Assembly (NCBI RefSeq): GCF_018304945.1
Contig: NZ_JAGQEE010000001.1
Span: 62,001 to 126,000 of the forward strand
DNA from: Collimonas humicola
GTDB lineage: Bacteria > Pseudomonadota > Gammaproteobacteria > Burkholderiales > Burkholderiaceae_D
DNA length: 64,000 nt
Direction of reading: 5' to 3'
The notes beneath the pieces are model-generated. The model made no database searches. It saw nothing but the letters and a program-made list of their open reading frames with translations, and had not been told where the DNA came from. Shown here piece by piece: positions 1-64,000 of this stretch (position 1 is the stretch's first letter; every line of letters starts with the position of its first letter). The translations under genes were made by a program, and so were the position numbers.

Positions 1-5
1 TCTCC

Positions 6-881
6 TTGCTGTCGGCAAGCCAGGGGCTGGCGGCGCCCGAACCAGCGCCCGCCGGCCAGGCAGAGATCGCCGACGATGCGCCATTGCGCCTGGCCTTGCT
101 GCATGCCGCCGCATCATTGTTTCGCCGCAAGCGGATCCTGCGGGGAAGCAGTGATATGCGGCTGCCGCTGTTGCGGCAGTCGCGTTCACCGCTCTTCAGC
201 TTTCATGCAGAAAGATTTGTCCTATCGGATCGAGAGGTCAGCGCGGCGTTTCTGCGTCACCGTGCCGCGGGAGAAAGCTATACGCAGACGTTGACGCGGC
301 GTCTCTCCGAGCAGGTCCTTGCCGATTACCCCGCCTTGCGTGGCGTCGGCGTGCAGGTAGCCGCGGACTTGCATCGCCATTGCGGGATCGATCTTTACGA
401 GGTCGGCAATTTTACCGGCCTGATAACCGGCTACATAGAGCGGCGGTTGCCAGCGCTGGAACAAACGGCGGCCTTGTTCAAGCGGATACGAGGCGGTGCT
501 GCGCCCGGCTTCAGCAAGCTGTTCGCACAGGTAATGCCGAATCGCCTGAAGCTGGTGCGCTGGTTCCGGGGGCAATGCCGCAGCGCGCTGGAAGATGCCG
601 GCGAACTCATGATGGACCCGCTGTTCACCGTCTCCAACATGGGCAACATCGAAGGGCCGCACACCTGCTTATGGCTGGCGGCCACGTCGCTGCGCACCTC
701 GATGCCGTCTGTCTATGTGTCGGCGACCCGGATCGGCGAGTGGACGGCTTTTGAAGTTGTTTTTCCGGATAATATTTTCGACCGGCAAAAGATCCGCGCG
801 CTGATGCTGCGCTTCTTCGGATTCGAGCAAGGCTTGCCGCCGGACCACGCCGAGCGCGGCGCGCTGGCCGGCACGGCCTGA
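6..881 (+). CDS. Unrecognised protein, possibly 5'-truncated by the window edge
   Basis: An open frame of 291 codons starts only five bases from the window edge, so the true start may lie upstream. The protein is soluble with no signal peptide or membrane segment. A conserved-looking core near residues 205-255 (SNMGNIEGPHTCLW followed by SVYVSATRIGEW) recalls the C-terminal half of acyltransferase or condensation-like folds, but I cannot name the family and no HxxxD motif is clear. It is separated by about 90 bp from the next gene on the same strand. The frame is real by codon bias; the function is unknown. Confidence 0.55.
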   Translation: MLSASQGLAAPEPAPAGQAEIADDAPLRLALLHAAASLFRRKRILRGSSDMRLPLLRQSRSPLFSFHAERFVLSDREVSAAFLRHRAAGESYTQTLTRRLSEQVLADYPALRGVGVQVAADLHRHCGIDLYEVGNFTGLITGYIERRLPALEQTAALFKRIRGGAAPGFSKLFAQVMPNRLKLVRWFRGQCRSALEDAGELMMDPLFTVSNMGNIEGPHTCLWLAATSLRTSMPSVYVSATRIGEWTAFEVVFPDNIFDRQKIRALMLRFFGFEQGLPPDHAERGALAGTA

Positions 882-968
882 GCCAGGCGGGTAGCTGCCG
901 CGGTGCTTGCGCGGCAATGGATTTCTTGCCGAATATTGCGTATTTATTGAGCATTGATATTGATTTTT

Positions 969-1826
969 ATGAACCCAGACAGCGCAAAAAAAATGATCCC
1001 CAGGCGTATCGAACTACGCATCGACGACGGCTTCGATATCAACTGGAATGGTGGCGATGCCTATCGAAGCCAGCTGTTCAACGCGGTATCGATGTTGTTC
1101 CCGGTTGGCGAAAAATGGATTATCGATACCGTGCGACGAGTGGTCGATATCCTTCCTGCGGCAGAAAAGGCAGCCTGGGCCGGCAGCACGAGGGATTTCA
1201 TCGCGCAAGAGTCGATACACAGTTCGGTGCATCGCAAATACAATGATCACCTCAAGCATCAGGGGCTGCGCAACTGGCTGGAACTGCGCGCCAAGCGACG
1301 CATGGAGTGGGGCGGCAAGGGTACGCCGATCAACCAGCTGGCGTCGTCGGTGGCCTATGAATACCTGACAGCCAACCTGTCCTCCTCGCTGCTGTGCACG
1401 CCGCGGCTGCTCGAAGGCGCCGACGCGCGGCTGGCAAATGTGTGGCGCTGGCATTCAGCGGAAGAGCTTGAGCACAGGCATTTCGTGCTGGACCTGTATG
1501 AGGCGGCGGGCGGTGGCTATGTGCGGCGCCTGCTGTGGTACGTGTGGGCCTTGTCGACTTTCATGCTGGACTTGCACATCCAGGTTTTCTTGAATCTGCG
1601 CGATTCGCGGCAGCTATTCAAATGGTCGACCTTGGGCCAGGCGCTGCGCTTCAATTTCTGGCCGGGCGGCATGTTCTGGACCATCTCGGCCGCGTCTGTC
1701 AAGTTTTTGAATCCGACATACCATCACAGGGACGACCTTGGCGACCAGATCGCCAGGGCATGGCTCGCCGACAATGCCGCCAGCTTCAGGGACGCCGATA
1801 AATTTCCCGACGCGCGAGGATCGTGA
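969..1826 (+). CDS. Putative metal-dependent hydrolase (PF10118-like)
   Basis: A 285-residue protein resembling the PF10118 predicted metal-dependent hydrolases, which have a ferritin-like helical core with His/Glu metal ligands. Visible signatures are an ESIHSSVH segment near residue 80 and a WHSAEELEHRHF segment near residue 160, spaced as expected for a di-metal site. A hydrophobic helix follows near residues 180-205. The frame opens at 954, but the ATG at 969 gives the usual N-terminus (MNPDSAKK); neither start has a strong ribosome-binding site. Substrate is unknown for the family. Confidence 0.7.
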   Translation: MNPDSAKKMIPRRIELRIDDGFDINWNGGDAYRSQLFNAVSMLFPVGEKWIIDTVRRVVDILPAAEKAAWAGSTRDFIAQESIHSSVHRKYNDHLKHQGLRNWLELRAKRRMEWGGKGTPINQLASSVAYEYLTANLSSSLLCTPRLLEGADARLANVWRWHSAEELEHRHFVLDLYEAAGGGYVRRLLWYVWALSTFMLDLHIQVFLNLRDSRQLFKWSTLGQALRFNFWPGGMFWTISAASVKFLNPTYHHRDDLGDQIARAWLADNAASFRDADKFPDARGS

Positions 1827-1900
1827 GTTAACAGGCCCTAGACATCCGGCGATTCTGTCCATAAGCTTCGGGGTAGTCAAATTCATGGAAAATCATTGCG

Positions 1901-2410
1901 ATGAAAATTCTTGAAACCGAGCGGCTCATCTTGCGGACCTTGAACGGCGGCGATGCCGAGTTTTACCTGCGGCTAGTGACGCAGCCTGCCTGGCTGCAGT
2001 TTATCGGCGATCGCGGCATCCGGACGGTGGAGGCCGCGCAGGCCGCGATCCTGAGCGGCCCGGTAGCGGCGCAGGCGCGGGACGGCTTCAGCTTCTACAT
2101 GACGGAGTTGAAAGAGGGCGGACTGCCGATCGGCATCTGCGGCCTGGTGAAGCGGGAAACCCTGGAGGACGTCGATATCGGCTATGCCTTCCTGCCGGAG
2201 TTCTGGGGCAAGGGCTATGCCTACGAAGCCGCCTCCGCGGTGCTGCAGCATGCCAACCGCGTTTGCGGCCTGCAGCGGGTGGTGGCGATTACTGCGCCGG
2301 ACAACCATGCTTCGATCAGGCTGCTGGAAAAGATGGGTTTGCAGTTTGAAAAAATGCTGCAGCTGAAGGGCGACGGTTCCGACACCAAGCTGTTTGCCTA
2401 TCAATTTTAA
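1901..2410 (+). CDS. GNAT family N-acetyltransferase (RimJ/RimL-like)
   Basis: This 169-residue protein has the full GNAT fold. The N-terminus MKILETERLILRTL is typical of RimJ/RimL-type acetyltransferases. The acetyl-CoA loop is seen around FWGKGYAYEAASAVLQHA (residues about 107-124), followed by the late strand and helix with ITAPDNHASIRLLEKMGL. It would transfer an acetyl group from acetyl-CoA to an amine on a protein or small molecule; the substrate cannot be told from sequence. It stands alone, with 70 bp upstream and 120 bp downstream free of genes. Confidence 0.85.
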   Translation: MKILETERLILRTLNGGDAEFYLRLVTQPAWLQFIGDRGIRTVEAAQAAILSGPVAAQARDGFSFYMTELKEGGLPIGICGLVKRETLEDVDIGYAFLPEFWGKGYAYEAASAVLQHANRVCGLQRVVAITAPDNHASIRLLEKMGLQFEKMLQLKGDGSDTKLFAYQF

Positions 2411-2533
2411 TTGCGCGGCGATATTACAGATATTTTTGCGGATGCTTATCAATAAGCAAATAATTTTGATGGAGTATTTTCACTGCGCCTAGCTGTGCTA
2501 AGGTGGGAATCCGACGACGGTACTTCAGGAGGC

Positions 2534-2788
2534 ATGATGAAGCTGATCGAACCAGGCGAAAAAAAGGATTTCCACGCGGTTTTGCAGGCGCGGCATCTTG
2601 CCGCAGACGACTTCGAGCTGCATGAAGTGGATACCACCGATCCCAAGACCGACGAGATCCTGGGGCTGACGGGGTTTGTGACCGTCAGCAGAAAATCGAG
2701 CGGGCGGAAAACGCAGTACCCCATCGGCGACGGTTCTACCTGGGTGGCCGAATTCGAGCGCGATCTGATGCGGGGCGCTTTCGACTGA
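2534..2788 (+). CDS. Small conserved-looking hypothetical protein
   Basis: An 84-residue acidic protein without signal peptide or membrane segment. The frame is open from 2495, but a strong AGGAGG at 2527-2532 sits just before a tandem ATG ATG at 2534/2537, so translation starts there, more probably at 2537 by spacing. The sequence contains a central [16 protein letters not shown] stretch and ends [16 protein letters not shown] do not recognise a domain. It lies in a 450-bp interval between the acetyltransferase and yaaA and has core-like codon use. Confidence 0.6.
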
Positions 2789-2862
2789 CGGGCGGCGCCA
2801 GCAGCGTTGCCATTGTTTCGGTATCATTGCGGACATTCTTCTGCTTATTTCGGATCTCCACA

Positions 2863-3639
2863 ATGCTGATTGTTTTGTCGCCTGCAAAATCCCTCGATTA
2901 CAGCACCCCCAGCACGACAGAAACCCACACCACCCCTGATTTCATCGACCATTCCGCCGAGCTGATCAGCGTCCTGCAAAAGCTGTCGCCGGACCAGATC
3001 GGCAGCATGATGAAAATCTCCGATCCGCTGGCGCAGCTCAATACCGCCCGTTTCGCTTCGTGGTCGAAGCAGTTCACCAGCGCCAATTCCAAGCAAGCCG
3101 TCATGGCTTTCAACGGCGATGTCTACGAAGGGTTGGATGCGCCTTCCCTGAACAGCGCCCAGCTGAACTACGCGCAGAGCCGCATCCGGATCTTGTCCGG
3201 GCTGTATGGCGTGCTGCGGCCGCTGGACCGGATGCAGCCCTACCGGCTGGAAATGGGCACCAGCCTGGCCAATCCGCGCGGCAAGAATCTGTACGCGTTC
3301 TGGGGCGATACCGTGACCCAGGCGCTCAACCGGCAGATGGGCCGGCAAAAGGCCAGGACACTGGTCAACCTGGCGTCGGAAGAATATTTCAAGGTGGTGC
3401 GGCCGGCGGTGCTGGAAGCCGGCATCGTGACGCCGGTGTTCGAGGACTGGAAGAACGGCAAGTACAAGATCATTTCTTTCTACGCCAAGCGCGCACGCGG
3501 CCTGATGGCGCGTTATGCGGCCTTGAACAAGATCACCGACGCAGAGCAGCTGAAAGCCTTCGACCTCGGCGGCTACCAATACATTCCACAGGATTCCGAC
3601 AGCGGCCGCTGGATGTTCCGGCGCCGTCTTGCAGAGTAA
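2863..3639 (+). CDS. yaaA: Peroxide stress protein YaaA (UPF0246/DUF328)
   Basis: A 258-residue YaaA family protein. In E. coli YaaA lowers free intracellular iron during hydrogen peroxide stress and protects DNA. The family N-terminus [13 protein letters not shown] fixes the start at 2863; upstream in-frame codons to 2827 do not belong to the family. Other family blocks are visible: [29 protein letters not shown] and [11 protein letters not shown], and the late [13 protein letters not shown]. Length matches the family. Transcribed alone or with the ammonia-lyase gene that starts 45 bp downstream. Confidence 0.93.
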
Positions 3640-3684
3640 GCGACAGCCACCCGGCGCGTGTCACATACATTAAAAGGATGAAAA

Positions 3685-4671
3685 ATGGCTGCTACCGAAC
3701 TCGCTGTCGCTTACCAGGATATCGCCGCTGCGGCCAAGCGCCTTGAGGGCGTCGCCTACAAGACGCCGGTGCTGACTTCCAGCCAGGCCGACAGCCAGGC
3801 GGACGCCAGCATCTTCTTCAAGTGCGAAAATTTCCAGCGCGTCGGCGCCTTCAAGTTCCGCGGCGCCTATAACGCCATCAGCTGCCTGAGCGAAGAGCAG
3901 AAGCAGCAGGGCGTGGTGGCTTTTTCATCCGGCAATCATGCGCAAGGGATGGCGCTGGCGGCGCGCATGCTCGGCGTGCATGCCACCATCGTCATGCCGA
4001 GCAATGCGCCGGCGATGAAGCTGGCTGCAACCCGCGAATACGGCGCCGAAATCATTTTGTACGATCGTGAGCGCGAGGACCGCGAGGGGATCGCCGCGCG
4101 CCTGTCGGAGGAGCGCGGTTGCGCCGTGATTCCCGCCTACGACCATCGCGACGTGATCGCCGGGCAGGGCACGGCTGCGAAAGAGTTGTTCGACGCCGTC
4201 GGCCCGCTCGATTACCTGTTCGTATGCACCGGCGGCGGCGGTCTGCTCTCCGGCTGCGCCATCGCGGCCGCGCACTTGTCCCCAGGCTGCGTCGTGTATG
4301 GGGTCGAGCCGGAAACCGGCAATGATGCTCAGCAATCTTTGCGAAGTGGCAATATCGTGCACATCCCGGTGCCCGATACCATCGCCGATGGTGCTCAGAC
4401 GCAACACATCGGCAAGCTGGTCCTGCCGATTCTGCAAGCCCATGTCAAGGATATCCTGACCGTCAGCGACGATCAGTTGCGCACCCAGATGCGCTTCTTT
4501 GCCGAGCGCATGAAGATTGTGGTCGAACCGGCTGGATGCCTGGCCGCTGCCGCCGTAATGCACAAGGCAATCGAATTCTCCGGGGCAAAAGTAGGGGTGA
4601 TCGTGAGCGGCGGCAATGTCGATATGACGCTTTTTTCGCAATCTGTTGCTGCTGCGAAAGCATTTTCCTGA
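3685..4671 (+). CDS. PLP-dependent threonine/serine dehydratase family (hydroxyaspartate ammonia-lyase-like)
   Basis: A 328-residue fold-type II PLP enzyme without a C-terminal ACT domain, so it is not the feedback-controlled biosynthetic threonine deaminase. K57 in GAFKFRGAYNAI should bind PLP, SSGNHAQG (about residues 83-90) holds the substrate carboxylate, and the tetraglycine loop TGGGGLLSG (about 180) binds the cofactor phosphate. The length and motifs best fit threo-3-hydroxyaspartate ammonia-lyase, serine racemase or catabolic serine/threonine dehydratase, which sequence alone cannot separate. It follows yaaA by 45 bp and precedes tpiA, which has its own promoter. Confidence 0.85.
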   Translation: MAATELAVAYQDIAAAAKRLEGVAYKTPVLTSSQADSQADASIFFKCENFQRVGAFKFRGAYNAISCLSEEQKQQGVVAFSSGNHAQGMALAARMLGVHATIVMPSNAPAMKLAATREYGAEIILYDREREDREGIAARLSEERGCAVIPAYDHRDVIAGQGTAAKELFDAVGPLDYLFVCTGGGGLLSGCAIAAAHLSPGCVVYGVEPETGNDAQQSLRSGNIVHIPVPDTIADGAQTQHIGKLVLPILQAHVKDILTVSDDQLRTQMRFFAERMKIVVEPAGCLAAAAVMHKAIEFSGAKVGVIVSGGNVDMTLFSQSVAAAKAFS

Positions 4672-4779
4672 TATCTTCGCCCCTGGATTGTTGTCGATGA
4701 GTAATGTCGAGGGCGCGGATAGACCCCTCATTGCGGCACCGGCCGGGGTGGCGTCAGCCGGTAAACATTTCTTGCCGGT

Positions 4780-4809
4780 TTGACCGCTTTCCCCCCGGCG
4801 CGTTAGAAT
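4780..4809 (+). promoter_or_regulatory. Sigma-70 promoter for tpiA
   Basis: A -35 element TTGACC (4780-4785) and a -10 element TAGAAT (4804-4809), each one mismatch from consensus, are separated by 18 bp and lie about 30 bp before the tpiA start codon. No other gene intervenes. Confidence 0.65.
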
Positions 4810-4842
4810 GCCGGGTTATTGAAAACCTGGGCCTTGCCAAAT

Positions 4843-5592
4843 ATGCGTCGTAAACTTGTAGCCGGTAACTGGAAAATGAATGGCAGTCTGGTTGCCAACG
4901 CTGCTTTACTGGCGGAAATCAAGGCTGGCATGGCGCTCGCGGCCTGCGATGTGGCTGTGTGCGTGCCGGCGCCTTACTTTGCGCAATGCCAGGCTGAACT
5001 TGCCGGAACGGCAATCGCCTTGGGCAGCCAGGACGTGTCGGCCCATGCGGCAGGCGCGTATACTGGTGAAGTCGCGGTCGGCATGTTGCAGGATTTTGCT
5101 TGCCGCTATGCGATCGTCGGCCATTCCGAGCGGCGCGCCTATCATGGCGAGACCGATGAGCTGGTGGCGCAGAAGGCCTTGCGCGCGCTGCAGGCAGGCG
5201 TTACGCCGATTGTCTGCGTCGGCGAAACCTTGGGTGAGCGCGAAGCCAGCCAGACCGATGCAGTGGTTGGCCGCCAGCTGCAGGCAGTGCTGAACGTGCT
5301 GGATGCCGCGCAGGTTGGCAAGATTGTGGTGGCTTACGAGCCGGTATGGGCGATCGGCACCGGCAAGACGGCAACGCCGCAAATGGCGCAAGATGTGCAT
5401 CTGGCCTTGCGCGCCAAGCTGGCCGGGAAGAATCCGGTAGCCGCGGTTGAAGTAAAGATTTTGTATGGCGGCAGCATGAAGCCGGACAATGCTGTCGAAC
5501 TGCTGGCCATGCCGGATATCGATGGCGGCCTGATCGGCGGCGCAGCCTTGAAGGCAGCCGATTTTCTGGCGATTGCAGCGGCCGCCCGGTAG
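4843..5592 (+). CDS. tpiA: Triosephosphate isomerase
   Basis: Interconverts dihydroxyacetone phosphate and glyceraldehyde 3-phosphate in glycolysis and gluconeogenesis. The 249-residue TIM barrel has all catalytic residues: N9 and K11 in AGNWKMNG, H94 in IVGHSERR, and E166 in the signature [11 protein letters not shown], with the phosphate-binding GGS and GG loops near the C-terminus. The ATG at 4843 gives the family N-terminus [10 protein letters not shown]; a non-ATG start 24 bp upstream is less likely. secG follows after 61 bp, an order that is conserved in Burkholderiales. Confidence 0.97.
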
Positions 5593-5653
5593 TGCCGATT
5601 TTGTCTCCGGTAATCTAGTAAATAAAGAATCAACTCTCCTTGGAAATCATTAA

Positions 5654-6082
5654 ATGAACACAGTATTCAATATCATTGTCATCGTTCAGGTGTTGTCGGC
5701 GTTGACGATTATCGGCCTGGTGCTGCTGCAGCATGGCAAGGGCGCCGATATGGGCGCCGCTTTCGGCTCCGGCGCTTCCGGCAGCCTGTTCGGCGCTACT
5801 GGTTCTTCGAATTTCCTGTCGAAGTCGACCGGCGCGGCAGCAGCGCTGTTCTTCATTGCCACCCTGGCCCTGGTGTATCTGGGCAATCACCGTTCGGCCG
5901 CTACCGGCGGCCTGATGGATAATCTGCCGGCGGCTACCGCGCCGGCGGCGGCATCTGCTCCGGCGGCGATTCCTGCAACTTCGGCTCCTGCAGCTGCCGC
6001 TGCTTCCGGCTCCGCCAGCGCGGCCGCTTCGGTTCCTGCGCCAGCGGCCGGCAGCGCCCAGTCCAACCAGATTCCGAAGTAA
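5654..6082 (+). CDS. secG: Preprotein translocase subunit SecG
   Basis: Small subunit of the SecYEG translocon in the inner membrane. The 142-residue protein has two membrane segments (about residues 3-24 and 56-76) joined by the conserved loop GKGADMGAAFGSGASGSLFG. The C-terminal 60 residues are an Ala/Pro/Ser-rich tail of low complexity, longer than in E. coli but common in betaproteobacteria. It lies between tpiA and tRNA-Leu. Confidence 0.95.
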   Translation: MNTVFNIIVIVQVLSALTIIGLVLLQHGKGADMGAAFGSGASGSLFGATGSSNFLSKSTGAAAALFFIATLALVYLGNHRSAATGGLMDNLPAATAPAAASAPAAIPATSAPAAAAASGSASAAASVPAPAAGSAQSNQIPK

Positions 6083-6193
6083 ATATTTGCCGGAAAAAGG
6101 GTGGGTTTTGCCGCATTGCGGCGAAATCTTCATCCCGCAGTAAATTAGTAGCTGTTCTAGAGTGAAATTGCTGACTTTTAATCTGATTGTGCA

Positions 6194-6223
6194 TTGAACA
6201 AAAGTACTAAATCAGGTTAAAAT
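6194..6223 (+). promoter_or_regulatory. Promoter of tRNA-Leu
   Basis: TTGAAC (6194-6199) and TAAAAT (6218-6223) with an 18-bp spacer end 10 bp before the mature tRNA 5' end, the expected arrangement for a short tRNA leader. Transcription could continue into nuoA, since I see no terminator in the 146 bp after the tRNA. Confidence 0.6.
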
Positions 6224-6233
6224 ACGCTCTTAT

Positions 6234-6318
6234 GCCGACGTGGTGAAACTGGTAGACACGCTATCTTGAGGGGGTAGTGGCGAAAGCTGTGCGAGTTCGA
6301 GTCTCGCCGTCGGCACCA
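6234..6318 (+). tRNA. tRNA-Leu (anticodon GAG)
   Basis: An 85-nt class II tRNA. The acceptor stem pairs GCCGACG with CGTCGGC, followed by encoded ACCA. The anticodon stem CTATC/GGTAG encloses the loop TTGAGGG, giving anticodon GAG. The variable arm and the T-arm GAGTTCGAGTCTC are present. Location between secG and nuoA is a known Burkholderiales arrangement. Confidence 0.95.
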
Positions 6319-6464
6319 AAGAATACGAGGCCAGCAACGGTTGCCCCTGCGCTGGCTTTTTGTCGAGGAACTTGTAGTGTGGTTTGCTGGATTGGGGGCG
6401 TCAGGTCTGATGAGTCAGATCCGCAAATCATTCTGCTAATCGTTTGAACTACTGGCGCATAATC

Positions 6465-6824
6465 GTGAACCTCGAAAATTACTTTCCCGTCCTGCTGTTT
6501 ATTCTGATCGGTATCGCGGTAGGTGTAGCACCGCAATTGCTGGGTCGGATACTGGGGCCGCATCGGCCCGATTCCCAAAAAACATCTCCTTACGAATGCG
6601 GCTTTGAGGCATTCGAAGACGCGCGCATGAAGTTCGATGTGCGTTACTACCTTGTCGCCATTTTGTTCATTTTGTTCGATCTGGAAACCGCTTTTTTCTT
6701 CCCGTGGGGGGTTGCCATGCGCGACCTCGGATGGCAGGGCTTTGTCACGATGATGGTGTTTATCGCCGAATTCGCGGTTGGCTTCTGGTACATCTGGAAA
6801 CGCGGCGCTCTGGATTGGGAGTAA
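6465..6824 (+). CDS. nuoA: NADH-quinone oxidoreductase subunit A
   Basis: Membrane subunit of proton-pumping complex I, and first gene of a complete nuo operon. The GTG at 6465 gives the family N-terminus ([11 protein letters not shown]) and a 119-residue protein. Three membrane segments are visible, with the conserved loop [20 protein letters not shown] and the later [11 protein letters not shown]. nuoB starts three bases after the stop, so the two genes are translationally close. Confidence 0.95.
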
Positions 6825-6827
6825 GTC

Positions 6828-7304
6828 ATGTCTATTGAAGGCGTATTGAACGAAGGCTTTGTCACCACTACTGCTGACAAGCTGATCAACTGGACCCGTA
6901 CCGGCTCGCTGTGGCCGATGACGTTTGGTCTGGCCTGCTGTGCTGTCGAAATGATCCACGCCGGCGCCTCGCGTTATGATCTCGATCGTTTCGGTGTGAT
7001 TTTCCGTCCGTCGCCACGTCAGTCCGATGTGATGATCGTGGCTGGTACCTTATGCAACAAGATGGCGCCGGCACTGCGCAAGGTTTACGACCAGATGCCG
7101 GAACCGCGCTGGGTGATTTCGATGGGGTCCTGCGCCAACGGCGGCGGCTATTACCATTACTCGTATTCGGTGGTGCGCGGCTGCGACCGCATCGTGCCGG
7201 TGGATATCTATGTCCCGGGCTGCCCGCCGACTGCTGAAGCACTGTTGTACGGCATCATCCAGTTGCAAAACAAGATTCGCCGCACCAATACGATTGCGCG
7301 CTGA
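6828..7304 (+). CDS. nuoB: NADH-quinone oxidoreductase subunit B
   Basis: Peripheral-arm subunit of complex I that carries the [4Fe-4S] cluster N2, the final electron donor to quinone. The four ligands are present: the adjacent pair C37-C38 in [11 protein letters not shown]102 in [11 protein letters not shown] and C132 in [10 protein letters not shown]. Length (158 residues) is standard. It lies between nuoA and nuoC with gaps of 3 and 9 bp. Confidence 0.97.
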
Positions 7305-7313
7305 GAGAACACC

Positions 7314-7910
7314 ATGACGACCAAACTGGAAACCCTGGAAGCCGCCGTGCGCAATGCGCTTGGCGACGACCTGCAAAGTCTGACCGTGGCCTTCGGCGAG
7401 ATCACCATCATCGTCAAGGCGGCGAACTACCTGTCGGCGATGCGCGTCCTGCGCGATCACGCCGATACCCGTTTTGAAGAGCTGATCGACCTGTGCGGCG
7501 TCGATTATTCGACCTACGGCGACGGCGCCTGGGATGGCGCGCGTTTTGCCGCGGTATCCCATCTGCTGTCGATCGAGCACAACTGGCGCCTGCGGGTGCG
7601 TGTGTTCGCGCCGGACGACGAGATGCCGGTGCTGGCCTCGCTGACCGATATCTGGGCTTCGGCCAACTGGTACGAGCGCGAAGCATTCGACTTCTTCGGC
7701 ATCCTGTTCGAGGGCCACAACGACTTGCGCCGCATCCTGACCGACTACGGCTTCATCGGCCATCCTTTCCGCAAGGACTTCCCGATATCGGGCTATGTCG
7801 AAATGCGTTACGACGCCGATCAGAAACGCGTAATTTATCAACCCGTAACGATCGATCCGCGCGAAATCACGCCGCGGGTGATTCGTGAAGAACACTACGG
7901 GATCAAATAA
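7314..7910 (+). CDS. nuoC: NADH-quinone oxidoreductase subunit C
   Basis: The 198-residue (30 kDa type) peripheral subunit that contacts NuoD near the quinone site. The family signature is seen at [29 protein letters not shown] and in the following HPFRKDFP. It is a separate gene, not the NuoCD fusion of enterobacteria. Its stop codon overlaps the nuoD start by one base (TAATG). Confidence 0.96.
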
Positions 7911-9163
7911 TGGCAGAAATCAAGAACTATACGCTGAACTTCGGTCCGCAGCATCCGGCCGCGCACGGCGTTTTACGCCTGGTGCTGGAACTGGACGGCG
8001 AGGTGATCCAGCGTGCCGACCCGCATATCGGCCTGCTGCACCGCGGCACCGAAAAGCTGGCGGAACAAAAGACCTACCTGCAATCCGTACCGTACATGGA
8101 CCGCCTCGACTACGTGTCGATGATGTGCAACGAGCACGGTTACGTGATGGCGATCGAACGCCTGCTGGGCCTGGAAGTGCCGCTGCGCGCCCAGTACATC
8201 CGCGTCATGTTCGATGAAATCACGCGCCTGCTGAACCACCTGATGTGGATCGGCGCGCATGCGCTGGACGTCGGCGCGATGGCGGTGCTGTTGTACGCAT
8301 TCCGCGAACGCGAAGACCTGATGGATTGCTACGAGGCCGTTTCCGGCGCCCGCATGCATGCGGCTTACTACCGTCCGGGCGGCGTCTATCGCGACCTGCC
8401 GGACACCATGCCGCAGCACAAGGCGTCGCTGGTGCGCAACGCCAAGGCGATCAGCGCCCTCAATGAAAACCGCCAGGGTTCCCTGCTGGATTTCATCGAA
8501 GACTTTACTGTGCGGTTCCCGAAATACGTCGACGAATACGAAACGCTGCTGACCGATAACCGCATCTGGAAGCAGCGCCTGGTCGGCATCGGCGTGGTCT
8601 CGCCTGAGCGCGCCAAGGCCATGGGCTTCACCGGCGCCATGCTGCGCGGTTCCGGCGTGGAGTGGGATCTGCGCAAGAAGCAGCCGTACGAAGTGTACGA
8701 CCTGCTGGACTTCGATATCCCGGTCGGCAAGAACGGCGACTGCTATGACCGCTACCTGGTGCGCATGGAAGAAATGCGCCAGTCCAACCGGATCATCAAG
8801 CAATGCGTGGAATGGCTGCGCAACAACAGCGGTCCGGTGATGACCAGCAACCACAAGGTTGCGCCATCGCCGCGGGTCGACATGAAATCGAACATGGAAG
8901 AGCTGATCCATCACTTCAAGCTCTTCACCGAAGGTTTCCACGTGCCGCCGGGCGAAGCGTATGCCGCAGTCGAGCATCCGAAGGGCGAGTTCGGCGTCTA
9001 CATCGTTTCCGACGGCGCCAACAAGCCGTACCGCCTGAAAATCCGCGCACCTGGCTTCCCGCATCTGCAAGGTTTGAACGAAATGGCCAAGGGCCACATG
9101 ATTGCCGATGCCGTCACCATCATCGGTACGCAGGATATCGTTTTCGGTGAAATTGACCGCTAA
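7910..9163 (+). CDS. nuoD: NADH-quinone oxidoreductase subunit D
   Basis: A 417-residue 49-kDa-type subunit forming the quinone-binding cavity with NuoB. The N-terminal [16 protein letters not shown], the RGTEKL motif and the R-rich [17 protein letters not shown] region are family hallmarks, and the protein ends in the conserved DIVFGEIDR. It evolved from hydrogenase large subunits but lacks their nickel cysteines. The stop codon is immediately followed by the left arm of a long hairpin that separates it from nuoE. Confidence 0.97.
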
Positions 9164-9283
9164 GGAGGCTCTGATAACCTACTGCGCGGCTCAATCTCTG
9201 GCCTGCGATGCTCACTGTACTTTCGTACAGCTGCGCTTCTCGACCAGACCTTGAGCCGCTCGCTACGGTTCTCAGAGCCTCCT
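9163..9283. repeat. 121-nt imperfect inverted repeat between nuoD and nuoE
   Basis: The outer 12 bp (AGGAGGCTCTGA at 9163-9174 and its complement at 9272-9283) and the centre (CTGTAC at 9215, TTTC loop, GTACAG at 9225) are perfectly paired and equidistant from the same axis, with partly paired sequence such as GGCTCAA/TTGAGCC between. It occupies most of the 194-bp gap. No terminal T-run, so it is not a classic terminator. Confidence 0.8.
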
Positions 9284-9357
9284 GATGGCAGCTGCTGAGA
9301 GCTACGGAATTTGTTACTAACTACTCGCGCAACATACCGCGCACGAATGGCCAACAC

Positions 9358-9849
9358 ATGTTGTTAAGTCAAGATACATACAAAAAGATCGATCGCGAAG
9401 TCGCGAAATTCCCTGCCGACCAGAAACAGTCGGCGGTGATGGCCGCGCTGGCGATCGCGCAAGACGAAAAGGGCTGGCTGGCGCCGGAAACCATGCAGGA
9501 TGTCGCAGACTATCTGGGCATGCCGGCGATCGCGGTGCAGGAAGTCGCGACCTTTTACAATATGTACAACACCAAGCCGGTCGGCAAGCACAAGATCAGC
9601 ATCTGCACCAACCTGCCATGCCAGCTGTCCGGCGGCGATCGTGCGGCAGAGCATCTGAAGCACAAGCTCGGCATCGGTTTCCGTGAAACCACGGCCGATG
9701 GCCAGTTCACGTTGGTGGAAGGCGAATGCATGGGCGCCTGCGGCGATGCGCCGGTGCTGCTGGTGAATAACAAACGCATGTGTAGCTGGATGTCGAACGA
9801 AAAGATTGACGGCTTGTTAGCGGAACTCAGTGAGGTAACCCCGAAATGA
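9358..9849 (+). CDS. nuoE: NADH-quinone oxidoreductase subunit E
   Basis: A 163-residue thioredoxin-like subunit carrying the [2Fe-2S] cluster N1a of the NADH dehydrogenase module. The ligands are C83 and C88 in SICTNLPC, and C124 and C128 in [11 protein letters not shown]. It follows the 194-bp hairpin gap after nuoD and overlaps nuoF by four bases (ATGA), so E and F are translationally coupled. Confidence 0.97.
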
Positions 9850-11141
9850 CCAGTCTGCACAATCGTCACATCAACCCGCTGATCCTGGCTGACCTGGACG
9901 GCAACAACTGGCACTACGCCGATTACGTCAAGCGCGGCGGCTATACCGCCCTCAAGCGCATCCTGTCTGAAAAAATCACGCCGGAACAAGTCATCGCCGA
10001 ACTCAAAGCCGGTTCGCTGCGCGGCCGCGGCGGCGCAGGTTTCCCGACCGGCCTGAAGTGGAGCTTCATGCCGCGCCAGTTTCCGGGCCAGAAGTACCTG
10101 GTCTGCAACACCGACGAAGGCGAGCCGGGCACATTCAAAGACCGCGACATCATCCGCTACAATCCGCATTCGCTGATCGAAGGCATGGCCATCGGCGCTT
10201 ACGCCATGGGCATTTCGGTCGGTTACAACTACATCCACGGCGAAATCTGGTCCGGCTACGAGCGCTTTGAAGAAGCGCTGGAAGAGGCGCGCGCCGCCGG
10301 TGCGTTGGGCGACAAGATTTTCGGCAGCGAATTCAACTTCCAGCTGCATGCGTTCCACGGTTACGGCGCTTACATCTGCGGCGAAGAAACCGCATTGCTG
10401 GAATCGCTCGAAGGCAAGAAGGGGCAGCCGCGCTTCAAGCCGCCTTTCCCTGCGAGCTTCGGCCTGTACGGCAAGCCGACCACGATCAACAATACCGAAA
10501 CCTTCGCAGCCGTGCCGTTCCTGCTGAACATGGGCGGCGAAGCCTATGCTGCACTGGGCAAGCCGAACAATGGCGGCACCAAGATCTTCTCGATCTCGGG
10601 CGACGTTGAAAAGCCGGGCAATTACGAAGTACCGCTGGGCACGCCGTTCGCCAAGCTGATGGAACTGGCCGGCGGCATGCGCGGCGGCAAGAAGATCAAG
10701 GCTGTGATCCCTGGCGGTTCGTCCGCTCCGGTGATTCGCGGCGAGGTCATGATGGACACCGATCTCGATTACGATTCGATCGCCAAGGCCGGCTCGATGC
10801 TGGGTTCGGGCGCAGTGATCGTGATGGATGAAACGCGCTGCATGGTGAAATCGCTGCTGCGCCTGTCGTACTTCTACTTTGAAGAATCCTGCGGCCAGTG
10901 CACGCCATGTCGTGAAGGCACCGGCTGGCTGTACCGCCTGGTGCACCGCATCGAAACAGGGCACGGCCGTCCGGAAGACATGGATCTGCTGGATACGGTG
11001 GCGGGCAACATCATGGGTCGCACTATCTGCGCGCTCGGCGATGCGGCAGCGATGCCAGTGCGCGGTTTCCTCAAGAACTACCGCGAAGAATTTGAATATC
11101 ACATCGAGCATAAGCATTGCTTGGTGCCGGCATACGTTTAA
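9846..11141 (+). CDS. nuoF: NADH-quinone oxidoreductase subunit F (NADH- and FMN-binding)
   Basis: Oxidises NADH with FMN and passes electrons to iron-sulfur cluster N3. The glycine-rich loop [13 protein letters not shown] (residues 60-72) binds FMN/NADH, and further glycine-rich NADH-site sequence [14 protein letters not shown] lies near 175-190. The [4Fe-4S] ligands are the ESCGQCTPC group (about residues 347-355) plus a cysteine near 395 in [10 protein letters not shown]. Length 431 is standard. Overlaps nuoE; nuoG follows after 48 bp. Confidence 0.98.
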
Positions 11142-11189
11142 TCCTGCGCAAGCAGCGTGCAAAACACTTAGGCAAGAAAAGCAAAAGCC

Positions 11190-13544
11190 ATGGTTGAAAT
11201 CGAAATAGACGGCAAGAAAGTGGAAGTCCAAGAGGGCAGCATGGTAATGGATGCTGCCAACAAGATTGGCACCTACATTCCTCATTTCTGCTATCACAAA
11301 AAACTCTCCATCGCGGCCAACTGCCGCATGTGCCTGGTCGAGGTGGAAAAGGCGCCGAAGGCCCTGCCGGCTTGCGCCACGCCGGTGACTGCCGGCATGA
11401 TTGTGCGCACCGCCAGCGACAAGGCCACTACCGCGCAAAAGAGCGTGATGGAATTCCTGCTGATCAACCACCCGCTGGATTGCCCGATCTGCGACCAGGG
11501 CGGCGAGTGCCAGCTGCAGGACCTGGCGGTCGGCTACGGCAAATCGTCGTCCCGCTACGAAGAAGAAAAGCGTGTGGTGGCGCCGAAAGACGCCGGTCCG
11601 CTGATCTCGATGCAGGAAATGAGCCGTTGCATCCAGTGCACCCGCTGCGTCCGCTTCGGCCAGGAAATCGCCGGCGTGATGGAGTTCGGCATGGTCGGCC
11701 GCGGCGAGCATTCCGAAATCACTACTTTCGTCGGCAAGACCGTCAATTCCGAATTGTCCGGCAACATGATCGACCTGTGCCCGGTCGGCGCGCTGACATC
11801 GAAGCCGTTCCGCTACAGCGCCCGTACCTGGGAGTTGTCGCGCCGCAAATCGGTCAGCCCGCATGATGGCCTGGGCGCCAACCTGGTGGTGCAAGTCAAG
11901 TCCGGCAAGGTGATGCGCGTGCTGCCGCTGGAAAACAACGACGTCAACGAATGCTGGCTGTCGGACAAGGACCGCTTCGCCTATGAAGGCTTGAATAGCG
12001 CCGAGCGCCTGACCAAGCCGATGCTCAAGCAAGATGGCAAGTGGCAGGAAGTCGAATGGCAGACCGCGCTGGAATATGTCGCGCACGGCTTGCGCAACAT
12101 CCGCCACGAACATGGCGCCGATGCGATCGCTGCTGTCGGCACACCGTATTCGACGCTGGAAGAACTGTCGCTGCTGCAAAAAGTGGTGCGCGGCCTGGGT
12201 TCCGAAAACATCGATTTCCGCCTGCGCCAGTCCGATTTCGCGCTGGACGGCAAGGTCACGCCATGGCTGGGCATGTCGATCAATGAATTCGCACAGCTGA
12301 ACCGTGCCTTCATCATCGGTTCTTTCTTCCGCAAGGATCATCCTTTGCTGTCGGCCCGCATGCGTTTGAGCGTCAAGCGCGGCGCCAAGCTGAGCATCCT
12401 GCACGCTACCGACGACGACCTGCTGATGCCGGTCGCCAACAAGATCATCGTCGCACCGTCAGCCTGGCTGGCGGCGCTGGGCCAGGTCGCCGTCGCCGTG
12501 GCGCAAGCCAAGGGCGTGGCAGCGCCGGCCGGTTTCGAGAATGTCGAACCGTCGGCTGAGGCCAAGCAGACTGCGGCCAGCCTGTTGTCGGGCGACGCCA
12601 AGGCTGTCTTGCTGGGCAACGCAGCGGCGCAGCATCCGCAAGCTTCGCAATTGCACGCTGTGGCGCAATGGATCGCGCAGCAGACCGACGCCAAGTTCGG
12701 TTACATGACTGAAGCCGGCAACACTGTCGGCGGCTATTGGGCCAAGGCTTTGCCCGCGCCAGTTAATGGTGGAAAAAGCGGCCGCAACGCGCAACAGATT
12801 TTCGCGCAGCCGCACAAAGCTTATGTGCTGCTGAACGCCGAGCCGGAGCTGGACAGCTTCGACCCGCAAGTCGCCGTCGCCGCTCTGAAGCAAGCTGAAA
12901 TGGTCGTTACGCTGTCGGCTTACAAGCATGGCGCCGATTACGCCGACGTACTGCTGCCGATCGCACCGTTCACCGAAACTTCCGGCACCTTCGTCAACTG
13001 CGAAGGCCGCGCCCAAAGCTTCAACGGCACCGTGCGTCCTGCAGGCGACGCCCGTCCGGCCTGGAAGGTGTTGCGCGTGCTGGGCAACCTGCTGGGCCTG
13101 GCTGGTTTCGACTACGACACTTCGGAAGCGATCCGCGACGAAGTACTGGGCACCGGCGAAGTCGCCGCGGCCAAGCTGGCAGCCGGCCTGAACAATATCA
13201 GCGACCTGCAGCCGCAAGCTGCAGCGCAAGACGTCAACGGTGCGCTGGAACGCATCGCCGATGTGCCTATCTATTTTGGCGACGCCGTAGTCCGGCGTGC
13301 GGCATCGTTGCAGGAAACCGTGGACGGCCAGGCGCCGCAAGCATGGTTGCCGGCAGCGCTGGCGGCCAAGCTGGGCATCGCCGGCGGCGACCGCGTGACT
13401 GTCAAGCAAGGGCAGGGTAGCGCTTCGCTGCTGGCAGCGATTGACGCATCCTTGCCGGAAAATGTGGTGCGGGTAGCCGCTTCGCATGCCTCGACCGCAG
13501 CCTTGGGTGCGATGTTTGGTTCTATCGTAGTGGAGAAAGCATGA
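11190..13544 (+). CDS. nuoG: NADH-quinone oxidoreductase subunit G
   Basis: Largest peripheral subunit (784 residues). The N-terminal ferredoxin domain binds [2Fe-2S] N1b through C34, C45, C48 and C62. It is followed by the His-Cys N5 site in the [14 protein letters not shown] region (about 100-114), and the N4 ligands in [15 protein letters not shown] (about 145-160) and DLCPVGALT (about 195). The rest is a molybdopterin-oxidoreductase-like domain without a catalytic role. The stop overlaps the nuoH start by four bases. Confidence 0.97.
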
Positions 13545-14611
13545 TGGATCACTTCATCGCCGCCATCAACGCCACCGGCGCCGACGTGCTCGGCGGCCTC
13601 TGGCCCCTGGTCTGGAACCTGGTCAAGATCATCGTCGTGCTGGTGCCGCTGCTGCTGTGCGTGGCTTACATGACTTACTGGGAACGCAAGCTGATCGGCT
13701 GGATGCATATCCGCGTCGGTCCTAACCGGGTTGGTCCGGCGGGCTTGCTGCAGCCGATCGCCGACGCCGTCAAGCTGCTGCTGAAGGAAGTCACGGTGCC
13801 GACGCGCGCCAATAAGATATTGTTCTTCATCGCCCCGATCATGACCATCATGCCGGCGCTGGCGGCCTGGGCGGTGGTGCCTTTCGGTCCGGAAACCGTG
13901 CTGGCCAACGTCAACGCCGGCCTGCTGTTCGTGATGGCAATCACTTCGATGGAAGTCTACGGCGTGATCATCGCCGGCTGGGCTTCCAACTCCAAGTACG
14001 CTTTCCTCGGCGCGATGCGTGCTTCGGCGCAGATGGTGTCCTACGAAATCTCGATGGGCTTCGCCCTCGTGATCTTGCTGATGGTGTCGGGCAGCCTGAA
14101 CCTGATCGATATCGTCAATGCGCAGAGCAAGGGTTATTTCTTCGATCACGGCGTCGGTTTCCTGTCCTGGAACTGGCTGTCGCTGCTGCCCGTGTTCCTG
14201 ATCTATTTCATCTCCGGCATCGCCGAAACCAACCGTCACCCGTTTGACGTGGTGGAAGGCGAATCGGAAATCGTGGCCGGGCACATGATCGAATACTCGG
14301 GCATGTCGTTTGCGATGTTCTTCCTGGCCGAATACGCCAACATGATCCTGGTGTCGATCCTGACAGCGCTGCTGTTCATGGGCGGCTGGGCCTCGCCGCT
14401 GGCGCTGCTGGACTGGGTCCCGGGCTGGATCTGGCTCGGCGCGAAGACCTTCTTCATGCTGTCGGTGTTCATCTGGGTGCGTGCCTCGTTCCCGCGTTAT
14501 CGCTATGACCAGATCATGCGCCTGGGCTGGAAAGTATTCATCCCGCTGATTCTCGTGTATCTGGTGATCGTCGCAGCCTGGATTCAAAGTCCATGGAATA
14601 TCTGGAAGTAA
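13541..14611 (+). CDS. nuoH: NADH-quinone oxidoreductase subunit H
   Basis: Membrane subunit at the junction of the two arms, lining the quinone channel. The 356-residue protein has about eight membrane segments. It shows the family signatures [20 protein letters not shown] (about residues 46-65), [10 protein letters not shown] and the loop [19 protein letters not shown] (about 228-247), whose acidic residues take part in coupling. Overlaps nuoG by ATGA. Confidence 0.97.
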
Positions 14612-14628
14612 TGGAAGGTATAGAGTAA

Positions 14629-15117
14629 ATGGAAGCCATCAAGGATTTTTTCGGCAGTCTGATGCTGCTGGAGCTGCTCAAGGGATTGCGCCTGACCGGG
14701 CGCTACCTGTTTGCACGCAAGATTACGGTACTGTTCCCGGAAGAGAAGACGCCGCAGTCGCCGCGTTTCCGCGGCCTGCACGCGCTGCGCCGCTACCCGA
14801 ACGGCGAAGAGCGCTGCATCGCCTGCAAACTGTGTGAAGCGGTGTGCCCGGCGATGGCCATCACGATCGAATCGGAACAGCGCGCTGACGGTTCGCGCCG
14901 TACCACGCGCTACGACATCGATCTGACCAAATGCATTTTCTGCGGTTTCTGCGAAGAGTCTTGCCCGGTCGATTCGATCGTCGAGACTCACATCCTGGAA
15001 TACCACGGTGAAAAACGCGGCGATCTGTACTACACCAAGGAAATGCTGCTGGCGGTGGGCGATCGTTACGAACCTGAAATTGCTGCGGCGCGTGCCGCGG
15101 ATGCCGCATACCGATAA
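14629..15117 (+). CDS. nuoI: NADH-quinone oxidoreductase subunit I
   Basis: A 162-residue subunit with two ferredoxin-type [4Fe-4S] clusters (N6a and N6b) that carry electrons to NuoB. The eight cysteine ligands are in [13 protein letters not shown] (about 63-75) and [13 protein letters not shown] (about 102-114). The first 25 residues form an amphipathic segment at the membrane. Located 17 bp after nuoH. Confidence 0.97.
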
Positions 15118-15172
15118 CAACGCTAGTGTTTGATGATTAGCGAAGCTTTTTTAGCCGACTTTCTGGGCCATT

Positions 15173-15838
15173 ATGGAATTTAAGACCTTCTTGTTCTACG
15201 CGTTTTCGGTGGTGCTGGTGCTGGCCGCCTTGCGCGTTATCACCGCCCGCAATCCGGTGCACTCCGCGCTGTTCCTGGTGCTGGCATTCTTCTCGGCAGC
15301 CGGTATCTGGATGCTGCTCAAAGCCGAATTCCTTTCTATCGTGCTGGTGCTGGTGTATGTCGGCGCCGTGATGGTGCTGTTCCTGTTCGTGGTGATGATG
15401 CTGGATGTCAATATCGAGAAGATGCGAGAGGGATTCTGGGGTTACTTCCCGCTTGGGGCCACCGTCGGCACCATCATCGTGCTGGAAATGGCCGGCGTCA
15501 TATTCCACGGTTTCCAGGGCGGCGACGCCGACGTGCCGGCGATCTCCGCCAACATCGGCAACACCAAGGAACTGGGCAAGCTGATCTACACCGAATACGT
15601 GTACGCCTTTGAAATCGCCGCGGTGATTCTGCTGGTGGCGATCGTGGCTGCGGTTGCGCTGACCCTGCGTCGCCGCAAGGACAGCAAGTACTTCGCGCCT
15701 TCGGCTGCGGTCAAGGTCAAGAGCGCTGACCGCGTGCGCATCGTCAAGATGAAATCGGAAGCCAAGATGGATCCGGTCGCGCCGGCCGTGCCTGTTGCTC
15801 CGGCCACTCCGGCTGCGCCGCCAGCCCCACAAAAATAA
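15173..15838 (+). CDS. nuoJ: NADH-quinone oxidoreductase subunit J
   Basis: A 221-residue membrane subunit with five predicted segments, including the third one (SIVLVLVYVGAVMVLFLFVVMML), whose pi-bulge helix is involved in coupling. The C-terminal 50 residues are a cytoplasmic Lys-rich then Ala/Pro-rich tail, longer than in E. coli. Sits 55 bp after nuoI and 12 bp before nuoK. Confidence 0.95.
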   Translation: MEFKTFLFYAFSVVLVLAALRVITARNPVHSALFLVLAFFSAAGIWMLLKAEFLSIVLVLVYVGAVMVLFLFVVMMLDVNIEKMREGFWGYFPLGATVGTIIVLEMAGVIFHGFQGGDADVPAISANIGNTKELGKLIYTEYVYAFEIAAVILLVAIVAAVALTLRRRKDSKYFAPSAAVKVKSADRVRIVKMKSEAKMDPVAPAVPVAPATPAAPPAPQK

Positions 15839-15850
15839 CAAGGACGCAAC

Positions 15851-16159
15851 ATGGTACTTTCGCTCGCTCACTATCTGATCCTCGGCGCGATCCTGTTCTC
15901 GATCGGCGTCGTCGGCATTTTTCTGAATCGCAAGAACCTCATCGTATTGCTGATGGCAATCGAATTGATGCTGCTGGCGGTGAACATGAACTTCATCGCC
16001 TTTTCGTATTACCTGGGTGATGCGGCAGGGCAGATTTTCGTTTTCTTCATCCTCACGGTGGCGGCCGCTGAAGCGGCAATCGGCCTGGCCATTCTGGTGG
16101 CGTTGTTCCGTAACCTGGACACCATCAACGTGGAGGACCTCGATAGCCTGAAGGGTTGA
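15851..16159 (+). CDS. nuoK: NADH-quinone oxidoreductase subunit K
   Basis: A 102-residue membrane subunit with three helices; the conserved acidic residue lies in [15 protein letters not shown] and a second in [18 protein letters not shown]. Homologous to MrpC-type antiporter subunits. It is part of the proton-translocating chain next to NuoN. Confidence 0.96.
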
Positions 16160-16242
16160 CGAGGTTTGCCTCGCCGGCGAGAGTCGGCGCGGCATGTAAA
16201 GAGTACGCAGACAACAAATAACGAATAAAGATAAGGTTCATC

Positions 16243-18300
16243 ATGGCGGGGCAACTTAACCCACAATTACTTCTTGCCGTACCGTTGGCACCCCTGGCTG
16301 GTGCCGCGATCGCGGGCTTATTCGGTACCAAATTCTTCGGCAACCTGGTCGGTCGCAAGACCTCGCATACGGTCACGATCCTGGGCGTCCTGATCGCCCT
16401 GATCATTTCCGTGCAGACCTTGCTGGCGGTGATCGACGGCGCCACGTTCAACGGCACCCTGTACACCTGGATGACGGTCGGCGGCGTCAAGCTGGAGGTC
16501 GGTTTCCTGATCGACAGCCTGACCGCCATGATGATGTGCGTGGTGACCTTTGTTTCGCTGATGGTGCATATCTACACCATCGGCTACATGCAGGACGACG
16601 AAGGCTATAACCGCTTCTTCTCCTACATTTCCCTGTTTACCTTCTCGATGCTGATGCTGGTCATGAGCAACAACTTCCTGCAGCTGTTCTTCGGCTGGGA
16701 AGCGGTGGGCCTGGTGTCGTATCTGCTGATCGGTTTCTGGTACACCCGTCCGACGGCGATCTTCGCCAACATGAAAGCTTTCCTGGTGAACCGCGTCGGC
16801 GACTTCGGCTTCATCCTCGGCATCGGCTTGCTGCTGGCGTATTCCGGTTCGATGAACTACACCGAAGTGTTCGCGCAAAAGGGCATCCTGGCGCAGCTGA
16901 CCCTGCCGGGCAGCGACTGGATGCTGCTGACCGTGGCCTGCATCTGCCTGTTCATCGGCGCCATGGGTAAATCGGCGCAGTTCCCGCTGCACGTCTGGCT
17001 GCCCGATTCGATGGAAGGCCCGACCCCGATTTCCGCACTGATCCACGCGGCCACCATGGTGACCGCCGGCATTTTCATGGTGACCCGCATGTCGCCGCTG
17101 TTCGAGCTGTCCGATACCGCCTTGTCCTTCATCCTGATCATCGGCTCGATCACAGCACTGTTCATGGGTTTCCTCGGCGTGATCCAGACTGACATCAAGC
17201 GCGTGGTTGCATACTCGACCTTGTCGCAGCTGGGCTACATGACCGTGGCGCTGGGCGCTTCGGCCTACTCGGTAGCGGTGTTCCACCTGATGACGCACGC
17301 CTTCTTCAAGGCTTTGCTGTTCCTCGGCGCCGGCTCCGTGATCATCGGCCTGCACCATGACCAGGACATGCGCAACATGGGCGGCCTGCGCAAATACATG
17401 CCGATCACCTGGATCACTTCGCTGGTCGGTTCGCTGGCTCTGATCGGCACGCCGTTCTTCTCCGGCTTCTATTCCAAGGACAGCATCATCGAAGCGGCGC
17501 ATGCATCGACCCTGTTCGGCTCCGGTTTCGCCTATTTCGCCGTACTGGCCAGCGTCTTCGTGACCGCCTTCTATTCCTTCCGCATGTACTTCATGGTGTT
17601 CCATGGCGAAGAGCGCTTTGGCAAGGCACATGATGCACATCATGCACATGACGCCAATGCCGATCATCATGAAGACTCGGAAGACGGACATGCGCATCAC
17701 GGTCTGGAGCCAGGCCAGAAGCCGCACGAGTCGCCTTGGGTGGTGACCCTGCCGCTGGTCTTGCTGGCGATTCCATCCGCCGTCATTGGTTTCTTCGCGA
17801 TCGAGCCGATGCTGTTCGGCAGCTTCTTCAAGGACGTGATTTTCGTCAACGAAGCCCACCATGCGATGGAAGAGCTGCGTACCGATTTCCACGGACCGAT
17901 CGGCATGGTTGCACACGCTTTCAGCTCGGCCCCGCTGTGGCTGGCGATAGCCGGCGTCGCCGCCGCCTACTACTGCTATATGGTCAACCCGCGCCTGCCT
18001 GCGGCGATCAAGCAGAAGAGCGGTCCGATCTTCGCGCTGCTCGACAACAAATACTATATGGACAAGTTCAACGACATCGTCTTTGCCGGCGGCGCCCGCA
18101 TGCTGGGTCGTGGCTTGTGGAACGCCGGCGACCGCGGCCTGATCGACGGCCTGATCGTCAACGGCAGCGCCAAGGCGGTCAACTGGTTCTCGAAGATCAC
18201 CCGTCTCTGGCAATCCGGCTATATCTATCACTATGCGTTCGTGATGATCATCGGCGTGCTGGGTTTCCTGGTTTGGTTCATGCCGTATCCGTTCAAATAA
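16243..18300 (+). CDS. nuoL: NADH-quinone oxidoreductase subunit L
   Basis: The 685-residue distal antiporter-like pump of complex I, with about 15 membrane segments and the long C-terminal lateral helix. Conserved blocks include FFGWEAVGLVSYLLIGFWY, MGKSAQFPLHVWLPDSMEGPTPISALIHAATMV and the lysine-bearing segment before it. An unusual feature is a very His- and Asp-rich hydrophilic loop at residues about 461-500 (17,626-17,740), absent in E. coli NuoL. It is preceded by an 83-bp gap after nuoK. Confidence 0.97.
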   Translation: MAGQLNPQLLLAVPLAPLAGAAIAGLFGTKFFGNLVGRKTSHTVTILGVLIALIISVQTLLAVIDGATFNGTLYTWMTVGGVKLEVGFLIDSLTAMMMCVVTFVSLMVHIYTIGYMQDDEGYNRFFSYISLFTFSMLMLVMSNNFLQLFFGWEAVGLVSYLLIGFWYTRPTAIFANMKAFLVNRVGDFGFILGIGLLLAYSGSMNYTEVFAQKGILAQLTLPGSDWMLLTVACICLFIGAMGKSAQFPLHVWLPDSMEGPTPISALIHAATMVTAGIFMVTRMSPLFELSDTALSFILIIGSITALFMGFLGVIQTDIKRVVAYSTLSQLGYMTVALGASAYSVAVFHLMTHAFFKALLFLGAGSVIIGLHHDQDMRNMGGLRKYMPITWITSLVGSLALIGTPFFSGFYSKDSIIEAAHASTLFGSGFAYFAVLASVFVTAFYSFRMYFMVFHGEERFGKAHDAHHAHDANADHHEDSEDGHAHHGLEPGQKPHESPWVVTLPLVLLAIPSAVIGFFAIEPMLFGSFFKDVIFVNEAHHAMEELRTDFHGPIGMVAHAFSSAPLWLAIAGVAAAYYCYMVNPRLPAAIKQKSGPIFALLDNKYYMDKFNDIVFAGGARMLGRGLWNAGDRGLIDGLIVNGSAKAVNWFSKITRLWQSGYIYHYAFVMIIGVLGFLVWFMPYPFK

Positions 18301-18349
18301 GCTGCTAAAGCTAACTCGGCAAACTCAGCAAGGTAGATAAATAATACAT

Positions 18350-19837
18350 ATGATGCAGTCAACTTTCCCTCTTCTCAGCCTCGCGATCTGGTGTCCGGTC
18401 GCGTTTGGTATCCTCGTCCTGGCAGTGGGCCGCGACGACAATCCAACCCTGGTGCGCTGGCTTTCGCTGCTGGGTGCAGCGGTCAGTTTCGTCGTCACCT
18501 TGCCGATCGTGCGCCAGTTCGACAACGGTTTCCAGGGCATGCAGTTTGTTGAAAAGTCGGTATGGATCGACCGCTTCAACATCAATTATTTCCTCGGTAT
18601 CGACGGCATCTCGCTGTGGTTCATCCCGCTGACCGCTTTCATCACGGTGCTGGTGGTGATCTCGGCATGGCAGGTAATCGAGAAGAAAGTCGCGCAGTAC
18701 ATGGGCGCTTTCCTGATCCTGTCGGGCCTGATGATCGGTGTCTTCTGCACACTGGACGGCATGCTGTTCTATGTATTCTTCGAAGCGACCCTGATCCCGA
18801 TGTTCATCATCGTCGGCGTCTGGGGCGGCAGCAACCGGGTATATGCTGCGATCAAGTTCTTCTTGTACACGCTGATGGGCTCGCTGCTGATGCTGGTGGC
18901 TTTGCTGTACCTGTACTTCCATTCCGGCACTTTCGAAATCCTGACCTGGCACCAGCTGCCGCTGGATATGTCGGAACAGATCCTGATCTTCCTGGCCTTC
19001 CTGATCGCGTTTGCCGTCAAGGTGCCGATGTGGCCGGTGCATACCTGGTTGCCTGACGCCCACGTGGAAGCGCCGACCGGCGGCTCGGTGGTGCTGGCGG
19101 CCATCATGCTGAAGCTGGGCGGCTACGGCTTCCTGCGTTTCTCGCTGCCGATCACGCCTGACGCCAGCCACTACCTGGCCGGCTTCGTCATTACCTTGTC
19201 GCTGATCGCCGTGATCTATATCGGCCTGGTGGCGCTGGTGCAGAAAGACATGAAGAAGCTGATCGCCTATTCGTCGATTGCGCACATGGGCTTTGTCACG
19301 CTCGGCTTCTTTATCTTCAACGATATCGGCGTGCAGGGCGGCATCGTGCAAATGATTTCTCACGGCTTCGTCTCCGGCGCCATGTTCCTGTGCATCGGCG
19401 TGCTGTACGACCGCATGCATACTCGTGAAATTTCGGCCTACGGCGGCGTCGTCAACGTCATGCCGCGTTTTGCTGCGCTGTTCGTGCTGTTCTCGCTGGC
19501 CAATTCCGGCTTGCCAGGCACTTCCGGCTTCGTCGGCGAGTTCATGGTGATCCTGGGCGCGGTCAAGTTCAATTTCTGGATCGGCCTGCTGGCAGCGACC
19601 GCGCTGATCCTGGGCGCAGCCTATTCGCTGTGGCTGGTCAAGCGCGTGGTGTTTGGCGCTGTCACCAATTCGCATGTGAAAGAAATGTTGGACCTGAACA
19701 AGCGTGAGTTCGCCATGCTGGGTGTCCTGGCGATTGCCGTCATCGCGATGGGCCTGTATCCGGCGCCGTTCACCGATGCCATGCAGGTATCGGTGGCCGA
19801 TCTGCTGAAACATGTCGCGATCACCAAGTTAAACTGA
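18350..19837 (+). CDS. nuoM: NADH-quinone oxidoreductase subunit M
   Basis: A 495-residue antiporter-like proton-pumping subunit with about 14 membrane segments. Conserved motifs include the glutamate-bearing FYVFFEATLIPMFIIVG and the KVPMWPVHTWLPDAHVEAPT block with its lysine. Tandem ATG codons at 18,350 and 18,353 leave the exact start open by one codon. Located 49 bp after nuoL and 33 bp before nuoN. Confidence 0.97.
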   Translation: MMQSTFPLLSLAIWCPVAFGILVLAVGRDDNPTLVRWLSLLGAAVSFVVTLPIVRQFDNGFQGMQFVEKSVWIDRFNINYFLGIDGISLWFIPLTAFITVLVVISAWQVIEKKVAQYMGAFLILSGLMIGVFCTLDGMLFYVFFEATLIPMFIIVGVWGGSNRVYAAIKFFLYTLMGSLLMLVALLYLYFHSGTFEILTWHQLPLDMSEQILIFLAFLIAFAVKVPMWPVHTWLPDAHVEAPTGGSVVLAAIMLKLGGYGFLRFSLPITPDASHYLAGFVITLSLIAVIYIGLVALVQKDMKKLIAYSSIAHMGFVTLGFFIFNDIGVQGGIVQMISHGFVSGAMFLCIGVLYDRMHTREISAYGGVVNVMPRFAALFVLFSLANSGLPGTSGFVGEFMVILGAVKFNFWIGLLAATALILGAAYSLWLVKRVVFGAVTNSHVKEMLDLNKREFAMLGVLAIAVIAMGLYPAPFTDAMQVSVADLLKHVAITKLN

Positions 19838-19870
19838 ACTACGTAGTGCACAAAAATAAGCGGCAAATAA

Positions 19871-21376
19871 ATGAATAACATGAATCTGATCCCTGTTTAT
19901 CCGGAAATCTTTCTGCTGATCGCGACCTCGGTCGTGCTGCTGATCGATATGTTCGTTTCGGATGCCAAGCGCCACATCACCTATTACCTGACGCTGGCCG
20001 TGCTGGCCGTGTGCTTTGTATTGACGCTGGGCGCATTCGAAAGCGGGGAGACGGTTTATACCTTCCACAACATGTTCGTTTCCGATCCGCTGAGCAGCCT
20101 GCTGAAACTGGTTTCCTATGTGGCGGTGGCGATGACCCTGGTGTACTCGCGCAGCTATGTGAGCGCGCGCGCCATGGTGGGCGGCCATCTGGGCGGCGAA
20201 TTTTATCCTTTGGCCTTGTTCACCTTGCTGGGCCAGATGGTGATGATTTCCGGCAGCAACTTCCTGAGCATCTATCTGGGCCTGGAACTGATGTCGCTGT
20301 CGCTCTACGCGATGGTGGCCCTGCGTCGTGAAAACACCTCGGCGACTGAAGCTGCAATGAAATATTTCGTGCTGGGTGCGATGGCTTCCGGCTTCCTGCT
20401 GTACGGGATGTCGATGCTGTACGGCGCCACCGGTTCGCTCGACCTGGTGGAAGTGGCGCGCGCCGCGGATTCCGGCAACATCAACCATACCGTGCTGGTA
20501 TTCGGCGTGGTGTTCATCGTCTGCGGCCTGGCGTTCAAGCTCGGCGCGGTGCCATTCCATATGTGGGTGCCGGACGTTTACCAAGGCGCGCCGACCGCGG
20601 TTACCCTGCTGCTGGGCGGCGCTCCCAAGCTGGCGGCTTTTGCGATCTGCTTCCGCCTGCTGGTAGAAGCGCTGCTGCCGCTGGCAGTCGACTGGCAGCA
20701 GATGCTGACCGTGCTGGCAGTGCTGTCGATGGCGATCGGTAATATTACCGCGATTGCCCAGACCAACATCAAGCGCATGCTGGCTTACTCGACCATCTCG
20801 CACATGGGCTTCATGCTGCTGGGCCTGTTGAGCGGCATCGTCGACAACAACCTGTTCTCGACCTCCAATGCCTACAGCTCGGCCTTGTTTTATGCGATCA
20901 CCTATGTCATGACCACGGTTGGCACCTTCGGCGTCATCATGCTGCTGTCGCGTGCCGGCTTTGAAGCGGAAAACATGGACGACTTCAAAGGCCTGAACCA
21001 GCGCAGCCCTTGGTTCGCCGGCGTGATGCTGGTACTGATGCTGTCGCTGGCGGGTATTCCGCCGTTGATGGGTTTCTACGCCAAGCTGTCGGTGTTGCAG
21101 GCCGTGATCGGCACCCAGCAGATCTGGCTGGCAGTGGTGGCTGTGCTGTTCTCGCTGGTCGGCGCCTTTTACTACCTGCGCGTGATCAAGATGATGTACT
21201 TCGACGAGCCGCAAGACCGCGCGCCTATCGTGGCCCATGCCGATGTGCGCGTACTGCTCAGCCTGAACGGCATTGCGGTGCTGGTGCTGGGTCTGTGGCC
21301 CGGCTTGCTGATGGATGCCAGCAACCTGGCTATCGTCCGAACACTGGCCGGTTTTATCGCCCGCGTCACCTCGTAA
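19871..21376 (+). CDS. nuoN: NADH-quinone oxidoreductase subunit N
   Basis: Third antiporter-like subunit (501 residues, about 14 membrane segments) and last of the 14 nuo genes. The family block [18 protein letters not shown] and the lysine-bearing [22 protein letters not shown] are present. A second ATG four codons in (19,880) is an alternative start. The next gene starts four bases after the stop. Confidence 0.96.
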
Positions 21377-21380
21377 CAGC

Positions 21381-21695
21381 GTGAACGTTTCGCTCTCCAG
21401 CCTGTTCGTCATCCTGCTCGCGCTGCTGGCGGCGAACCTGCCGTTCTTTAACGAACGCTTGTTCGCGCTGGTGCCGCTCAAGTCTGGCGGCCAGGCGGCA
21501 GCCAAGCCGATCTGGGTGCGCCTGCTGGAGCTGCTCGCCCTGTATGCGCTGGTCGGCTTGCTCGCCCATGTGCTGGAAGCGAATATCGGCAACGCCTTCA
21601 CGCAAGGCTGGGAATTCTATGCGGTCACCGGCTGCATGTTCCTGGTGCTGGCCTATCCCGGCTACGTGCTGCGCTATCTGAAGAAGCATCGCTGA
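21381..21695 (+). CDS. DUF2818 family membrane protein
   Basis: A 104-residue protein with three hydrophobic segments (about 4-20, 45-65, 78-95). The GTG at 21,381, four bases after nuoN, gives the usual family start (VNVSLSSLFVILLALLAANLP). DUF2818 genes commonly follow nuoN in Burkholderiales, which suggests a role tied to complex I or simple co-transcription; the function is not established. A GC-rich hairpin without a T-run (21,697-21,724) follows the stop. Confidence 0.85.
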   Translation: MNVSLSSLFVILLALLAANLPFFNERLFALVPLKSGGQAAAKPIWVRLLELLALYALVGLLAHVLEANIGNAFTQGWEFYAVTGCMFLVLAYPGYVLRYLKKHR

Positions 21696-21696
21696 A

Positions 21697-21724
21697 GCAA
21701 GGCGGGGGAGCATCTTCCCCTTGC
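21697..21724 (+). terminator. Possible hairpin at the end of the nuo operon
   Basis: GCAAGG (21,697) pairs with CCTTGC (ends 21,724) around an inner GGGGGA/TTCCCC pairing. There is no T-run, so intrinsic termination is uncertain. Confidence 0.35.
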
Positions 21725-21824
21725 ATCGTCTTATCCGGTGCGCGGCACAGCCTGCGCGCTCAGGCATTACAATCCCATATCAGTCCGTTTGTCTCATCTG
21801 CCACCATTTCGCCGGAGCGTTTGC

Positions 21825-22382
21825 ATGGATAGTCACTTGAAAGAAACCCAGATCGCCAGCGCCGTCGCCTACGACGGCGATTTCCTCAAAGTACAGCGCG
21901 ACAAGGTAGAACTGCCGGACGGCAAAGCCACCACCCGCGAATACATCAAGCATCCCGGCGCGGTTGTCATCCTGCCCTTGTTCGAAGACGGCACGGTGCT
22001 GCTGGAGCGGCAATACCGCTATCCGCTGGAACGAGTGTTCATTGAATACCCCGCCGGAAAAATCGATGAAGGTGAAGATCACCTGAGCTGTGCCAAGCGC
22101 GAACTGCTGGAAGAAACCGGCTATACCGCCAGCGAATGGCAGCACGTCTGCACCATCCACAACGCCATCGCCTATTCCGACGAGCACCTGGAGCTGTTCC
22201 TTGCGCGCGGCCTGGTGGCCGGCGAGCGCAAGCTGGACGACGGCGAATTCCTGGACGTCTTCAAGGCGCCGCTGGCTGATATGCTGGGCTGGGTGAGGGA
22301 AGGCAAGGTCACCGACGTCAAAACCGTGATCGGCACTTTCTGGCTTGAAAAGATCGTCGCCGGCGATTGGAAGCTTCCTTAA
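21825..22382 (+). CDS. Nudix hydrolase, ADP-ribose pyrophosphatase-like
   Basis: A 185-residue Nudix enzyme of the NudF/ADP-ribose diphosphatase type. The Nudix box spans residues about 78-100 (GKIDEGEDHLSCAKRELLEE then TGY), with the metal-binding RELLEETG intact. The upstream ERQYRYPLERVFIEYPAG block is typical of the ADP-sugar subfamily. The ATG at 21,825 gives the family start; the frame itself is open 87 bp further upstream. It is 130 bp after the nuo/DUF2818 operon. Confidence 0.9.
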   Translation: MDSHLKETQIASAVAYDGDFLKVQRDKVELPDGKATTREYIKHPGAVVILPLFEDGTVLLERQYRYPLERVFIEYPAGKIDEGEDHLSCAKRELLEETGYTASEWQHVCTIHNAIAYSDEHLELFLARGLVAGERKLDDGEFLDVFKAPLADMLGWVREGKVTDVKTVIGTFWLEKIVAGDWKLP

Positions 22383-22387
22383 GCACC

Positions 22388-22457
22388 GTAGGGTGGGCAG
22401 GTTTTTTGCCCACGCGGTAGCGGACCGCATCCGCGTGGGCACAGGTGTTCACCCTAC
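22388..22457. repeat. Palindromic intergenic element (GTAGGGTG...CACCCTAC type)
   Basis: Outer arms GTAGGGTG at 22,388 and CACCCTAC ending at 22,457 enclose two GTGGGCA/TGCCCAC-type pairings. Similar GTAGGGTGGGCA...TGCCCACGC palindromes are scattered between genes in many proteobacteria. Lies between convergent genes and could act as a bidirectional terminator. Confidence 0.6.
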
Positions 22458-22468
22458 ATTGGTCTCCT

Positions 22469-23320
22469 TTAATACGCCGTACAGATCACCAGCTCCGGAT
22501 TCGCATTCAGGCGGATCGGCAAAGTGCTGCATCCTACGCCCCGGCTCACGATCAGGCTGCCGTTGTGCTCTATCTGGTGATGGCCAAAGTGGTACTTCCG
22601 GCAAAGCGGTCCGTGCGGCACGAGGACGGGCGTGCCGTCCGCGAAGGCGACCTGGCCGCCATGCGTATGTCCGGCGAAGCTGAGATCGAAGCGCTGGCCG
22701 TCGAGCAGCAGCAAGCCGTCGGGGGCGTGCATCAGCAGTATGCGTATTTTCCCTGCATTGCCGACCGTTTGATGTATATCCGGCGTACCGGTCCAGGGGT
22801 CGTCCAGGCCGCAGATCGAGACGGCTTCATAGGGGGCCGGCAGCGGACGATTACGGTTGATCAAAACCTCTACGCCAGCTTCGTCCAGAATCGCAGACAG
22901 CTGCGCATCGTTCGTCCACAGATCGTGGTTCCCCATGACCGCATATTTTCCGTAGCGGGGCTGGATGGCAGCCAATCCAGCTGTGAGCGCCTGCGCATAA
23001 TGCGCGTGCCCGGAAACAAAATCCCCGCCTAGCAGCAGTACGTCTGGCTGCTGGCGATCGATTTCATCGAAGAGATCTGCAAATATCTGCGGGCTGGTAG
23101 TCGGGCCAGCGTGGAAATCAGATGCAAATCCTATGCGCAGCGGCGTGGTTAGTCTTTTGCCCGGTTCCAGTTCCACGGCGTAGTGCGATACGCCTAGCTT
23201 GCCGTGCAAGCCAAGCCGATAGCTCAACTTGGCGAAGAGGCCATTGAGCAGCAGCAGGTTGAGCGTGCGTTCGCTCAACCTGCGTGCCGGGTAATTGTGT
23301 CTGCCGCGCCAGCTTGTCAT
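22469..23320 (-). CDS. Metallophosphoesterase (YkuE-like)
   Basis: A 283-residue calcineurin-type phosphoesterase. The two-metal motifs occur in order: GFASDFHAG (about residue 65), LLLGGDFV (about 95), MGNHDLW (about 129), LLMHAPD (about 196) and FAGHTHGGQ (about 215). The arrangement is that of YkuE-like enzymes, although the first GDxH-type motif reads SDFH. A weakly hydrophobic N-terminus (residues 18-33) could anchor it at the membrane. Convergent with the Nudix gene; the substrate is unknown. Confidence 0.85.
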   Translation of the reverse strand: MTSWRGRHNYPARRLSERTLNLLLLNGLFAKLSYRLGLHGKLGVSHYAVELEPGKRLTTPLRIGFASDFHAGPTTSPQIFADLFDEIDRQQPDVLLLGGDFVSGHAHYAQALTAGLAAIQPRYGKYAVMGNHDLWTNDAQLSAILDEAGVEVLINRNRPLPAPYEAVSICGLDDPWTGTPDIHQTVGNAGKIRILLMHAPDGLLLLDGQRFDLSFAGHTHGGQVAFADGTPVLVPHGPLCRKYHFGHHQIEHNGSLIVSRGVGCSTLPIRLNANPELVICTAY

Positions 23321-23365
23321 TGGATAGCTATGAAAAAGGCTGCATGCGCAGCCTTTGGGATGGAA

Positions 23366-25075
23366 TTACATATTCGGATAGTTCGGCCCGCCGCCGCCTT
23401 CCGGCGTCACCCACACGATATTCTGCGTCGGATCCTTGATGTCGCAAGTCTTGCAGTGCACGCAGTTCTGCGCATTGATCTGCAAGCGTTCGGTATTGTC
23501 TTCATTGGTGACGAACTCATACACGCCGGCAGGGCAGTAGCGTGCTTCCGGTCCGGCATAGTCGCGCAGGTTGACGTTGACCGGCACGCCCGGATCTTTC
23601 AGGGTCAGGTGGATGGGCTGGTCTTCGGCGTGGTTGGTGTTGGAAATGAACACCGACGACAGGCGGTCGAAAGTCAGCTTGCCATCCGGCTTCGGATACT
23701 TGATCGGCGTGTAGTTGGCGGCCGGTTTCAGGCATTCATGATCGGCGTGGGAGTGGCGCAGGGTCCACGGCGCCTTGCCGCCGAACACGACCTGGTCGAT
23801 GCCGACCATCAGGGTGCCCAGGTACAGGCCCTTGCTCATCCATGGCTTGAAATTGCGCGCCTTGTGCAGTTCTGCATGCAGCCAGGACTGCTCGAATGCT
23901 TGGCTGTAGGCGGTCAGCTCGTCGAACTGGCGGTTGTTGCCGAGGGCTTCGAATGCAGCATTGGCGGCCAGCATGCCGGTCTTGATGGCGGCGTGGCTGC
24001 CCTTGATGCGGCTGGCGTTGAGAAAGCCGGCATCGCAGCCGATCAGCGCGCCGCCAGGGAAGGTCAGCTTGGGCAGCGATTGCAGGCCGCCGGCGGTAAT
24101 CGCGCGGGCGCCGTAGGAAATGCGCTTGCCGCCCTGGAAGAATTTGCTGATTTCCGGATGCGTCTTGTAGCGCTGGAATTCTTCGTAAGGCGACAGGTAG
24201 GGGTTTTCATAAGCCAGGCCGACCACGTAGCCGACTGCGACCTGGTTGTTTTCCAGGTGGTACAGGAAGGAGCCGCCATAGGTCTGGGTATCCAGCGGCC
24301 AGCCGGCGGTATGCACCACCAGGCCTGGTTGATGCAGCTTAGGATCGATTTCCCACAGTTCCTTGATGCCGATCGCGTAGGTCTGCGGATCCTTGCCTTT
24401 GTTGAGATCGAATTTCGCCATCAGTTGCTTGCCGAGATGGCCACGCGCGCCTTCGGCGAACAGGGTGTACTTGGCGTGCAGTTCCATGCCCAGCTGGAAG
24501 GCGTCGGTAGGCTGGCCGTGGCGGTCCACGCCCATGTTGCCGGTGGCGACGCCCTTGACCGAGCCATCCTCGTTGTAGAGGACTTCGGCGGCCGGGAAGC
24601 CGGGGAATATTTCCACGCCCAGCAGTTCCGCCTGCTGGCCCAGCCAGCGCACCACATTGGCCAGCGAGATGACGTAATTGCCATGGTTCTGGAAGCAGGC
24701 CGGCAGCAGCCAGTTCGGTGTCTTGTAGGCTTTTTTCTCGGTCAGGAACAGGAAGCGGTCTTCGCTGACTTCGGTCGTCAGTGGCGCGCCCAGTTCTTTC
24801 CAGTTTGGCAGCAGTTCGGTCAGCGCCTGCGGGTCCATCACCGCGCCGGACAGGATGTGGGCGCCGATTTCGCTGCCTTTTTCCAATACGCAGACGGACA
24901 CTTCGCGTCCTTGCTCGGCGGCTTGCTGCTTGAGGCGGATCGCAGCGGCCAGGCCGGCGGGGCCGCCGCCGACCACCACCACATCGTATTCCATCGCTTC
25001 GCGCGGACCGTATTGTTCTAGGAGATTCTGCTGGTTCTGCCCTGGGGTTGGAGTCATTGTCTCTTTACCTATCAT
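23366..25075 (-). CDS. Electron transfer flavoprotein-ubiquinone oxidoreductase
   Basis: Membrane-associated FAD and [4Fe-4S] enzyme that passes electrons from ETF, reduced by acyl-CoA dehydrogenases, to ubiquinone. The 569-residue protein has the N-terminal FAD site YDVVVVGGGPAGLAAAIRL (about 29-47), a GG motif and the quinone-binding region. The C-terminal ferredoxin-like cluster comprises a cysteine in YCPAGVYEF and three in NCVHCKTCDI, and it ends with the family tail GGGGPNYPNM. An alternative ATG lies six codons downstream. It is transcribed divergently from the thioesterase gene. Confidence 0.96.
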   Translation of the reverse strand: MIGKETMTPTPGQNQQNLLEQYGPREAMEYDVVVVGGGPAGLAAAIRLKQQAAEQGREVSVCVLEKGSEIGAHILSGAVMDPQALTELLPNWKELGAPLTTEVSEDRFLFLTEKKAYKTPNWLLPACFQNHGNYVISLANVVRWLGQQAELLGVEIFPGFPAAEVLYNEDGSVKGVATGNMGVDRHGQPTDAFQLGMELHAKYTLFAEGARGHLGKQLMAKFDLNKGKDPQTYAIGIKELWEIDPKLHQPGLVVHTAGWPLDTQTYGGSFLYHLENNQVAVGYVVGLAYENPYLSPYEEFQRYKTHPEISKFFQGGKRISYGARAITAGGLQSLPKLTFPGGALIGCDAGFLNASRIKGSHAAIKTGMLAANAAFEALGNNRQFDELTAYSQAFEQSWLHAELHKARNFKPWMSKGLYLGTLMVGIDQVVFGGKAPWTLRHSHADHECLKPAANYTPIKYPKPDGKLTFDRLSSVFISNTNHAEDQPIHLTLKDPGVPVNVNLRDYAGPEARYCPAGVYEFVTNEDNTERLQINAQNCVHCKTCDIKDPTQNIVWVTPEGGGGPNYPNM

Positions 25076-25237
25076 TAATTTTTCGAACGGATGTGCTAAT
25101 TGTCGGGGATTTTGCGGCAGAATGCTAGGCTTCGTCTGCGGTTAGTGTTGTTCCTCGCATGTTGAGCAACGCAACGGGCCGATGCTGCTTGCAGCCGGCT
25201 GAGGCAGATCACAAGAGTATTCACGAAAGTTGAAATA

Positions 25238-25657
25238 ATGGAAACCAGAAAACACGTCCACACCACGCGGATCGCGATGCGCTGGGGCGATATGGATGCG
25301 CTTGGCCACGTCAACAATACGATCTATTTCCGTTATATGGAGCAGGCGCGCATCGAATGGCTGCAAGAGCTCGGCAGCGATTTCGATTCCCGCCACGGGC
25401 CGGTGCTGGTCAATGCGCAGTGCAGTTTCTTGCGTCAATTGAAATACCCCTGCGAAGTCGAAGTCAAATCCTATGTCGGCGCCGTCGGCCGCTCCAGTTT
25501 CGAGGCCAGCTACGAAATCCGCCGCGCCGACATGCCCGATGTCGTGTTCGCCGAAGGTGGCGCGAAAATCGTCTGGGTCGATTTCGACCTGGAAAAATCC
25601 ATGCCTTTGCCGGATGACCTGCGCCAATTGCTGACTAACCCTGCAGCGCCGGCCTGA
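25238..25657 (+). CDS. Acyl-CoA thioesterase, hot-dog fold (4HBT/YbgC-like)
   Basis: A 139-residue hot-dog thioesterase that hydrolyses acyl-CoA to the free acid and CoA. The motif RWGDMDALGHVNNTIYFRYMEQ (about residues 15-36) carries the catalytic Asp and the HVNN block of the 4-hydroxybenzoyl-CoA thioesterase family. Divergent from ETF-QO, which would fit acyl-CoA metabolism; the chain-length preference cannot be read. Ends 8 bp before the convergent regulator gene. Confidence 0.88.
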   Translation: METRKHVHTTRIAMRWGDMDALGHVNNTIYFRYMEQARIEWLQELGSDFDSRHGPVLVNAQCSFLRQLKYPCEVEVKSYVGAVGRSSFEASYEIRRADMPDVVFAEGGAKIVWVDFDLEKSMPLPDDLRQLLTNPAAPA

Positions 25658-25664
25658 ACGTTCG

Positions 25665-26240
25665 CTACACCCGCTCCGCCTGCGTAATGCCGAGCAGGCG
25701 GTGCACCAGTTCGCTGGACGTCGATGCGGCAAATTTCTTCATCAGGTTGGCCCTGTGCATTTCCACCGTGCGCGGGCTGAGGCCGATCTGCTTGCCGATC
25801 AGCTTGCTGGTCTTGCCCTCCACCAGCAAGGCTGCGATCTCGCGTTCGCGCGGCGACAGCACGGCCGAAGCCCGGCGTTTTTCACTCAAATCCTCAAAGG
25901 TCCAGATTCCTGCCGCGTGGGTGTCCGCCGGCACCAGCGCATGGCCGGTGACATGGCACCAGAACAACTCGCCGCTGGCGCGCCGCATGATGCGCTCGTC
26001 GGAATAGATTCCTTTGGCGTTCATGATCGGCACGATGCGCGCGCCGGTGCGCTCAAACTCGTCCTGGGTCGGGTACAGCAGCTGGAACGACTGACCGTTC
26101 AATTCTTCCGGCTGGTAGCCGAACATGCGGGTCAGCGCCAGGTTGCACACCTGCATGATGCGGCGTTCGGAAACGCACATGCCTATCGGCGCATGGGCGA
26201 AAATGGTCTGGTAATCGATAGCGGAATTGGGCAATGGCAC
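25665..26240 (-). CDS. PAS-domain LuxR-type transcriptional regulator
   Basis: A 191-residue regulator with one PAS sensor domain (about residues 8-118; typical ARMFGY-like segment MFGYQPEELNGQSF and the PAC-like LFWCHVTGHAL). A LuxR helix-turn-helix domain follows (about 126-186, with LSPREREIAALLVEGKTSK and LSPRTVEMHRANLMKK). There is no receiver domain, so it probably senses a small ligand or redox state directly. It is divergent from scoAB, 115 bp apart, making it a candidate regulator of those genes by position only. Confidence 0.85.
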   Translation of the reverse strand: MPLPNSAIDYQTIFAHAPIGMCVSERRIMQVCNLALTRMFGYQPEELNGQSFQLLYPTQDEFERTGARIVPIMNAKGIYSDERIMRRASGELFWCHVTGHALVPADTHAAGIWTFEDLSEKRRASAVLSPREREIAALLVEGKTSKLIGKQIGLSPRTVEMHRANLMKKFAASTSSELVHRLLGITQAERV

Positions 26241-26355
26241 TGGCTGCAGCTTGAGTTCGTAGTTTTACGGTATTGTTGGATGTGTTACTTCATCATATGC
26301 TAATAGACCAAGAGCAAGGAAATAATAGCTAGTTTACACAAACAGGAGGCAAGGC

Positions 26356-27057
26356 ATGAACAAAGTTTATCCTGACGCGGCAAGCGCGTTGGCCGGCATA
26401 GTCAAAGATGGCCAGACCATCGCCGTGGGCGGTTTCGGCCTGTGCGGCATCCCTGAGGCGCTGATCCTGGCGTTGCGCGATTCCGGCGTGAAAGAGCTGA
26501 CGGCGATTTCCAACAACGCCGGCGTCGACGGCTTTGGCCTCGGGCAATTGCTGACTACCCGCCAGATCAAAAAAATGATCGCTTCGTATGTCGGCGAGAA
26601 CAAGGAATTCGAGCGGCAATACCTGGCTGGCGAACTTGAGTTGGAATTCACTCCGCAGGGCACGCTGGCGGAAAAGCTGCGCGCCGGCGGCGCCGGCATC
26701 CCGGCTTTCTTCACCAAGACCGGGGTCGGTACGCTGGTCGCGGAAGGCAAGGAAATCCGCGACTTCGACGGCGCCAAGTATGTGATGGAGCGTTCGCTCG
26801 TGGCTGACGTATCCCTGGTCAAGGCTTACAAGGCTGACCGCAGCGGCAACCTGGTGTTCAACAAGACCGCCCGCAACTTCAACCCGAACGTCGCCATGGC
26901 CGGGAAAATCACCGTGGTGGAAGTCGAACACCTGGTCGAGGTGGGCGAGATCGATCCGGACCAGGTTCATACGCCGGGTATTTTTGTGCACCGCATCGTA
27001 GTCAATGCGAACCCGGAAAAGCGTATCGAACAGCGTACCGTTCGCCCTGCAGAATAA
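26356..27057 (+). CDS. scoA: 3-oxoacid CoA-transferase subunit A
   Basis: Alpha subunit of a SCOT-type CoA transferase that moves CoA from succinyl-CoA to acetoacetate or a similar 3-oxoacid. The 233-residue protein has the family glycine motif [14 protein letters not shown] (about 23-36), the [12 protein letters not shown] block and [11 protein letters not shown]. An AGGAGG lies before the ATG. scoB follows after 32 bp. Confidence 0.93.
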
Positions 27058-27089
27058 ACAGAAAACAGAACCCAGACCAGGAGAACAAA

Positions 27090-27743
27090 ATGGCATGGAC
27101 ACGTGATGAAATGGCCGCGCGCGCGGCAAAGGAATTGCAAGATGGTTTTTACGTCAACCTCGGCATCGGCCTGCCGACCCTGGTTGCCAACCATGTACCT
27201 AAGGAAATCGAAGTCTGGCTGCAGTCGGAAAACGGCTTGCTCGGCATCGGCCCGTTTCCGACCGAAGACAAGGTCGACGCCGACCTGATCAACGCCGGCA
27301 AGCAGACCGTGACTTCTTTGCCGGGATCGGCTTATTTCAGTTCTGCCGATTCCTTCGCCATGATACGCGGCGGTAAGATCAATATCGCAATCCTGGGCGC
27401 CATGCAGGTGTCCAGGAATGGCGATCTGGCCAACTGGATGATTCCGGGCAAGCTGGTCAAGGGCATGGGCGGCGCGATGGACCTGGTGGCCGGCGTCGGC
27501 CGCGTGGTGGTGCTGATGGAGCACGTGGCCAAGGCCAAGGACGGCACGACCTCGCACAAGATCCTGGAAGCCTGCAACCTGCCGCTGACAGGCGTCGGCG
27601 TGGTCAACCGCATCATCACCGACCTGGGCGTGCTGGACGTGACGCCGCAGGGCCTGAAGGTGATCGAGCTGGCGCCGGGCGTCAGCCGCGAAGATATCGT
27701 CGCGCAAACCGGAACGGCGCTGGATCTGAGCGCATTGCACTAA
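27090..27743 (+). CDS. scoB: 3-oxoacid CoA-transferase subunit B
   Basis: Beta subunit (217 residues) carrying the catalytic glutamate E47 in [13 protein letters not shown], which forms the glutamyl-CoA thioester. The N-terminal [15 protein letters not shown] block is also typical. The pair allows use of ketone bodies or turnover of acetoacetate from poly-hydroxybutyrate. A strong terminator follows 33 bp after the stop. Confidence 0.94.
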
Positions 27744-27775
27744 GACCGGGAAGATGCCGGCCCGGCCGGCGTTCC

Positions 27776-27816
27776 AAAAAAGCGGCGCCTGACACATTTG
27801 TCAGGCGCCGCTTTTT
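27776..27816 (+). terminator. Intrinsic terminator after scoB
   Basis: A perfect 14-bp GC-rich stem (AGCGGCGCCTGACA and its complement) around CATT, flanked by A6 and T5, so it may work in both directions. Confidence 0.9.
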
Positions 27817-27966
27817 CATTGTGCTGTCCCGGATGCATCCCTAATGTTTAAGGGAAGGTGCAAGGGAAGGGCCATATGCGATAAGATGTTGTATATCCGC
27901 AAAGCAAACGCGCTGCTCGCAGCTGTTTGCCGCCGTCCAGCAAGCCTTAACCGAAACGGGGTATCG

Positions 27967-28833
27967 ATGACCATCGCCGCGCACAAGTCTGTTCAATGCA
28001 TTTCTCCCGCCGGCCTGCATAAAATGGCCTACCAGGAATGGGGCGATCCGCATAATCCGAATGTATTGCTGTGCCTGCATGGCGTCACCCGCGTCTCCGA
28101 CGATTTCGACCAGCTGGCGCGCGCCCTGTGCGATACCTACCGGGTGGTCTGTCCGGACGTGGTGGGGCGCGGCCGTTCCGGCTGGCTGCGCGATCCGAAA
28201 TACTATGTGCTGCCGCAATACCTGAACGACGTGGTCACCTTGCTGGCCCGGCTCAACGCCGAAACCGTCGACCTGGTCGGCACCTCAATGGGCGGCCTGA
28301 TCGGCATCGGGCTGGCCTCGCTGCCGGAGAATCCCCTGCGCAGGCTGGTCTTGAACGATGTCGGTCCGACCCTGAATGCGGATGCCATGGGACGCATCGG
28401 CGAATACATCGGCGCCGACATGCGCTTCCCTACATTTGACGAAGCTGCGGCCTACGTGCGCGCCATCTCGGCATCGTTCGGCCCGCACACCGATGCTGAA
28501 TGGCGCAAGCTGGCGGCCGATGTCCTGCACCAGAACGCCGGTGGCGAATGGACCCGCCACTACGACCTGAAACTGGCTGAGCCTTTCAAGTCGACCACGC
28601 CGGAAACCTTCAAGCTGTCGGAAGCGCTGCTGTGGAACGCCTACAAGGCGATCAGCTGCCCGACCTTGCTGCTTCGCGGCGCCGAGTCCGATTTGCTGTC
28701 GCCTGAGACGGCGCAGCTGATGACGCAATGCGGCCCCAAGGCCAAGCTGGTGGAGCTGGCCGGCGTCGGCCATGCGCCTACCTTGCTGCATACCGACCAG
28801 ATTGAAATTGTCGCCGATTTTCTGATCGGCTGA
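27967..28833 (+). CDS. Alpha/beta hydrolase
   Basis: A 288-residue alpha/beta-hydrolase. The oxyanion HG motif is in LLCLHGVTRVSDDF (about 34-47), the nucleophile elbow is GTSMGG with S107, the acid is probably the Asp in RGAESDLLSP, and the catalytic His is in GVGHAPTL near the C-terminus. The start at 27,967 gives a normal N-terminus; the frame is open 120 bp upstream without family sequence. Substrate unknown. A RidA gene follows after 33 bp. Confidence 0.86.
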   Translation: MTIAAHKSVQCISPAGLHKMAYQEWGDPHNPNVLLCLHGVTRVSDDFDQLARALCDTYRVVCPDVVGRGRSGWLRDPKYYVLPQYLNDVVTLLARLNAETVDLVGTSMGGLIGIGLASLPENPLRRLVLNDVGPTLNADAMGRIGEYIGADMRFPTFDEAAAYVRAISASFGPHTDAEWRKLAADVLHQNAGGEWTRHYDLKLAEPFKSTTPETFKLSEALLWNAYKAISCPTLLLRGAESDLLSPETAQLMTQCGPKAKLVELAGVGHAPTLLHTDQIEIVADFLIG

Positions 28834-28866
28834 TTTGCTTTCATTTATTCTTATAGGAGATGATTC

Positions 28867-29217
28867 ATGACTATCCAGCGCCTGCATGTCGGCAAGAGAC
28901 TTTCGGAAGTCGCCATCCATAACGGTACCGTGTACCTGGCCGGACAACTGGCCGAAGACACCACCCAGAACATCGAAGGCCAGACGCGCGAGACGCTCGG
29001 CCATATCGACCGCCTGCTGGCCGAAGCCGGCAGCGACAAGCATCACATCCTGTCTTGCCAGATCTACCTGGCCGACGTCAAGGATTTCGATGGCATGAAC
29101 CTGGTCTGGGATGAGTGGGTCGCCGCCGGCAATGCGCCGCCGCGGGCCACGGTAGAAGCTAAACTCGCGCGTCCTGAAATCCTGATAGAAATTATCGTGG
29201 TCGCCGCGCAAAAATAA
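28867..29217 (+). CDS. RidA/YjgF family protein (Rid subgroup)
   Basis: A 116-residue trimeric-fold Rid protein. Archetypal RidA hydrolyses reactive enamine/imine intermediates from PLP enzymes. The conserved GTVYLAGQLAED segment and the C-terminal APPRATVEAKLARPEILIEI with the key arginine in PRATVE are present. Length is slightly shorter than E. coli RidA, so it may belong to one of the Rid1-7 subgroups whose substrates are unknown. Directly precedes relA by 10 bp. Confidence 0.88.
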   Translation: MTIQRLHVGKRLSEVAIHNGTVYLAGQLAEDTTQNIEGQTRETLGHIDRLLAEAGSDKHHILSCQIYLADVKDFDGMNLVWDEWVAAGNAPPRATVEAKLARPEILIEIIVVAAQK

Positions 29218-29227
29218 AGATGCAAGC

Positions 29228-31495
29228 ATGGTTTCGCTCACTGCAACACAACGCGCTACGCAAATCCAGCTGTGCACCGCCGGCCTGAGTGCGGCGGACA
29301 GCGCGCGCGTGCTGGACGCGCTGGCGTTCGTCGAGCCGCTGTACGCCGATAACGTCATCACTACCGGCCAGAGCACGCTCGATTTTTCACAAGGCGTGGC
29401 CAGCATCCTGGCCTTGCTCGATACCGATGTCGAAACCCGCATCGCCGCCTTGCTGTTCGAACTGCCCTTGCTGGACGCCAGCTACGCCGACACCATCGAG
29501 CAGCGCTTCGGCAAGGAAATCTCCGACCTGGTCAGCGGCATCCGCCAGCTGATGCGCCTGCACGGCTTTACCTTCGGCTTGCCGCAGGAAGTCATGCGCG
29601 GCAAGAACGCTGCGCAACAGGCCGCCAGCCAGGTCGAAACCCTGCGCAAGATGCTGCTGGCGATGGCCACCGACATGCGGGTGGTGCTGGTGCGGCTGGC
29701 TTCGCGCGTCACCGCGCTGCGCTATTTTTCCGAGCAAAAGATGGAAAACGAGCGCACCAGCCAGTATGCGCGCGAAACGCTGGACCTGTATGCGCCGCTA
29801 GCCAACCGGCTCGGCATCTGGCAGCTCAAGTGGGAGCTGGAAGACCTGTCGTTCCGTTTCATCGATCCGGTCACCTACAAGCGCATCGCCAAGATGCTGG
29901 AAGAGCGCCGCATCGAGCGTGAAGGCTTTGTCGATGCCGCCATCACGCGTTTGCGCAGCGAGCTGGCGGCGGCGGACATCAAGGCCGAAGTGTCGGGGCG
30001 GCCCAAGCATATCTTCAGCATCTGGAACAAGATGCAAGGCAAGGACCTGGATTTTTCCGAGCTGTACGACGTCCGCGCTTTCCGCGTGATCGTCGACGAT
30101 GTCAAGACTTGCTACACGGTGCTGGGCATCGTGCACAACATCTGGGTGCCGATCCCGAAAGAGTTCGACGACTACATCTCGCGCCCGAAACAGAACGGCT
30201 ATCAGTCGCTGCATACGGTGGTGCTGGCCGATGACGATCGCGCCCTGGAAGTGCAGATCCGCACCAATGAAATGCACCATTTCGCCGAATACGGGGTGGC
30301 GGCGCACTGGCGCTACAAGGAATCCGGCGGCTCCAATTTCTCGGCGCAGAAATACGACGAGAAGATCGCCTGGCTGCGTCAGCTGCTGGCCTGGAAAAGC
30401 GAAGTGGTGGATGCGGTGGTGGAGCATGAAGACAGCCGCCGCGAGTGGCTGGAAAAACTTAAGCAGGCTACCCTCAACGACCACATCTATGTGCTGACGC
30501 CGCAGGCGCGCGTGATCGAATTGCCGAGCGGCGCCACGCCCATCGATTTCGCCTACTACCTGCACACCGACGTCGGCCACCGCTGCCGCGGCGCGCGGGT
30601 GGACGGCAGCATGGTGCCGCTGAACACGCCGCTGAAGAACGGCCAGACGGTGGAAATCATCACGGCCAAGAACGCCCCCGGCGGCTCCGGCCCCTCGCGC
30701 GACTGGCTCACGCCGGGCTACGCCGCCAGCGCCCGCACCCGTTCCAAGGTGCGCGCCTGGTTCAACGCCATCGAACAGCAGGAGACCCTGGCCACCGGCC
30801 GCAGCCTGCTGGACAAGACCCTGCAGCGCGAAGGCAAGACCGCGGTCAACCTGGAAGAGCTGGCGCGCAAGCTGGAATTCGCCAAGCTGGAAGATCTGCT
30901 GCTGGCGTTAGGCAAGGATGAGTTCAGCCTGCGCCACGTCGAGCAGGCGCTGCACGACGACCACGGCATCAAGCCGATCGAGCACGGCAGCGAGTTCGAA
31001 GAAGCCGCTATCACCCGCAAGAGCCGCGCCTCCAGTGTGGTGCATGGCGGTAAATCCGGCGTGCTGGTGGTCGGCACCGACGGCCTGATGACGCAGCTGG
31101 CCAAGTGCTGCAAGCCGGCGCCGCCTGATCCCGTGGTCGGCTTCATCACGCGTGGGAAGGGTGTCTCGATCCATCGCGAAAACTGCAAGAACTTCGCCGA
31201 GATGCGCATCAAGGCGCCGGAGCGGGTGATCCAGACGACCTGGGGTGCACAGGAAGCGGAAACCGTCTACCCGGTGGACATCTTCGTGCTGGCCAGCGAC
31301 CGCCAGGGCTTGCTGCGCGATATCTCGGAAGTATTCCTGCGTGAGAAAATCAACGTCATCGGCGTCAGCACGCAAAGCGCGAAGGCCCATGCGCGCATGG
31401 CGTTCACCGCCGAAATCGCCTCTACCGCCCAGCTGCAGAAGGCGCTGACGGTGATTCGCGAGGTGAAAGGGGTGCTGGAAGCCAAGCGCCAATAA
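29228..31495 (+). CDS. relA: GTP pyrophosphokinase RelA (monofunctional (p)ppGpp synthetase)
   Basis: A 755-residue RelA/SpoT protein making (p)ppGpp on starved ribosomes. The N-terminal hydrolase domain is degenerate: where bifunctional enzymes carry the catalytic His-Asp pair, this one reads ALLFELPLL (about residues 73-81). The synthetase domain is intact, with RPKHIFSIWNKM, the NGYQSLHTVV block and the EFDD signature (about residue 311) of monofunctional RelA instead of RxKD. TGS (about 415-475), the conserved-cysteine region and a C-terminal ACT domain follow. A separate SpoT is expected elsewhere. A hairpin with T-run follows. Confidence 0.95.
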   Translation: MVSLTATQRATQIQLCTAGLSAADSARVLDALAFVEPLYADNVITTGQSTLDFSQGVASILALLDTDVETRIAALLFELPLLDASYADTIEQRFGKEISDLVSGIRQLMRLHGFTFGLPQEVMRGKNAAQQAASQVETLRKMLLAMATDMRVVLVRLASRVTALRYFSEQKMENERTSQYARETLDLYAPLANRLGIWQLKWELEDLSFRFIDPVTYKRIAKMLEERRIEREGFVDAAITRLRSELAAADIKAEVSGRPKHIFSIWNKMQGKDLDFSELYDVRAFRVIVDDVKTCYTVLGIVHNIWVPIPKEFDDYISRPKQNGYQSLHTVVLADDDRALEVQIRTNEMHHFAEYGVAAHWRYKESGGSNFSAQKYDEKIAWLRQLLAWKSEVVDAVVEHEDSRREWLEKLKQATLNDHIYVLTPQARVIELPSGATPIDFAYYLHTDVGHRCRGARVDGSMVPLNTPLKNGQTVEIITAKNAPGGSGPSRDWLTPGYAASARTRSKVRAWFNAIEQQETLATGRSLLDKTLQREGKTAVNLEELARKLEFAKLEDLLLALGKDEFSLRHVEQALHDDHGIKPIEHGSEFEEAAITRKSRASSVVHGGKSGVLVVGTDGLMTQLAKCCKPAPPDPVVGFITRGKGVSIHRENCKNFAEMRIKAPERVIQTTWGAQEAETVYPVDIFVLASDRQGLLRDISEVFLREKINVIGVSTQSAKAHARMAFTAEIASTAQLQKALTVIREVKGVLEAKRQ

Positions 31496-31504
31496 GCCTG
31501 GCTC

Positions 31505-31551
31505 AGCAGGCGCGGGGAGGGCTGTCAGCTTTGTCTTCGCGCCTGCTTTAT
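31505..31551 (+). terminator. Intrinsic terminator after relA
   Basis: AGCAGGCGCG (31,505-31,514) pairs with CGCGCCTGCT (31,538-31,547), followed by TTATT. It separates relA from tRNA-Val. Confidence 0.7.
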
Positions 31552-31587
31552 TTCCCAGAAACTTTGTGTCATAATAGCGGCCTCTCC

Positions 31588-31662
31588 GGGAGGTTAGCTC
31601 AGGGGTAGAGCGATCGCCTCACACGCGATAGGTCACAAGTTCGAAACTTGTACTTCCCACCA
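31588..31662 (+). tRNA. tRNA-Val (anticodon CAC)
   Basis: A 75-nt tRNA. The acceptor stem pairs GGGAGGT with ACTTCCC, followed by encoded ACCA. The anticodon stem ATCGC/GCGAT encloses CTCACAC, giving CAC. A CATAAT -10 element lies at 31,570-31,575. The 3' end is 25 bp from an integrase remnant, so this tRNA is the likely insertion site of the accessory region. Confidence 0.93.
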
Positions 31663-31686
31663 AGATTCCTGTTTTAAATCAATAAG

Positions 31687-32540
31687 TTAAGCCGGTCGTG
31701 AAAATCCCAGGGATAGTTCAGGGATGTTTTCATTAATCTGGGCTTCGATTTTGATCATTTCCCTGTCATCGTCTTGGTGACTAATCCACTTTGCATAGTC
31801 CCGGTAAAACACGTCTAGGCTATGTCCAAGCTGGGCCGCCATGTATGCAGGTTGCGCGCCCGCCATCAATCCCACCGTTGCATATGTCGCTCTCGTGCTA
31901 TATGGGTGCCGACGGCGTATGCCTAGTAATTTCAAGGTTGGATTCCACTAAGGCTCCCTGATGTTTTGTTCCTTGGCCCAGGGCTTATTGGTGTTCGGGT
32001 TATGGAAGACTCGACCGCTTTCATCCAGGTAGGTCTATGCCTTTTGACGCTTCAGGGCTTGGAAGGCACGAGTCGTTAAATTGACAGTCCGCTCTCTGGA
32101 CGTCTTAGTATCCACCATTTCACCACGGACAAATGCCTGCTTGACGACGACGGTTCTATTGCTGAAGTCGACATCCTTCTATTCAAGCCCAATACCTTCG
32201 CCCGTTCGCAGACCACCGAAAAACATAAAATCATAGAAATTGTGGACCTGTTGCGGACAGTCTCAGACAAACTAGCAATGATTTTATTTGCCTCGATCAG
32301 ACTGAATGGGTCGGGCTTTTTCCTCTGCCATGAGGCACTTGCAATGGCGTTGCAGGGATTACTGGTTATTAAGCCATCGGCCACAGCAAGGTTGAGGGCG
32401 CTACTGAGTATGGCATGTGCAATGTGCCGCAAGAGAAAGAGTGTCGGGCAATTCGCGCGTGGGGATGATCTATGCAGGATGCGTCGGTTGACCCAGCGAA
32501 TCAGCCAGTTGCGGGAAGCGTACGATAAGGTATGCCGCAA
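31687..32540 (-). pseudogene. Degraded tyrosine integrase next to tRNA-Val
   Basis: Read on the minus strand, the remnant gives in order a core-binding region (SALNLAVADGLITSNPCNAI, then KKPDPFSLIEANKIIASL), a frameshift near 32,240, the catalytic-Arg region MFFGGLRTGEGIG, three in-frame stops, the HPYSTRATYA and QLGHS motifs, and the nucleophile tyrosine region DVFYRDYAKWI. It ends 25 bp from the tRNA 3' end, the usual position for an island integrase. The last 82 codons still form an open frame (31,687-31,935). The N-terminal domain is missing or replaced by the repeat at 32,488. Confidence 0.85.
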
Positions 32541-32728
32541 GAATGAGGTGTTCCAGAATGATGTTCTGGCAGGTTCGATTCTGGAGAGCGCTGTTGATGC
32601 CGCCGGCGACGCTGCGTGTAAGGCAAAGCAGTTTGTAGAACGTCGATCAATGATTGCTGAATTTCGCGTGAAAGCGGCAACGGACGATGGTAGCTCCCCA
32701 TTATTTTTGTTGGCTCAAACTTGACCTG
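32488..32728 (+). repeat. Repeat family R, copy 1: 3' end of an unknown gene
   Basis: The longest copy of a repeated gene end. It encodes QRISQLREAYDKVCRKNEVF then KAKQFVERRSMIAEFRVKA and SPLF, stopping at the TGA in CAAACTTGACCTG (32,716-32,728). Differences from copy 2 (33,621) are largely synonymous or conservative without indels, showing the segment was once under coding selection. I do not recognise the protein. It is fused upstream to the integrase remnant, so no intact start is visible; the frame is open from 32,242. Confidence 0.75.
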
Positions 32729-32746
32729 ATATCTGCTTCGGCCGGC

Positions 32747-32812
32747 CTTAATGTCAGCTTAATGTTGTCTTAATAATGTCTTAATTCTATTGCATTGATT
32801 TCACTTTATATT
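32747..32812 (+). promoter_or_regulatory. Promoter with four 11-bp-phased CTTAAT boxes, copy 1
   Basis: CTTAAT occurs at 32,747, 32,758, 32,769 and 32,780, each exactly 11 bp apart. A TATATT -10 element follows at 32,807-32,812. The fourth box overlaps the place of a -35 element, which is otherwise poor. Direct repeats of the form YTTAAK with N5 spacing are the known binding pattern of PmrA/QseB-type OmpR-family response regulators; assignment to any one regulator is inference. Confidence 0.6.
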
Positions 32813-32818
32813 TGCTCT

Positions 32819-32896
32819 GTCATTCATCATGACAGTAAGTCTCCTAATCCCTGATGGGCTGTCATGTGCCTGCAACCGAGAGGTTGCGGGCATTTC
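32819..32896 (+). ncRNA. Candidate short terminated RNA or leader, copy 1
   Basis: From the expected transcription start, about 75 nt lead to a 10-bp stem GCCTGCAACC/GGTTGCGGGC (32,868-32,891) with a GAGA loop followed by ATTT. A second pairing CATGACAG (32,829) with CTGTCATG lies within it. The related copy at 38,353 keeps the terminal stem through a compensatory change. Could be a small RNA or a terminated leader of the DUF4096 gene that starts at 32,935. Confidence 0.45.
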
Positions 32897-32934
32897 GAAG
32901 TTTTAATTGGAAACAGAAAAATAATTTTTTCATC

Positions 32935-33297
32935 ATGCGTAGAAATTTTAAATTCGAAAAAACACTTCGGAATGATCAATGGGAAAAATTGGAACATACC
33001 TTCCCCGAAATCTTTAAAAAAAATTATCGCCGCCATAATGTCCGTCTTTTTATCGACGCTGTATTGTGGGTTACAGGGAATAACACAGCATGGAACTATC
33101 TGCCCGAAAAATACGGTAGTAAAACTTCTATTTACTCTCGCTTTTGTCGCTGGAGTGAAGAGGAAATCTGGCATTCCTTAGCGTTAAAGTTCGGTGATGA
33201 CAATGAGCTGAAAGCGTTGTTCGGCTCGGTTGTTGAGCGCGCTGATCTTTTTATCAAGGCCAAGGAGTACCGAAATTTAAATGGAGCGGAGGGATAA
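32935..33297 (+). CDS. Stand-alone DUF4096 protein (transposase N-terminal domain)
   Basis: A protein of about 120 residues consisting only of the helix-turn-helix-like DUF4096 domain found at the N-terminus of IS5-type transposases: LRNDQWEKLEHTFPE, then RLFIDAVLWVTGNNTAWNYL and SIYSRFCRWSEEEIW. No DDE catalytic domain follows; the frame stops normally at 33,297. The ATG at 32,935 is preferred, with a frame open from 32,854. AT-rich and unlike the core in base use. A paralogue is at 56,997. It may be a remnant or a domesticated DNA-binding protein. Confidence 0.65.
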   Translation: MRRNFKFEKTLRNDQWEKLEHTFPEIFKKNYRRHNVRLFIDAVLWVTGNNTAWNYLPEKYGSKTSIYSRFCRWSEEEIWHSLALKFGDDNELKALFGSVVERADLFIKAKEYRNLNGAEG

Positions 33298-33302
33298 GGT
33301 CA

Positions 33303-33341
33303 ACAGCTATCCATTATTTGTAGTGACTTAAACTTGACCTG
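33303..33341 (+). repeat. Repeat family R, terminal fragment
   Basis: Only the last part of the repeat: AGCTATCCATTATTTG followed by TTAAACTTGACCTG, matching the ends of copies 1 and 4. It lies directly after the DUF4096 stop codon. Confidence 0.6.
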
Positions 33342-33620
33342 GGTAATCCCCCCCGCAAAAAAGTATCGGCTAAAAGTAGAATTTTCTTAAATGCGATTTT
33401 GAGGAAGTTTTACATGAAGACATCACGCATTTCGAACTTACGCTGATGCTGGAAAGGCGGGGGAGTTCAGATAGAAGAGCGGGACAACAGTAATATTTAC
33501 CAGCTTCCAACATTCGCAAAATAATAGCTTTTCATTTTCGACGAAAGTACATCTGAAAATTGAAATTTGCGTAGCAAAAGAAAAGGGCCCACATGCCGTG
33601 AGCCTTTCAGATATTGGAGC
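33342..33620. other. Gene-poor AT-rich gap
   Basis: I see no convincing gene, hairpin or promoter here; short frames exist but none has a family signature. Confidence 0.5.
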
Positions 33621-33797
33621 TATGCTGCAAAAACGAGGTATTTCAGAACGATGTCCTGGCAGGACCGATCCTGGAGGGCACAGTGGGCGCCGCCGGCGCC
33701 GCTGCGTGTAAGGCAAAGCAGTTTGTGGAGCGCCGGTCGATGATCGCCGATTTCCGCGCGAAGGCGGCGACAAATGATGGCAGCTATCCATTATTTG
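33621..33797 (+). repeat. Repeat family R, copy 2
   Basis: Encodes CKNEVFQNDVLAGPILEG, then ACKAKQFVERRSMIADFRAK and YPLF in one open frame that runs on to a stop at 33,838. Aligned to copy 1 without indels, with changes such as TTC/TTT, AAT/AAC and GTT/GTC that keep the amino acid. Upstream sequence is unrelated to copy 1. Confidence 0.7.
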
Positions 33798-33936
33798 CGA
33801 AAGAAAGTGATGTATCTGAGGGGCGGGTGCGCAGATGACTGCAAGCAGACGTTCATCGACGTGATTGAAGAACCCGTCCAGTTCGTCAACTTTCCGGCAA
33901 AAAGCAAGCCTTTCGCTTGTGTAGCCACAACGCCGT

Positions 33937-36273
33937 TCAGAACACCCGTCCCAACTGCAGATACAGATTCCAGACGCCGCGTGGAGCAACAGCTGCACCA
34001 AAGTACAGCGGACCGAGCAAACTATTTCCCCCTACAAACAAGCTTGCGTTCTTTTTGTAAGGACCGCGGCCAAACTCAGTCCGCGTATACCAGACATCTC
34101 CAATCTCAAGGCTGCTGCCCAGCACCACATTGCGTAAGCCAGGTAAATTCAAATCTGGCATGTCCCGCAGATAACTGGCACGACCATACAACAAGTAGCT
34201 CCCGTTAAATTGGTCCGTGCTGTAAGCCGACAGGTGCTGGAAACCTCCCAAGGTAAACCCGAGGCCGCCATTGCCCGCGGCATCACCCGCATTCGCATAG
34301 GTGCCGGCGGCCTCCAACGCCAGGTTGAGTGTATGGGGACCCTTGCTGACCGCCCACAGTGCCTTGCCTTGCACATCGTTGTAACGATTTCCGGTGGCGC
34401 CAAACGCGATGTTATTGACGGCAGAAAGATAGTAGCCTTTGCGCGGAAACAAAGGATCGTCGAGCTGATCGACGGTTATTTGCGAGCGAATGATGGGTTG
34501 GTTTTGCCGAGTGCGCTCAAACATAAAAAATGCGCCGTCCGGGTAGATAACGATCGGTGACAAGTAGGACGGCGCAATTGTCTGCCACTGATAATTGGCG
34601 CCGACACGCAACTCTCCGATCCGCCACAGCGGGATGCCGATGTCTATGCCGACCTTGGTCGTGTCGCTCTGAATGCCTAGGAGTGGAAGGGTTTTTGAGC
34701 TGGCATCGTCGCCACCGCCATAAAAATCAGCATGGCGGCGCTGGTATTCTGCATAGGGCGCCACATACAGACCGACGGTATTCCATAACGGCTGCCGCAA
34801 TTCGCTACGCAGGCTGGTTTGTGCGCTGCCCAGTACGATGTCGTTGCGCCACTCCAAACCGCTTGCGGTCAACCATGGCAAACGGTGCCCCAACTGCAAG
34901 TTGAAATTTCCGCGGCCATTGAATGTATTCGATACGCCCAGGCCGAACAGCAGAAAATTCGGGCCCCAGGATTTTTCATCTGCATCCACCTTCAGCACGT
35001 TGTGGCCGTTCTCCGTCACCAGCTCCTGCGTCACGCTTTTGAAATCGCCGTTGGTCGCTAGCCGCGCTACATCCTTGTTCAAGGCTACCGGATTGTAGAA
35101 ATCGTTTTCCTTGACGTCCAACGCACGGCGCACCACCGCTGCCGGCACCTGGCCATTGTTGTTGATCTGAATCTCATCGATATGGGTATCCTGCGCGAGC
35201 ATCGGGCCGCCGCTGCGTGTCGCAAGATATTCTTTCCATTGCTGCTGCGGCAGCACCAGCGCCGCCAATTTGTCGCGCTGGCGCTCAGTCGCCTCGTAAC
35301 CGGCCTTGACACCGTCTTTGCCGCGGGAAAAATCGGCGAAGCCCAGATCACCCATATCAGGCTCGATCAATATATCGTCCTTCTTGAGCGAATCGAGCTG
35401 TCTCTTGACGTTCTGCTGAATCAGGATAGTCACCATCTGTTGTGCTACCGCCGTCGGCGAATCGAGGGTGGCGGGATCCTGCAGGTCGGTAGCAATATTG
35501 ACCGCGATAATGATGTCAGCGCCCATGCTGCGCGCCAGCGACACCGGCAGATTCTGCACCAGGCCGCCGTCCACCAGAGTGCGTCCATCCAGCTTGAGCG
35601 GTGCGAACAGGCCAGGCACGGCCATGCTGGCGCGGATGGCGCGCGGCAACGAGCCTTGGTTCAATATGACTTCGGCGCCGGTGCCGAGATCGGTCGCCAC
35701 CGCGCGGAAAGGCGTCGGCAGCTTGTCAAAGGAAATATTCGCCGGCAACTGCGGCGTCCAGTTCTGCAGCAAGGTCAGCAGATTATTACCCTGCACCAGG
35801 CCCTTCGGTAGTTTCAACTTGCCGTCGCCATAGCCCGCGGATAAGCCAATCGGATATTGATAATCGTCTTCGCGCTGGGACTGCGGCAATTCTGCCCGGT
35901 CGTTGCGGTCGAAAGCGATATCGCTCAAACTGGTCTCGGTCAGGATGCGGTCCAGTTCATCGACCGACAAGCCGCTCGCATACAGCCCTCCGACCACGGC
36001 GCCCATGCTGGTGGCGGCAACATAGTCAATCGGGATATGCATTTTCTCAAGCGCTTGCAACACTCCCAAATGTGCATAACCGCGCGCACCGCCGCCCGAC
36101 AGGACCAGGCCGATGCGGGGGCGAATCTGCACGTCGGTCTTTGTATTGCTGACTTCGATTGTGGCATTGGGTGCTGGCGACACGGCATGTACTTGGGCTA
36201 GCCCCAGCAATGCATACATGCTTACACCGCGAATTAACCAGAGCAGGATGTGAGGAAGCATCGACTTATTCAA
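33937..36273 (-). CDS. Patatin-like phospholipase with outer-membrane barrel (PlpD-type, type Vd secretion)
   Basis: A 778-residue protein with three parts. A signal peptide (about 1-30) is followed by a patatin domain (about 52-260). It has the oxyanion loop SGGGARGYAHLG, the nucleophile S89 in ATSMG (the usual first Gly is Ala) and the dyad aspartate D235 in DGGLVQNLP. A POTRA-like region (about 345-430) precedes a C-terminal 16-strand Omp85-like barrel ending in NLYLQLGRVF. This is the PlpD autotransporter layout, which exposes or releases a lipase. GC content resembles the core more than the neighbouring sequence. Confidence 0.92.
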   Translation of the reverse strand: MNKSMLPHILLWLIRGVSMYALLGLAQVHAVSPAPNATIEVSNTKTDVQIRPRIGLVLSGGGARGYAHLGVLQALEKMHIPIDYVAATSMGAVVGGLYASGLSVDELDRILTETSLSDIAFDRNDRAELPQSQREDDYQYPIGLSAGYGDGKLKLPKGLVQGNNLLTLLQNWTPQLPANISFDKLPTPFRAVATDLGTGAEVILNQGSLPRAIRASMAVPGLFAPLKLDGRTLVDGGLVQNLPVSLARSMGADIIIAVNIATDLQDPATLDSPTAVAQQMVTILIQQNVKRQLDSLKKDDILIEPDMGDLGFADFSRGKDGVKAGYEATERQRDKLAALVLPQQQWKEYLATRSGGPMLAQDTHIDEIQINNNGQVPAAVVRRALDVKENDFYNPVALNKDVARLATNGDFKSVTQELVTENGHNVLKVDADEKSWGPNFLLFGLGVSNTFNGRGNFNLQLGHRLPWLTASGLEWRNDIVLGSAQTSLRSELRQPLWNTVGLYVAPYAEYQRRHADFYGGGDDASSKTLPLLGIQSDTTKVGIDIGIPLWRIGELRVGANYQWQTIAPSYLSPIVIYPDGAFFMFERTRQNQPIIRSQITVDQLDDPLFPRKGYYLSAVNNIAFGATGNRYNDVQGKALWAVSKGPHTLNLALEAAGTYANAGDAAGNGGLGFTLGGFQHLSAYSTDQFNGSYLLYGRASYLRDMPDLNLPGLRNVVLGSSLEIGDVWYTRTEFGRGPYKKNASLFVGGNSLLGPLYFGAAVAPRGVWNLYLQLGRVF

Positions 36274-36554
36274 ATTGTTCTGCCCTTTTTATACGCTGAA
36301 GAATGTTAGGGATATTGACATTCGCTTGAGCTTTAACGGCAGTGTCGACGGAACGATCACAACGAATTACTCGAAGCAAGAGACCGGTTTTTTACTCAGT
36401 GGGGACGGAAAAAATATGGCGACGTGAACAGTGTGGGAGGCACTGCTCGCGTCGCCGCGTGGCAGTATATAACCGCAAGAAAAGTCGGGGTCGCACTATT
36501 TTTTAGGTGAAGTTCAGGCTAGGAAAATGAACTGGAGGCACTCTCCATCCCGGC

Positions 36555-36971
36555 TTACTTAACAATCACAAAAGGCATATTGTGTTGAAAAGCAGGACTT
36601 GGATCCTTGACGGTCGAAGTCATTATGTCGCATCTTTGCTCGGGACTTAATGGCGGATAAAATTTTCCAGTGAGCAATCCAATTCCCATGCTTGTTGCAA
36701 AGGTGGTCAAGCCGCTTGGGGCCGGGGGGCAGGTCTTGCTCCCATCGGGCGATTTTGTGTTTTTCCTTGCTATATTCGAGCTTGCCACGTCTGATGATAT
36801 GTCGTTACTGCCATTTTTTACTACGTTACTTTTTAACGATTTGCTGTAATCACGCGATACCGCTTTAATTGCAGCATCTATGTCCGTATCGTTGCTAACA
36901 GCCGTTGCTGGCGCGGCGACAAGTACACATATAACAATTAACGGGGCATGCAGGGGAAATGAATTTCTCAT
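36555..36971 (-). CDS. Secreted hypothetical protein
   Basis: A 138-residue protein with a clear Sec signal peptide (residues 1-25, cleavage near ATA-VSN). The mature part is Ser/Asn/Lys-rich with two cysteines and a GIGLLTGKFYPPLSPEQRC segment that looks like a folded core. No family recognised. Same strand as the patatin gene but 281 bp upstream of it with AT-rich sequence between, so probably not one operon. Confidence 0.55.
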   Translation of the reverse strand: MRNSFPLHAPLIVICVLVAAPATAVSNDTDIDAAIKAVSRDYSKSLKSNVVKNGSNDISSDVASSNIARKNTKSPDGSKTCPPAPSGLTTFATSMGIGLLTGKFYPPLSPEQRCDIMTSTVKDPSPAFQHNMPFVIVK

Positions 36972-37295
36972 CAGATCTTTCGCGACAAATTACGAATTAC
37001 AGGGCAATGGCTAATAGCTACCTAGTGATGGTGCAAATAGCGTTATTTAATCAAATGCAAAAGTAAAAAACTTTCAGCTATCAACGTAAGCAAGGACTTC
37101 CCGATTGAACCCGAATTGACTGCCTTCTAGGCTAGGGCAGTATAGTCAACATATATGAAGGAAGAATGAAGGTCCGGGCTCGTCTGAAAAATGAGCAAGT
37201 TTCCCGGCCAGCGTGATACGTGCGTCTCATGTCATTTAATGATCGGTCTTTGTTCTACAGAGACAATGGCATTGTGTCTCCACGTTGTAGCACGC

Positions 37296-37376
37296 CAAGG
37301 TCACAAAAAAGGGCCGACATATCACTATCCGGCTCGGCCTTTACTTGGTTTTAGTGTGACCGATCAAGCATTGATT
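37296..37376. repeat. Repeat B, copy 1
   Basis: About 81 bp (CAAGGTCACAAAAAAGGGCC to GCATTGATT) matching 39,201-39,281 at most positions, same orientation. The rest of 36,972-37,437 holds no gene that I can support. Confidence 0.75.
37303..37340 (-). terminator. Terminator for the secreted protein gene at 37,438
   Basis: On the minus strand AGGCCGA pairs with TCGGCCC, followed by T6. It lies about 100 bp beyond the stop of the minus-strand gene and inside repeat B. Confidence 0.6.
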
Positions 37377-37437
37377 AATGATTCGCTGTTGCGACATTTG
37401 CCGTCCCCCAGGGAACGTGAGCCGAATACCGACGACT

Positions 37438-37863
37438 TTAGTCGGTCGACATCCTGCAGCCACTTGATGTAACACTCTTTGGCGAGTTGAACATATCTGC
37501 GGACTGTTGTGGAGATGGATCTTGCCCTCCACGGTACTGATTATTGTAATTGTTCCTAGCGGTGTTCGACTCTTCATGCGTTCCGCATTTAAAACGCTCC
37601 TTCGCCAAAGAGAATGATTTCCCCGCCCCCTTATTCAGCGCGTTGTCCTCGTTGATATTCGGGATTCTTTTTTCAGTGTCTGTTAAGAGAATTTTCTTTC
37701 GTTCCGCAGGCAGCAAGCGATTGAAATACTGTGTTGCAGAAGATTGATTTTCTTCATCTTTGTTGTGTGAGCTCGTTTGAGCGTGCAGCGTGGTATTCCC
37801 CAAACTCCCTGCTACAACAAGCCATGAAGCGATACGGGAAAATCGATATAAGTGGTTTTTCAT
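37438..37863 (-). CDS. Secreted hypothetical protein
   Basis: A protein of 141 residues from the ATG at 37,863 (frame open 11 codons further). A signal peptide MKNHLYRFSRIASWLVVAG continues to a likely cleavage after HAQ. The mature protein is hydrophilic, Asn/Ser/Lys-rich, with two cysteines. No domain recognised. AT-rich like the rest of this stretch. A terminator follows in repeat B. Confidence 0.5.
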   Translation of the reverse strand: MKNHLYRFSRIASWLVVAGSLGNTTLHAQTSSHNKDEENQSSATQYFNRLLPAERKKILLTDTEKRIPNINEDNALNKGAGKSFSLAKERFKCGTHEESNTARNNYNNQYRGGQDPSPQQSADMFNSPKSVTSSGCRMSTD

Positions 37864-38060
37864 AACAGTCCGAAAAATAAAACGCCAAATCTGCATGACA
37901 AATTGTTATTTTATATAGCTATTATGAATATTAGATGAAGCGTATCTTGCCGACGATGCATTCGACGCAGGGAGCAGTGGGGCAGAACGTCGCCGCGATG
38001 GTCACTGTCTTGCTCAAGAGCGCCGCAGAGGTGAGGCTATCGCGGTCGCACCTGGATAGC

Positions 38061-38280
38061 TTGACCCGCGAATCAGCCAGCTGCAGGAAGCGTACGACAA
38101 GATGTGCCGCGAGAATGAGACGTTTCAGAACGATGCCCGGCCGGTTCAATCCTGGTGAGCGCAGGGGGGGGGGCGCCGGCGACGCCGCGTGTAAGGCCAA
38201 GCAGTTTGTAGAGCGCCGGTCGATGATTGCGAAATTTCGCGTGAAAGCGGCAACGGACGATGGTAGCTATCCATTACTGC
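38061..38280 (+). repeat. Repeat family R, copy 3 (frameshifted)
   Basis: Matches copy 1 from TTGACCC to CCATTA, but a one-base deletion near 38,068 and a G9 run near 38,165 break the frame. Unlike copies 1 and 4 it lacks the CAAACTTGACCTG end and runs directly into the CTTAAT boxes. Confidence 0.75.
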
Positions 38281-38346
38281 CTTAATGCGATTCTAACGTT
38301 GTCTTAATGGTATCTTAATATTGTTGCATTGATTTCGCTTTATATT
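38281..38346 (+). promoter_or_regulatory. Promoter with phased CTTAAT boxes, copy 2
   Basis: CTTAAT at 38,281, 38,303 and 38,314, with a degenerate TCTAAC at 38,292, keeps the 11-bp phase of copy 1. The last box is 21 bp from TATATT (38,341-38,346), the same distance as in copy 1. Confidence 0.6.
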
Positions 38347-38352
38347 TGCTTC

Positions 38353-38434
38353 GTCATTCATCATGACAGTAAGTCTCCTAATCCCTGATGGACTTTAACG
38401 TGCCTGTAACCGAAAGGTTACGGGCATTTTTTTT
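38353..38434 (+). ncRNA. Candidate short terminated RNA or leader, copy 2
   Basis: About 80 nt ending in GCCTGTAACC/GGTTACGGGC (38,402-38,425, GAAA loop) followed by A and T8, a canonical intrinsic terminator. Relative to copy 1 one stem pair changes from C-G to T-A on both sides. The shared 5' part contains the pyrimidine-rich segment GTCTCCTAATCCC. Confidence 0.5.
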
Positions 38435-38443
38435 GAAGAAATT

Positions 38444-38632
38444 GTGACAATCAAATTTGCGAGCGCTGCGCTTGTTCTGGGGCTGCTGACGGCATGCGCC
38501 GTAGATCCGTATTCTAGTTCGGGCATATCTTTACTTAATCAGAATTTTCTTTACCAAGTTTTAACTGGAAACAAAAAAATGAATAGTCCACGGTCAATCT
38601 GCTCAGAAGTTGACGCTGATGCGAAGCACTGA
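38444..38632 (+). CDS. Small lipoprotein (uncertain)
   Basis: A 62-codon frame from GTG with a signal sequence and lipobox LLTAC (cysteine at about residue 18), followed by 44 hydrophilic residues. It starts 10 bp after the terminator T-run. The segment just downstream of its middle (TTTTAACTGGAAACA, about 38,557) matches the leader of the DUF4096 gene at about 32,900, so this gene sits inside a duplicated unit and may be a chimeric remnant. Confidence 0.4.
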   Translation: MTIKFASAALVLGLLTACAVDPYSSSGISLLNQNFLYQVLTGNKKMNSPRSICSEVDADAKH

Positions 38633-39035
38633 TTTTTTCTTTCTTCTTATTAGAATCGGCATCGCAGGCATCGCGTTTTCCGTTGCGACGACAGCGAACG
38701 CCCAACCCCGATCTATCACTATCAGTTGCGGATCGGCCTCGAACGGACTTGGCGTCGAGATAAAAACGACGCAGCCGAAAAAGCACGCATGTCCATAGGC
38801 GATCAAGGACGGACTTGGCGTCGAGATAAAAACGACGCAGCCGAAAAAGCACGCATGTCCATAGGCGATCAAGGTGGCCAATACTTATCTCCGGGCGATA
38901 GATAAGCCGAATCCTATAAAAATCATGGTCAACGACATTACTTGGATCTGTCGGGAACGCAAGGGTGAGACCAATCCTTATCGGGAATGCGTCATGCAGA
39001 AAAAGCCTAGCGAAAGGGCCTATCTGGTTTCATAG
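38619..39035 (+). pseudogene. Secreted small protein interrupted by a duplicated amber stop
   Basis: From ATG 38,619 a signal peptide (MRSTDFFFLLIRIGIAGIAF, cleavage near ANA) leads into a mature part that meets TAG at 38,796. The same frame then continues open through a second TAG at 38,862 to TAG at 39,033, including a cysteine-bearing segment WICRERKGETNPYREC. The two internal stops lie at the same place in a 66-bp tandem duplication. Probably one decayed gene; the first 59 codons could still be expressed. Confidence 0.5.
38744..38875 (+). repeat. 66-bp tandem duplication (two copies)
   Basis: Units 38,744-38,809 and 38,810-38,875 are identical except at the last bases. Sixty-six bases keep the reading frame (22 codons). 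Confidence 0.9.
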
Positions 39036-39200
39036 CTCCGCCCGAGAATTTTACGTCTGACTCACCCCAACTAGCCCCCGTAAATATCGAGGCAGTTTGT
39101 GTCGTGGCAATTCGCGATTGCAAATCAGATGTGCTTAACCGGGCGGCTTCTTTGGAGATGCGGTACGGATTGTCCGCGTGTGCCAAGAGGGATTGACTGA

Positions 39201-39281
39201 CAAGGTCGCAAAAATGGGCCGGCATATCACTATTCGGCCAGGTCTTTACCTGGTTTTAGCACTACCGATCGCGCATTGATT
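39201..39281. repeat. Repeat B, copy 2
   Basis: Second copy of the element at 37,296; the hairpin arms (GGGCCGG/TCGGCC) are less complete here. Confidence 0.75.
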
Positions 39282-39438
39282 TGTAGTGCATGGTTGCGGC
39301 TCTAAACAATATTGCATAGGGCCTAGCTTCGAGGAGCAGTGGTTTGTGGAGCGCGTCGCGCTCGCTAAAGGACAGTCGGTTGGCATCGCCGGTAAGCACC
39401 GCTGGGCGTAGCTGATCATTGTCGACGAAGCCGCGGGC

Positions 39439-39621
39439 GTGAGCGACGATCGCTTCTTCAATCTGCGTGCCCAGTGCTCTGTGCTGGCCGCCGAGGCTGT
39501 CAAGGATGCCCGCATCACGTTCTCCAATCGGCAAGTCCAAGACCTGCTAGACCAGGCGTCCAAGTTTCCCTATTTCTTCGATGAGAAAGGCAGGTATCAC
39601 ATCGAGCCCAAGACAAAATGA
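39439..39621 (+). CDS. Unrecognised small protein or gene remnant
   Basis: Sixty codons from GTG (SDDRFFNLRAQCSVLAAEAV, then RITFSNRQVQDLLDQA). The same frame is open upstream of a single TAG at 39,409 with plausible protein sequence (ALAKGQSVGIAGKHRWA, stop, LIIVDEAAG), so it is probably the end of a longer gene broken by one nonsense mutation. No family recognised. Overlaps the next frame by ATGA. Confidence 0.4.
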   Translation: MSDDRFFNLRAQCSVLAAEAVKDARITFSNRQVQDLLDQASKFPYFFDEKGRYHIEPKTK

Positions 39622-39755
39622 AAGAAGAGGGGGATCCAGTCTGCGCGGCCTTTCTGGAGAACGCGCACTACATAGTATCTGCTGACTATGACTCCCGTTA
39701 TTGCGAACTAGATGCGACGCGACGGGTTGCGGAGGATGCGTTTGCCACAGCCTAA
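39618..39755 (+). CDS. Unrecognised 45-residue protein
   Basis: A short frame (MKEEGDPVCAAFLENAHYIV to AEDAFATA) whose ATG overlaps the previous stop as ATGA, the pattern of translational coupling. That overlap is the main support; there is no family match. Bases 39,756-40,130 downstream hold nothing that I can support. Confidence 0.35.
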   Translation: MKEEGDPVCAAFLENAHYIVSADYDSRYCELDATRRVAEDAFATA

Positions 39756-40130
39756 GGTGCAATTTTCTCGGCACAGCTAAGTTATTGGTGAAAGTCGCGC
39801 GATCTAGTCTGTTTCCTCGACGGCTTCAACCTGCGCTTTTGAAGTTACGGCAAAGCAGGGCGTTGTTATGGCACAACCTCGCTCAATGAATTGTCTAACG
39901 GAAAAGAAAACAATTGCAAAATCCAGCCATTTTGAATGACATGACAATCATTAACAATTTGTTTTTGGTTAGAGTCGGGCTGCCATAGAGCGCATAAAAA
40001 TGGAACAAAGGGCTCCTTGGATTTCAGGTATTTCCTTTGCTGAATCTGGTTAGTCCATGCGACGATTTTTAGATGGTCAATCCCCATTTAGAAATTAGCC
40101 CTACTTTAAAAATAATTCAATTACCAGATT

Positions 40131-41024
40131 ATGAAAACAAAATTTGCACTAACAATTACATTGTTTACGCTAGCAGCTTGCGGTGGTGGGGGAGGAAGTG
40201 ACAACGCTGCGACAAATACGCCACCTGCGACTAATACGCCTCCTACTGCCGTAACGACACCTGCTACCTCACCGCCGCCCGCAACTACGCCACCGCCGAA
40301 GCCTGTTATTGGAGAAGCGTTGCCTAGTCTCGCTAGTCCCCAACCAGGCTCAACTGCTGCTGTGGGAAATGGGGTTGAGGGTATCTGGAGTAATGCCAGT
40401 AGCTTCTTCCCTGAAATTGGTTTCATTGATTCGCAGAATAATCTGTCTGCAATAAACATAAACTCGTCCGCAGTGCCAAAACATCTGTTCGGAGTGATTT
40501 CCACGACTTCTTCCGGCTGGTCTCTCATATCCGGTCTTGAGACATCAAACTTTTTGTTCAGTCCCACAACTTCTGGCAGTGGCACATACACTGCTAAGCA
40601 AACCTTTGCGGGTAGCTATATGACGGCATCCGCTAACCCTAACAATTTTTCCTGGACCTACGATCCGGCCAACGCACTTTCCGTAAATCAAAGCAGCGTG
40701 GGAGGAACGTGGTCGAAATCAGGTGATTCGTTGGTGATTGGGAGCGATGGGACTTTTACTGGTACGTTTTTAAACTGCAATGTCAGCGGTACGTTGTTAC
40801 TCGCATCGCCAGGCACCAGCAAAAATCTCTATCAAATGATTTTGACCGCCGCCGCAGGTAATACCAATGCATGTCAGATTCCCGCTGGACTTCGGTTTAC
40901 AGGGAATACAGGAATTACGTTTGTGCCGTTGATTGGGAATAATGGCTACATACGTTCGATTCCGTTCTTGCTTAAATCAGATGGCAATACAGGGACTTTA
41001 GTGGGGCAGCTAAATAAGCAATAA
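40131..41024 (+). CDS. Lipoprotein with Pro/Thr-rich linker
   Basis: A 297-residue lipoprotein: the signal peptide ends in the lipobox LAAC (cysteine 17) followed by GGGGG, then a Thr/Pro-rich flexible linker (about 25-60) and a globular Ser/Gly/Asn-rich domain. A GTWSKSGDSLVIGSDGTFTG repeat-like beta segment lies in the second half, with two cysteines that could pair (NCNVS and NACQI). No family named. It is the first of four consecutive lipoprotein genes, 67 bp before the CsgG-like gene. Confidence 0.75.
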   Translation: MKTKFALTITLFTLAACGGGGGSDNAATNTPPATNTPPTAVTTPATSPPPATTPPPKPVIGEALPSLASPQPGSTAAVGNGVEGIWSNASSFFPEIGFIDSQNNLSAININSSAVPKHLFGVISTTSSGWSLISGLETSNFLFSPTTSGSGTYTAKQTFAGSYMTASANPNNFSWTYDPANALSVNQSSVGGTWSKSGDSLVIGSDGTFTGTFLNCNVSGTLLLASPGTSKNLYQMILTAAAGNTNACQIPAGLRFTGNTGITFVPLIGNNGYIRSIPFLLKSDGNTGTLVGQLNKQ

Positions 41025-41091
41025 ATTTGCATCACTCTGCAAAATTATTGAATATTTTCTCGATAAAAATTTTGTTTTTTGGGATTAACTC

Positions 41092-41769
41092 ATGGAAAAA
41101 ACTAGAACAATTCCAGTGTTGGCTATGGCCGCATTGTTGTGCACTTTCGGAGGCTGTGCGACCGAAACATCAAATTCTCTGCCAGTGCAAAAAGTGGAAA
41201 GCGCTGGCAAACCATACACTGGCGCGCGCACTCAAATTGCGGTTGGCAAGTTCGATAATCGTTCCAGCTATATGCGCGGTATCTTTTCTGACGGTGTGGA
41301 TCGTCTTGGTGGGCAAGCCAAGACTATTCTGATCAGTCATCTTCAACAAACTAACCGTTTCAATGTTTTGGACCGGGACAATATGGAAGAGATGAAACAG
41401 GAAGCGGCAATCCAAAAACAAGCTCAGAGCCTTAAGGGTGCTGATTATGTTGTGACTGGCGATGTTACCGAGTTCGGTCGCAAGGAAGTTGGCGACCAAC
41501 AGCTGTTCGGCATTCTGGGGCGTGGAAAAATCCAGACCGCCTATGCAAAGGTGAGTTTGAATATTGTCAATGTCAAGACGTCCGAAGTGGTGTTTTCCAC
41601 CCAAGGGGCCGGCGAATATAACCTATCCAATCGCGAGATCATCGGTTTCGGCGGTACGGCCAATTACGATTCCACGCTGAACGGAAAAGTACTTGATTTG
41701 GCGATGCGGGAAGCAATTAACAATCTGGTGTCTGCTATTGATTCGGGCGCTTGGCAACCTGGAAAATAA
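41092..41769 (+). CDS. CsgG/HfaB-family lipoprotein
   Basis: A 225-residue lipoprotein (lipobox FGGC, cysteine about 22) with the CsgG-type fold: TQIAVGKFDNRSSYMRG, FNVLDRDNMEEMKQEA, GADYVVTGDVTEFGRKE and a closing AMREAINNLVSAI. CsgG in E. coli is the outer-membrane curli export pore; shorter CsgG-like proteins of this kind occur with DUF4810 and GNA1162-like lipoproteins and are not curli exporters. Spacing to the next gene is 25 bp, so one operon is likely. Confidence 0.85.
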   Translation: MEKTRTIPVLAMAALLCTFGGCATETSNSLPVQKVESAGKPYTGARTQIAVGKFDNRSSYMRGIFSDGVDRLGGQAKTILISHLQQTNRFNVLDRDNMEEMKQEAAIQKQAQSLKGADYVVTGDVTEFGRKEVGDQQLFGILGRGKIQTAYAKVSLNIVNVKTSEVVFSTQGAGEYNLSNREIIGFGGTANYDSTLNGKVLDLAMREAINNLVSAIDSGAWQPGK

Positions 41770-41794
41770 GAATAACTAAGAGGGGCGAGCGAAC

Positions 41795-42163
41795 ATGAAG
41801 AAGCTAGAGCTAGGGAATATTGGCGCATTGACGCTATTGAGTTGCATTGCGCTTACCGGTTGTCATACAGCGCCAAAGCAGCTCTATCAATGGGAGAGCT
41901 ATCAGCCACAGGTATACGAGTACTTCAAAGGTCAAAAAGGCGTGGAGGAACAAATCAGTGCACTCGAACAGGATTTACAGAAAATCCGGGCGACGGGAAA
42001 TATGGCTCCTCCTGGGTATCATGCTCATCTTGGGATGCTATATGCGAGCATTGGAAAAAACGATCAAGTAATACAGGAATTCGAGACTGAGAAAACTCTG
42101 TTCCCGGAGTCATCCACTTACATGGATTTCCTGACGAAAAAATCAAAAAAACAAGAGAAATAA
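41795..42163 (+). CDS. DUF4810 lipoprotein
   Basis: A 122-residue lipoprotein with signal peptide and lipobox LTGC (cysteine about 23). The conserved QLYQWESYQPQVYEYFKG block and the following TPR-like helices (YHAHLGMLYASIGKNDQVIQ) are typical of DUF4810. It sits between the CsgG-like and GNA1162-like genes, a known three-gene arrangement; the stop is one base from the next start. Confidence 0.85.
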   Translation: MKKLELGNIGALTLLSCIALTGCHTAPKQLYQWESYQPQVYEYFKGQKGVEEQISALEQDLQKIRATGNMAPPGYHAHLGMLYASIGKNDQVIQEFETEKTLFPESSTYMDFLTKKSKKQEK

Positions 42164-42164
42164 T

Positions 42165-42827
42165 ATGCTAAAGAAAATTTCTAGATCGCTTCTTTGTTTA
42201 TCTTTGCTCCTTCTTGCCGCTGGTTGTGCGACACGCGCTAAGCATGTTGTTGACTATACGGCGTTCAAACAAAGCCGTCCTAAATCAATTCTGGTTTTAC
42301 CGCCAGTGAATACCTCTCCTGACGTCAATGCGACATATGGCATGTTGTCGCAAATGACGTACCCTTTGGGTGAGGCTGGTTATTATGTATTGCCGGTCGC
42401 GTTGGTTGATGAAACGCTCAAGCAAAATGGCATGACTAACGCCACAGATATTCAAGCGATAGCGCCAGCCAAGCTAAATGAGATCTTCGGAGCCGATGCG
42501 GCGTTGTATGTGACCGTTAGCAAGTACGGTTCAATTTATGCGGTTCTCAGCAGCGCCGTGGTCGTGACTGCCGATGCCAAGCTTGTAGACCTAAAAACAG
42601 GTGGAACGCTATGGTCCGGGACGGCTAGCGCGTCGAGTAATGAAGGAAGAAATAGTGGTGGCGGGTTGATAGGTATGCTGGTTACTGCGGCGGTAAATCA
42701 AATTGCAAACAATCTTTCTGATAAAAGCCATGTTATTGCCGGAGTAACTAGTCAACGCTTGCTGTCTGCCCATCAACCAAATGGCATACTGTATGGCCCG
42801 CACTCACCGAGATACGGCACCGACTGA
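42165..42827 (+). CDS. GNA1162-like lipoprotein (DUF799)
   Basis: A 220-residue lipoprotein (lipobox LAAGC) of the family of Neisseria antigen GNA1162, whose fold resembles TolB/CsgG periplasmic domains. Seen are SRPKSILVLPPVNTSPDVNA, the GYYVLPVALVDETLKQNG segment and AALYVTVSKYGS. Together with the two preceding genes it probably forms an outer-membrane lipoprotein complex; what it transports or stabilises is unknown. A strong terminator follows. Confidence 0.87.
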   Translation: MLKKISRSLLCLSLLLLAAGCATRAKHVVDYTAFKQSRPKSILVLPPVNTSPDVNATYGMLSQMTYPLGEAGYYVLPVALVDETLKQNGMTNATDIQAIAPAKLNEIFGADAALYVTVSKYGSIYAVLSSAVVVTADAKLVDLKTGGTLWSGTASASSNEGRNSGGGLIGMLVTAAVNQIANNLSDKSHVIAGVTSQRLLSAHQPNGILYGPHSPRYGTD

Positions 42828-42870
42828 TCTAACCTAATTGACAAAGTGGAAGTTTAATTAGATGGCCAAT

Positions 42871-42902
42871 GCCCGCTCCAAACGGTGAGCGGGCTTTTTA
42901 TT
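42871..42902 (+). terminator. Intrinsic terminator of the lipoprotein operon
   Basis: A perfect stem GCCCGCTC (42,871)/GAGCGGGC (42,887) with an 8-nt loop, followed by TTTTTATTTTTT. Confidence 0.9.
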
Positions 42903-43058
42903 TTTTGAACAGGAAAACTCCTGTATTTCCTCGTTGGCGATGGCTCTATTATCGCCGCCATGAAACCTGTCGAGGCAGCGCAAAATGCAGTGACCGAAAG
43001 GCCAGTTCCGCATTTGAAGGTCGTCCTCAAGGCATAGGCTCGATTCCTGAAGCTCCTA

Positions 43059-43134
43059 ACCTACTGCCCGAATTTTTCTGAATTACTTATGTTGTTTGCG
43101 TGTCAGCGCGAAGAGATGGTCTGATCGCCCCATA
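43059..43134 (-). pseudogene. 3'-terminal fragment of a methyltransferase gene
   Basis: This stretch matches 47,056-47,131, the end of the methyltransferase gene at 47,084, including the last codons (GAIRPSLRADTQTT) and about 25 bp of its downstream flank. It is joined directly to an integrase fragment at 43,135. Confidence 0.75.
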
Positions 43135-43276
43135 TGCCCAAGCTGTGCCGCCATGTATGCAGGTCGCGCGCCCGCCATCAATCCCACCTTTGCATATGCC
43201 GCCCTGGTGCAATACAGGCGCCGACGGCGTATGCCTGGTAATTTCAAGGTTGGATTCCAATAAGGCTCCCTGATGT
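43133..43276 (-). pseudogene. Second integrase fragment
   Basis: Matches 31,821-31,964. Minus-strand translation gives LKLPGIRRRRLYCTRAAYAK then VGLMAGARPAYMAAQLGH, the same frame as the tRNA-adjacent remnant, ending abruptly after LGHM at the junction with the methyltransferase fragment. The catalytic His of HPYSTR is lost here. Confidence 0.8.
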
Positions 43277-43294
43277 CAGCTATCCGTTAATTAC

Positions 43295-43705
43295 TTAGAC
43301 GAGTTTTGGCGAAGGGGGGCGCCGTACATCTAAACTGTCGGGAAGCATGGTATCGATGCAATCGGCCAACGCTTCAACTCTCTCTCCCAGAATTCTTCCT
43401 CGTGGAGTCAAGGAATATTCCACGTGGGGCGGTACGGTCCCATAAGACTTCCGATGAACCAACCCGTGTGCTTCCAGGCGCCTCAAGGTTTGCGATAACA
43501 TTTTTTCGCTCACCCCACCGACCATTCTGCGCAGCTCGCTGAAACGTCGAACTTCGCCCATCAGTACGATAAGCAGCAATATGCCCCAAGGACTCGTGAC
43601 GTCTTTAAGCATCTCACGACATGGGCATTCAGTCGATGGGAGCCCCAGGCGTTTGACTTGTGCGGAAAAGGACTCAGATGCGATCAGTTTGTTTTGCGTG
43701 GCCAT
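43295..43705 (-). CDS. HxlR-family transcriptional regulator
   Basis: A 136-residue winged-helix regulator. The HxlR signature is clear: CPCREMLKDVTSPWGILLLI, RRFSELRRMVGGVSEKMLSQ, TLRRLEAHGLVHRKSY and VEYSLTPRGRIL. The first cysteine region (STECPCRE) may sense electrophiles or oxidants, as in YodB and HypR. It is divergent from the NAD(P)-binding protein gene with a palindrome between, the usual regulator-target layout. Confidence 0.92.
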   Translation of the reverse strand: MATQNKLIASESFSAQVKRLGLPSTECPCREMLKDVTSPWGILLLIVLMGEVRRFSELRRMVGGVSEKMLSQTLRRLEAHGLVHRKSYGTVPPHVEYSLTPRGRILGERVEALADCIDTMLPDSLDVRRPPSPKLV

Positions 43706-43727
43706 CTCTACACTAACCTATCGGTGC

Positions 43728-43748
43728 GTACTTACGGAAAGTAAGCTA
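43728..43748. promoter_or_regulatory. Palindromic operator candidate for the HxlR regulator
   Basis: CTTAC (43,731-43,735) and GTAAG (43,741-43,745) form a perfect inverted repeat around GGAAA in the 89-bp intergenic region. Similar TAC/GTA palindromes are bound by HxlR proteins. Confidence 0.5.
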
Positions 43749-43794
43749 ATACATTATTGTAGGTGCCTTACTCAACCAAACCAAGGAATTTGTC

Positions 43795-44658
43795 ATGATA
43801 GTTGTTACAGGGGCCACAGGGCAGCTCGGTCGTCTGGTCATTGAAAACCTTTTACGCACGGAACCCGCGTCAAGCATCGTCGCTGTAGTTCGCGATCCTG
43901 CGAAGGCGGCCGATCTATCGATTCTAGGCGTTCAAGTCCGTCAGGCTGATTACACGCAGCCAGCGTCGCTTAGGACAGCGCTTGCTGGCGCGGATAAGCT
44001 ACTGCTGATATCGTCGAGCGAGCTCGAGTCCGGACAGCGCGCCTCTCACCACCGCGCCGTGATTGACGCGGCGGTTGATTGTGAAGTCAAGCTGATCGGA
44101 TACACGAGCGTTCTACACGCCAGCACATCTCCGTTGGGGTTGGCGGCTGACCACGTTCAAACCGAGGCGATGCTTAAAGCTTCAGCCATCCCGTTCGTTG
44201 TGTTGCGCAATGGTTGGTACACCGAAAATTACACGATTTCAATTTCAACGGCGCTGGCTCACGGTGTGCTGATGGGTAGCGCTGGCGACGGACGAATTGC
44301 TTCGGCTTCGCGGGCTGACTATGCCGCCGCGGCTGCATTGGCGATGACGTTTCCCGATCAAGCCGGACGGGTCTACGAACTGGCAGGGGATACTGCCTAT
44401 ACCTTGTCGGAGTTCGCGGCCGAAATCTCGCGGCAGTCCGGCAAGACGGTCAACTACATGAACCTGCCGCGTGAGGAATACAAATCGGCGCTCGTGGGCT
44501 TTGGTCTGCCCGAACCAGTCGCGGATCTGCTCGCAGATTCTGACAGTGGCGCTTCGCAAGGTGGCCTTTTCGACGATAAGCGCCAGCTCAGTGCATTGAT
44601 CGGCCGACCAACAACGCCGATGGCTGAGACGATCGCAGCGGAACTAACACATAGATAA
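43795..44658 (+). CDS. NmrA-like NAD(P)H quinone oxidoreductase (YtfG/QOR2-like)
   Basis: A 287-residue atypical short-chain dehydrogenase. The Rossmann motif VTGATGQLGRLV (residues 4-15) binds NADPH; no Tyr-x-x-x-Lys catalytic pair is seen, as is usual for NmrA-type proteins. HRAVIDAAVDCEVKLIGYTS and PFVVLRNGWYTENY are typical of YtfG, which reduces quinones. Divergent to an HxlR regulator, as ytfG is to ytfH in E. coli, so induction by quinone-type electrophiles is a reasonable inference. Confidence 0.9.
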   Translation: MIVVTGATGQLGRLVIENLLRTEPASSIVAVVRDPAKAADLSILGVQVRQADYTQPASLRTALAGADKLLLISSSELESGQRASHHRAVIDAAVDCEVKLIGYTSVLHASTSPLGLAADHVQTEAMLKASAIPFVVLRNGWYTENYTISISTALAHGVLMGSAGDGRIASASRADYAAAAALAMTFPDQAGRVYELAGDTAYTLSEFAAEISRQSGKTVNYMNLPREEYKSALVGFGLPEPVADLLADSDSGASQGGLFDDKRQLSALIGRPTTPMAETIAAELTHR

Positions 44659-44832
44659 TTGTTGGCGACATTGTCGCCAAATCAAGGCGTTGTCAAGCAA
44701 GGTGACGCGTCAGCATTGTGCTGAGCTGTTGGTTGCGCCAAGCCTCTGCAGCGTCGAGGCTTGGTCGCTGATCAATTGATTGATTTAGCTGACACCGCTA
44801 ACGATAGTTGTTTGTTTTCACAGGAGGTTTCA

Positions 44833-45213
44833 ATGGGTATTCGATTTCTCAAGATCGCGGTGATCTATCTATTCGCCGGCGCGTTACTTGGCGGCTATAT
44901 GGGGGCGACCGACAACTTCGTTTTGGCTCCAGTCCATGCACATCTCGCTTTGCTTGGCTGGGCTTCGCTCGCGCTTGCGGGTTTGATTTATCATCTTTAC
45001 CCGGCGGCAGCATTGACGCTCCTCGCGCGAATTCATTTTTGGTTGCACAACATCGGTCTGCCATTTTTCATGCTCGGTCTCGGCTTGGTGCTTACCGGTC
45101 ATGCAGCTGCTGTTCCCATCGTATCCATCTCTGCAGGCTGCGTTACTATTGGCCTGGCAGCGTTCACCGCAAACGTTCTGATGAACGTGAAATCTGATCC
45201 CGGCCGAGGGTAA
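44833..45213 (+). CDS. Small heme-copper-oxidase-like membrane protein
   Basis: A 126-residue protein with four membrane helices. The start at 44,833 is fixed by AGGAGG at 44,822. The segment VHAHLALLGWASLALAGLIY resembles a helix of cbb3 oxidase/nitric oxide reductase subunit I carrying a heme-ligand His, and a second His-bearing helix (ARIHFWLHNIGLPFFMLGLG) follows. Stand-alone proteins of this type are annotated as cytochrome-oxidase-like; the function is not established. It is 175 bp after the SDR gene; a hairpin TTGGCGAC/GTCGCCAA (44,664-44,682) lies between. Confidence 0.7.
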   Translation: MGIRFLKIAVIYLFAGALLGGYMGATDNFVLAPVHAHLALLGWASLALAGLIYHLYPAAALTLLARIHFWLHNIGLPFFMLGLGLVLTGHAAAVPIVSISAGCVTIGLAAFTANVLMNVKSDPGRG

Positions 45214-45304
45214 TCTATTAGGAAAGCTGGCAAGTTGGTTGTGGTCGACCAATTCCGGTCATTCGCTGCACATTTTTTTGGGTGGAACTTGCCTGCGAGC
45301 CGGG

Positions 45305-45418
45305 TGTAAGGCCAAGCGGTTTGTAGAGCGCCGTTCGACGATTGCCGATTTCCGTGCAAAAGCGGCAACGGGCGATAGTCGCTATCCATTATTTGGAACG
45401 ACTCAAACTTGACCTGAC
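45305..45418 (+). repeat. Repeat family R, copy 4
   Basis: Encodes CKAKRFVERRSTIADFRAKA then YPLFGTTQT and stops in TCAAACTTGACCTGAC, with the frame intact. Only the last third of the repeated gene end is present. Confidence 0.75.
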
Positions 45419-45507
45419 AACTGCACACGTCAAACATGGGGAATGTCCGATCAAGTCGAAACTACTACAATTGAATAGCCGACAAAATATAAGTGATGCA
45501 AATTTGA

Positions 45508-46890
45508 TTGTCGTTGATTGCAAAAAACGTATGTTTTTTTGGGATCGCTGAAATGCATAACTCATCAGGCGCATTTGCCGATATGGATCCAGTCTCTGCG
45601 GGGTTCGATATAGACCGGGATGGTTTTGTTTCTTACAAAAATTCACTTCTCTTTTTGCCCCCAAAGGAACGCGGGGCCTTTCGTTTGTTGCTCAATGCAT
45701 GGCCGAAAGTCGTTTCAAAGGAAGATTTTTCAAAAAATGTCTGGGCTGGGCGCATGTCGGATGAAAGTTTGGCCCGCTGCATTACGCAACTGCGCCGGGC
45801 TCTCTCCAATCTTGGCGTGGTGGAGATTGATGCCTTTTATGGCCAGGGCTATCGTCTGACGATCTTGTCGGGTAAGGTACAGCGATTATCGGTTGTGCCG
45901 GCGATGAATCATTCCTCCCACAAATCCGATGCGGCAAAGCCCCATGCCGCATTAGTCGAGGCTTGCATCCACGCCCGGCAATTACTTGACCGTCGTTCTC
46001 TGGATGCCTTTTCCCAGGCTGAATCGATACTCAAAAATGTCATCGCCAAGGCTCCCGAATATATGGTGGCCAAACTGCTGCTCGCCCAATATGTGGCCGA
46101 CAGAGCTATTTTTGACGGGAATATACAGCGCTCACAAATCGAGGACGCTCTTGACCAACTAAAAATCGTTCAAGATGCCGAGCCGTGTCTGCAAGGCCTG
46201 CAATCGCAGATGGGCTATCTCCTCGATTGCAAGTGGCATTTTGATGAGGTTAGGGGCATGCACGAGCAAGCATTGCAAATATCTCCTGACGATGATGTCG
46301 CCTATTATTGCTATGGTTTTCATTTATTGATCAGTAATTCCCCGTCCGAAGCCATCAGCGCTTTCCGTACAGCCATTCAACTCAACCCATTCTCGCCACA
46401 TATGGCCGTCGCATTAGCACGCGCCTATGCTTGCGCAAATATAAATCCGGCTGAAGTACTTGCTCAAGCACGAAGCGCGTACTCATCTCATCCAAATAGT
46501 CCTTCGTCTTATATGACTCTACTCTACACGCTAGCTTGGGTGGATCCGCAACCGGAGATCGGTCATGCCGCGCGTCATTTTGTACAAAAAAGCCGCTACA
46601 CGCACGCCAACGAGCCGAGGGTCGTAGCATACATACTTGCGCGGTGTGGTGATCGTGCAGGAGCGTTGGAAATCATCGAAAAACATAGCAGCATCGGCGC
46701 GATATATCTGCCGGCTTTAATTGCCATGGGAATGCTTGACGAGGCGATGAAGGAAGTGAAGGCCGCGGCTGAAACCGGATTTGGCATCTTGCCTCTGACA
46801 CTCAGTTTTCCAGAATGCTCTGAGTTGCAACAACACCCAGACTATCCTTGGGTGCATGAGAAAGTATTTTCCCGTATTCCCAAAAAATAA
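45508..46890 (+). CDS. Winged-helix/TPR transcriptional regulator (HilA-like layout)
   Basis: A protein of 445-460 residues with an OmpR-type winged-helix DNA-binding domain (about 35-115: KVVSKEDFSKNVWAGRMSDE, LARCITQLRRAL, YGQGYRL) and no receiver domain. A long TPR-like helical region follows (about 150-430, e.g. GMHEQALQISPDDDVAYYCY and AISAFRTAIQLNPFSPHMAV). The layout matches HilA/CadC-type regulators that read a protein or ligand signal through the TPRs, but there is no membrane segment, so it is cytoplasmic. The start may be the ATG at 45,553. Confidence 0.8.
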   Translation: MSLIAKNVCFFGIAEMHNSSGAFADMDPVSAGFDIDRDGFVSYKNSLLFLPPKERGAFRLLLNAWPKVVSKEDFSKNVWAGRMSDESLARCITQLRRALSNLGVVEIDAFYGQGYRLTILSGKVQRLSVVPAMNHSSHKSDAAKPHAALVEACIHARQLLDRRSLDAFSQAESILKNVIAKAPEYMVAKLLLAQYVADRAIFDGNIQRSQIEDALDQLKIVQDAEPCLQGLQSQMGYLLDCKWHFDEVRGMHEQALQISPDDDVAYYCYGFHLLISNSPSEAISAFRTAIQLNPFSPHMAVALARAYACANINPAEVLAQARSAYSSHPNSPSSYMTLLYTLAWVDPQPEIGHAARHFVQKSRYTHANEPRVVAYILARCGDRAGALEIIEKHSSIGAIYLPALIAMGMLDEAMKEVKAAAETGFGILPLTLSFPECSELQQHPDYPWVHEKVFSRIPKK

Positions 46891-47083
46891 ACTTAGTCGC
46901 AGCTTAAGTATGGAATTTCCTATGGTTCAATTATTATTGACCTGCTCCCTCGAGATCCGTACGGCTCAATTTGGAATCTACCCAACGTTGCCAAGATCGT
47001 CGCTGATGAACGGATCCTGGCTCTCGGCCAAGCTTGTGAAGCAAAGCTGCTATTTGACCTGCTGCCCGAATTTTCTGAGTTAC

Positions 47084-48274
47084 TTATGTTGTTTGCGTGT
47101 CAGCGCGAAGAGATGGTCTGATCGCCCCATACCCAATCAATTTCAATACATCGCTCGTGAGTGTTTCACGATCAATTTGGCTTAAATTCACGAGTTCACG
47201 AATTGTCAGAAGAGAAGTTGGGGCAACGCGCGTTACTTCAGCGAAGCATCGAGTGATCTCATTGTTGAGGTCGAATCCGGTCTTTACATCTGGATGCTTA
47301 TACCTGTTCGGCGCCTCAGCTGTTGGCGCAGGCGACAGGAACGTTTGCCACTGCAGGGAAGGGGACCACAAGTCGGGGCGTTGGCGATCTTGCCATCTGA
47401 CGAATAGTGAATATCTGTGGCCGCCGCCAAGGTCGTCGTGTACTTCAGTAGCGGCGATTCGTGCAGTCGATGTCGCCGCCGACTGAATAAGTTCTGGAGC
47501 AAGAGAGCATGCGAATCCTATTCCTGCAGGAGCAAGCACCTGCTCCAGATATGCAGTTTTCAGCGGCCGCCAGTTAGGGTTCAGGATTTCGTGATAGATC
47601 AGCACCGCGTGACGGCCCATCGCGAGTTCGAACGCATATTTTTCAATATTGGATGTTGCGTTTGATTGGTAACGTGCCTCGAGCTCCGACAGCACCAGGC
47701 GCGCCTGGTGGATTGCTTCGTGTGGTGGTAGATCGCATGGGACTTTCTCTCGGACCATCGCGAATAGTGATTCCTCCGCTATTGCTCGCGATCCGGTGTA
47801 ATGACCTATCACCACGACGCCACCGGGCTTCAGACAGCTCCGGATGAAGGCGTAGACGCGATCGGCAACTGCTAACGGGACACAGTACGCCAGGCCAACT
47901 GCATAGATCATGTCAAATTGACCGAGTGATGCTGGATCAAGCTCGAGCAGATCGGCACAAATGATCTGAACTCGATTGCCAAACAATTCAAGTCGTCGAC
48001 GTGCCTCCGTGCAAGCAGTGAACGAGATGTCGATTCCTACTAACTCGGCCGATTCGCAACACTGGCCAATTCGCTCCAGAAGTGCGCCGCTTCCACAGCC
48101 GAGGTCGAGTGTTCGCGCACACCGACCCTGACCACCATACGCAATGGAACAGCTCGCTATCGTTACTGGCTTGAGCATCGGATCCGATTGATCGTCCGCA
48201 CCGAAAAACGGCAACTGCTCATAATCAGATCCAATACCGGTACTGGTTTCGCGCATGTTTTCACTGGCAGCCAT
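47084..48274 (-). CDS. SAM-dependent methyltransferase with regulatory domain (PF10119-like)
   Basis: A 396-residue protein: class I methyltransferase domain (about 30-175) with the SAM motif LDLGCGSGALLERIG (about 56-70), the acidic VGIDISF and the motif DMIYAVGLAYCVPL; then the methyltransferase-regulatory domain (about 200-300, with GRHAVLIYHEILNPNWRPLK), and a C-terminal helical part. Substrates of this fusion are not established. The last codons are duplicated as a fragment at 43,059. Transcribed divergently from the response regulator gene. Confidence 0.85.
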   Translation of the reverse strand: MAASENMRETSTGIGSDYEQLPFFGADDQSDPMLKPVTIASCSIAYGGQGRCARTLDLGCGSGALLERIGQCCESAELVGIDISFTACTEARRRLELFGNRVQIICADLLELDPASLGQFDMIYAVGLAYCVPLAVADRVYAFIRSCLKPGGVVVIGHYTGSRAIAEESLFAMVREKVPCDLPPHEAIHQARLVLSELEARYQSNATSNIEKYAFELAMGRHAVLIYHEILNPNWRPLKTAYLEQVLAPAGIGFACSLAPELIQSAATSTARIAATEVHDDLGGGHRYSLFVRWQDRQRPDLWSPSLQWQTFLSPAPTAEAPNRYKHPDVKTGFDLNNEITRCFAEVTRVAPTSLLTIRELVNLSQIDRETLTSDVLKLIGYGAIRPSLRADTQTT

Positions 48275-48477
48275 AACATAACTCCTATCTCGTGATCATA
48301 CGGTTTGCGAGGTACAAGGGCTGAATAGAAGCACATCAATCTCAGGGATGTTGCATAAATTGCCAATTACTTAATTATTTTGCTAGACAAATTTACATTA
48401 TGTCCTAGAGTAAATGTGCATGCGGATCTAAGGTGATAGATGCTCTTTATAAACTGTTCCATAAGGAAATTCTAAAC

Positions 48478-49212
48478 ATGAAAATCGCCATCCTTGAGGA
48501 CGAACCAGAATACACAGATTTAATTTGCCAGGCGCTTCGCGCTACCGGTCTGATCTGCACTCCATTCCAAAACTGTAATGAGATATTGAAGGAGTTAAGG
48601 CGCGAGAGTTACGATATGCTGATTTTGAATTGGCATATGCCCGATCTTAGCGGATCCCAAATATTGGATTGGGTACGAAGAAAATTATCTAAGACCATTC
48701 CAGTTCTGTTTGTCTCGAGTTGTTCAGGTGAAAGTAGCTTAGTTGAAATTCTTGACGCTGGTGCCGACGACTATATACATAATCCAATTCAGCACAGTGA
48801 GTTGCTGGCGCGTGTCCGAGCATTGCTGCGCCGAGCCTATCCGCATCATCAAGCAACCGGGCAGATTGCGTTTAACGACTATTTATTCGATACGAACTCT
48901 GGCTGTCTGACTTTGGCGGGAAAGAAGATTGAGACTACGTCAAAGGATTTTTCCCTTGCATTATTACTTTTTCAGAACATGGGGCGAGCACTCTCGCGAA
49001 GCTATATTATCGAGGCAATATGGGCGCGAGATATTGAGATTCCTTCTCGGACGCTGGACACCCATATTTGTCGCGTTCGCAGCAAGCTGGAATTGCGGCC
49101 GGAAAATGGCTACCGTCTTGCGCCGGTTTATTGCTACGGTTATCGATTAGAGCGGCTCAATACGCTGCCCAACAAATCCAAGCAGATCACATCTAGCCCA
49201 AGGACAAGATGA
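48478..49212 (+). CDS. OmpR-family response regulator with degenerate receiver
   Basis: A 244-residue two-domain regulator: receiver (1-117) and winged-helix DNA-binding domain (about 128-225, DTHICRVRSKLE and NGYRLAPVYCYGYRL). The phospho-acceptor position reads LILNWHMPDLSG, so Asp is replaced by N51, and the conserved Lys of the usual KPF is N102 (YIHNP). The acidic pocket (D8, E9) and the S80/S81 switch position remain. It should not be phosphorylated in the normal way. No histidine kinase gene is adjacent. The ATG at 48,478, behind AAGGAAA, is the start. Confidence 0.88.
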   Translation: MKIAILEDEPEYTDLICQALRATGLICTPFQNCNEILKELRRESYDMLILNWHMPDLSGSQILDWVRRKLSKTIPVLFVSSCSGESSLVEILDAGADDYIHNPIQHSELLARVRALLRRAYPHHQATGQIAFNDYLFDTNSGCLTLAGKKIETTSKDFSLALLLFQNMGRALSRSYIIEAIWARDIEIPSRTLDTHICRVRSKLELRPENGYRLAPVYCYGYRLERLNTLPNKSKQITSSPRTR

Positions 49213-49478
49213 AGGACGAGGGCAGTCGCCAAGTACGAGCCCTACGCCAATCACAATATCTATCGCCTTATTGGCACTTTCTTCGTTTGTTTTTGTGAAC
49301 TCCAGCAGCGATTTATTCAGATGCATTTCCCCTGTCACGCGTTGTACCTGAGCCGAAAGGGACAGTGTTTTTACGAGCTTTTAGCGCAACTCGAAAAAAA
49401 TACCAGCTCCAGGAATTATGTGCCGCTGGCGTGGAAATCACTGCAATGGATTGACGAAAAATAACGCAATTTTATTAT

Positions 49479-50507
49479 TCAAGATTGAATATTTCGTTTA
49501 TACGTATTGGGCGTTAATCCCGTCCAGCGCAAAAATGCGCGTTGAAATGTGCTTTGCTCGGAATAGCCAAGTAATTGAGCGACGTCAGACAGTTGCAATG
49601 TTGGATCTAGCAAATACTGTTTCGCCAATTGCTGACGAATTTCTTCAAGCAGCGCTCGGAAACTAGTATCGTATTGGTCCAAATAGCGACGCAATGTTCT
49701 AGGCGTTATATTAAGTTTGCTCGCGACGTTATCCAGCTCTGGCTCGCCTTCATGAATCTGGTTTGTGATGTAACGTCGAACCGACATTACGAATTCGTTT
49801 GCTTTCGGTAGTTGATCCAGAAGTTCATTTGCTTGCTTCTCTAATAGAGTGACCAATATAGGTTCTGGTTTCTTTAAGGAGAATGCCATCGAATACAATG
49901 GTGCGCGTACGGTGGTTGCGACTTGATTAAAAAGTACATCACATCCAAAGAAGTCCCTATAGGCATCTGGACAAAGCGGCTCCGCGCTGATAAAACACAC
50001 TTCCTTCCATTCTATATCTTGACTAGATATGGACTTGGAAAATTGGTGAAGTGCTGCAATACCAAACTCACGCCATCTCTGTTCCCCAGAAATTACTCCT
50101 GGCGGCCATTTAAGCACAATATCGCTTCCATCAACAGCCGCTTCCATGGGGTACTGGTTCTCTTCGATCACAAGACGTTCGTATGCCTGCAGACGTTGCA
50201 GCGATGCGCCAAGATTTGGACACGACGCGAATATGTATCCAACGACTCCAAAATGGGCGGGTGTAATCGTTGCCCCCATGTGCAAGCCCAGAAGGGGATC
50301 TCCCAGGTGTGCTGCAGCACATCCCATATGGGAGATCCAGCGCTCCATTGGGTAACGAAATAGAGTGCGATCGATCTCGCTAGGCGCTGGCTCATTTAAT
50401 AGCTTTGACGCATCAACTCCCTGATTTTTTAAATACTCAAAAAGCACACGCATAAAAGCGCTGGATACAAAGCCCTGTGCATATATATTTAATTTAACTG
50501 CTTCCAT
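49479..50507 (-). CDS. AraC-family regulator (OruR/arabinose_bd type), paralogue 1
   Basis: A 342-residue regulator with an N-terminal effector-binding domain of the PF12625 type (about 15-200) and a C-terminal AraC helix-turn-helix pair (about 245-335: LDNVASKLNITPRTLRRYLD and LQLSDVAQLLGYSEQSTFQR then AFLRWTG). Members such as OruR and ArgR control amino-acid or lipid use and recently also stress responses; the ligand is unknown here. Close paralogue of the next gene, 17 bp away, same strand. Confidence 0.92.
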   Translation of the reverse strand: MEAVKLNIYAQGFVSSAFMRVLFEYLKNQGVDASKLLNEPAPSEIDRTLFRYPMERWISHMGCAAAHLGDPLLGLHMGATITPAHFGVVGYIFASCPNLGASLQRLQAYERLVIEENQYPMEAAVDGSDIVLKWPPGVISGEQRWREFGIAALHQFSKSISSQDIEWKEVCFISAEPLCPDAYRDFFGCDVLFNQVATTVRAPLYSMAFSLKKPEPILVTLLEKQANELLDQLPKANEFVMSVRRYITNQIHEGEPELDNVASKLNITPRTLRRYLDQYDTSFRALLEEIRQQLAKQYLLDPTLQLSDVAQLLGYSEQSTFQRAFLRWTGLTPNTYKRNIQS

Positions 50508-50524
50508 GATTAGATTATAAGAAG

Positions 50525-51628
50525 CTATAAATCTTGGCTCAGCCCGAGGGGTTCAGTTCCAAAGTGGGTCAATTTTGGATGCAAATCGACAAATTGGCAT
50601 TGGATACTTCGTCGATATACGTTTGGCGTTGACCCTGTCCAGCGCAAAAAAGCACGTTGAAATGTGCTTTGCTCGGAATAGCCAAGTAACTGAGCAACGT
50701 CAGACAGTTGCAATGTCGGATCTAGTAAGTATTGTTGTGCCAAGTGCTGACGAATTGCATCAAGCAGCTCTCGGAAACTCGTGTCGTATTGGTCAAGGCG
50801 GCGGCGTAATGTTCTTGGCGTTATGTTCAGTCTACTCGCGACACCGTCCAACTCAGGTTCGCCTTCATGAATTAAGCTTGTTATGCAATGTCGAACTGAC
50901 ATCACGAACTCGTTCGCTGTAGGTAGCTGATTTAGGAATTCATTTGCTTGCTTCTCTAACAGAGCTATCAATATGGGCTCTGGCTTCTTTACGGGAACAG
51001 TCAACGAATGCAGTGGTACGCGCACGCTAGTTGCGACTTGATTAAAAAGCACTTCACAATTAAAAAAATCCCTATAGGCATTTAGGGATGACGGCTCGGG
51101 ATTAATAAAACACACTTGCTTTAGTTTGACATCCTGACTGGATATGGACTTGGAAAATTGCAGAAATGTAGCAATGCCAAATTCATGGTTCAGTCGCCCA
51201 TGTCCCCCGGAACTTCCCCCAGGCCATTTAAGCACAAGATCGCTTCCGTCAAAAATAGGAGCTTCCATGGGATGTTGATCTATCTCCTGCACAAGGCGCT
51301 CGTATGCTTGCAGACGCAACAGCGATGCGCCAAGAGTGGGGCACGACGCGAATATGTAGCCAATGACTCCAAAATGCCCCGGCGTAACTGTTTTCCCCAT
51401 GTGCAATCCTAATAGGGGGTCTCCCAGGTGAGCTGCGGCACATTGCAAGTGAGAGACCCAGCGTTGCAGCGGGTAGCGAACTAGAACTCGGTCGACCTCG
51501 TCCGGTGCCGGCTCATTTAATAGCTTTGAGGCATCAATTCCCTGATTTTTTAAATACTCAAAAAGCACACGCATATAGGCACTGGATACAAAGCCCTGCG
51601 CAAATGTATTTAATTCAGTTGTTCCCAT
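50525..51628 (-). CDS. AraC-family regulator (OruR/arabinose_bd type), paralogue 2
   Basis: A 367-residue regulator sharing most of its sequence with the downstream copy (e.g. both start near FAQGFVSSAYMRVLFEYLKN with minor changes and both end their HTH in SDVAQLLGYSEQSTFQRAF). It has a 23-residue C-terminal extension. Differences lie mainly in the ligand-binding half. The pair arose by tandem duplication and is probably co-transcribed, this gene first. Confidence 0.92.
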   Translation of the reverse strand: MGTTELNTFAQGFVSSAYMRVLFEYLKNQGIDASKLLNEPAPDEVDRVLVRYPLQRWVSHLQCAAAHLGDPLLGLHMGKTVTPGHFGVIGYIFASCPTLGASLLRLQAYERLVQEIDQHPMEAPIFDGSDLVLKWPGGSSGGHGRLNHEFGIATFLQFSKSISSQDVKLKQVCFINPEPSSLNAYRDFFNCEVLFNQVATSVRVPLHSLTVPVKKPEPILIALLEKQANEFLNQLPTANEFVMSVRHCITSLIHEGEPELDGVASRLNITPRTLRRRLDQYDTSFRELLDAIRQHLAQQYLLDPTLQLSDVAQLLGYSEQSTFQRAFLRWTGSTPNVYRRSIQCQFVDLHPKLTHFGTEPLGLSQDL

Positions 51629-52362
51629 GATTTGGATTATATGACGCGATCAGTACCGATCAAATCGTCGCTCATTTTCGCATTGAAAATACAACAAATT
51701 TCTCATAGGCAATTACTTTTCGCCGAATTTGACAATTGTTTACGATTGATTTTGGCGAGTACCAATGTTTCCCTTCGGGAATATAAGTGTGTTTTATGAA
51801 ATGATATAAACGATTGTTTCGAAAATAATTCGCTGGCTTAATTTTCGCCATTTCCTCTATGAGTTCCATCCTTCAGTTGACATTATTTATAAATTTTTCC
51901 TGAGTTTTCGGTGATCGTCGAGAGTCATCGCTCTTCATCTATCGACTGCGGGAAGCCAGAAAAATTTTTCAAGCAGGAAGCTAGTGGCCATAAATGCTAA
52001 TTGATTGTCCATTACTGCCAATATTTCCCGTTTTGCTCCCGCCTACTATCCGACTCGTAAGTCGATGTCATTTCTAGTCAAATTTAAAGGTGTTCGTGCC
52101 TTTCCATTTGCCAAGGCTTGAAATCCTTATTGATCAATTTCCGAGCCATTAAGAAAAAATGCATCTTTGATATCGATATAACTTGCATTGAGTCCGGCTA
52201 ATCAAAGCTACGTACGTGAAAAATATCAGTTGGAAAATGAAATAGAAAATTTTCTCAGGAAAACACGGTTTGATTTAACTGATGCTCTCCCTATGTCAAC
52301 ACGTACCAATGAATACGTTTAGCTGAATTACAAAACAACTTCAATTAGAAAGCGGTGAAAAC
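51629..52362. other. Long AT-rich gap upstream of the adhesin gene
   Basis: About 730 bp between the divergent AraC gene and the adhesin. A 65-codon minus-strand frame (51,672-51,869) with many Lys/Tyr/Asn lies in it but has no family signature and I do not call it a gene. The rest is AT-rich sequence likely to contain the adhesin promoter and leader; I cannot identify a convincing -35/-10 pair. Confidence 0.5.
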
Positions 52363-55300
52363 GTGAACAAAATCTTTAGAGTTATTTGGAGCAAAGCTTC
52401 CGGGCAATGGTGCGTAGTTGGGGAGCAGGCAAAAAATCACGGCAAAGGAAGGAGTGAACACAAGGCAACGGTGGTGGGGAGTCTGGTCACCGTTGCCGTA
52501 TTTGGAATGGCGTTTGGCAGTGAAGTGTACGCTGCCCAATCCTATGTGGGTGGGATCTTCACTGCCGTTGGCAATGGTACCGCTTGTAGCGATACCCAGT
52601 ACCAAACTTATGGGGCGGCCAGCGGCTACGGCAATAGTGGAACCACAGATGACACTTCTACATCTTTGAGTTATTACGGATCGAGTGTTATTTGTGGTCA
52701 CACTGACGCATCTACTCAAACTAATAGAATTCTTGCATACGCTAACAACGGTACGTCCAATGTTACCAACATGACGATCGGCGGGACATTGTATGTGAAT
52801 ACAGCCGCGCATCTCCAGAATGCGACGATCAATAATCTGACGGTCACCGGTGCTTTTACGATTCCTTACTTTGTGGCGAACACCAGTTTGGCGACCGGCA
52901 CAGCCACTGGCACAGATTCGATTGCAGTTGGGATGGGCGGTACGTCTGCAAGTGGTTCCTCATCTTTAGCTATCGGTAATAACGCAGCCGCGTCTAATAC
53001 GAATTCTATGGCCATCGGTGCAAATGCTACGAGTTCGATTGCAAACAGTGTCGCACTAGGTTCTGGTGCAAGCGTTGTTGCAGCCGGAGTGAATACTACG
53101 ACAGCTAGCGTGGGAGGGGTAACCTACAGCGGTTTTGCCGGTACAACGCCGGCCACCGCAGGCGTCGTCAGCGTTGGAGCGACAGGCAGTGAGCGGCAAA
53201 TCACAAATGTGGCGGCGGGGCAGATAACGGCGACATCAACTGATGCAATCAACGGTTCCGAATTGTATTCCGGTCTGAGTACAACCAGTAGTAACGTGTC
53301 GTCGTTGTCGACTTCGACCTCGACGGGGCTGAGCACGACCAACAGCAACGTCACTTCGTTGTCCAGTGGCCTCAGCACCACCAACAGCAACGTATCGTCG
53401 TTGTCGACTTCGACCTCGACGGGGCTGAGCACGACCAATAGCAACGTCACGTCGTTGTCTAGCGGTCTCAGCACCACCAATAGCAACGTGTCGTCACTGT
53501 CGACTTCGACATCGACCGGCTTGAGCACGACCAACAGCAACGTCACGTCGTTGTCCAGCGGTCTGAGCACGACCAACAGCAGCGTATCGTCACTGTCAAC
53601 ATCGACATCGACCGGCTTGAGCACGACCAACAGCAACGTCGCTTCGCTGTCCAGTGGCCTCAGCACCACCAACAGCAGCGTATCGTCGTTGTCGACTTCG
53701 ACCTCGACAGGCCTGAGCACGACGAACAGTAACGTCACTTCGCTGTCCAGCGGCCTGAGCACTACCAACAGCAGCGTGTCTTCGCTGTCAACGTCGACTT
53801 CGACCGGCCTGAGTACGACCAACAGCAACGTCACTTCGTTGTCCAGCGGACTGAGCACGACCAACAGCAGCGTATCGTCACTGTCAACATCGACATCGAC
53901 CGGCTTGAGCACGACCAACAGCAACGTCACTTCGCTGTCCAGCGGCCTGAGCACCACCAACAGCAGCGTGTCGTCGTTGTCGACTTCGACTTCGACCGGT
54001 CTGAGTTCGACGAACAGCAACGTCACTTCGTTGTCCAGTGGCCTTAGCACCACCAACAGCAGCGTATCGTCGCTGTCGACTTCGACCTCGACGGGGCTGA
54101 GTTCGACGAACAGCAACGTCACTTCGTTGTCCAGTGGCCTCAGCAGCACCAACAGCAACGTGACTTCGCTGTCCAGCGGCTTGAGCACCACCAACAGCAG
54201 CGTATCGTCGCTGTCGACTTCGACTTCGACCGGTCTGAGTACGACCAACAGCAACGTCACTTCGCTGTCCAGCGGCCTGAGCACCACCAACAGCAGCGTG
54301 TCTTCGTTGTCGACTTCGACTTCGACGGGGCTGAGCACGACCAACAGTAACGTCACTTCGCTGTCCAGCGGCCTGAGCACCACCAACAGCAGCGTGTCGT
54401 CGTTGTCAACTTCGACTTCGACGGGACTGAGCACGACCAACAGCAACGTCACTTCGCTGTCCAGCGGCTTGAGCACCACCAACAGCAGCGTATCGTCGCT
54501 GTCGACTTCGACTTCGACCGGCCTGAGTACGACCAACAGCAACGTCACTTCGTTGTCCAGTGGCCTGAGCACCACCAACAGCAGCGTGTCTTCGTTGTCG
54601 ACTTCGACTTCGACGGGACTGAGCACGACCAACAGCAACGTCACTTCGCTGTCCAGTGGCCTGAGCACCACCAACAGCAGCGTATCGTCACTGTCGACGT
54701 CGACCTCGACCGGCTTGAGCAGCACCAACAGCAACGTGACTTCGTTGTCCAGTGGCCTGAGCACCACCAACAGCAGCGTGTCTTCGTTGTCGACTTCGAC
54801 TTCGACGGGGCTGAGCACGACCAACAGCAACGTCACTTCGCTGTCCAGCGGCCTGAGCACCACCAACAGCAGCGTGTCTTCGTTGTCGACTTCGACTTCG
54901 ACCGGCCTGAGTACGACGAACAGCAACGTCACTTCGCTGTCCAGCGGCCTTAGCACCACCAACAGCAACGTATCGTCGTTGTCGACTTCGACCTCGACCG
55001 GCCTGAGTACGACGAACAGCAACGTCACTTCGCTGTCCAGTGGCCTCAGCACGACTAACAGCAGCGTGTCTTCGCTGTCGACTTCGACTTCGACCGGCAT
55101 GAGCACGATGAACAGTAACGTCACTTCGCTGTCCAGTGGCCTGAGCACCACCAACAGCAGCGTATCGTCGCTGTCGACTTCGACCTCGACTGGCATCAGC
55201 ACGAACACCAGCAACATCGGTTCGCTGTCGACGGGTATTTCCTCTTTGTCGACTGGAGTTGCCAACTCTGTTCAGTATGATAACCCTGGTCACACTAGCG

Positions 55301-56679
55301 TTACGTTAGGAGGGGTTGGTGCGACAACACCCGTGACTCTCACCAATGTAGCTGCTGGCGTGAACCCAACCGATGCCGTGAACTACAGCCAGTTATCGTC
55401 TTTGTCTACTTCGGCGTCGACGGGCATCACTTCACTGTCAACCGGTTTAAGTACGACGAACAGCAACGTGACATCGTTATCGACCTCGACATCGACAGGG
55501 ATCAGTACGGCGCAAAGCGGCGTAAATTCGCTGTCAACGGGTTTGAGTACGACTAACAGCAATGTGTCGTCCTTATCGACATCGACTTCGACGGGATTGA
55601 GCACAGCAGCAAGTGGTATTACTTCGCTGTCAACCGGCCTGAGTTCCACCAACAGCAGCGTATCATCCTTGTCGACGTCAACGTCAACCGGCTTGAGCTC
55701 GGCGACGAGTGGCATCAATTCGTTGTCAACTGGTGTTGCATCAATATCAACCGGGCTGGGGCAGCTGACTTTGCTCTCAACAAGCATGACCGGCGTCGTT
55801 TCATTGTCGACAACATTGAAGCCACTCGCAGATGCGTCAACTGCCGCCGCAGCGAATGGTGCGACGATAGGCGCTACGACAATCGGCGGTGCGAATAGCG
55901 ACGGTACAGTACAGACTCGTGGCGCAAACGGGACTGTAGTTAAAAACGTGACGCCGGCGACCTGCAGCACGGTGAAGGGGGTGGATGCGACTGGTTCTGG
56001 TTTGTGCGCGCAGGCTACCAAGGACGGCGCAACGGCATTTGGTTCGAACGCACAGGCAACTGATGCCAATACCACTGCCGTAGGGTTCCGCGCTTTAGCT
56101 TCGCAGGCTGGATCGGTGGCGATCGGAAATAACGCCCAGGCAACTGGCGATCCTACTGTCGCGATAGGTCAAAATTCACTGGCTTCAGGTAATAATTCTG
56201 TCGCGACCGGCGCGGGCGCTCAAGCCACCGGGGACAATTCTGTTGCCACCGGCGCGGGAGCCCAAGCCACAGGGGGCAATTCGGTGGCGCTGGGTGCAGG
56301 TTCTATAGCGGATCAAGCCAATACAGTATCTGTTGGATCCCCTGGAAGTGAGCGTCGTATCACCAACGTGGCGGCTGGTGTCAATCCAACTGACGCCGTG
56401 AATGTCTCTCAATTGAATGCCGTGCAAAATCAAGTTGGTGACGTTCAGCGCATCGCATATAGCGGAGTCGCAATGGCTGGGGCTTTGGCTGGTCTTCCGC
56501 AAGTTGACTATGGTAAGACATTTGCATTAGGTGCAGGAATCGGTAGTTATGCTGGTTATACGGCGCTTGCTATCGGGGCTAGTGCTCGTGTCAATCCAAG
56601 CACCGTCATAAAATTCGGTGTCAGTACAACCTCCGGTACTCGTACACTGATTAATGCAGGTGTGGGGTATTCCTGGTAG
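52363..56679 (+). CDS. Trimeric autotransporter adhesin (YadA-like, type Vc)
   Basis: A 1438-residue surface adhesin starting with GTG. The N-terminus MNKIFRVIWSKASGQWCVVG is an extended signal peptide region, with the hydrophobic core and AYA-like cleavage site near residue 57. A unique region follows, then YadA-type head repeats (about 185-245; SIAVG, SLAIGNNA, SMAIGANA, SVALGSGA) and a neck (GSERQITNVAAGQITATSTD, about 275-300). The stalk has about 19 repeats of 32 residues (about 310-940), then a further neck, a second head (about 1225-1320) and neck. A YadA anchor barrel forms the last 90 residues, ending AGVGYSW. A terminator follows. Confidence 0.96.
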   Translation: MNKIFRVIWSKASGQWCVVGEQAKNHGKGRSEHKATVVGSLVTVAVFGMAFGSEVYAAQSYVGGIFTAVGNGTACSDTQYQTYGAASGYGNSGTTDDTSTSLSYYGSSVICGHTDASTQTNRILAYANNGTSNVTNMTIGGTLYVNTAAHLQNATINNLTVTGAFTIPYFVANTSLATGTATGTDSIAVGMGGTSASGSSSLAIGNNAAASNTNSMAIGANATSSIANSVALGSGASVVAAGVNTTTASVGGVTYSGFAGTTPATAGVVSVGATGSERQITNVAAGQITATSTDAINGSELYSGLSTTSSNVSSLSTSTSTGLSTTNSNVTSLSSGLSTTNSNVSSLSTSTSTGLSTTNSNVTSLSSGLSTTNSNVSSLSTSTSTGLSTTNSNVTSLSSGLSTTNSSVSSLSTSTSTGLSTTNSNVASLSSGLSTTNSSVSSLSTSTSTGLSTTNSNVTSLSSGLSTTNSSVSSLSTSTSTGLSTTNSNVTSLSSGLSTTNSSVSSLSTSTSTGLSTTNSNVTSLSSGLSTTNSSVSSLSTSTSTGLSSTNSNVTSLSSGLSTTNSSVSSLSTSTSTGLSSTNSNVTSLSSGLSSTNSNVTSLSSGLSTTNSSVSSLSTSTSTGLSTTNSNVTSLSSGLSTTNSSVSSLSTSTSTGLSTTNSNVTSLSSGLSTTNSSVSSLSTSTSTGLSTTNSNVTSLSSGLSTTNSSVSSLSTSTSTGLSTTNSNVTSLSSGLSTTNSSVSSLSTSTSTGLSTTNSNVTSLSSGLSTTNSSVSSLSTSTSTGLSSTNSNVTSLSSGLSTTNSSVSSLSTSTSTGLSTTNSNVTSLSSGLSTTNSSVSSLSTSTSTGLSTTNSNVTSLSSGLSTTNSNVSSLSTSTSTGLSTTNSNVTSLSSGLSTTNSSVSSLSTSTSTGMSTMNSNVTSLSSGLSTTNSSVSSLSTSTSTGISTNTSNIGSLSTGISSLSTGVANSVQYDNPGHTSVTLGGVGATTPVTLTNVAAGVNPTDAVNYSQLSSLSTSASTGITSLSTGLSTTNSNVTSLSTSTSTGISTAQSGVNSLSTGLSTTNSNVSSLSTSTSTGLSTAASGITSLSTGLSSTNSSVSSLSTSTSTGLSSATSGINSLSTGVASISTGLGQLTLLSTSMTGVVSLSTTLKPLADASTAAAANGATIGATTIGGANSDGTVQTRGANGTVVKNVTPATCSTVKGVDATGSGLCAQATKDGATAFGSNAQATDANTTAVGFRALASQAGSVAIGNNAQATGDPTVAIGQNSLASGNNSVATGAGAQATGDNSVATGAGAQATGGNSVALGAGSIADQANTVSVGSPGSERRITNVAAGVNPTDAVNVSQLNAVQNQVGDVQRIAYSGVAMAGALAGLPQVDYGKTFALGAGIGSYAGYTALAIGASARVNPSTVIKFGVSTTSGTRTLINAGVGYSW
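53294..55200 (+). repeat. 96-bp tandem repeats encoding the adhesin stalk
   Basis: About 19 full units and one partial, each 32 codons (SSLSTSTSTGLSTTNSNV then TSLSSGLSTTNSSV). One unit, near 54,110-54,185, carries an extra 14-codon half-unit. Units differ mainly at synonymous sites. Confidence 0.95.
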
Positions 56680-56801
56680 GGCGAGACCTAAATTGATCAG
56701 ATGCAGGTTGGAGGATCGGTAAAGCCAGGGTGAATTTGAGAATTATCTAGCCTGGCAAAATTTATTCTGTAATTTGAAAAAGATCAATTTCTGCGGATGA
56801 T

Positions 56802-56834
56802 AAAGGTGGGCTTCATTTTGGGGCCCACCTTTTA
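56802..56834 (+). terminator. Intrinsic terminator after the adhesin gene
   Basis: AAGGTGGGC and GCCCACCTT pair around a 10-12 nt loop, followed by TTA. The remaining sequence to 56,990 is AT-rich without a supported feature. Confidence 0.8.
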
Positions 56835-56996
56835 TGTGCATATTTATACCCTCTTCACCGGAAAAATTTCTTCTCATTTAAGAACTGCAGAAATTTAGCG
56901 CGATTTGTTGAATCTGACTTTTGATTATTGCGCTGTGATGCCAGTTAATTCCTGGCTAGTGGATTGCAAGAGGTGGGTGGGTTTGAAAATGTGGAA

Positions 56997-57488
56997 ATGA
57001 GATTGTTAATGATTAATTCTAAATGTGAATCAGGCGCCAAACTTAGAGACGATCAATGGGAAAAACTGAGGCTCCTGATGTTAGGAAAAATCGGAGATCC
57101 TGGGAGCCATGCTCGTGACAACAGATTGTTTATTGAAGCCGTATTGTGGTTTGTCTCTGATACGAATGTTTGGGCGGATTTGCCGCCAAAATTTGGAAAA
57201 TGGAACGCTATCTACATGCGTGTTAGACGGTGGTACGTAAGTGGGCACTGGCAGCAACTGGCTGAAAATTTACGTGACGATCAAGACTTGTGCAAGTTAG
57301 TGAAAAAAATTATTGCCCATTGCGATCATCAAAAAAAAATGCGTGAAGAAAGAAATACCAGGAAAGCGAAGCGAGAAACCAATCGCATATCTCATGCAAT
57401 GCCGCGAATTAACGCGAAAGAGTCTACTTCCTTGACGGAGGGTTCGACATCCCATTGGCTTTCGTTGATAGAAGTTAGTACGAAATAG
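56997..57488 (+). CDS. Stand-alone DUF4096 protein with basic tail
   Basis: A paralogue of the protein at 32,935. The transposase N-terminal domain (LRDDQWEKLRLLM, RLFIEAVLWFVSDTNVWADL, NAIYMRVRRWYVSGHW) is followed by a Lys/Arg-rich helix (KKMREERNTRKAKRETNR) and a polar tail instead of a DDE nuclease. The frame opens at 56,964 with TTG; ATG 56,997 or 57,009 are other options. With no transposase partner, it may act as a DNA-binding protein. It lies 320 bp after the adhesin gene. Confidence 0.65.
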   Translation: MRLLMINSKCESGAKLRDDQWEKLRLLMLGKIGDPGSHARDNRLFIEAVLWFVSDTNVWADLPPKFGKWNAIYMRVRRWYVSGHWQQLAENLRDDQDLCKLVKKIIAHCDHQKKMREERNTRKAKRETNRISHAMPRINAKESTSLTEGSTSHWLSLIEVSTK

Positions 57489-57616
57489 TTATTAGAAGAC
57501 TGACTTCCGCGTGGAATGAATCCTTGGGGGAGGGCAGGCTTGCTGTTGATTTTCGTCTAAAACCGATTGGAGAAATTCTCTGATATGATCAAATCCTCAA
57601 TTTCCTGGGGGCAATC

Positions 57617-58057
57617 ATGAACAGACGTGACGTGATTACGAAAGCTGGCGCGATTGCGCTGGCTGGATTGAGTAGTGCCGCGATGGCCGACGATATGGCT
57701 CATGATCATCACCATATGCAAGGCGGCCTGTACCAGCCCTTGGTGGACACGACTGCCGACTGTGTCGCTAAGGGGCAGGCTTGCATTAGCCACTGCTTCG
57801 ACCTCCTCGGTCTGGGGGAAAAGGAGATGGCCGCATGCGCCAAGTCTGTCAATCAGATGCTAGCGCTGTGCGGAGCACTTGAAAGCCTGGCGAATCAGCA
57901 GTCCAAGCATGTTGCCGCATTGGCTGCGCTGACCATGGATGCCTGTCAGGCATGTGAGACGGAATGCCGCAAGCACGAGATGAAGCATGCTGTCTGCAAG
58001 GCTTGCGCCGATTCCTGCGTCAACTGCGTCAAGCAATGCAAAGCATTCTCCACCTGA
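57617..58057 (+). CDS. Copper-storage protein, Csp1-like four-helix bundle
   Basis: A 146-residue protein with a twin-arginine-type signal (NRRDVITKAGAIALAGLSSA, cleavage near AMA). The mature part has 13 cysteines (49, 56, 60, 74, 85, 110, 113, 117, 127, 130, 134, 137, 141) in CxxxC/CxxC spacing along helices, plus a His/Met-rich N-terminal stretch. This matches exported Csp1 of methanotrophs, where the bundle core stores many Cu(I) ions. No copper ATPase or CueR-type regulator is next to it. Expression context is unclear. Confidence 0.92.
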   Translation: MNRRDVITKAGAIALAGLSSAAMADDMAHDHHHMQGGLYQPLVDTTADCVAKGQACISHCFDLLGLGEKEMAACAKSVNQMLALCGALESLANQQSKHVAALAALTMDACQACETECRKHEMKHAVCKACADSCVNCVKQCKAFST

Positions 58058-58084
58058 ATATTTCCTGAATATTTTCGGTATGCG

Positions 58085-58109
58085 GGCCGAGGTAGTGCAG
58101 TCCTCGGCC
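58085..58109 (+). terminator. Hairpin after the Csp1-like gene
   Basis: GGCCGAGG/CCTCGGCC perfect stem with a 9-nt loop, 28 bp after the stop; only TT follows, so termination may be weak. Confidence 0.4.
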
Positions 58110-58361
58110 TTACTGCAGATGAAGCCGCAGATGAAGCGCACGCCGATGGGTAAGAGTTGGGCGACGATGGGTGCTGATCATTCGAACACGATCGAAAAAA
58201 CCTCCCTCGCGCAAAACTGTGCGGTAAGATCCATTTTCATATGCACGCCATTGCTGTATCTAGAAAAATTGATGGCGGATATTTGAGTCGATTCTGTTAC
58301 GCCGCGGTCACTTTGCAGATAGCACTGGAACGCGTGAATCTCCTCAAGCATCAGACGTTTT

Positions 58362-58403
58362 CAAAGCCTCGCTCCTTCATTGGTTCGAGGCTTTGTGTTT
58401 TTG
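58362..58403 (+). terminator. Intrinsic terminator within a gene-free stretch
   Basis: CAAAGCCTCG (58,362) pairs with CGAGGCTTTG (58,386), followed by TGTTTTTG. No gene lies immediately upstream (58,110-58,361 has no supported coding frame), so it may end a read-through from the Csp gene or a short RNA. Bases 58,404-58,650 hold nothing else that I can support. Confidence 0.6.
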
Positions 58404-58663
58404 TGTCCGAGACATATCAGCAGTCTGGAGAGATTGCGGGTGTGGTCGGCCTATCATATTTAACAGGTGTTTTTCCAATTTATTGAACTACTCTGTATTG
58501 GTTGCATCGCGCATTGCAATCTCCCACCGTGATCGAATAATCGCGATCTCAAGTCGTGCGGGGACTATCGGATCACGGTGCAACGGCTAGACCTCGTACT
58601 GTCGCTACGGCGACAATTTATTTTATGCGGCTGCACTTGACAAATAACTGGGAGGAAATTGCG

Positions 58664-58978
58664 ATGACTGTTCTTACCGTAAAATTTGCTGTGTATGGTG
58701 CCCTCAATGGTGGGAATCAAGACCAAAGTCAGGTTGTAAATGTGCAGGAAGTACTACAAGCGGCCATAAATCGAAACCAAGGGATTGTGACCATCAACAA
58801 CACAACCATGGGTGGAGATCCATCCTTTGGAAACGGGAAGCACTTCGGCGCGACGGTGACTCTTGACTCCGTTGATCGTTATTTTGCCTGTGCCGAGGGT
58901 CAAACGATCGATTTCTTCCATACCAAAGCTGCCGGACAGAATACGCGTAAAGTAGCTTTGAGTGAGGTGACAGGCTAG
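58664..58978 (+). CDS. Small conserved protein of unknown function
   Basis: A 104-residue protein with start fixed by GGAGGA at 58,651. No signal peptide. The sequence (FAVYGALNGGNQDQSQVVNV, IVTINNTTMGGDPSFGNGKH then FGATVTLDSVDRYFACAEGQ) looks like a compact beta protein; I recall similar small proteins in Burkholderia and rhizobia but no assigned function. A terminator follows 35 bp after the stop. Confidence 0.7.
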   Translation: MTVLTVKFAVYGALNGGNQDQSQVVNVQEVLQAAINRNQGIVTINNTTMGGDPSFGNGKHFGATVTLDSVDRYFACAEGQTIDFFHTKAAGQNTRKVALSEVTG

Positions 58979-59013
58979 TCTGACGGCCAGACGCCCGGAT
59001 GAAAAGTGTATCG

Positions 59014-59050
59014 AAGCCTCGCGCCTCCCTGTCGGCCCGGGGCTTTTTCT
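59014..59050 (+). terminator. Intrinsic terminator
   Basis: AAGCCTCG (59,014) and CGGGGCTT (59,038) pair with one G-T, followed by TTTCTTTC. Confidence 0.7.
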
Positions 59051-59171
59051 TTCTCTGGTTGTAAGGAGCAATTGCTGCTGTAATAAGCTGTCAATAGGCA
59101 TAGAGAATTGGCTTGGCAGGACTATATTATCCCCCGCCAAATGATCTGTTCTGAAAATGGGGGGATTACCC

Positions 59172-62100
59172 CTATGGCCGGGCACATTCGTGCGGCTGGC
59201 GGCCAGCCTCGTTATAGCCAAGGCCATGCATCAGTGTCGGGGCCAGCACTTTGAGAATCTGCACCGTCAGGGCGCTGGTGAATTTGTATTCCCCCGCCTT
59301 GGGCCCCGCCACATATGCCATCACCGTGCCGAAATATTGATCGCCAATGTAGAACACCAATACCCCCGAACGACTAACCACTCGTTCGGAAATCAGCCCG
59401 CCGCCCTTGGCGAAAGTCTTATAACGGTTATCGCCTGTACCGGTCTTCCCGCCTACCGTTATTTGCGTTCCATTCGCTGACTTGAAGGCTCCAGCCAGCC
59501 TCTTGGCTGTTCCCATCTGGACTACTTCGGCCAGGACCGGACGCAGCAGCAGCGGGATTTCCGGTGTCAAGACGCGTTCGCCGCTGCTGGCGGTACGGGC
59601 CAGTGTTGTTTCATATGGCGTGCCGTTGCCGAACTGCAGGCGCTCGATGCGCACCGTTGGCAGGCGCAAGCCTTGATTCTCGATAATTCCCATCAATTCC
59701 GCCAACGCGTCCGGGCGATCCGCAGAGGCGCCGATGGCCGTCCCATATGACGGGACCAGCGATTCGAACGGATACCCCAGGCGTGCCCACGCCTTGTGGA
59801 TTTCCTGGAAGCCTTCTACTTCAAGCAATTGCTTTATGCGTTTGTCCTGCGCATTCTTATGACGGGTCTTGAACAGCCATTTATAGACTTCTTGCCGCTC
59901 GCCGGCGCTTGCTGCGAAAGCTTGCGTGAGCGTGGCGTCCGGATATTTTCGCAGGTAGCCGACCATCCATAATTCCAGCGGGTGTACGCCGGCCAGATAA
60001 CCGCGATCAGAGAGATCGAATCGCTGCGGAGCGGATTCATCGTAGAGCTTGCTCAGCATCTCGTCGCTGAGGCCGACCGCAGGCAGGTAGGTGTTGGCGA
60101 ATTGAGTGAATCGGGCAGGGCTGTCCTGCGGCGCTATGGTCCTGAAAATCATTGCCAGGCGTTTGAGGGTTGGATGTATGCCCTGGATCAGGATGCGTTC
60201 CTGCTCTTCAATGCTTTTGTTGCGGTATTTGCTGTAGAAGTGCGATATGAATGTGCGCCCCTCGGTATCGGCAAAGCGCTGCAGGTATCCTTTGCGGTCG
60301 GGTGTATCAATGTTCTCCAGCAGCTGTGCGCTCGAACCCGGCACCTGGTACATGTAAAAATGCACGATATCGCGCATCAGTCGTACAAACACCAGATTAA
60401 CCGAATGCCGGAACCCTTCGCGCACAGTGAAGTTCTGGCCATTTTCGAATTTCTCGAAATTTTCGAAATGCTGCATGCCGCCGCCGGTGGAGAACCATTC
60501 GCCCGGATTGCCAGAGTACTTGCGCTCCAGAGAGGCTTCCAGCATTGCGGCCAGGCTGCGCTCTGGTGTTTGTGCAAGATAATCGAGCGCCCAGCGTCGG
60601 ATGGGGTCCTGCTGCGCCACGCTTATTTTTTTCAGCTCTTGCCGGTCGAGGGCGGCGTACCGGTGGTGCAGGTCGGCGACGATTTCAAGGTAGGTGATTA
60701 GCGTGCGCAGCTTGGCTGTAGAGCCGAGATCGAGCTTGATACCTTTGTTGATGTCAAGCGGCTGGTCGAAATTGTCTGTCTGCACACGTACGCGATTTCC
60801 CCCCGGGGTGCGTTCGAACAGCGTAAAACTGTAAGTCACGCCGCGCGGATCGCCTTGCTGGAGCAATTGAGGTTCGATCAAGCCTGCTGTCCTGGCGTTT
60901 GCCGGGTCGCGCAATTTATACAGCTCAGCAGTTACGTCCTGTTGTAATCGGGAGTCTAGCGCGCTGTCGACAACGAGATCCAGGCGATCGAGGTCATACA
61001 TGCGCGGCACGCTTAGCAGCGATGCCAGATTTCCCCGTACGGCGTTGACCCCTTTGCGTTCAGCGGGCCGCCAGGATGGCCGCGGGTCTTTACTGTGCGG
61101 CTTGAGTGATTGCGCCAACGCCGCGTCGCGCAGCGCAGTGGTGATCACTCCCGCATTGGCCAACAGGCGCAGGTGAGAGTCGGTGAGCGTTTCCAGTTCA
61201 TCGATGTGAGCCTGATAGTAGGACGGGCTGCGCTGCGAAATAAACAGGCTGAGCACTTCCTTGTAGGCTAGCGCGCGCATCGAAAGAGGGGCTTGGGAAT
61301 GATCGGCCAGCAACAAATTGACTTGTTTGAAATCGCGGCCATACCACGCCCATAAGCCGTCACCCACACCGTTGATTTCGCCGAAGCCGGCGCGCGCTCC
61401 TAATGGGACGGTGTTCACATAATGGGTCACCAATTGGCGGCGTACTTCGGTTGTGTCTTCGCCATAGAGATAGGCGCGCACTGAGGCGGAGATCATCTGG
61501 CGCAGTTTTTCCGTGGCGGATCCAGTGCGTCCGTCGGGAGAATGTCGATATTTCTCGATCTGGGTGGCCAATGTACTGCCGCCGGGCGATTCAGAATTGG
61601 GGTGGAACAAATGCACGGCGCGATCCCATATTGCGTGGGAAAAGCGCCCCCATTCGACAGCAGGGTTACGCTGCGGCTGGCTGGCGTCGAGCAGGGTCCG
61701 GTTTTCAATATACAGGAGAGAACTGGTTAGCAAGGGCGGGATGGCGGCGAAACTTGAGTAGATCCGTTCCGGGAAGACCGGGGCGTAAATAGGCAGTCCG
61801 TTGCAGTCCAAGATTGTCAGGCCAGCCTGATCCTTTTCCGGATAAGGAGCGTACAAGCCGCGTTTGATCAGTTCGCCCATTCGCGGCGACAGGCGAGCTT
61901 GTTCAGTCACGGCATATTCAAGCCCATCCAGCCGTTCCTGGTAGGTCTGCAATTGGGTGTAGCCCAGACGTTGATCATAGGGGCCCGCATTCGGGAACAG
62001 GATCGATCGGCTCGGGCCGGGTCCTGCGTGAAAATTTAGCTCATTTCCCAGGCGCGCCAGATAGCTGGCTTGCAGCCTCGAGGTGCGTAGCTCGTCGGCG

Positions 62101-62183
62101 ACGAAATACATCATCACCGCGATCAACAGCAAGATCGCGAGGAGAATAACGAGCTTCACAAAACGTGGACGCTTTCTCAGCAT
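59172..62183 (-). CDS. Class A penicillin-binding protein (transglycosylase/transpeptidase)
   Basis: A 1003-residue bifunctional peptidoglycan synthase of the inner membrane. A membrane anchor (about 9-29) leads to a GT51 transglycosylase domain (about 135-300) with the divergent catalytic segment YIENRTLL and the GGSTLATQIEKYRHS motif. The transpeptidase domain has the nucleophile motif GSTAK, the SVN motif in RHSVNLVF and KTGT in VGGKTGTGDNRY. It is longer than PBP1b/1c, with an insert before the KTG region. A long N-terminal periplasmic segment precedes the GT51 domain. Downstream of it is the unknown gene at 58,664, convergent. Confidence 0.9.
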   Translation of the reverse strand: MLRKRPRFVKLVILLAILLLIAVMMYFVADELRTSRLQASYLARLGNELNFHAGPGPSRSILFPNAGPYDQRLGYTQLQTYQERLDGLEYAVTEQARLSPRMGELIKRGLYAPYPEKDQAGLTILDCNGLPIYAPVFPERIYSSFAAIPPLLTSSLLYIENRTLLDASQPQRNPAVEWGRFSHAIWDRAVHLFHPNSESPGGSTLATQIEKYRHSPDGRTGSATEKLRQMISASVRAYLYGEDTTEVRRQLVTHYVNTVPLGARAGFGEINGVGDGLWAWYGRDFKQVNLLLADHSQAPLSMRALAYKEVLSLFISQRSPSYYQAHIDELETLTDSHLRLLANAGVITTALRDAALAQSLKPHSKDPRPSWRPAERKGVNAVRGNLASLLSVPRMYDLDRLDLVVDSALDSRLQQDVTAELYKLRDPANARTAGLIEPQLLQQGDPRGVTYSFTLFERTPGGNRVRVQTDNFDQPLDINKGIKLDLGSTAKLRTLITYLEIVADLHHRYAALDRQELKKISVAQQDPIRRWALDYLAQTPERSLAAMLEASLERKYSGNPGEWFSTGGGMQHFENFEKFENGQNFTVREGFRHSVNLVFVRLMRDIVHFYMYQVPGSSAQLLENIDTPDRKGYLQRFADTEGRTFISHFYSKYRNKSIEEQERILIQGIHPTLKRLAMIFRTIAPQDSPARFTQFANTYLPAVGLSDEMLSKLYDESAPQRFDLSDRGYLAGVHPLELWMVGYLRKYPDATLTQAFAASAGERQEVYKWLFKTRHKNAQDKRIKQLLEVEGFQEIHKAWARLGYPFESLVPSYGTAIGASADRPDALAELMGIIENQGLRLPTVRIERLQFGNGTPYETTLARTASSGERVLTPEIPLLLRPVLAEVVQMGTAKRLAGAFKSANGTQITVGGKTGTGDNRYKTFAKGGGLISERVVSRSGVLVFYIGDQYFGTVMAYVAGPKAGEYKFTSALTVQILKVLAPTLMHGLGYNEAGRQPHECARP

Positions 62184-62364
62184 GGCTTGGTCCGGTAGAC
62201 TCTGCGCGATGGAAACGGTTAAATCTTCATGTATCCTAACCTAGGCTTGATGGATGCCAACTGCATTTTTGCCAGAATGTGCCTGCTTTTCATTATAGCC
62301 GCACATTCGTTCGTCAATATCCGTCCGCAGCTCATCACACGGCTGCTCGCGCTTGTCGCGATGA

Positions 62365-62767
62365 GTGCGGTGCGTTCTGCTCGAGTGCCGGAACAACGCC
62401 CAAGGCTTCAACGACATCAGTTTTAATTTGGGTTATCCATACGAAGGCATCAATCGCGTCAGCTATACGGGGCAGGAGTTCTGGATGATGTATTCCAATC
62501 CGGCATTCCGCAACAAGGTCTATTTCACCGAGGGAATCGTCGTCGCCGATGGAAGCAATGTCGATAATTTCCTGGCGTGGAATGGCGCGTCCGTCCGCTG
62601 GAACGACCCCCGCTGGAAATCGGACCGCCTTTGCTCCCGCGCCATATCGCTTTCAGGATTTGGTGGATCTCAATAACAACCGGAATTTCTACCAAAACAT
62701 CATGCCTGCGTTTCAAAACCATTATGATCAGAGGATCTTGACATACAGGCAGTGGCAGCTACGCTGA
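62365..62767 (+). pseudogene. Frameshifted remnant of a secreted protein gene
   Basis: Frame one gives good protein sequence (NAQGFNDISFNLGYPYEGIN, QEFWMMYSNPAFRNKVYFTE, then NVDNFLAWNGASVRW) until about 62,615. The sense then continues in another frame (APAPYRFQDLVDLNNNRNFY, QNIMPAFQNHYDQ, RQWQLR) to the stop at 62,767. A signal-like LITRLLALVAMSAVRSA upstream (62,330-62,385) is in yet another frame. Unless the assembly has indel errors, the gene is broken. Family not recognised. Confidence 0.55.
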
Positions 62768-62876
62768 CAGATTCCGGGTTGTCGAACGGAATCGCGATGC
62801 AGGCAAGCGCGATGCGAAGCATGCATCGCGCCTGTTTAGCTGAGCAAGACAGCAGATCAATCGACGAATGTGAACC

Positions 62877-63554
62877 ATGACACAGAAAATCTTTTGGCAA
62901 GATCCTTATCTGACCGAGCTGAAAACCGCTGTCGCCGCTGTACGCGGCGATCAGGTGTATCTGCAGTCAACGATTTTCTTCGCTTTCTCGGGCGGCCAGG
63001 AAAGCGATGCCGGCACCTTGGGCGGCTATCCGGTCCTGGCCGCGGCGAAGGATGGATTGGATATCGCCTACACGCTGCCGCCCGAACACACCTTGAAAGC
63101 AGGCGACCCGGTCGAATTGCGGATTGACTGGGACCGGCGCTATCGCCTGATGCGCCTGCATTTCGCGGCTGAAATGATTCTTCAGCTGGTGTACCAGCAT
63201 TGTCCGGGCATCGAGCGCATCGGCGCCCACATTTCCGAGGACAAGGCGCGCATCGACTTCGCCCGCGATGACAGCATCGCCGTGCTGTTCCCCTTGCTTG
63301 AGCAGGAAGCCGGCGTTCTGGTCGCCGCCGGCAAGCCGATAGAAACAGACTTCACCGATCAACAGTCTCAACGCCGGTACTGGGAAGTCAAGGGCTTTGC
63401 CCGCATGGGTTGCGGAGGCACCCACCCCAGGTCCACCGCAGAAATCGGCAAGCTCACGTTAAAACGTAAGCGGCTTGGCAAGGGCAAAGAGCGCATCGAA
63501 ATCACTTTGTCTTCCCGGGCGGAGGCGGATTTTGACTCGAACGATGTGCGCTAG
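62877..63554 (+). CDS. AlaX-like alanyl-tRNA editing domain protein
   Basis: A 225-residue stand-alone relative of the AlaRS editing domain, which hydrolyses mischarged Ser- or Gly-tRNA(Ala). The FFAFSGGQESDAGTL segment (about 34-48) corresponds to the family FYPTSGGQ block. The zinc motifs are changed: the usual HxxxH reads H95-FAA-E99, while the second motif C179-GGT-H183 is intact. Activity is therefore plausible but not certain. It lies 110 bp after a broken gene and 57 bp before the next secreted protein gene. Confidence 0.85.
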   Translation: MTQKIFWQDPYLTELKTAVAAVRGDQVYLQSTIFFAFSGGQESDAGTLGGYPVLAAAKDGLDIAYTLPPEHTLKAGDPVELRIDWDRRYRLMRLHFAAEMILQLVYQHCPGIERIGAHISEDKARIDFARDDSIAVLFPLLEQEAGVLVAAGKPIETDFTDQQSQRRYWEVKGFARMGCGGTHPRSTAEIGKLTLKRKRLGKGKERIEITLSSRAEADFDSNDVR

Positions 63555-63611
63555 CGTACATACAGCGGACGATGCACTACGGTAGATTTAAATCTCCAAT
63601 CGGAGGCTATC

Positions 63612-64000
63612 ATGTTAAATCGCCAGATTCACGTTTCTCCAGCACCCAATATTCCCGTTTGCAAGAGCGCTTGCCTGTCTGCCTTGACGCTGCTTGTCCT
63701 GAGCATGTCGCTTTCCGCCGCGACGGCAGGAGCTGCAAGCGATTCCACAGACGCCAACGCACGCTATCAGGCGGATCGCGCCCGTTGCATCAGCGGCCAG
63801 TCCAACCAGGACCGCGCGACATGCCTGAAAGAAGCTGGAGCGGCATTGCAAGAATCGCGAAAGGGGCGCCTGACTGACGACAAGGCGGCGGATCAGTCAA
63901 ATGCCCTGTTGCGCTGCAATGCTCTTCCGGTGGACGACCGCGATGCGTGCCAGCGCCGCATGAATGGCGAAGGCACGACCAGCGGTAGCGCGCTGGAAGG
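63612..64000 (+). CDS. Secreted cysteine-containing protein, 3' end outside window
   Basis: From ATG 63,612 (CGGAGG at 63,601-63,606) the frame is open to the window end. A signal peptide with a long n-region (hydrophobic core SALTLLVLSMSLSAATAG, cleavage near AGA) precedes a mature part with paired cysteines: RARCISGQSNQDRATCLKEA and LLRCNALPVDDRDACQRRM, the pattern of a repeated CX9-10C helical hairpin. This resembles small secreted proteins of unknown function common in Burkholderiales. Confidence 0.75.
   Translation, partial: MLNRQIHVSPAPNIPVCKSACLSALTLLVLSMSLSAATAGAASDSTDANARYQADRARCISGQSNQDRATCLKEAGAALQESRKGRLTDDKAADQSNALLRCNALPVDDRDACQRRMNGEGTTSGSALE

Follow-up and report, generated by a model that had tools for sequence, protein, structure and literature searches.

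A candidate small RNA gene with PmrA/QseB-type half-sites, found in several copies in Collimonas humicola and other Collimonas genomes

The window, 64,000 nt of the Collimonas humicola genome (C11:62001-126000; the genome has 5.62 Mb), contains two copies of a short unit in which several CTTAAT boxes precede a TATATT sequence and a hairpin. The initial annotation took this unit for a promoter, activated by a response regulator, which would produce a small RNA or an attenuated leader. Two questions arise: whether the unit is a small RNA gene or the leader of another gene, and what the copies in the window represent. Their features are listed here, together with those of the adjoining DNA.

32476..32718, + strand: XRE/HTH regulator gene, fragment of its 3' end, which precedes copy 1
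32747..32785, + strand: four CTTAAT half-sites in exact 11-bp phase, copy 1 (pattern match)
32807..32812, + strand: copy 1, -10 sequence TATATT at 21 nt from the proximal box (no sigma-70 pair on this strand)
32819..32866, + strand: predicted RNA start and 5' part of copy 1, with a GTCAT..ATGAC hairpin and a CU-rich stretch (alignment; putative start)
32854..33297, + strand: open reading frame with an IS4/5-type transposase domain (DUF4096, residues 38-109), which overlaps and follows copy 1
32867..32892, + strand: terminator-type hairpin of copy 1, T-run lost, followed by TTTCGAAG (sequence, terminator scan)
37953..38279, + strand: 3' end of the same XRE/HTH gene again, as a fragment which precedes copy 2
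38281..38319, + strand: three CTTAAT and one TCTAAC half-site in 11-bp phase, copy 2 (sequence)
38341..38346, + strand: -10 sequence TATATT, copy 2 (sequence)
38353..38399, + strand: copy 2, 5' part of the predicted RNA with its start (alignment; putative start)
38400..38434, + strand: intrinsic terminator with T-run, copy 2 (terminator scan)
38444..38632, + strand: truncated remnant of a CVNH lipoprotein gene, with homology to the intact gene up to about 38514

Copy 1 has its four CTTAAT boxes at 32747, 32758, 32769 and 32780, TATATT 21 nt past the last of them, and a hairpin after the leader, all as annotated. The second unit, 38,281-38,434, also agrees with its description: there are three intact boxes and a degenerate one (CTTAAT 38281, TCTAAC 38292, CTTAAT 38303, CTTAAT 38314), the same 21 nt from the last box to TATATT, and a terminator (38400-38427) whose T-run ends at 38434. 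The two copies show 85% identity across 151 nt. The terminator, as annotated for both, is present in copy 2, which keeps its T-run and is matched by the terminator scan. This part of the description does not hold for copy 1: the T-run is lost, the hairpin is only followed by the sequence given in the list, and the terminator scan does not detect a terminator. A pattern of three CTTAAT boxes in 11-bp phase, with up to three mismatches, has 5 matches in the window, 2 of them exact, when 0.04 are expected, and none of 100 shuffles reaches 5 matches. No sigma-70 -35/-10 pair is found by the promoter scan on the + strand at either window copy, which makes it plausible that the last box stands in place of the -35 sequence.

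The annotation expected at least two copies, and the genome has five when it is searched with a covariance model. A DNA search of the whole genome detects four: the two window copies, copy 3 (C11:1026996) and a truncated copy 4 (C11:1061608), which has no terminator and only one good box left. The sequence CTTAATN5CTTAAT has 8 matches in the genome, and the reversed control pattern has none. Copies 1-3 account for six of the 8; a seventh, at C20:128767, has no clear context, and the last, at C11:1523210, belongs to a fifth copy which the DNA search had missed. The more general pattern YTTAAK-N5-YTTAAK has 17 matches versus 11 for the control; 7 of the 17 are inside units, and there is no genome-wide enrichment beyond them. 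The plain DNA search does not detect the unit in any of the 14 other Collimonas genomes (E up to 0.001), and the single match in 399 genomes of the order, 52 nt long (G098), is taken for chance. These negatives are a problem of sensitivity, since the same search missed the fifth copy of the window's own genome.

Covariance models give a different picture of the family. The first model was built on five leaders, from the -10 to the terminator, with no boxes included. Searched against 15 Collimonas genomes, it has 10 matches at E<1e-10, which lie in 6 genomes and include five new units; the next match is at 4e-4. The 98 weaker matches (E 4e-4 to 0.96) were left out of the family; four which were inspected (L165, L166, L167, L175) overlap matches of a known RNA family, RF02278, discussed below. 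The second model, from the boxes to the terminator, was built on ten units. It has 11 matches in 6 of 394 relatives, all of them Collimonas: the ten training sequences and copy 4. The search for boxes and hairpin in the genome and its relatives, which had been suggested as a check, thus gives 11 units in 6 of 15 Collimonas genomes, with the boxes conserved. In the other nine Collimonas genomes the covariance models find no unit. None is detected by the second model in the 379 relatives outside the genus; this absence is soft, because the filters were strict and 8 candidates were scored per genome.

The unit has a length of about 128 bp and consists of two half-sites, the -10, some 75-80 nt and the terminator. 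When units are compared in pairs, the homologous stretch in most cases begins with the two boxes and runs as far as the T-run or some 35 nt past it. The five new units (in G004, G005, G007, G008 and G011) stand alone between genes: the next gene is convergent in two cases, and in three the next open reading frame on the same strand (at least 100 aa) begins more than 200 nt downstream. In G007 a 191-aa frame on the same strand overlaps the stand-alone unit. All five keep the promoter, the hairpins and the T-run, and all five have the boxes at the same place. Since the model which found them started at the -10, their boxes and the 21-nt spacing are an independent confirmation. G005 and G008 have an extra flank in common, and a conserved block some kilobases off is common to G005, G008 and G011, therefore these three units may mark one ancestral place.

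The comparison does not support four boxes as the basic design, which the annotation had assumed. All 11 units have CTTAAT as their proximal box, at 21 nt from the -10. The distal half-site, 11 bp before it, agrees in at least 5 of 6 positions in 10 of them; the exception is copy 4, with 4/6. Only three units, copy 1, copy 3 and the fifth copy of the window's genome, have a third box in phase (at least 5/6). At this position copy 2, which has a perfect fourth box, only matches 4/6, and so does one G007 unit. The conserved state is a pair of half-sites, and the four-box array is, to judge from this comparison, a lineage-specific expansion of a two-box promoter.

A promoter with PmrA/QseB-type half-sites had been suggested, and the comparison supports it, given the five stand-alone units in five other Collimonas genomes. 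The portion of PMC3973317 which deals with the PmrA box gives it as two half-sites 5 bp apart. Like the promoters with PmrA/QseB boxes (OmpR/PhoB family), the unit has two head-to-tail half-sites of CTTAAT/CTTAAG type with a 5-bp spacer. The window's genome has similar sites before regulator genes: two YTTAAK-N5-YTTAAK sites which are not in units precede response-regulator genes, and one precedes a gene adjoining one of these two. The nearest models of the first regulator are PmrA and QseB, below the NCBIfam equivalog cut-offs, and PmrA/BasR is the nearest in PDB; in the window's genome this QseB-type protein, whose gene is at G000:C23:169225, has both receiver and DNA-binding domains. Its gene is preceded by a half-site pair in all 14 orthologues read, where the -10 lies 10 nt after the second half-site (TAAACT in 13; in the other, TACACT, located by eye). 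The gene for the second regulator, of PmrA type, has CTTAAG-N5-CTTAA before it in 4 of 4 cases, with the -10 TAGGAT 11 nt after the second half-site in all four. A third related group has no half-site pair in any of 12 upstream windows, two of which do not start at the true gene start; ten further regulator matches were set aside in this reading. The unit differs from such promoters in having up to four boxes in the lineage of the window's genome, and in the distance from box to -10: 21 nt, which adds one helical turn to the 10-11 nt seen before the regulator genes of the genus.

A switch protein of PmrA/QseB type, controlled by a sensor, probably turns the unit on. The second regulator is the one whose distribution follows that of the unit best: it is found in 4 of the 15 genomes, all among the 6 with the unit (p 0.011, for a comparison chosen post hoc which ignores relatedness). 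Its orthologues, 75-76% identical, are only found in G004, G005 and G007 among the 15 genomes, so it is absent from G008 and G011, which do have the unit. In the window's genome itself (L151 1542-2231; G000:C4:79750) its frame runs on without a DNA-binding domain.

The predicted RNA was studied in a structure alignment of ten leaders; copy 4, without a terminator, was left out, and the structure was drawn on these same sequences. In the 5' hairpin and the terminator, 93.5% of the cells are paired, versus 21-45% when the structure is slid. Six cells are changed on both sides of a pair, which none of 500 shuffles reaches, and four pairs have changes on both sides, reached by 22 of 500. For further pair types the count does not exceed that of the shuffles, since 434 of 500 attain it; one of the 5' pairs is broken in 4 of the 10 sequences, and some units have modest folding z-scores (-2.2 to -4.3). 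A CU-rich stretch, with a weak middle hairpin around it, lies between the two hairpins. The 5' dyad was also considered as a DNA operator, and RNA is preferred because the loop length varies from 5 to 7.

Only two tRNAs are found in the whole window with Rfam at the gathering threshold. The closest known RNA is RF02278, a toxic small RNA of Betaproteobacteria with a double hairpin, from Burkholderia, which is also short and CU-rich and has a GCCCG..CGGGC terminator with a U-tail. Nevertheless, the best score of any unit is 29.0 bits, for a unit of G007 (L160), against a gathering threshold of 50. The L163 unit has 19.6 bits, and the family is not listed at E up to 1 for the units of L161, L162, L164, L174, L120, L159, L173 and L187. 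In Collimonas, RF02278 corresponds to separate genes: eight matches, in pairs, at four loci, four of the eight above threshold. They are above it in G011, G013 and G014 and just below in G001. The members of each pair (L165, L166, L167 and L175, that is G013, G014, G001 and G011) are some 0.4-0.5 kb apart, and in G013, G014 and G001 one of them precedes a small gene beginning MSAHTYKIVELVGSS.

Sections of PMC4603805 and PMC5688073 describe the Burkholderia RNAs of this family as expressed, with several dispersed copies and CU-rich unpaired stretches, and liken them to NmsR RNAs, which pair with ribosome-binding sites; a figure legend on them mentions the reverse complement of "ribosome". According to a passage in PMC5688073, the NmsR sibling small RNAs of Neisseria are complementary to the ribosome-binding sites of metabolic genes. 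NmsR (RF02877) and mmgR (RF00519) resemble the unit in having a CU-rich segment 5' of the terminator, but the unit is far below both Rfam thresholds: the G007 unit mentioned above has 23.0 bits for mmgR (threshold 41), and 19.5 for anti-hemB (threshold 49.5). On this sequence evidence, the unit RNA is of the same general type as the anti-Shine-Dalgarno small RNAs, without being a member of the families named.

A precedent for the regulation of such a gene is found in the enterobacteria. OmrA/OmrB (OmpR) and MgrR (PhoP) are small RNA genes activated by response regulators of the OmpR family, unrelated to the unit in sequence and hosts. None of them is known to have an array of more than two half-sites. 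We have found no paper with both Collimonas and CVNH, the protein domain discussed next. The papers which mention Collimonas and small RNAs have neither word in title or abstract, and the word Collimonas is absent among the matches listed in broader literature searches. The RNA family appears to be new, its type is known.

The remaining two units are directly followed by a gene. In the window's genome, the fifth copy (C11:1523103) has promoter, leader and hairpin directly before a lipoprotein gene, which adjoins a YadA-type adhesin gene and whose protein has a CVNH lectin domain (PF08881). In G007 another copy, the one with the Rfam scores given above, lies directly before a CVNH gene, and its protein is the closest relative, 84% identical. 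The CVNH protein is found in 14 of 15 Collimonas genomes, and weakly in 1 of 105 others; its five relatives in genome_contigs are all in Collimonas records. An alignment of copy 2 with the CVNH-linked locus of the window's genome (74% identity, 234 columns) covers the leader and extends into the signal sequence of the lipoprotein. Copy 2 is thus related to the CVNH-linked copy, and so, by their likeness, are the other copies.

We propose, with a probability of about 0.62, that the unit is a small RNA gene activated by a regulator of PmrA/QseB (OmpR) type, whose RNA acts in trans, and that the window copies are derived duplicates. The regulator would bind the head-to-tail CTTAAT half-sites, with a dimer site centred near -42, and would recruit RNA polymerase to a promoter without a -35. 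An RNA of about 75-80 nt would be made and would act in trans as a repressor of target mRNAs. It would begin with a hairpin and end in an intrinsic terminator, with a U-tail to which Hfq could bind; its CU-rich stretch could base-pair with ribosome-binding sites. One copy would have ended up before the CVNH lipoprotein gene in the lineage which led to the window's genome. This arrangement would then have been duplicated beside the repeated 3' ends of a phage-type XRE gene, the boxes increasing from two to four. The result would be a complete copy 2 and a copy 1 with promoter and stem but without the T-run. The existence of the CVNH-linked copies, and the start of the CVNH gene retained by copy 2, are what point to the window copies as derived, partly decayed duplicates.

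Each of copies 1-4 comes after the 3' end of an XRE/HTH regulator gene. Such 3'-end fragments are found in the window at 32476-32718, 33617-33799, 37953-38279 and 45299-45403. They end near a GCTATCCATTATTT-like sequence, followed mostly by unrelated DNA. Longer copies of the regulator and more fragments are found at C11:1.03-1.06 Mb, and in G003, G007, G008 and G011. From its sequence, this looks like a hotspot of repeated integration or recombination, and the window copies look like passengers of such events. The region 31588-32540 has a tRNA-Val and then integrase fragments on the - strand, and a 144-nt piece (31821-31964) recurs at 43133-43276 with 91% identity. There is also a perfect 66-bp tandem duplication at 38743-38874. 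At L004 1582-2301 a deletion has apparently fused the N-terminus of a YbcO-type nuclease to a C-terminal portion of the XRE regulator.

The window copies may be non-functional relics of duplications in a decaying mobile island, so that only the CVNH-linked or stand-alone copies work. They do lie close to the tRNA-Val, among truncated ends of the regulator gene and fragments of integrases and of an IS, and the lost T-run of copy 1 and the state of copy 4 would agree with decay. Nevertheless, copy 2 keeps all conserved elements, including the T-run, with one compensatory pair change in its stem, and copy 1 carries the most complete box array of all units. We consider such a loss of function a real possibility, somewhat less probable than its opposite; it would be compatible with the small RNA explanation for the family. 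Copy 2 may still be a working small RNA gene, whereas transcription of copy 1 would run into the IS fragment.

The unit might also be primarily a regulated leader, with the hairpin as an attenuator before the CVNH gene and the stand-alone copies as leaders which lack their gene. In fact, the terminator ends just before the CVNH ribosome-binding site at both C11:1523103 and G007, and copy 2 retains the start of the CVNH gene. On the other hand, the five stand-alone units, each in a different genome, are not followed by a CVNH gene, and in all of them promoter, hairpins and T-run are retained. The upstream regions of 17 CVNH genes were read, and a half-site pair within 330 nt is only found in two, those of the window's genome and G007; it is absent from the other 15, which include the second paralogues of these same two genomes, and also within 330 nt of the five genes in genome_contigs. 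An alternative antiterminator pairing is not seen by eye. We find a primary leader role unlikely. The annotation had left both products open: the small RNA is supported by the five stand-alone units, the leader arrangement stands at the two CVNH loci only. Both CVNH-linked units (L120, L123) contain an open frame, in phase with the CVNH gene, which extends from a conserved ATGAC across the hairpin. A leader peptide was set aside as a candidate: in copies 2 and 3 this frame meets a stop codon ahead of the hairpin.

A broader idea, which we regard as still more doubtful, is that a self-contained 128-bp cassette, made up of two response-regulator half-sites, the -10, an anti-Shine-Dalgarno small RNA and the terminator, relocates as a unit and would act as a stand-alone small RNA gene in some places and as an activator-dependent attenuated leader before the CVNH gene in another, its box number changing by 11-bp steps so that the strength of the response could be tuned.

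It is very improbable that the direct repeats are sites for a regulator encoded by a phage or island, and not for a host response regulator, even if the window copies adjoin a phage-type XRE gene end and unrelated viral contigs have promoters with 3-7 CTTAAT boxes in 11-bp phase: the XRE gene is absent from the open reading frames listed for the stand-alone loci (five loci of 3 kb), host genes of PmrA/QseB type have similar half-sites before them, the viral distance from box to -10 is about 10 nt, and none of 18 viral loci tested against the unit model does better than E 0.4. These viral arrays (L031, L034, L035, L051, L079 and L080, from IMG/VR 3300033143 and 3300033148) have 3-7 CTTAATN5 boxes, about 10 nt and TATAAT. 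They are perhaps an array-based regulon in a virus; the scan gave 71 stretches, of which a minority was examined. A late phage promoter was rejected, given the lack of an XRE gene among the open reading frames listed in the five stand-alone loci; in addition, six CVNH peptide patterns gave no relative in viral contigs. A similarity of 32400-33000 to phage DNA was rejected too, with only one 28-nt match (E 0.2).

In summary, if it is expressed, the unit would be a new family of Collimonas small RNAs under a two-component system which reads PmrA/QseB-type boxes. Its copies form a natural promoter series, with 1, 2, 3 and 4 half-sites in phase on nearly the same core, in which the effect of array length on output can be tested. 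The same sequence would be a small RNA gene in some places and a 5' leader in others. Finally, a CVNH surface lipoprotein beside a YadA-type adhesin, as in the window's genome, may have a bearing on the contact of these soil bacteria with fungi.
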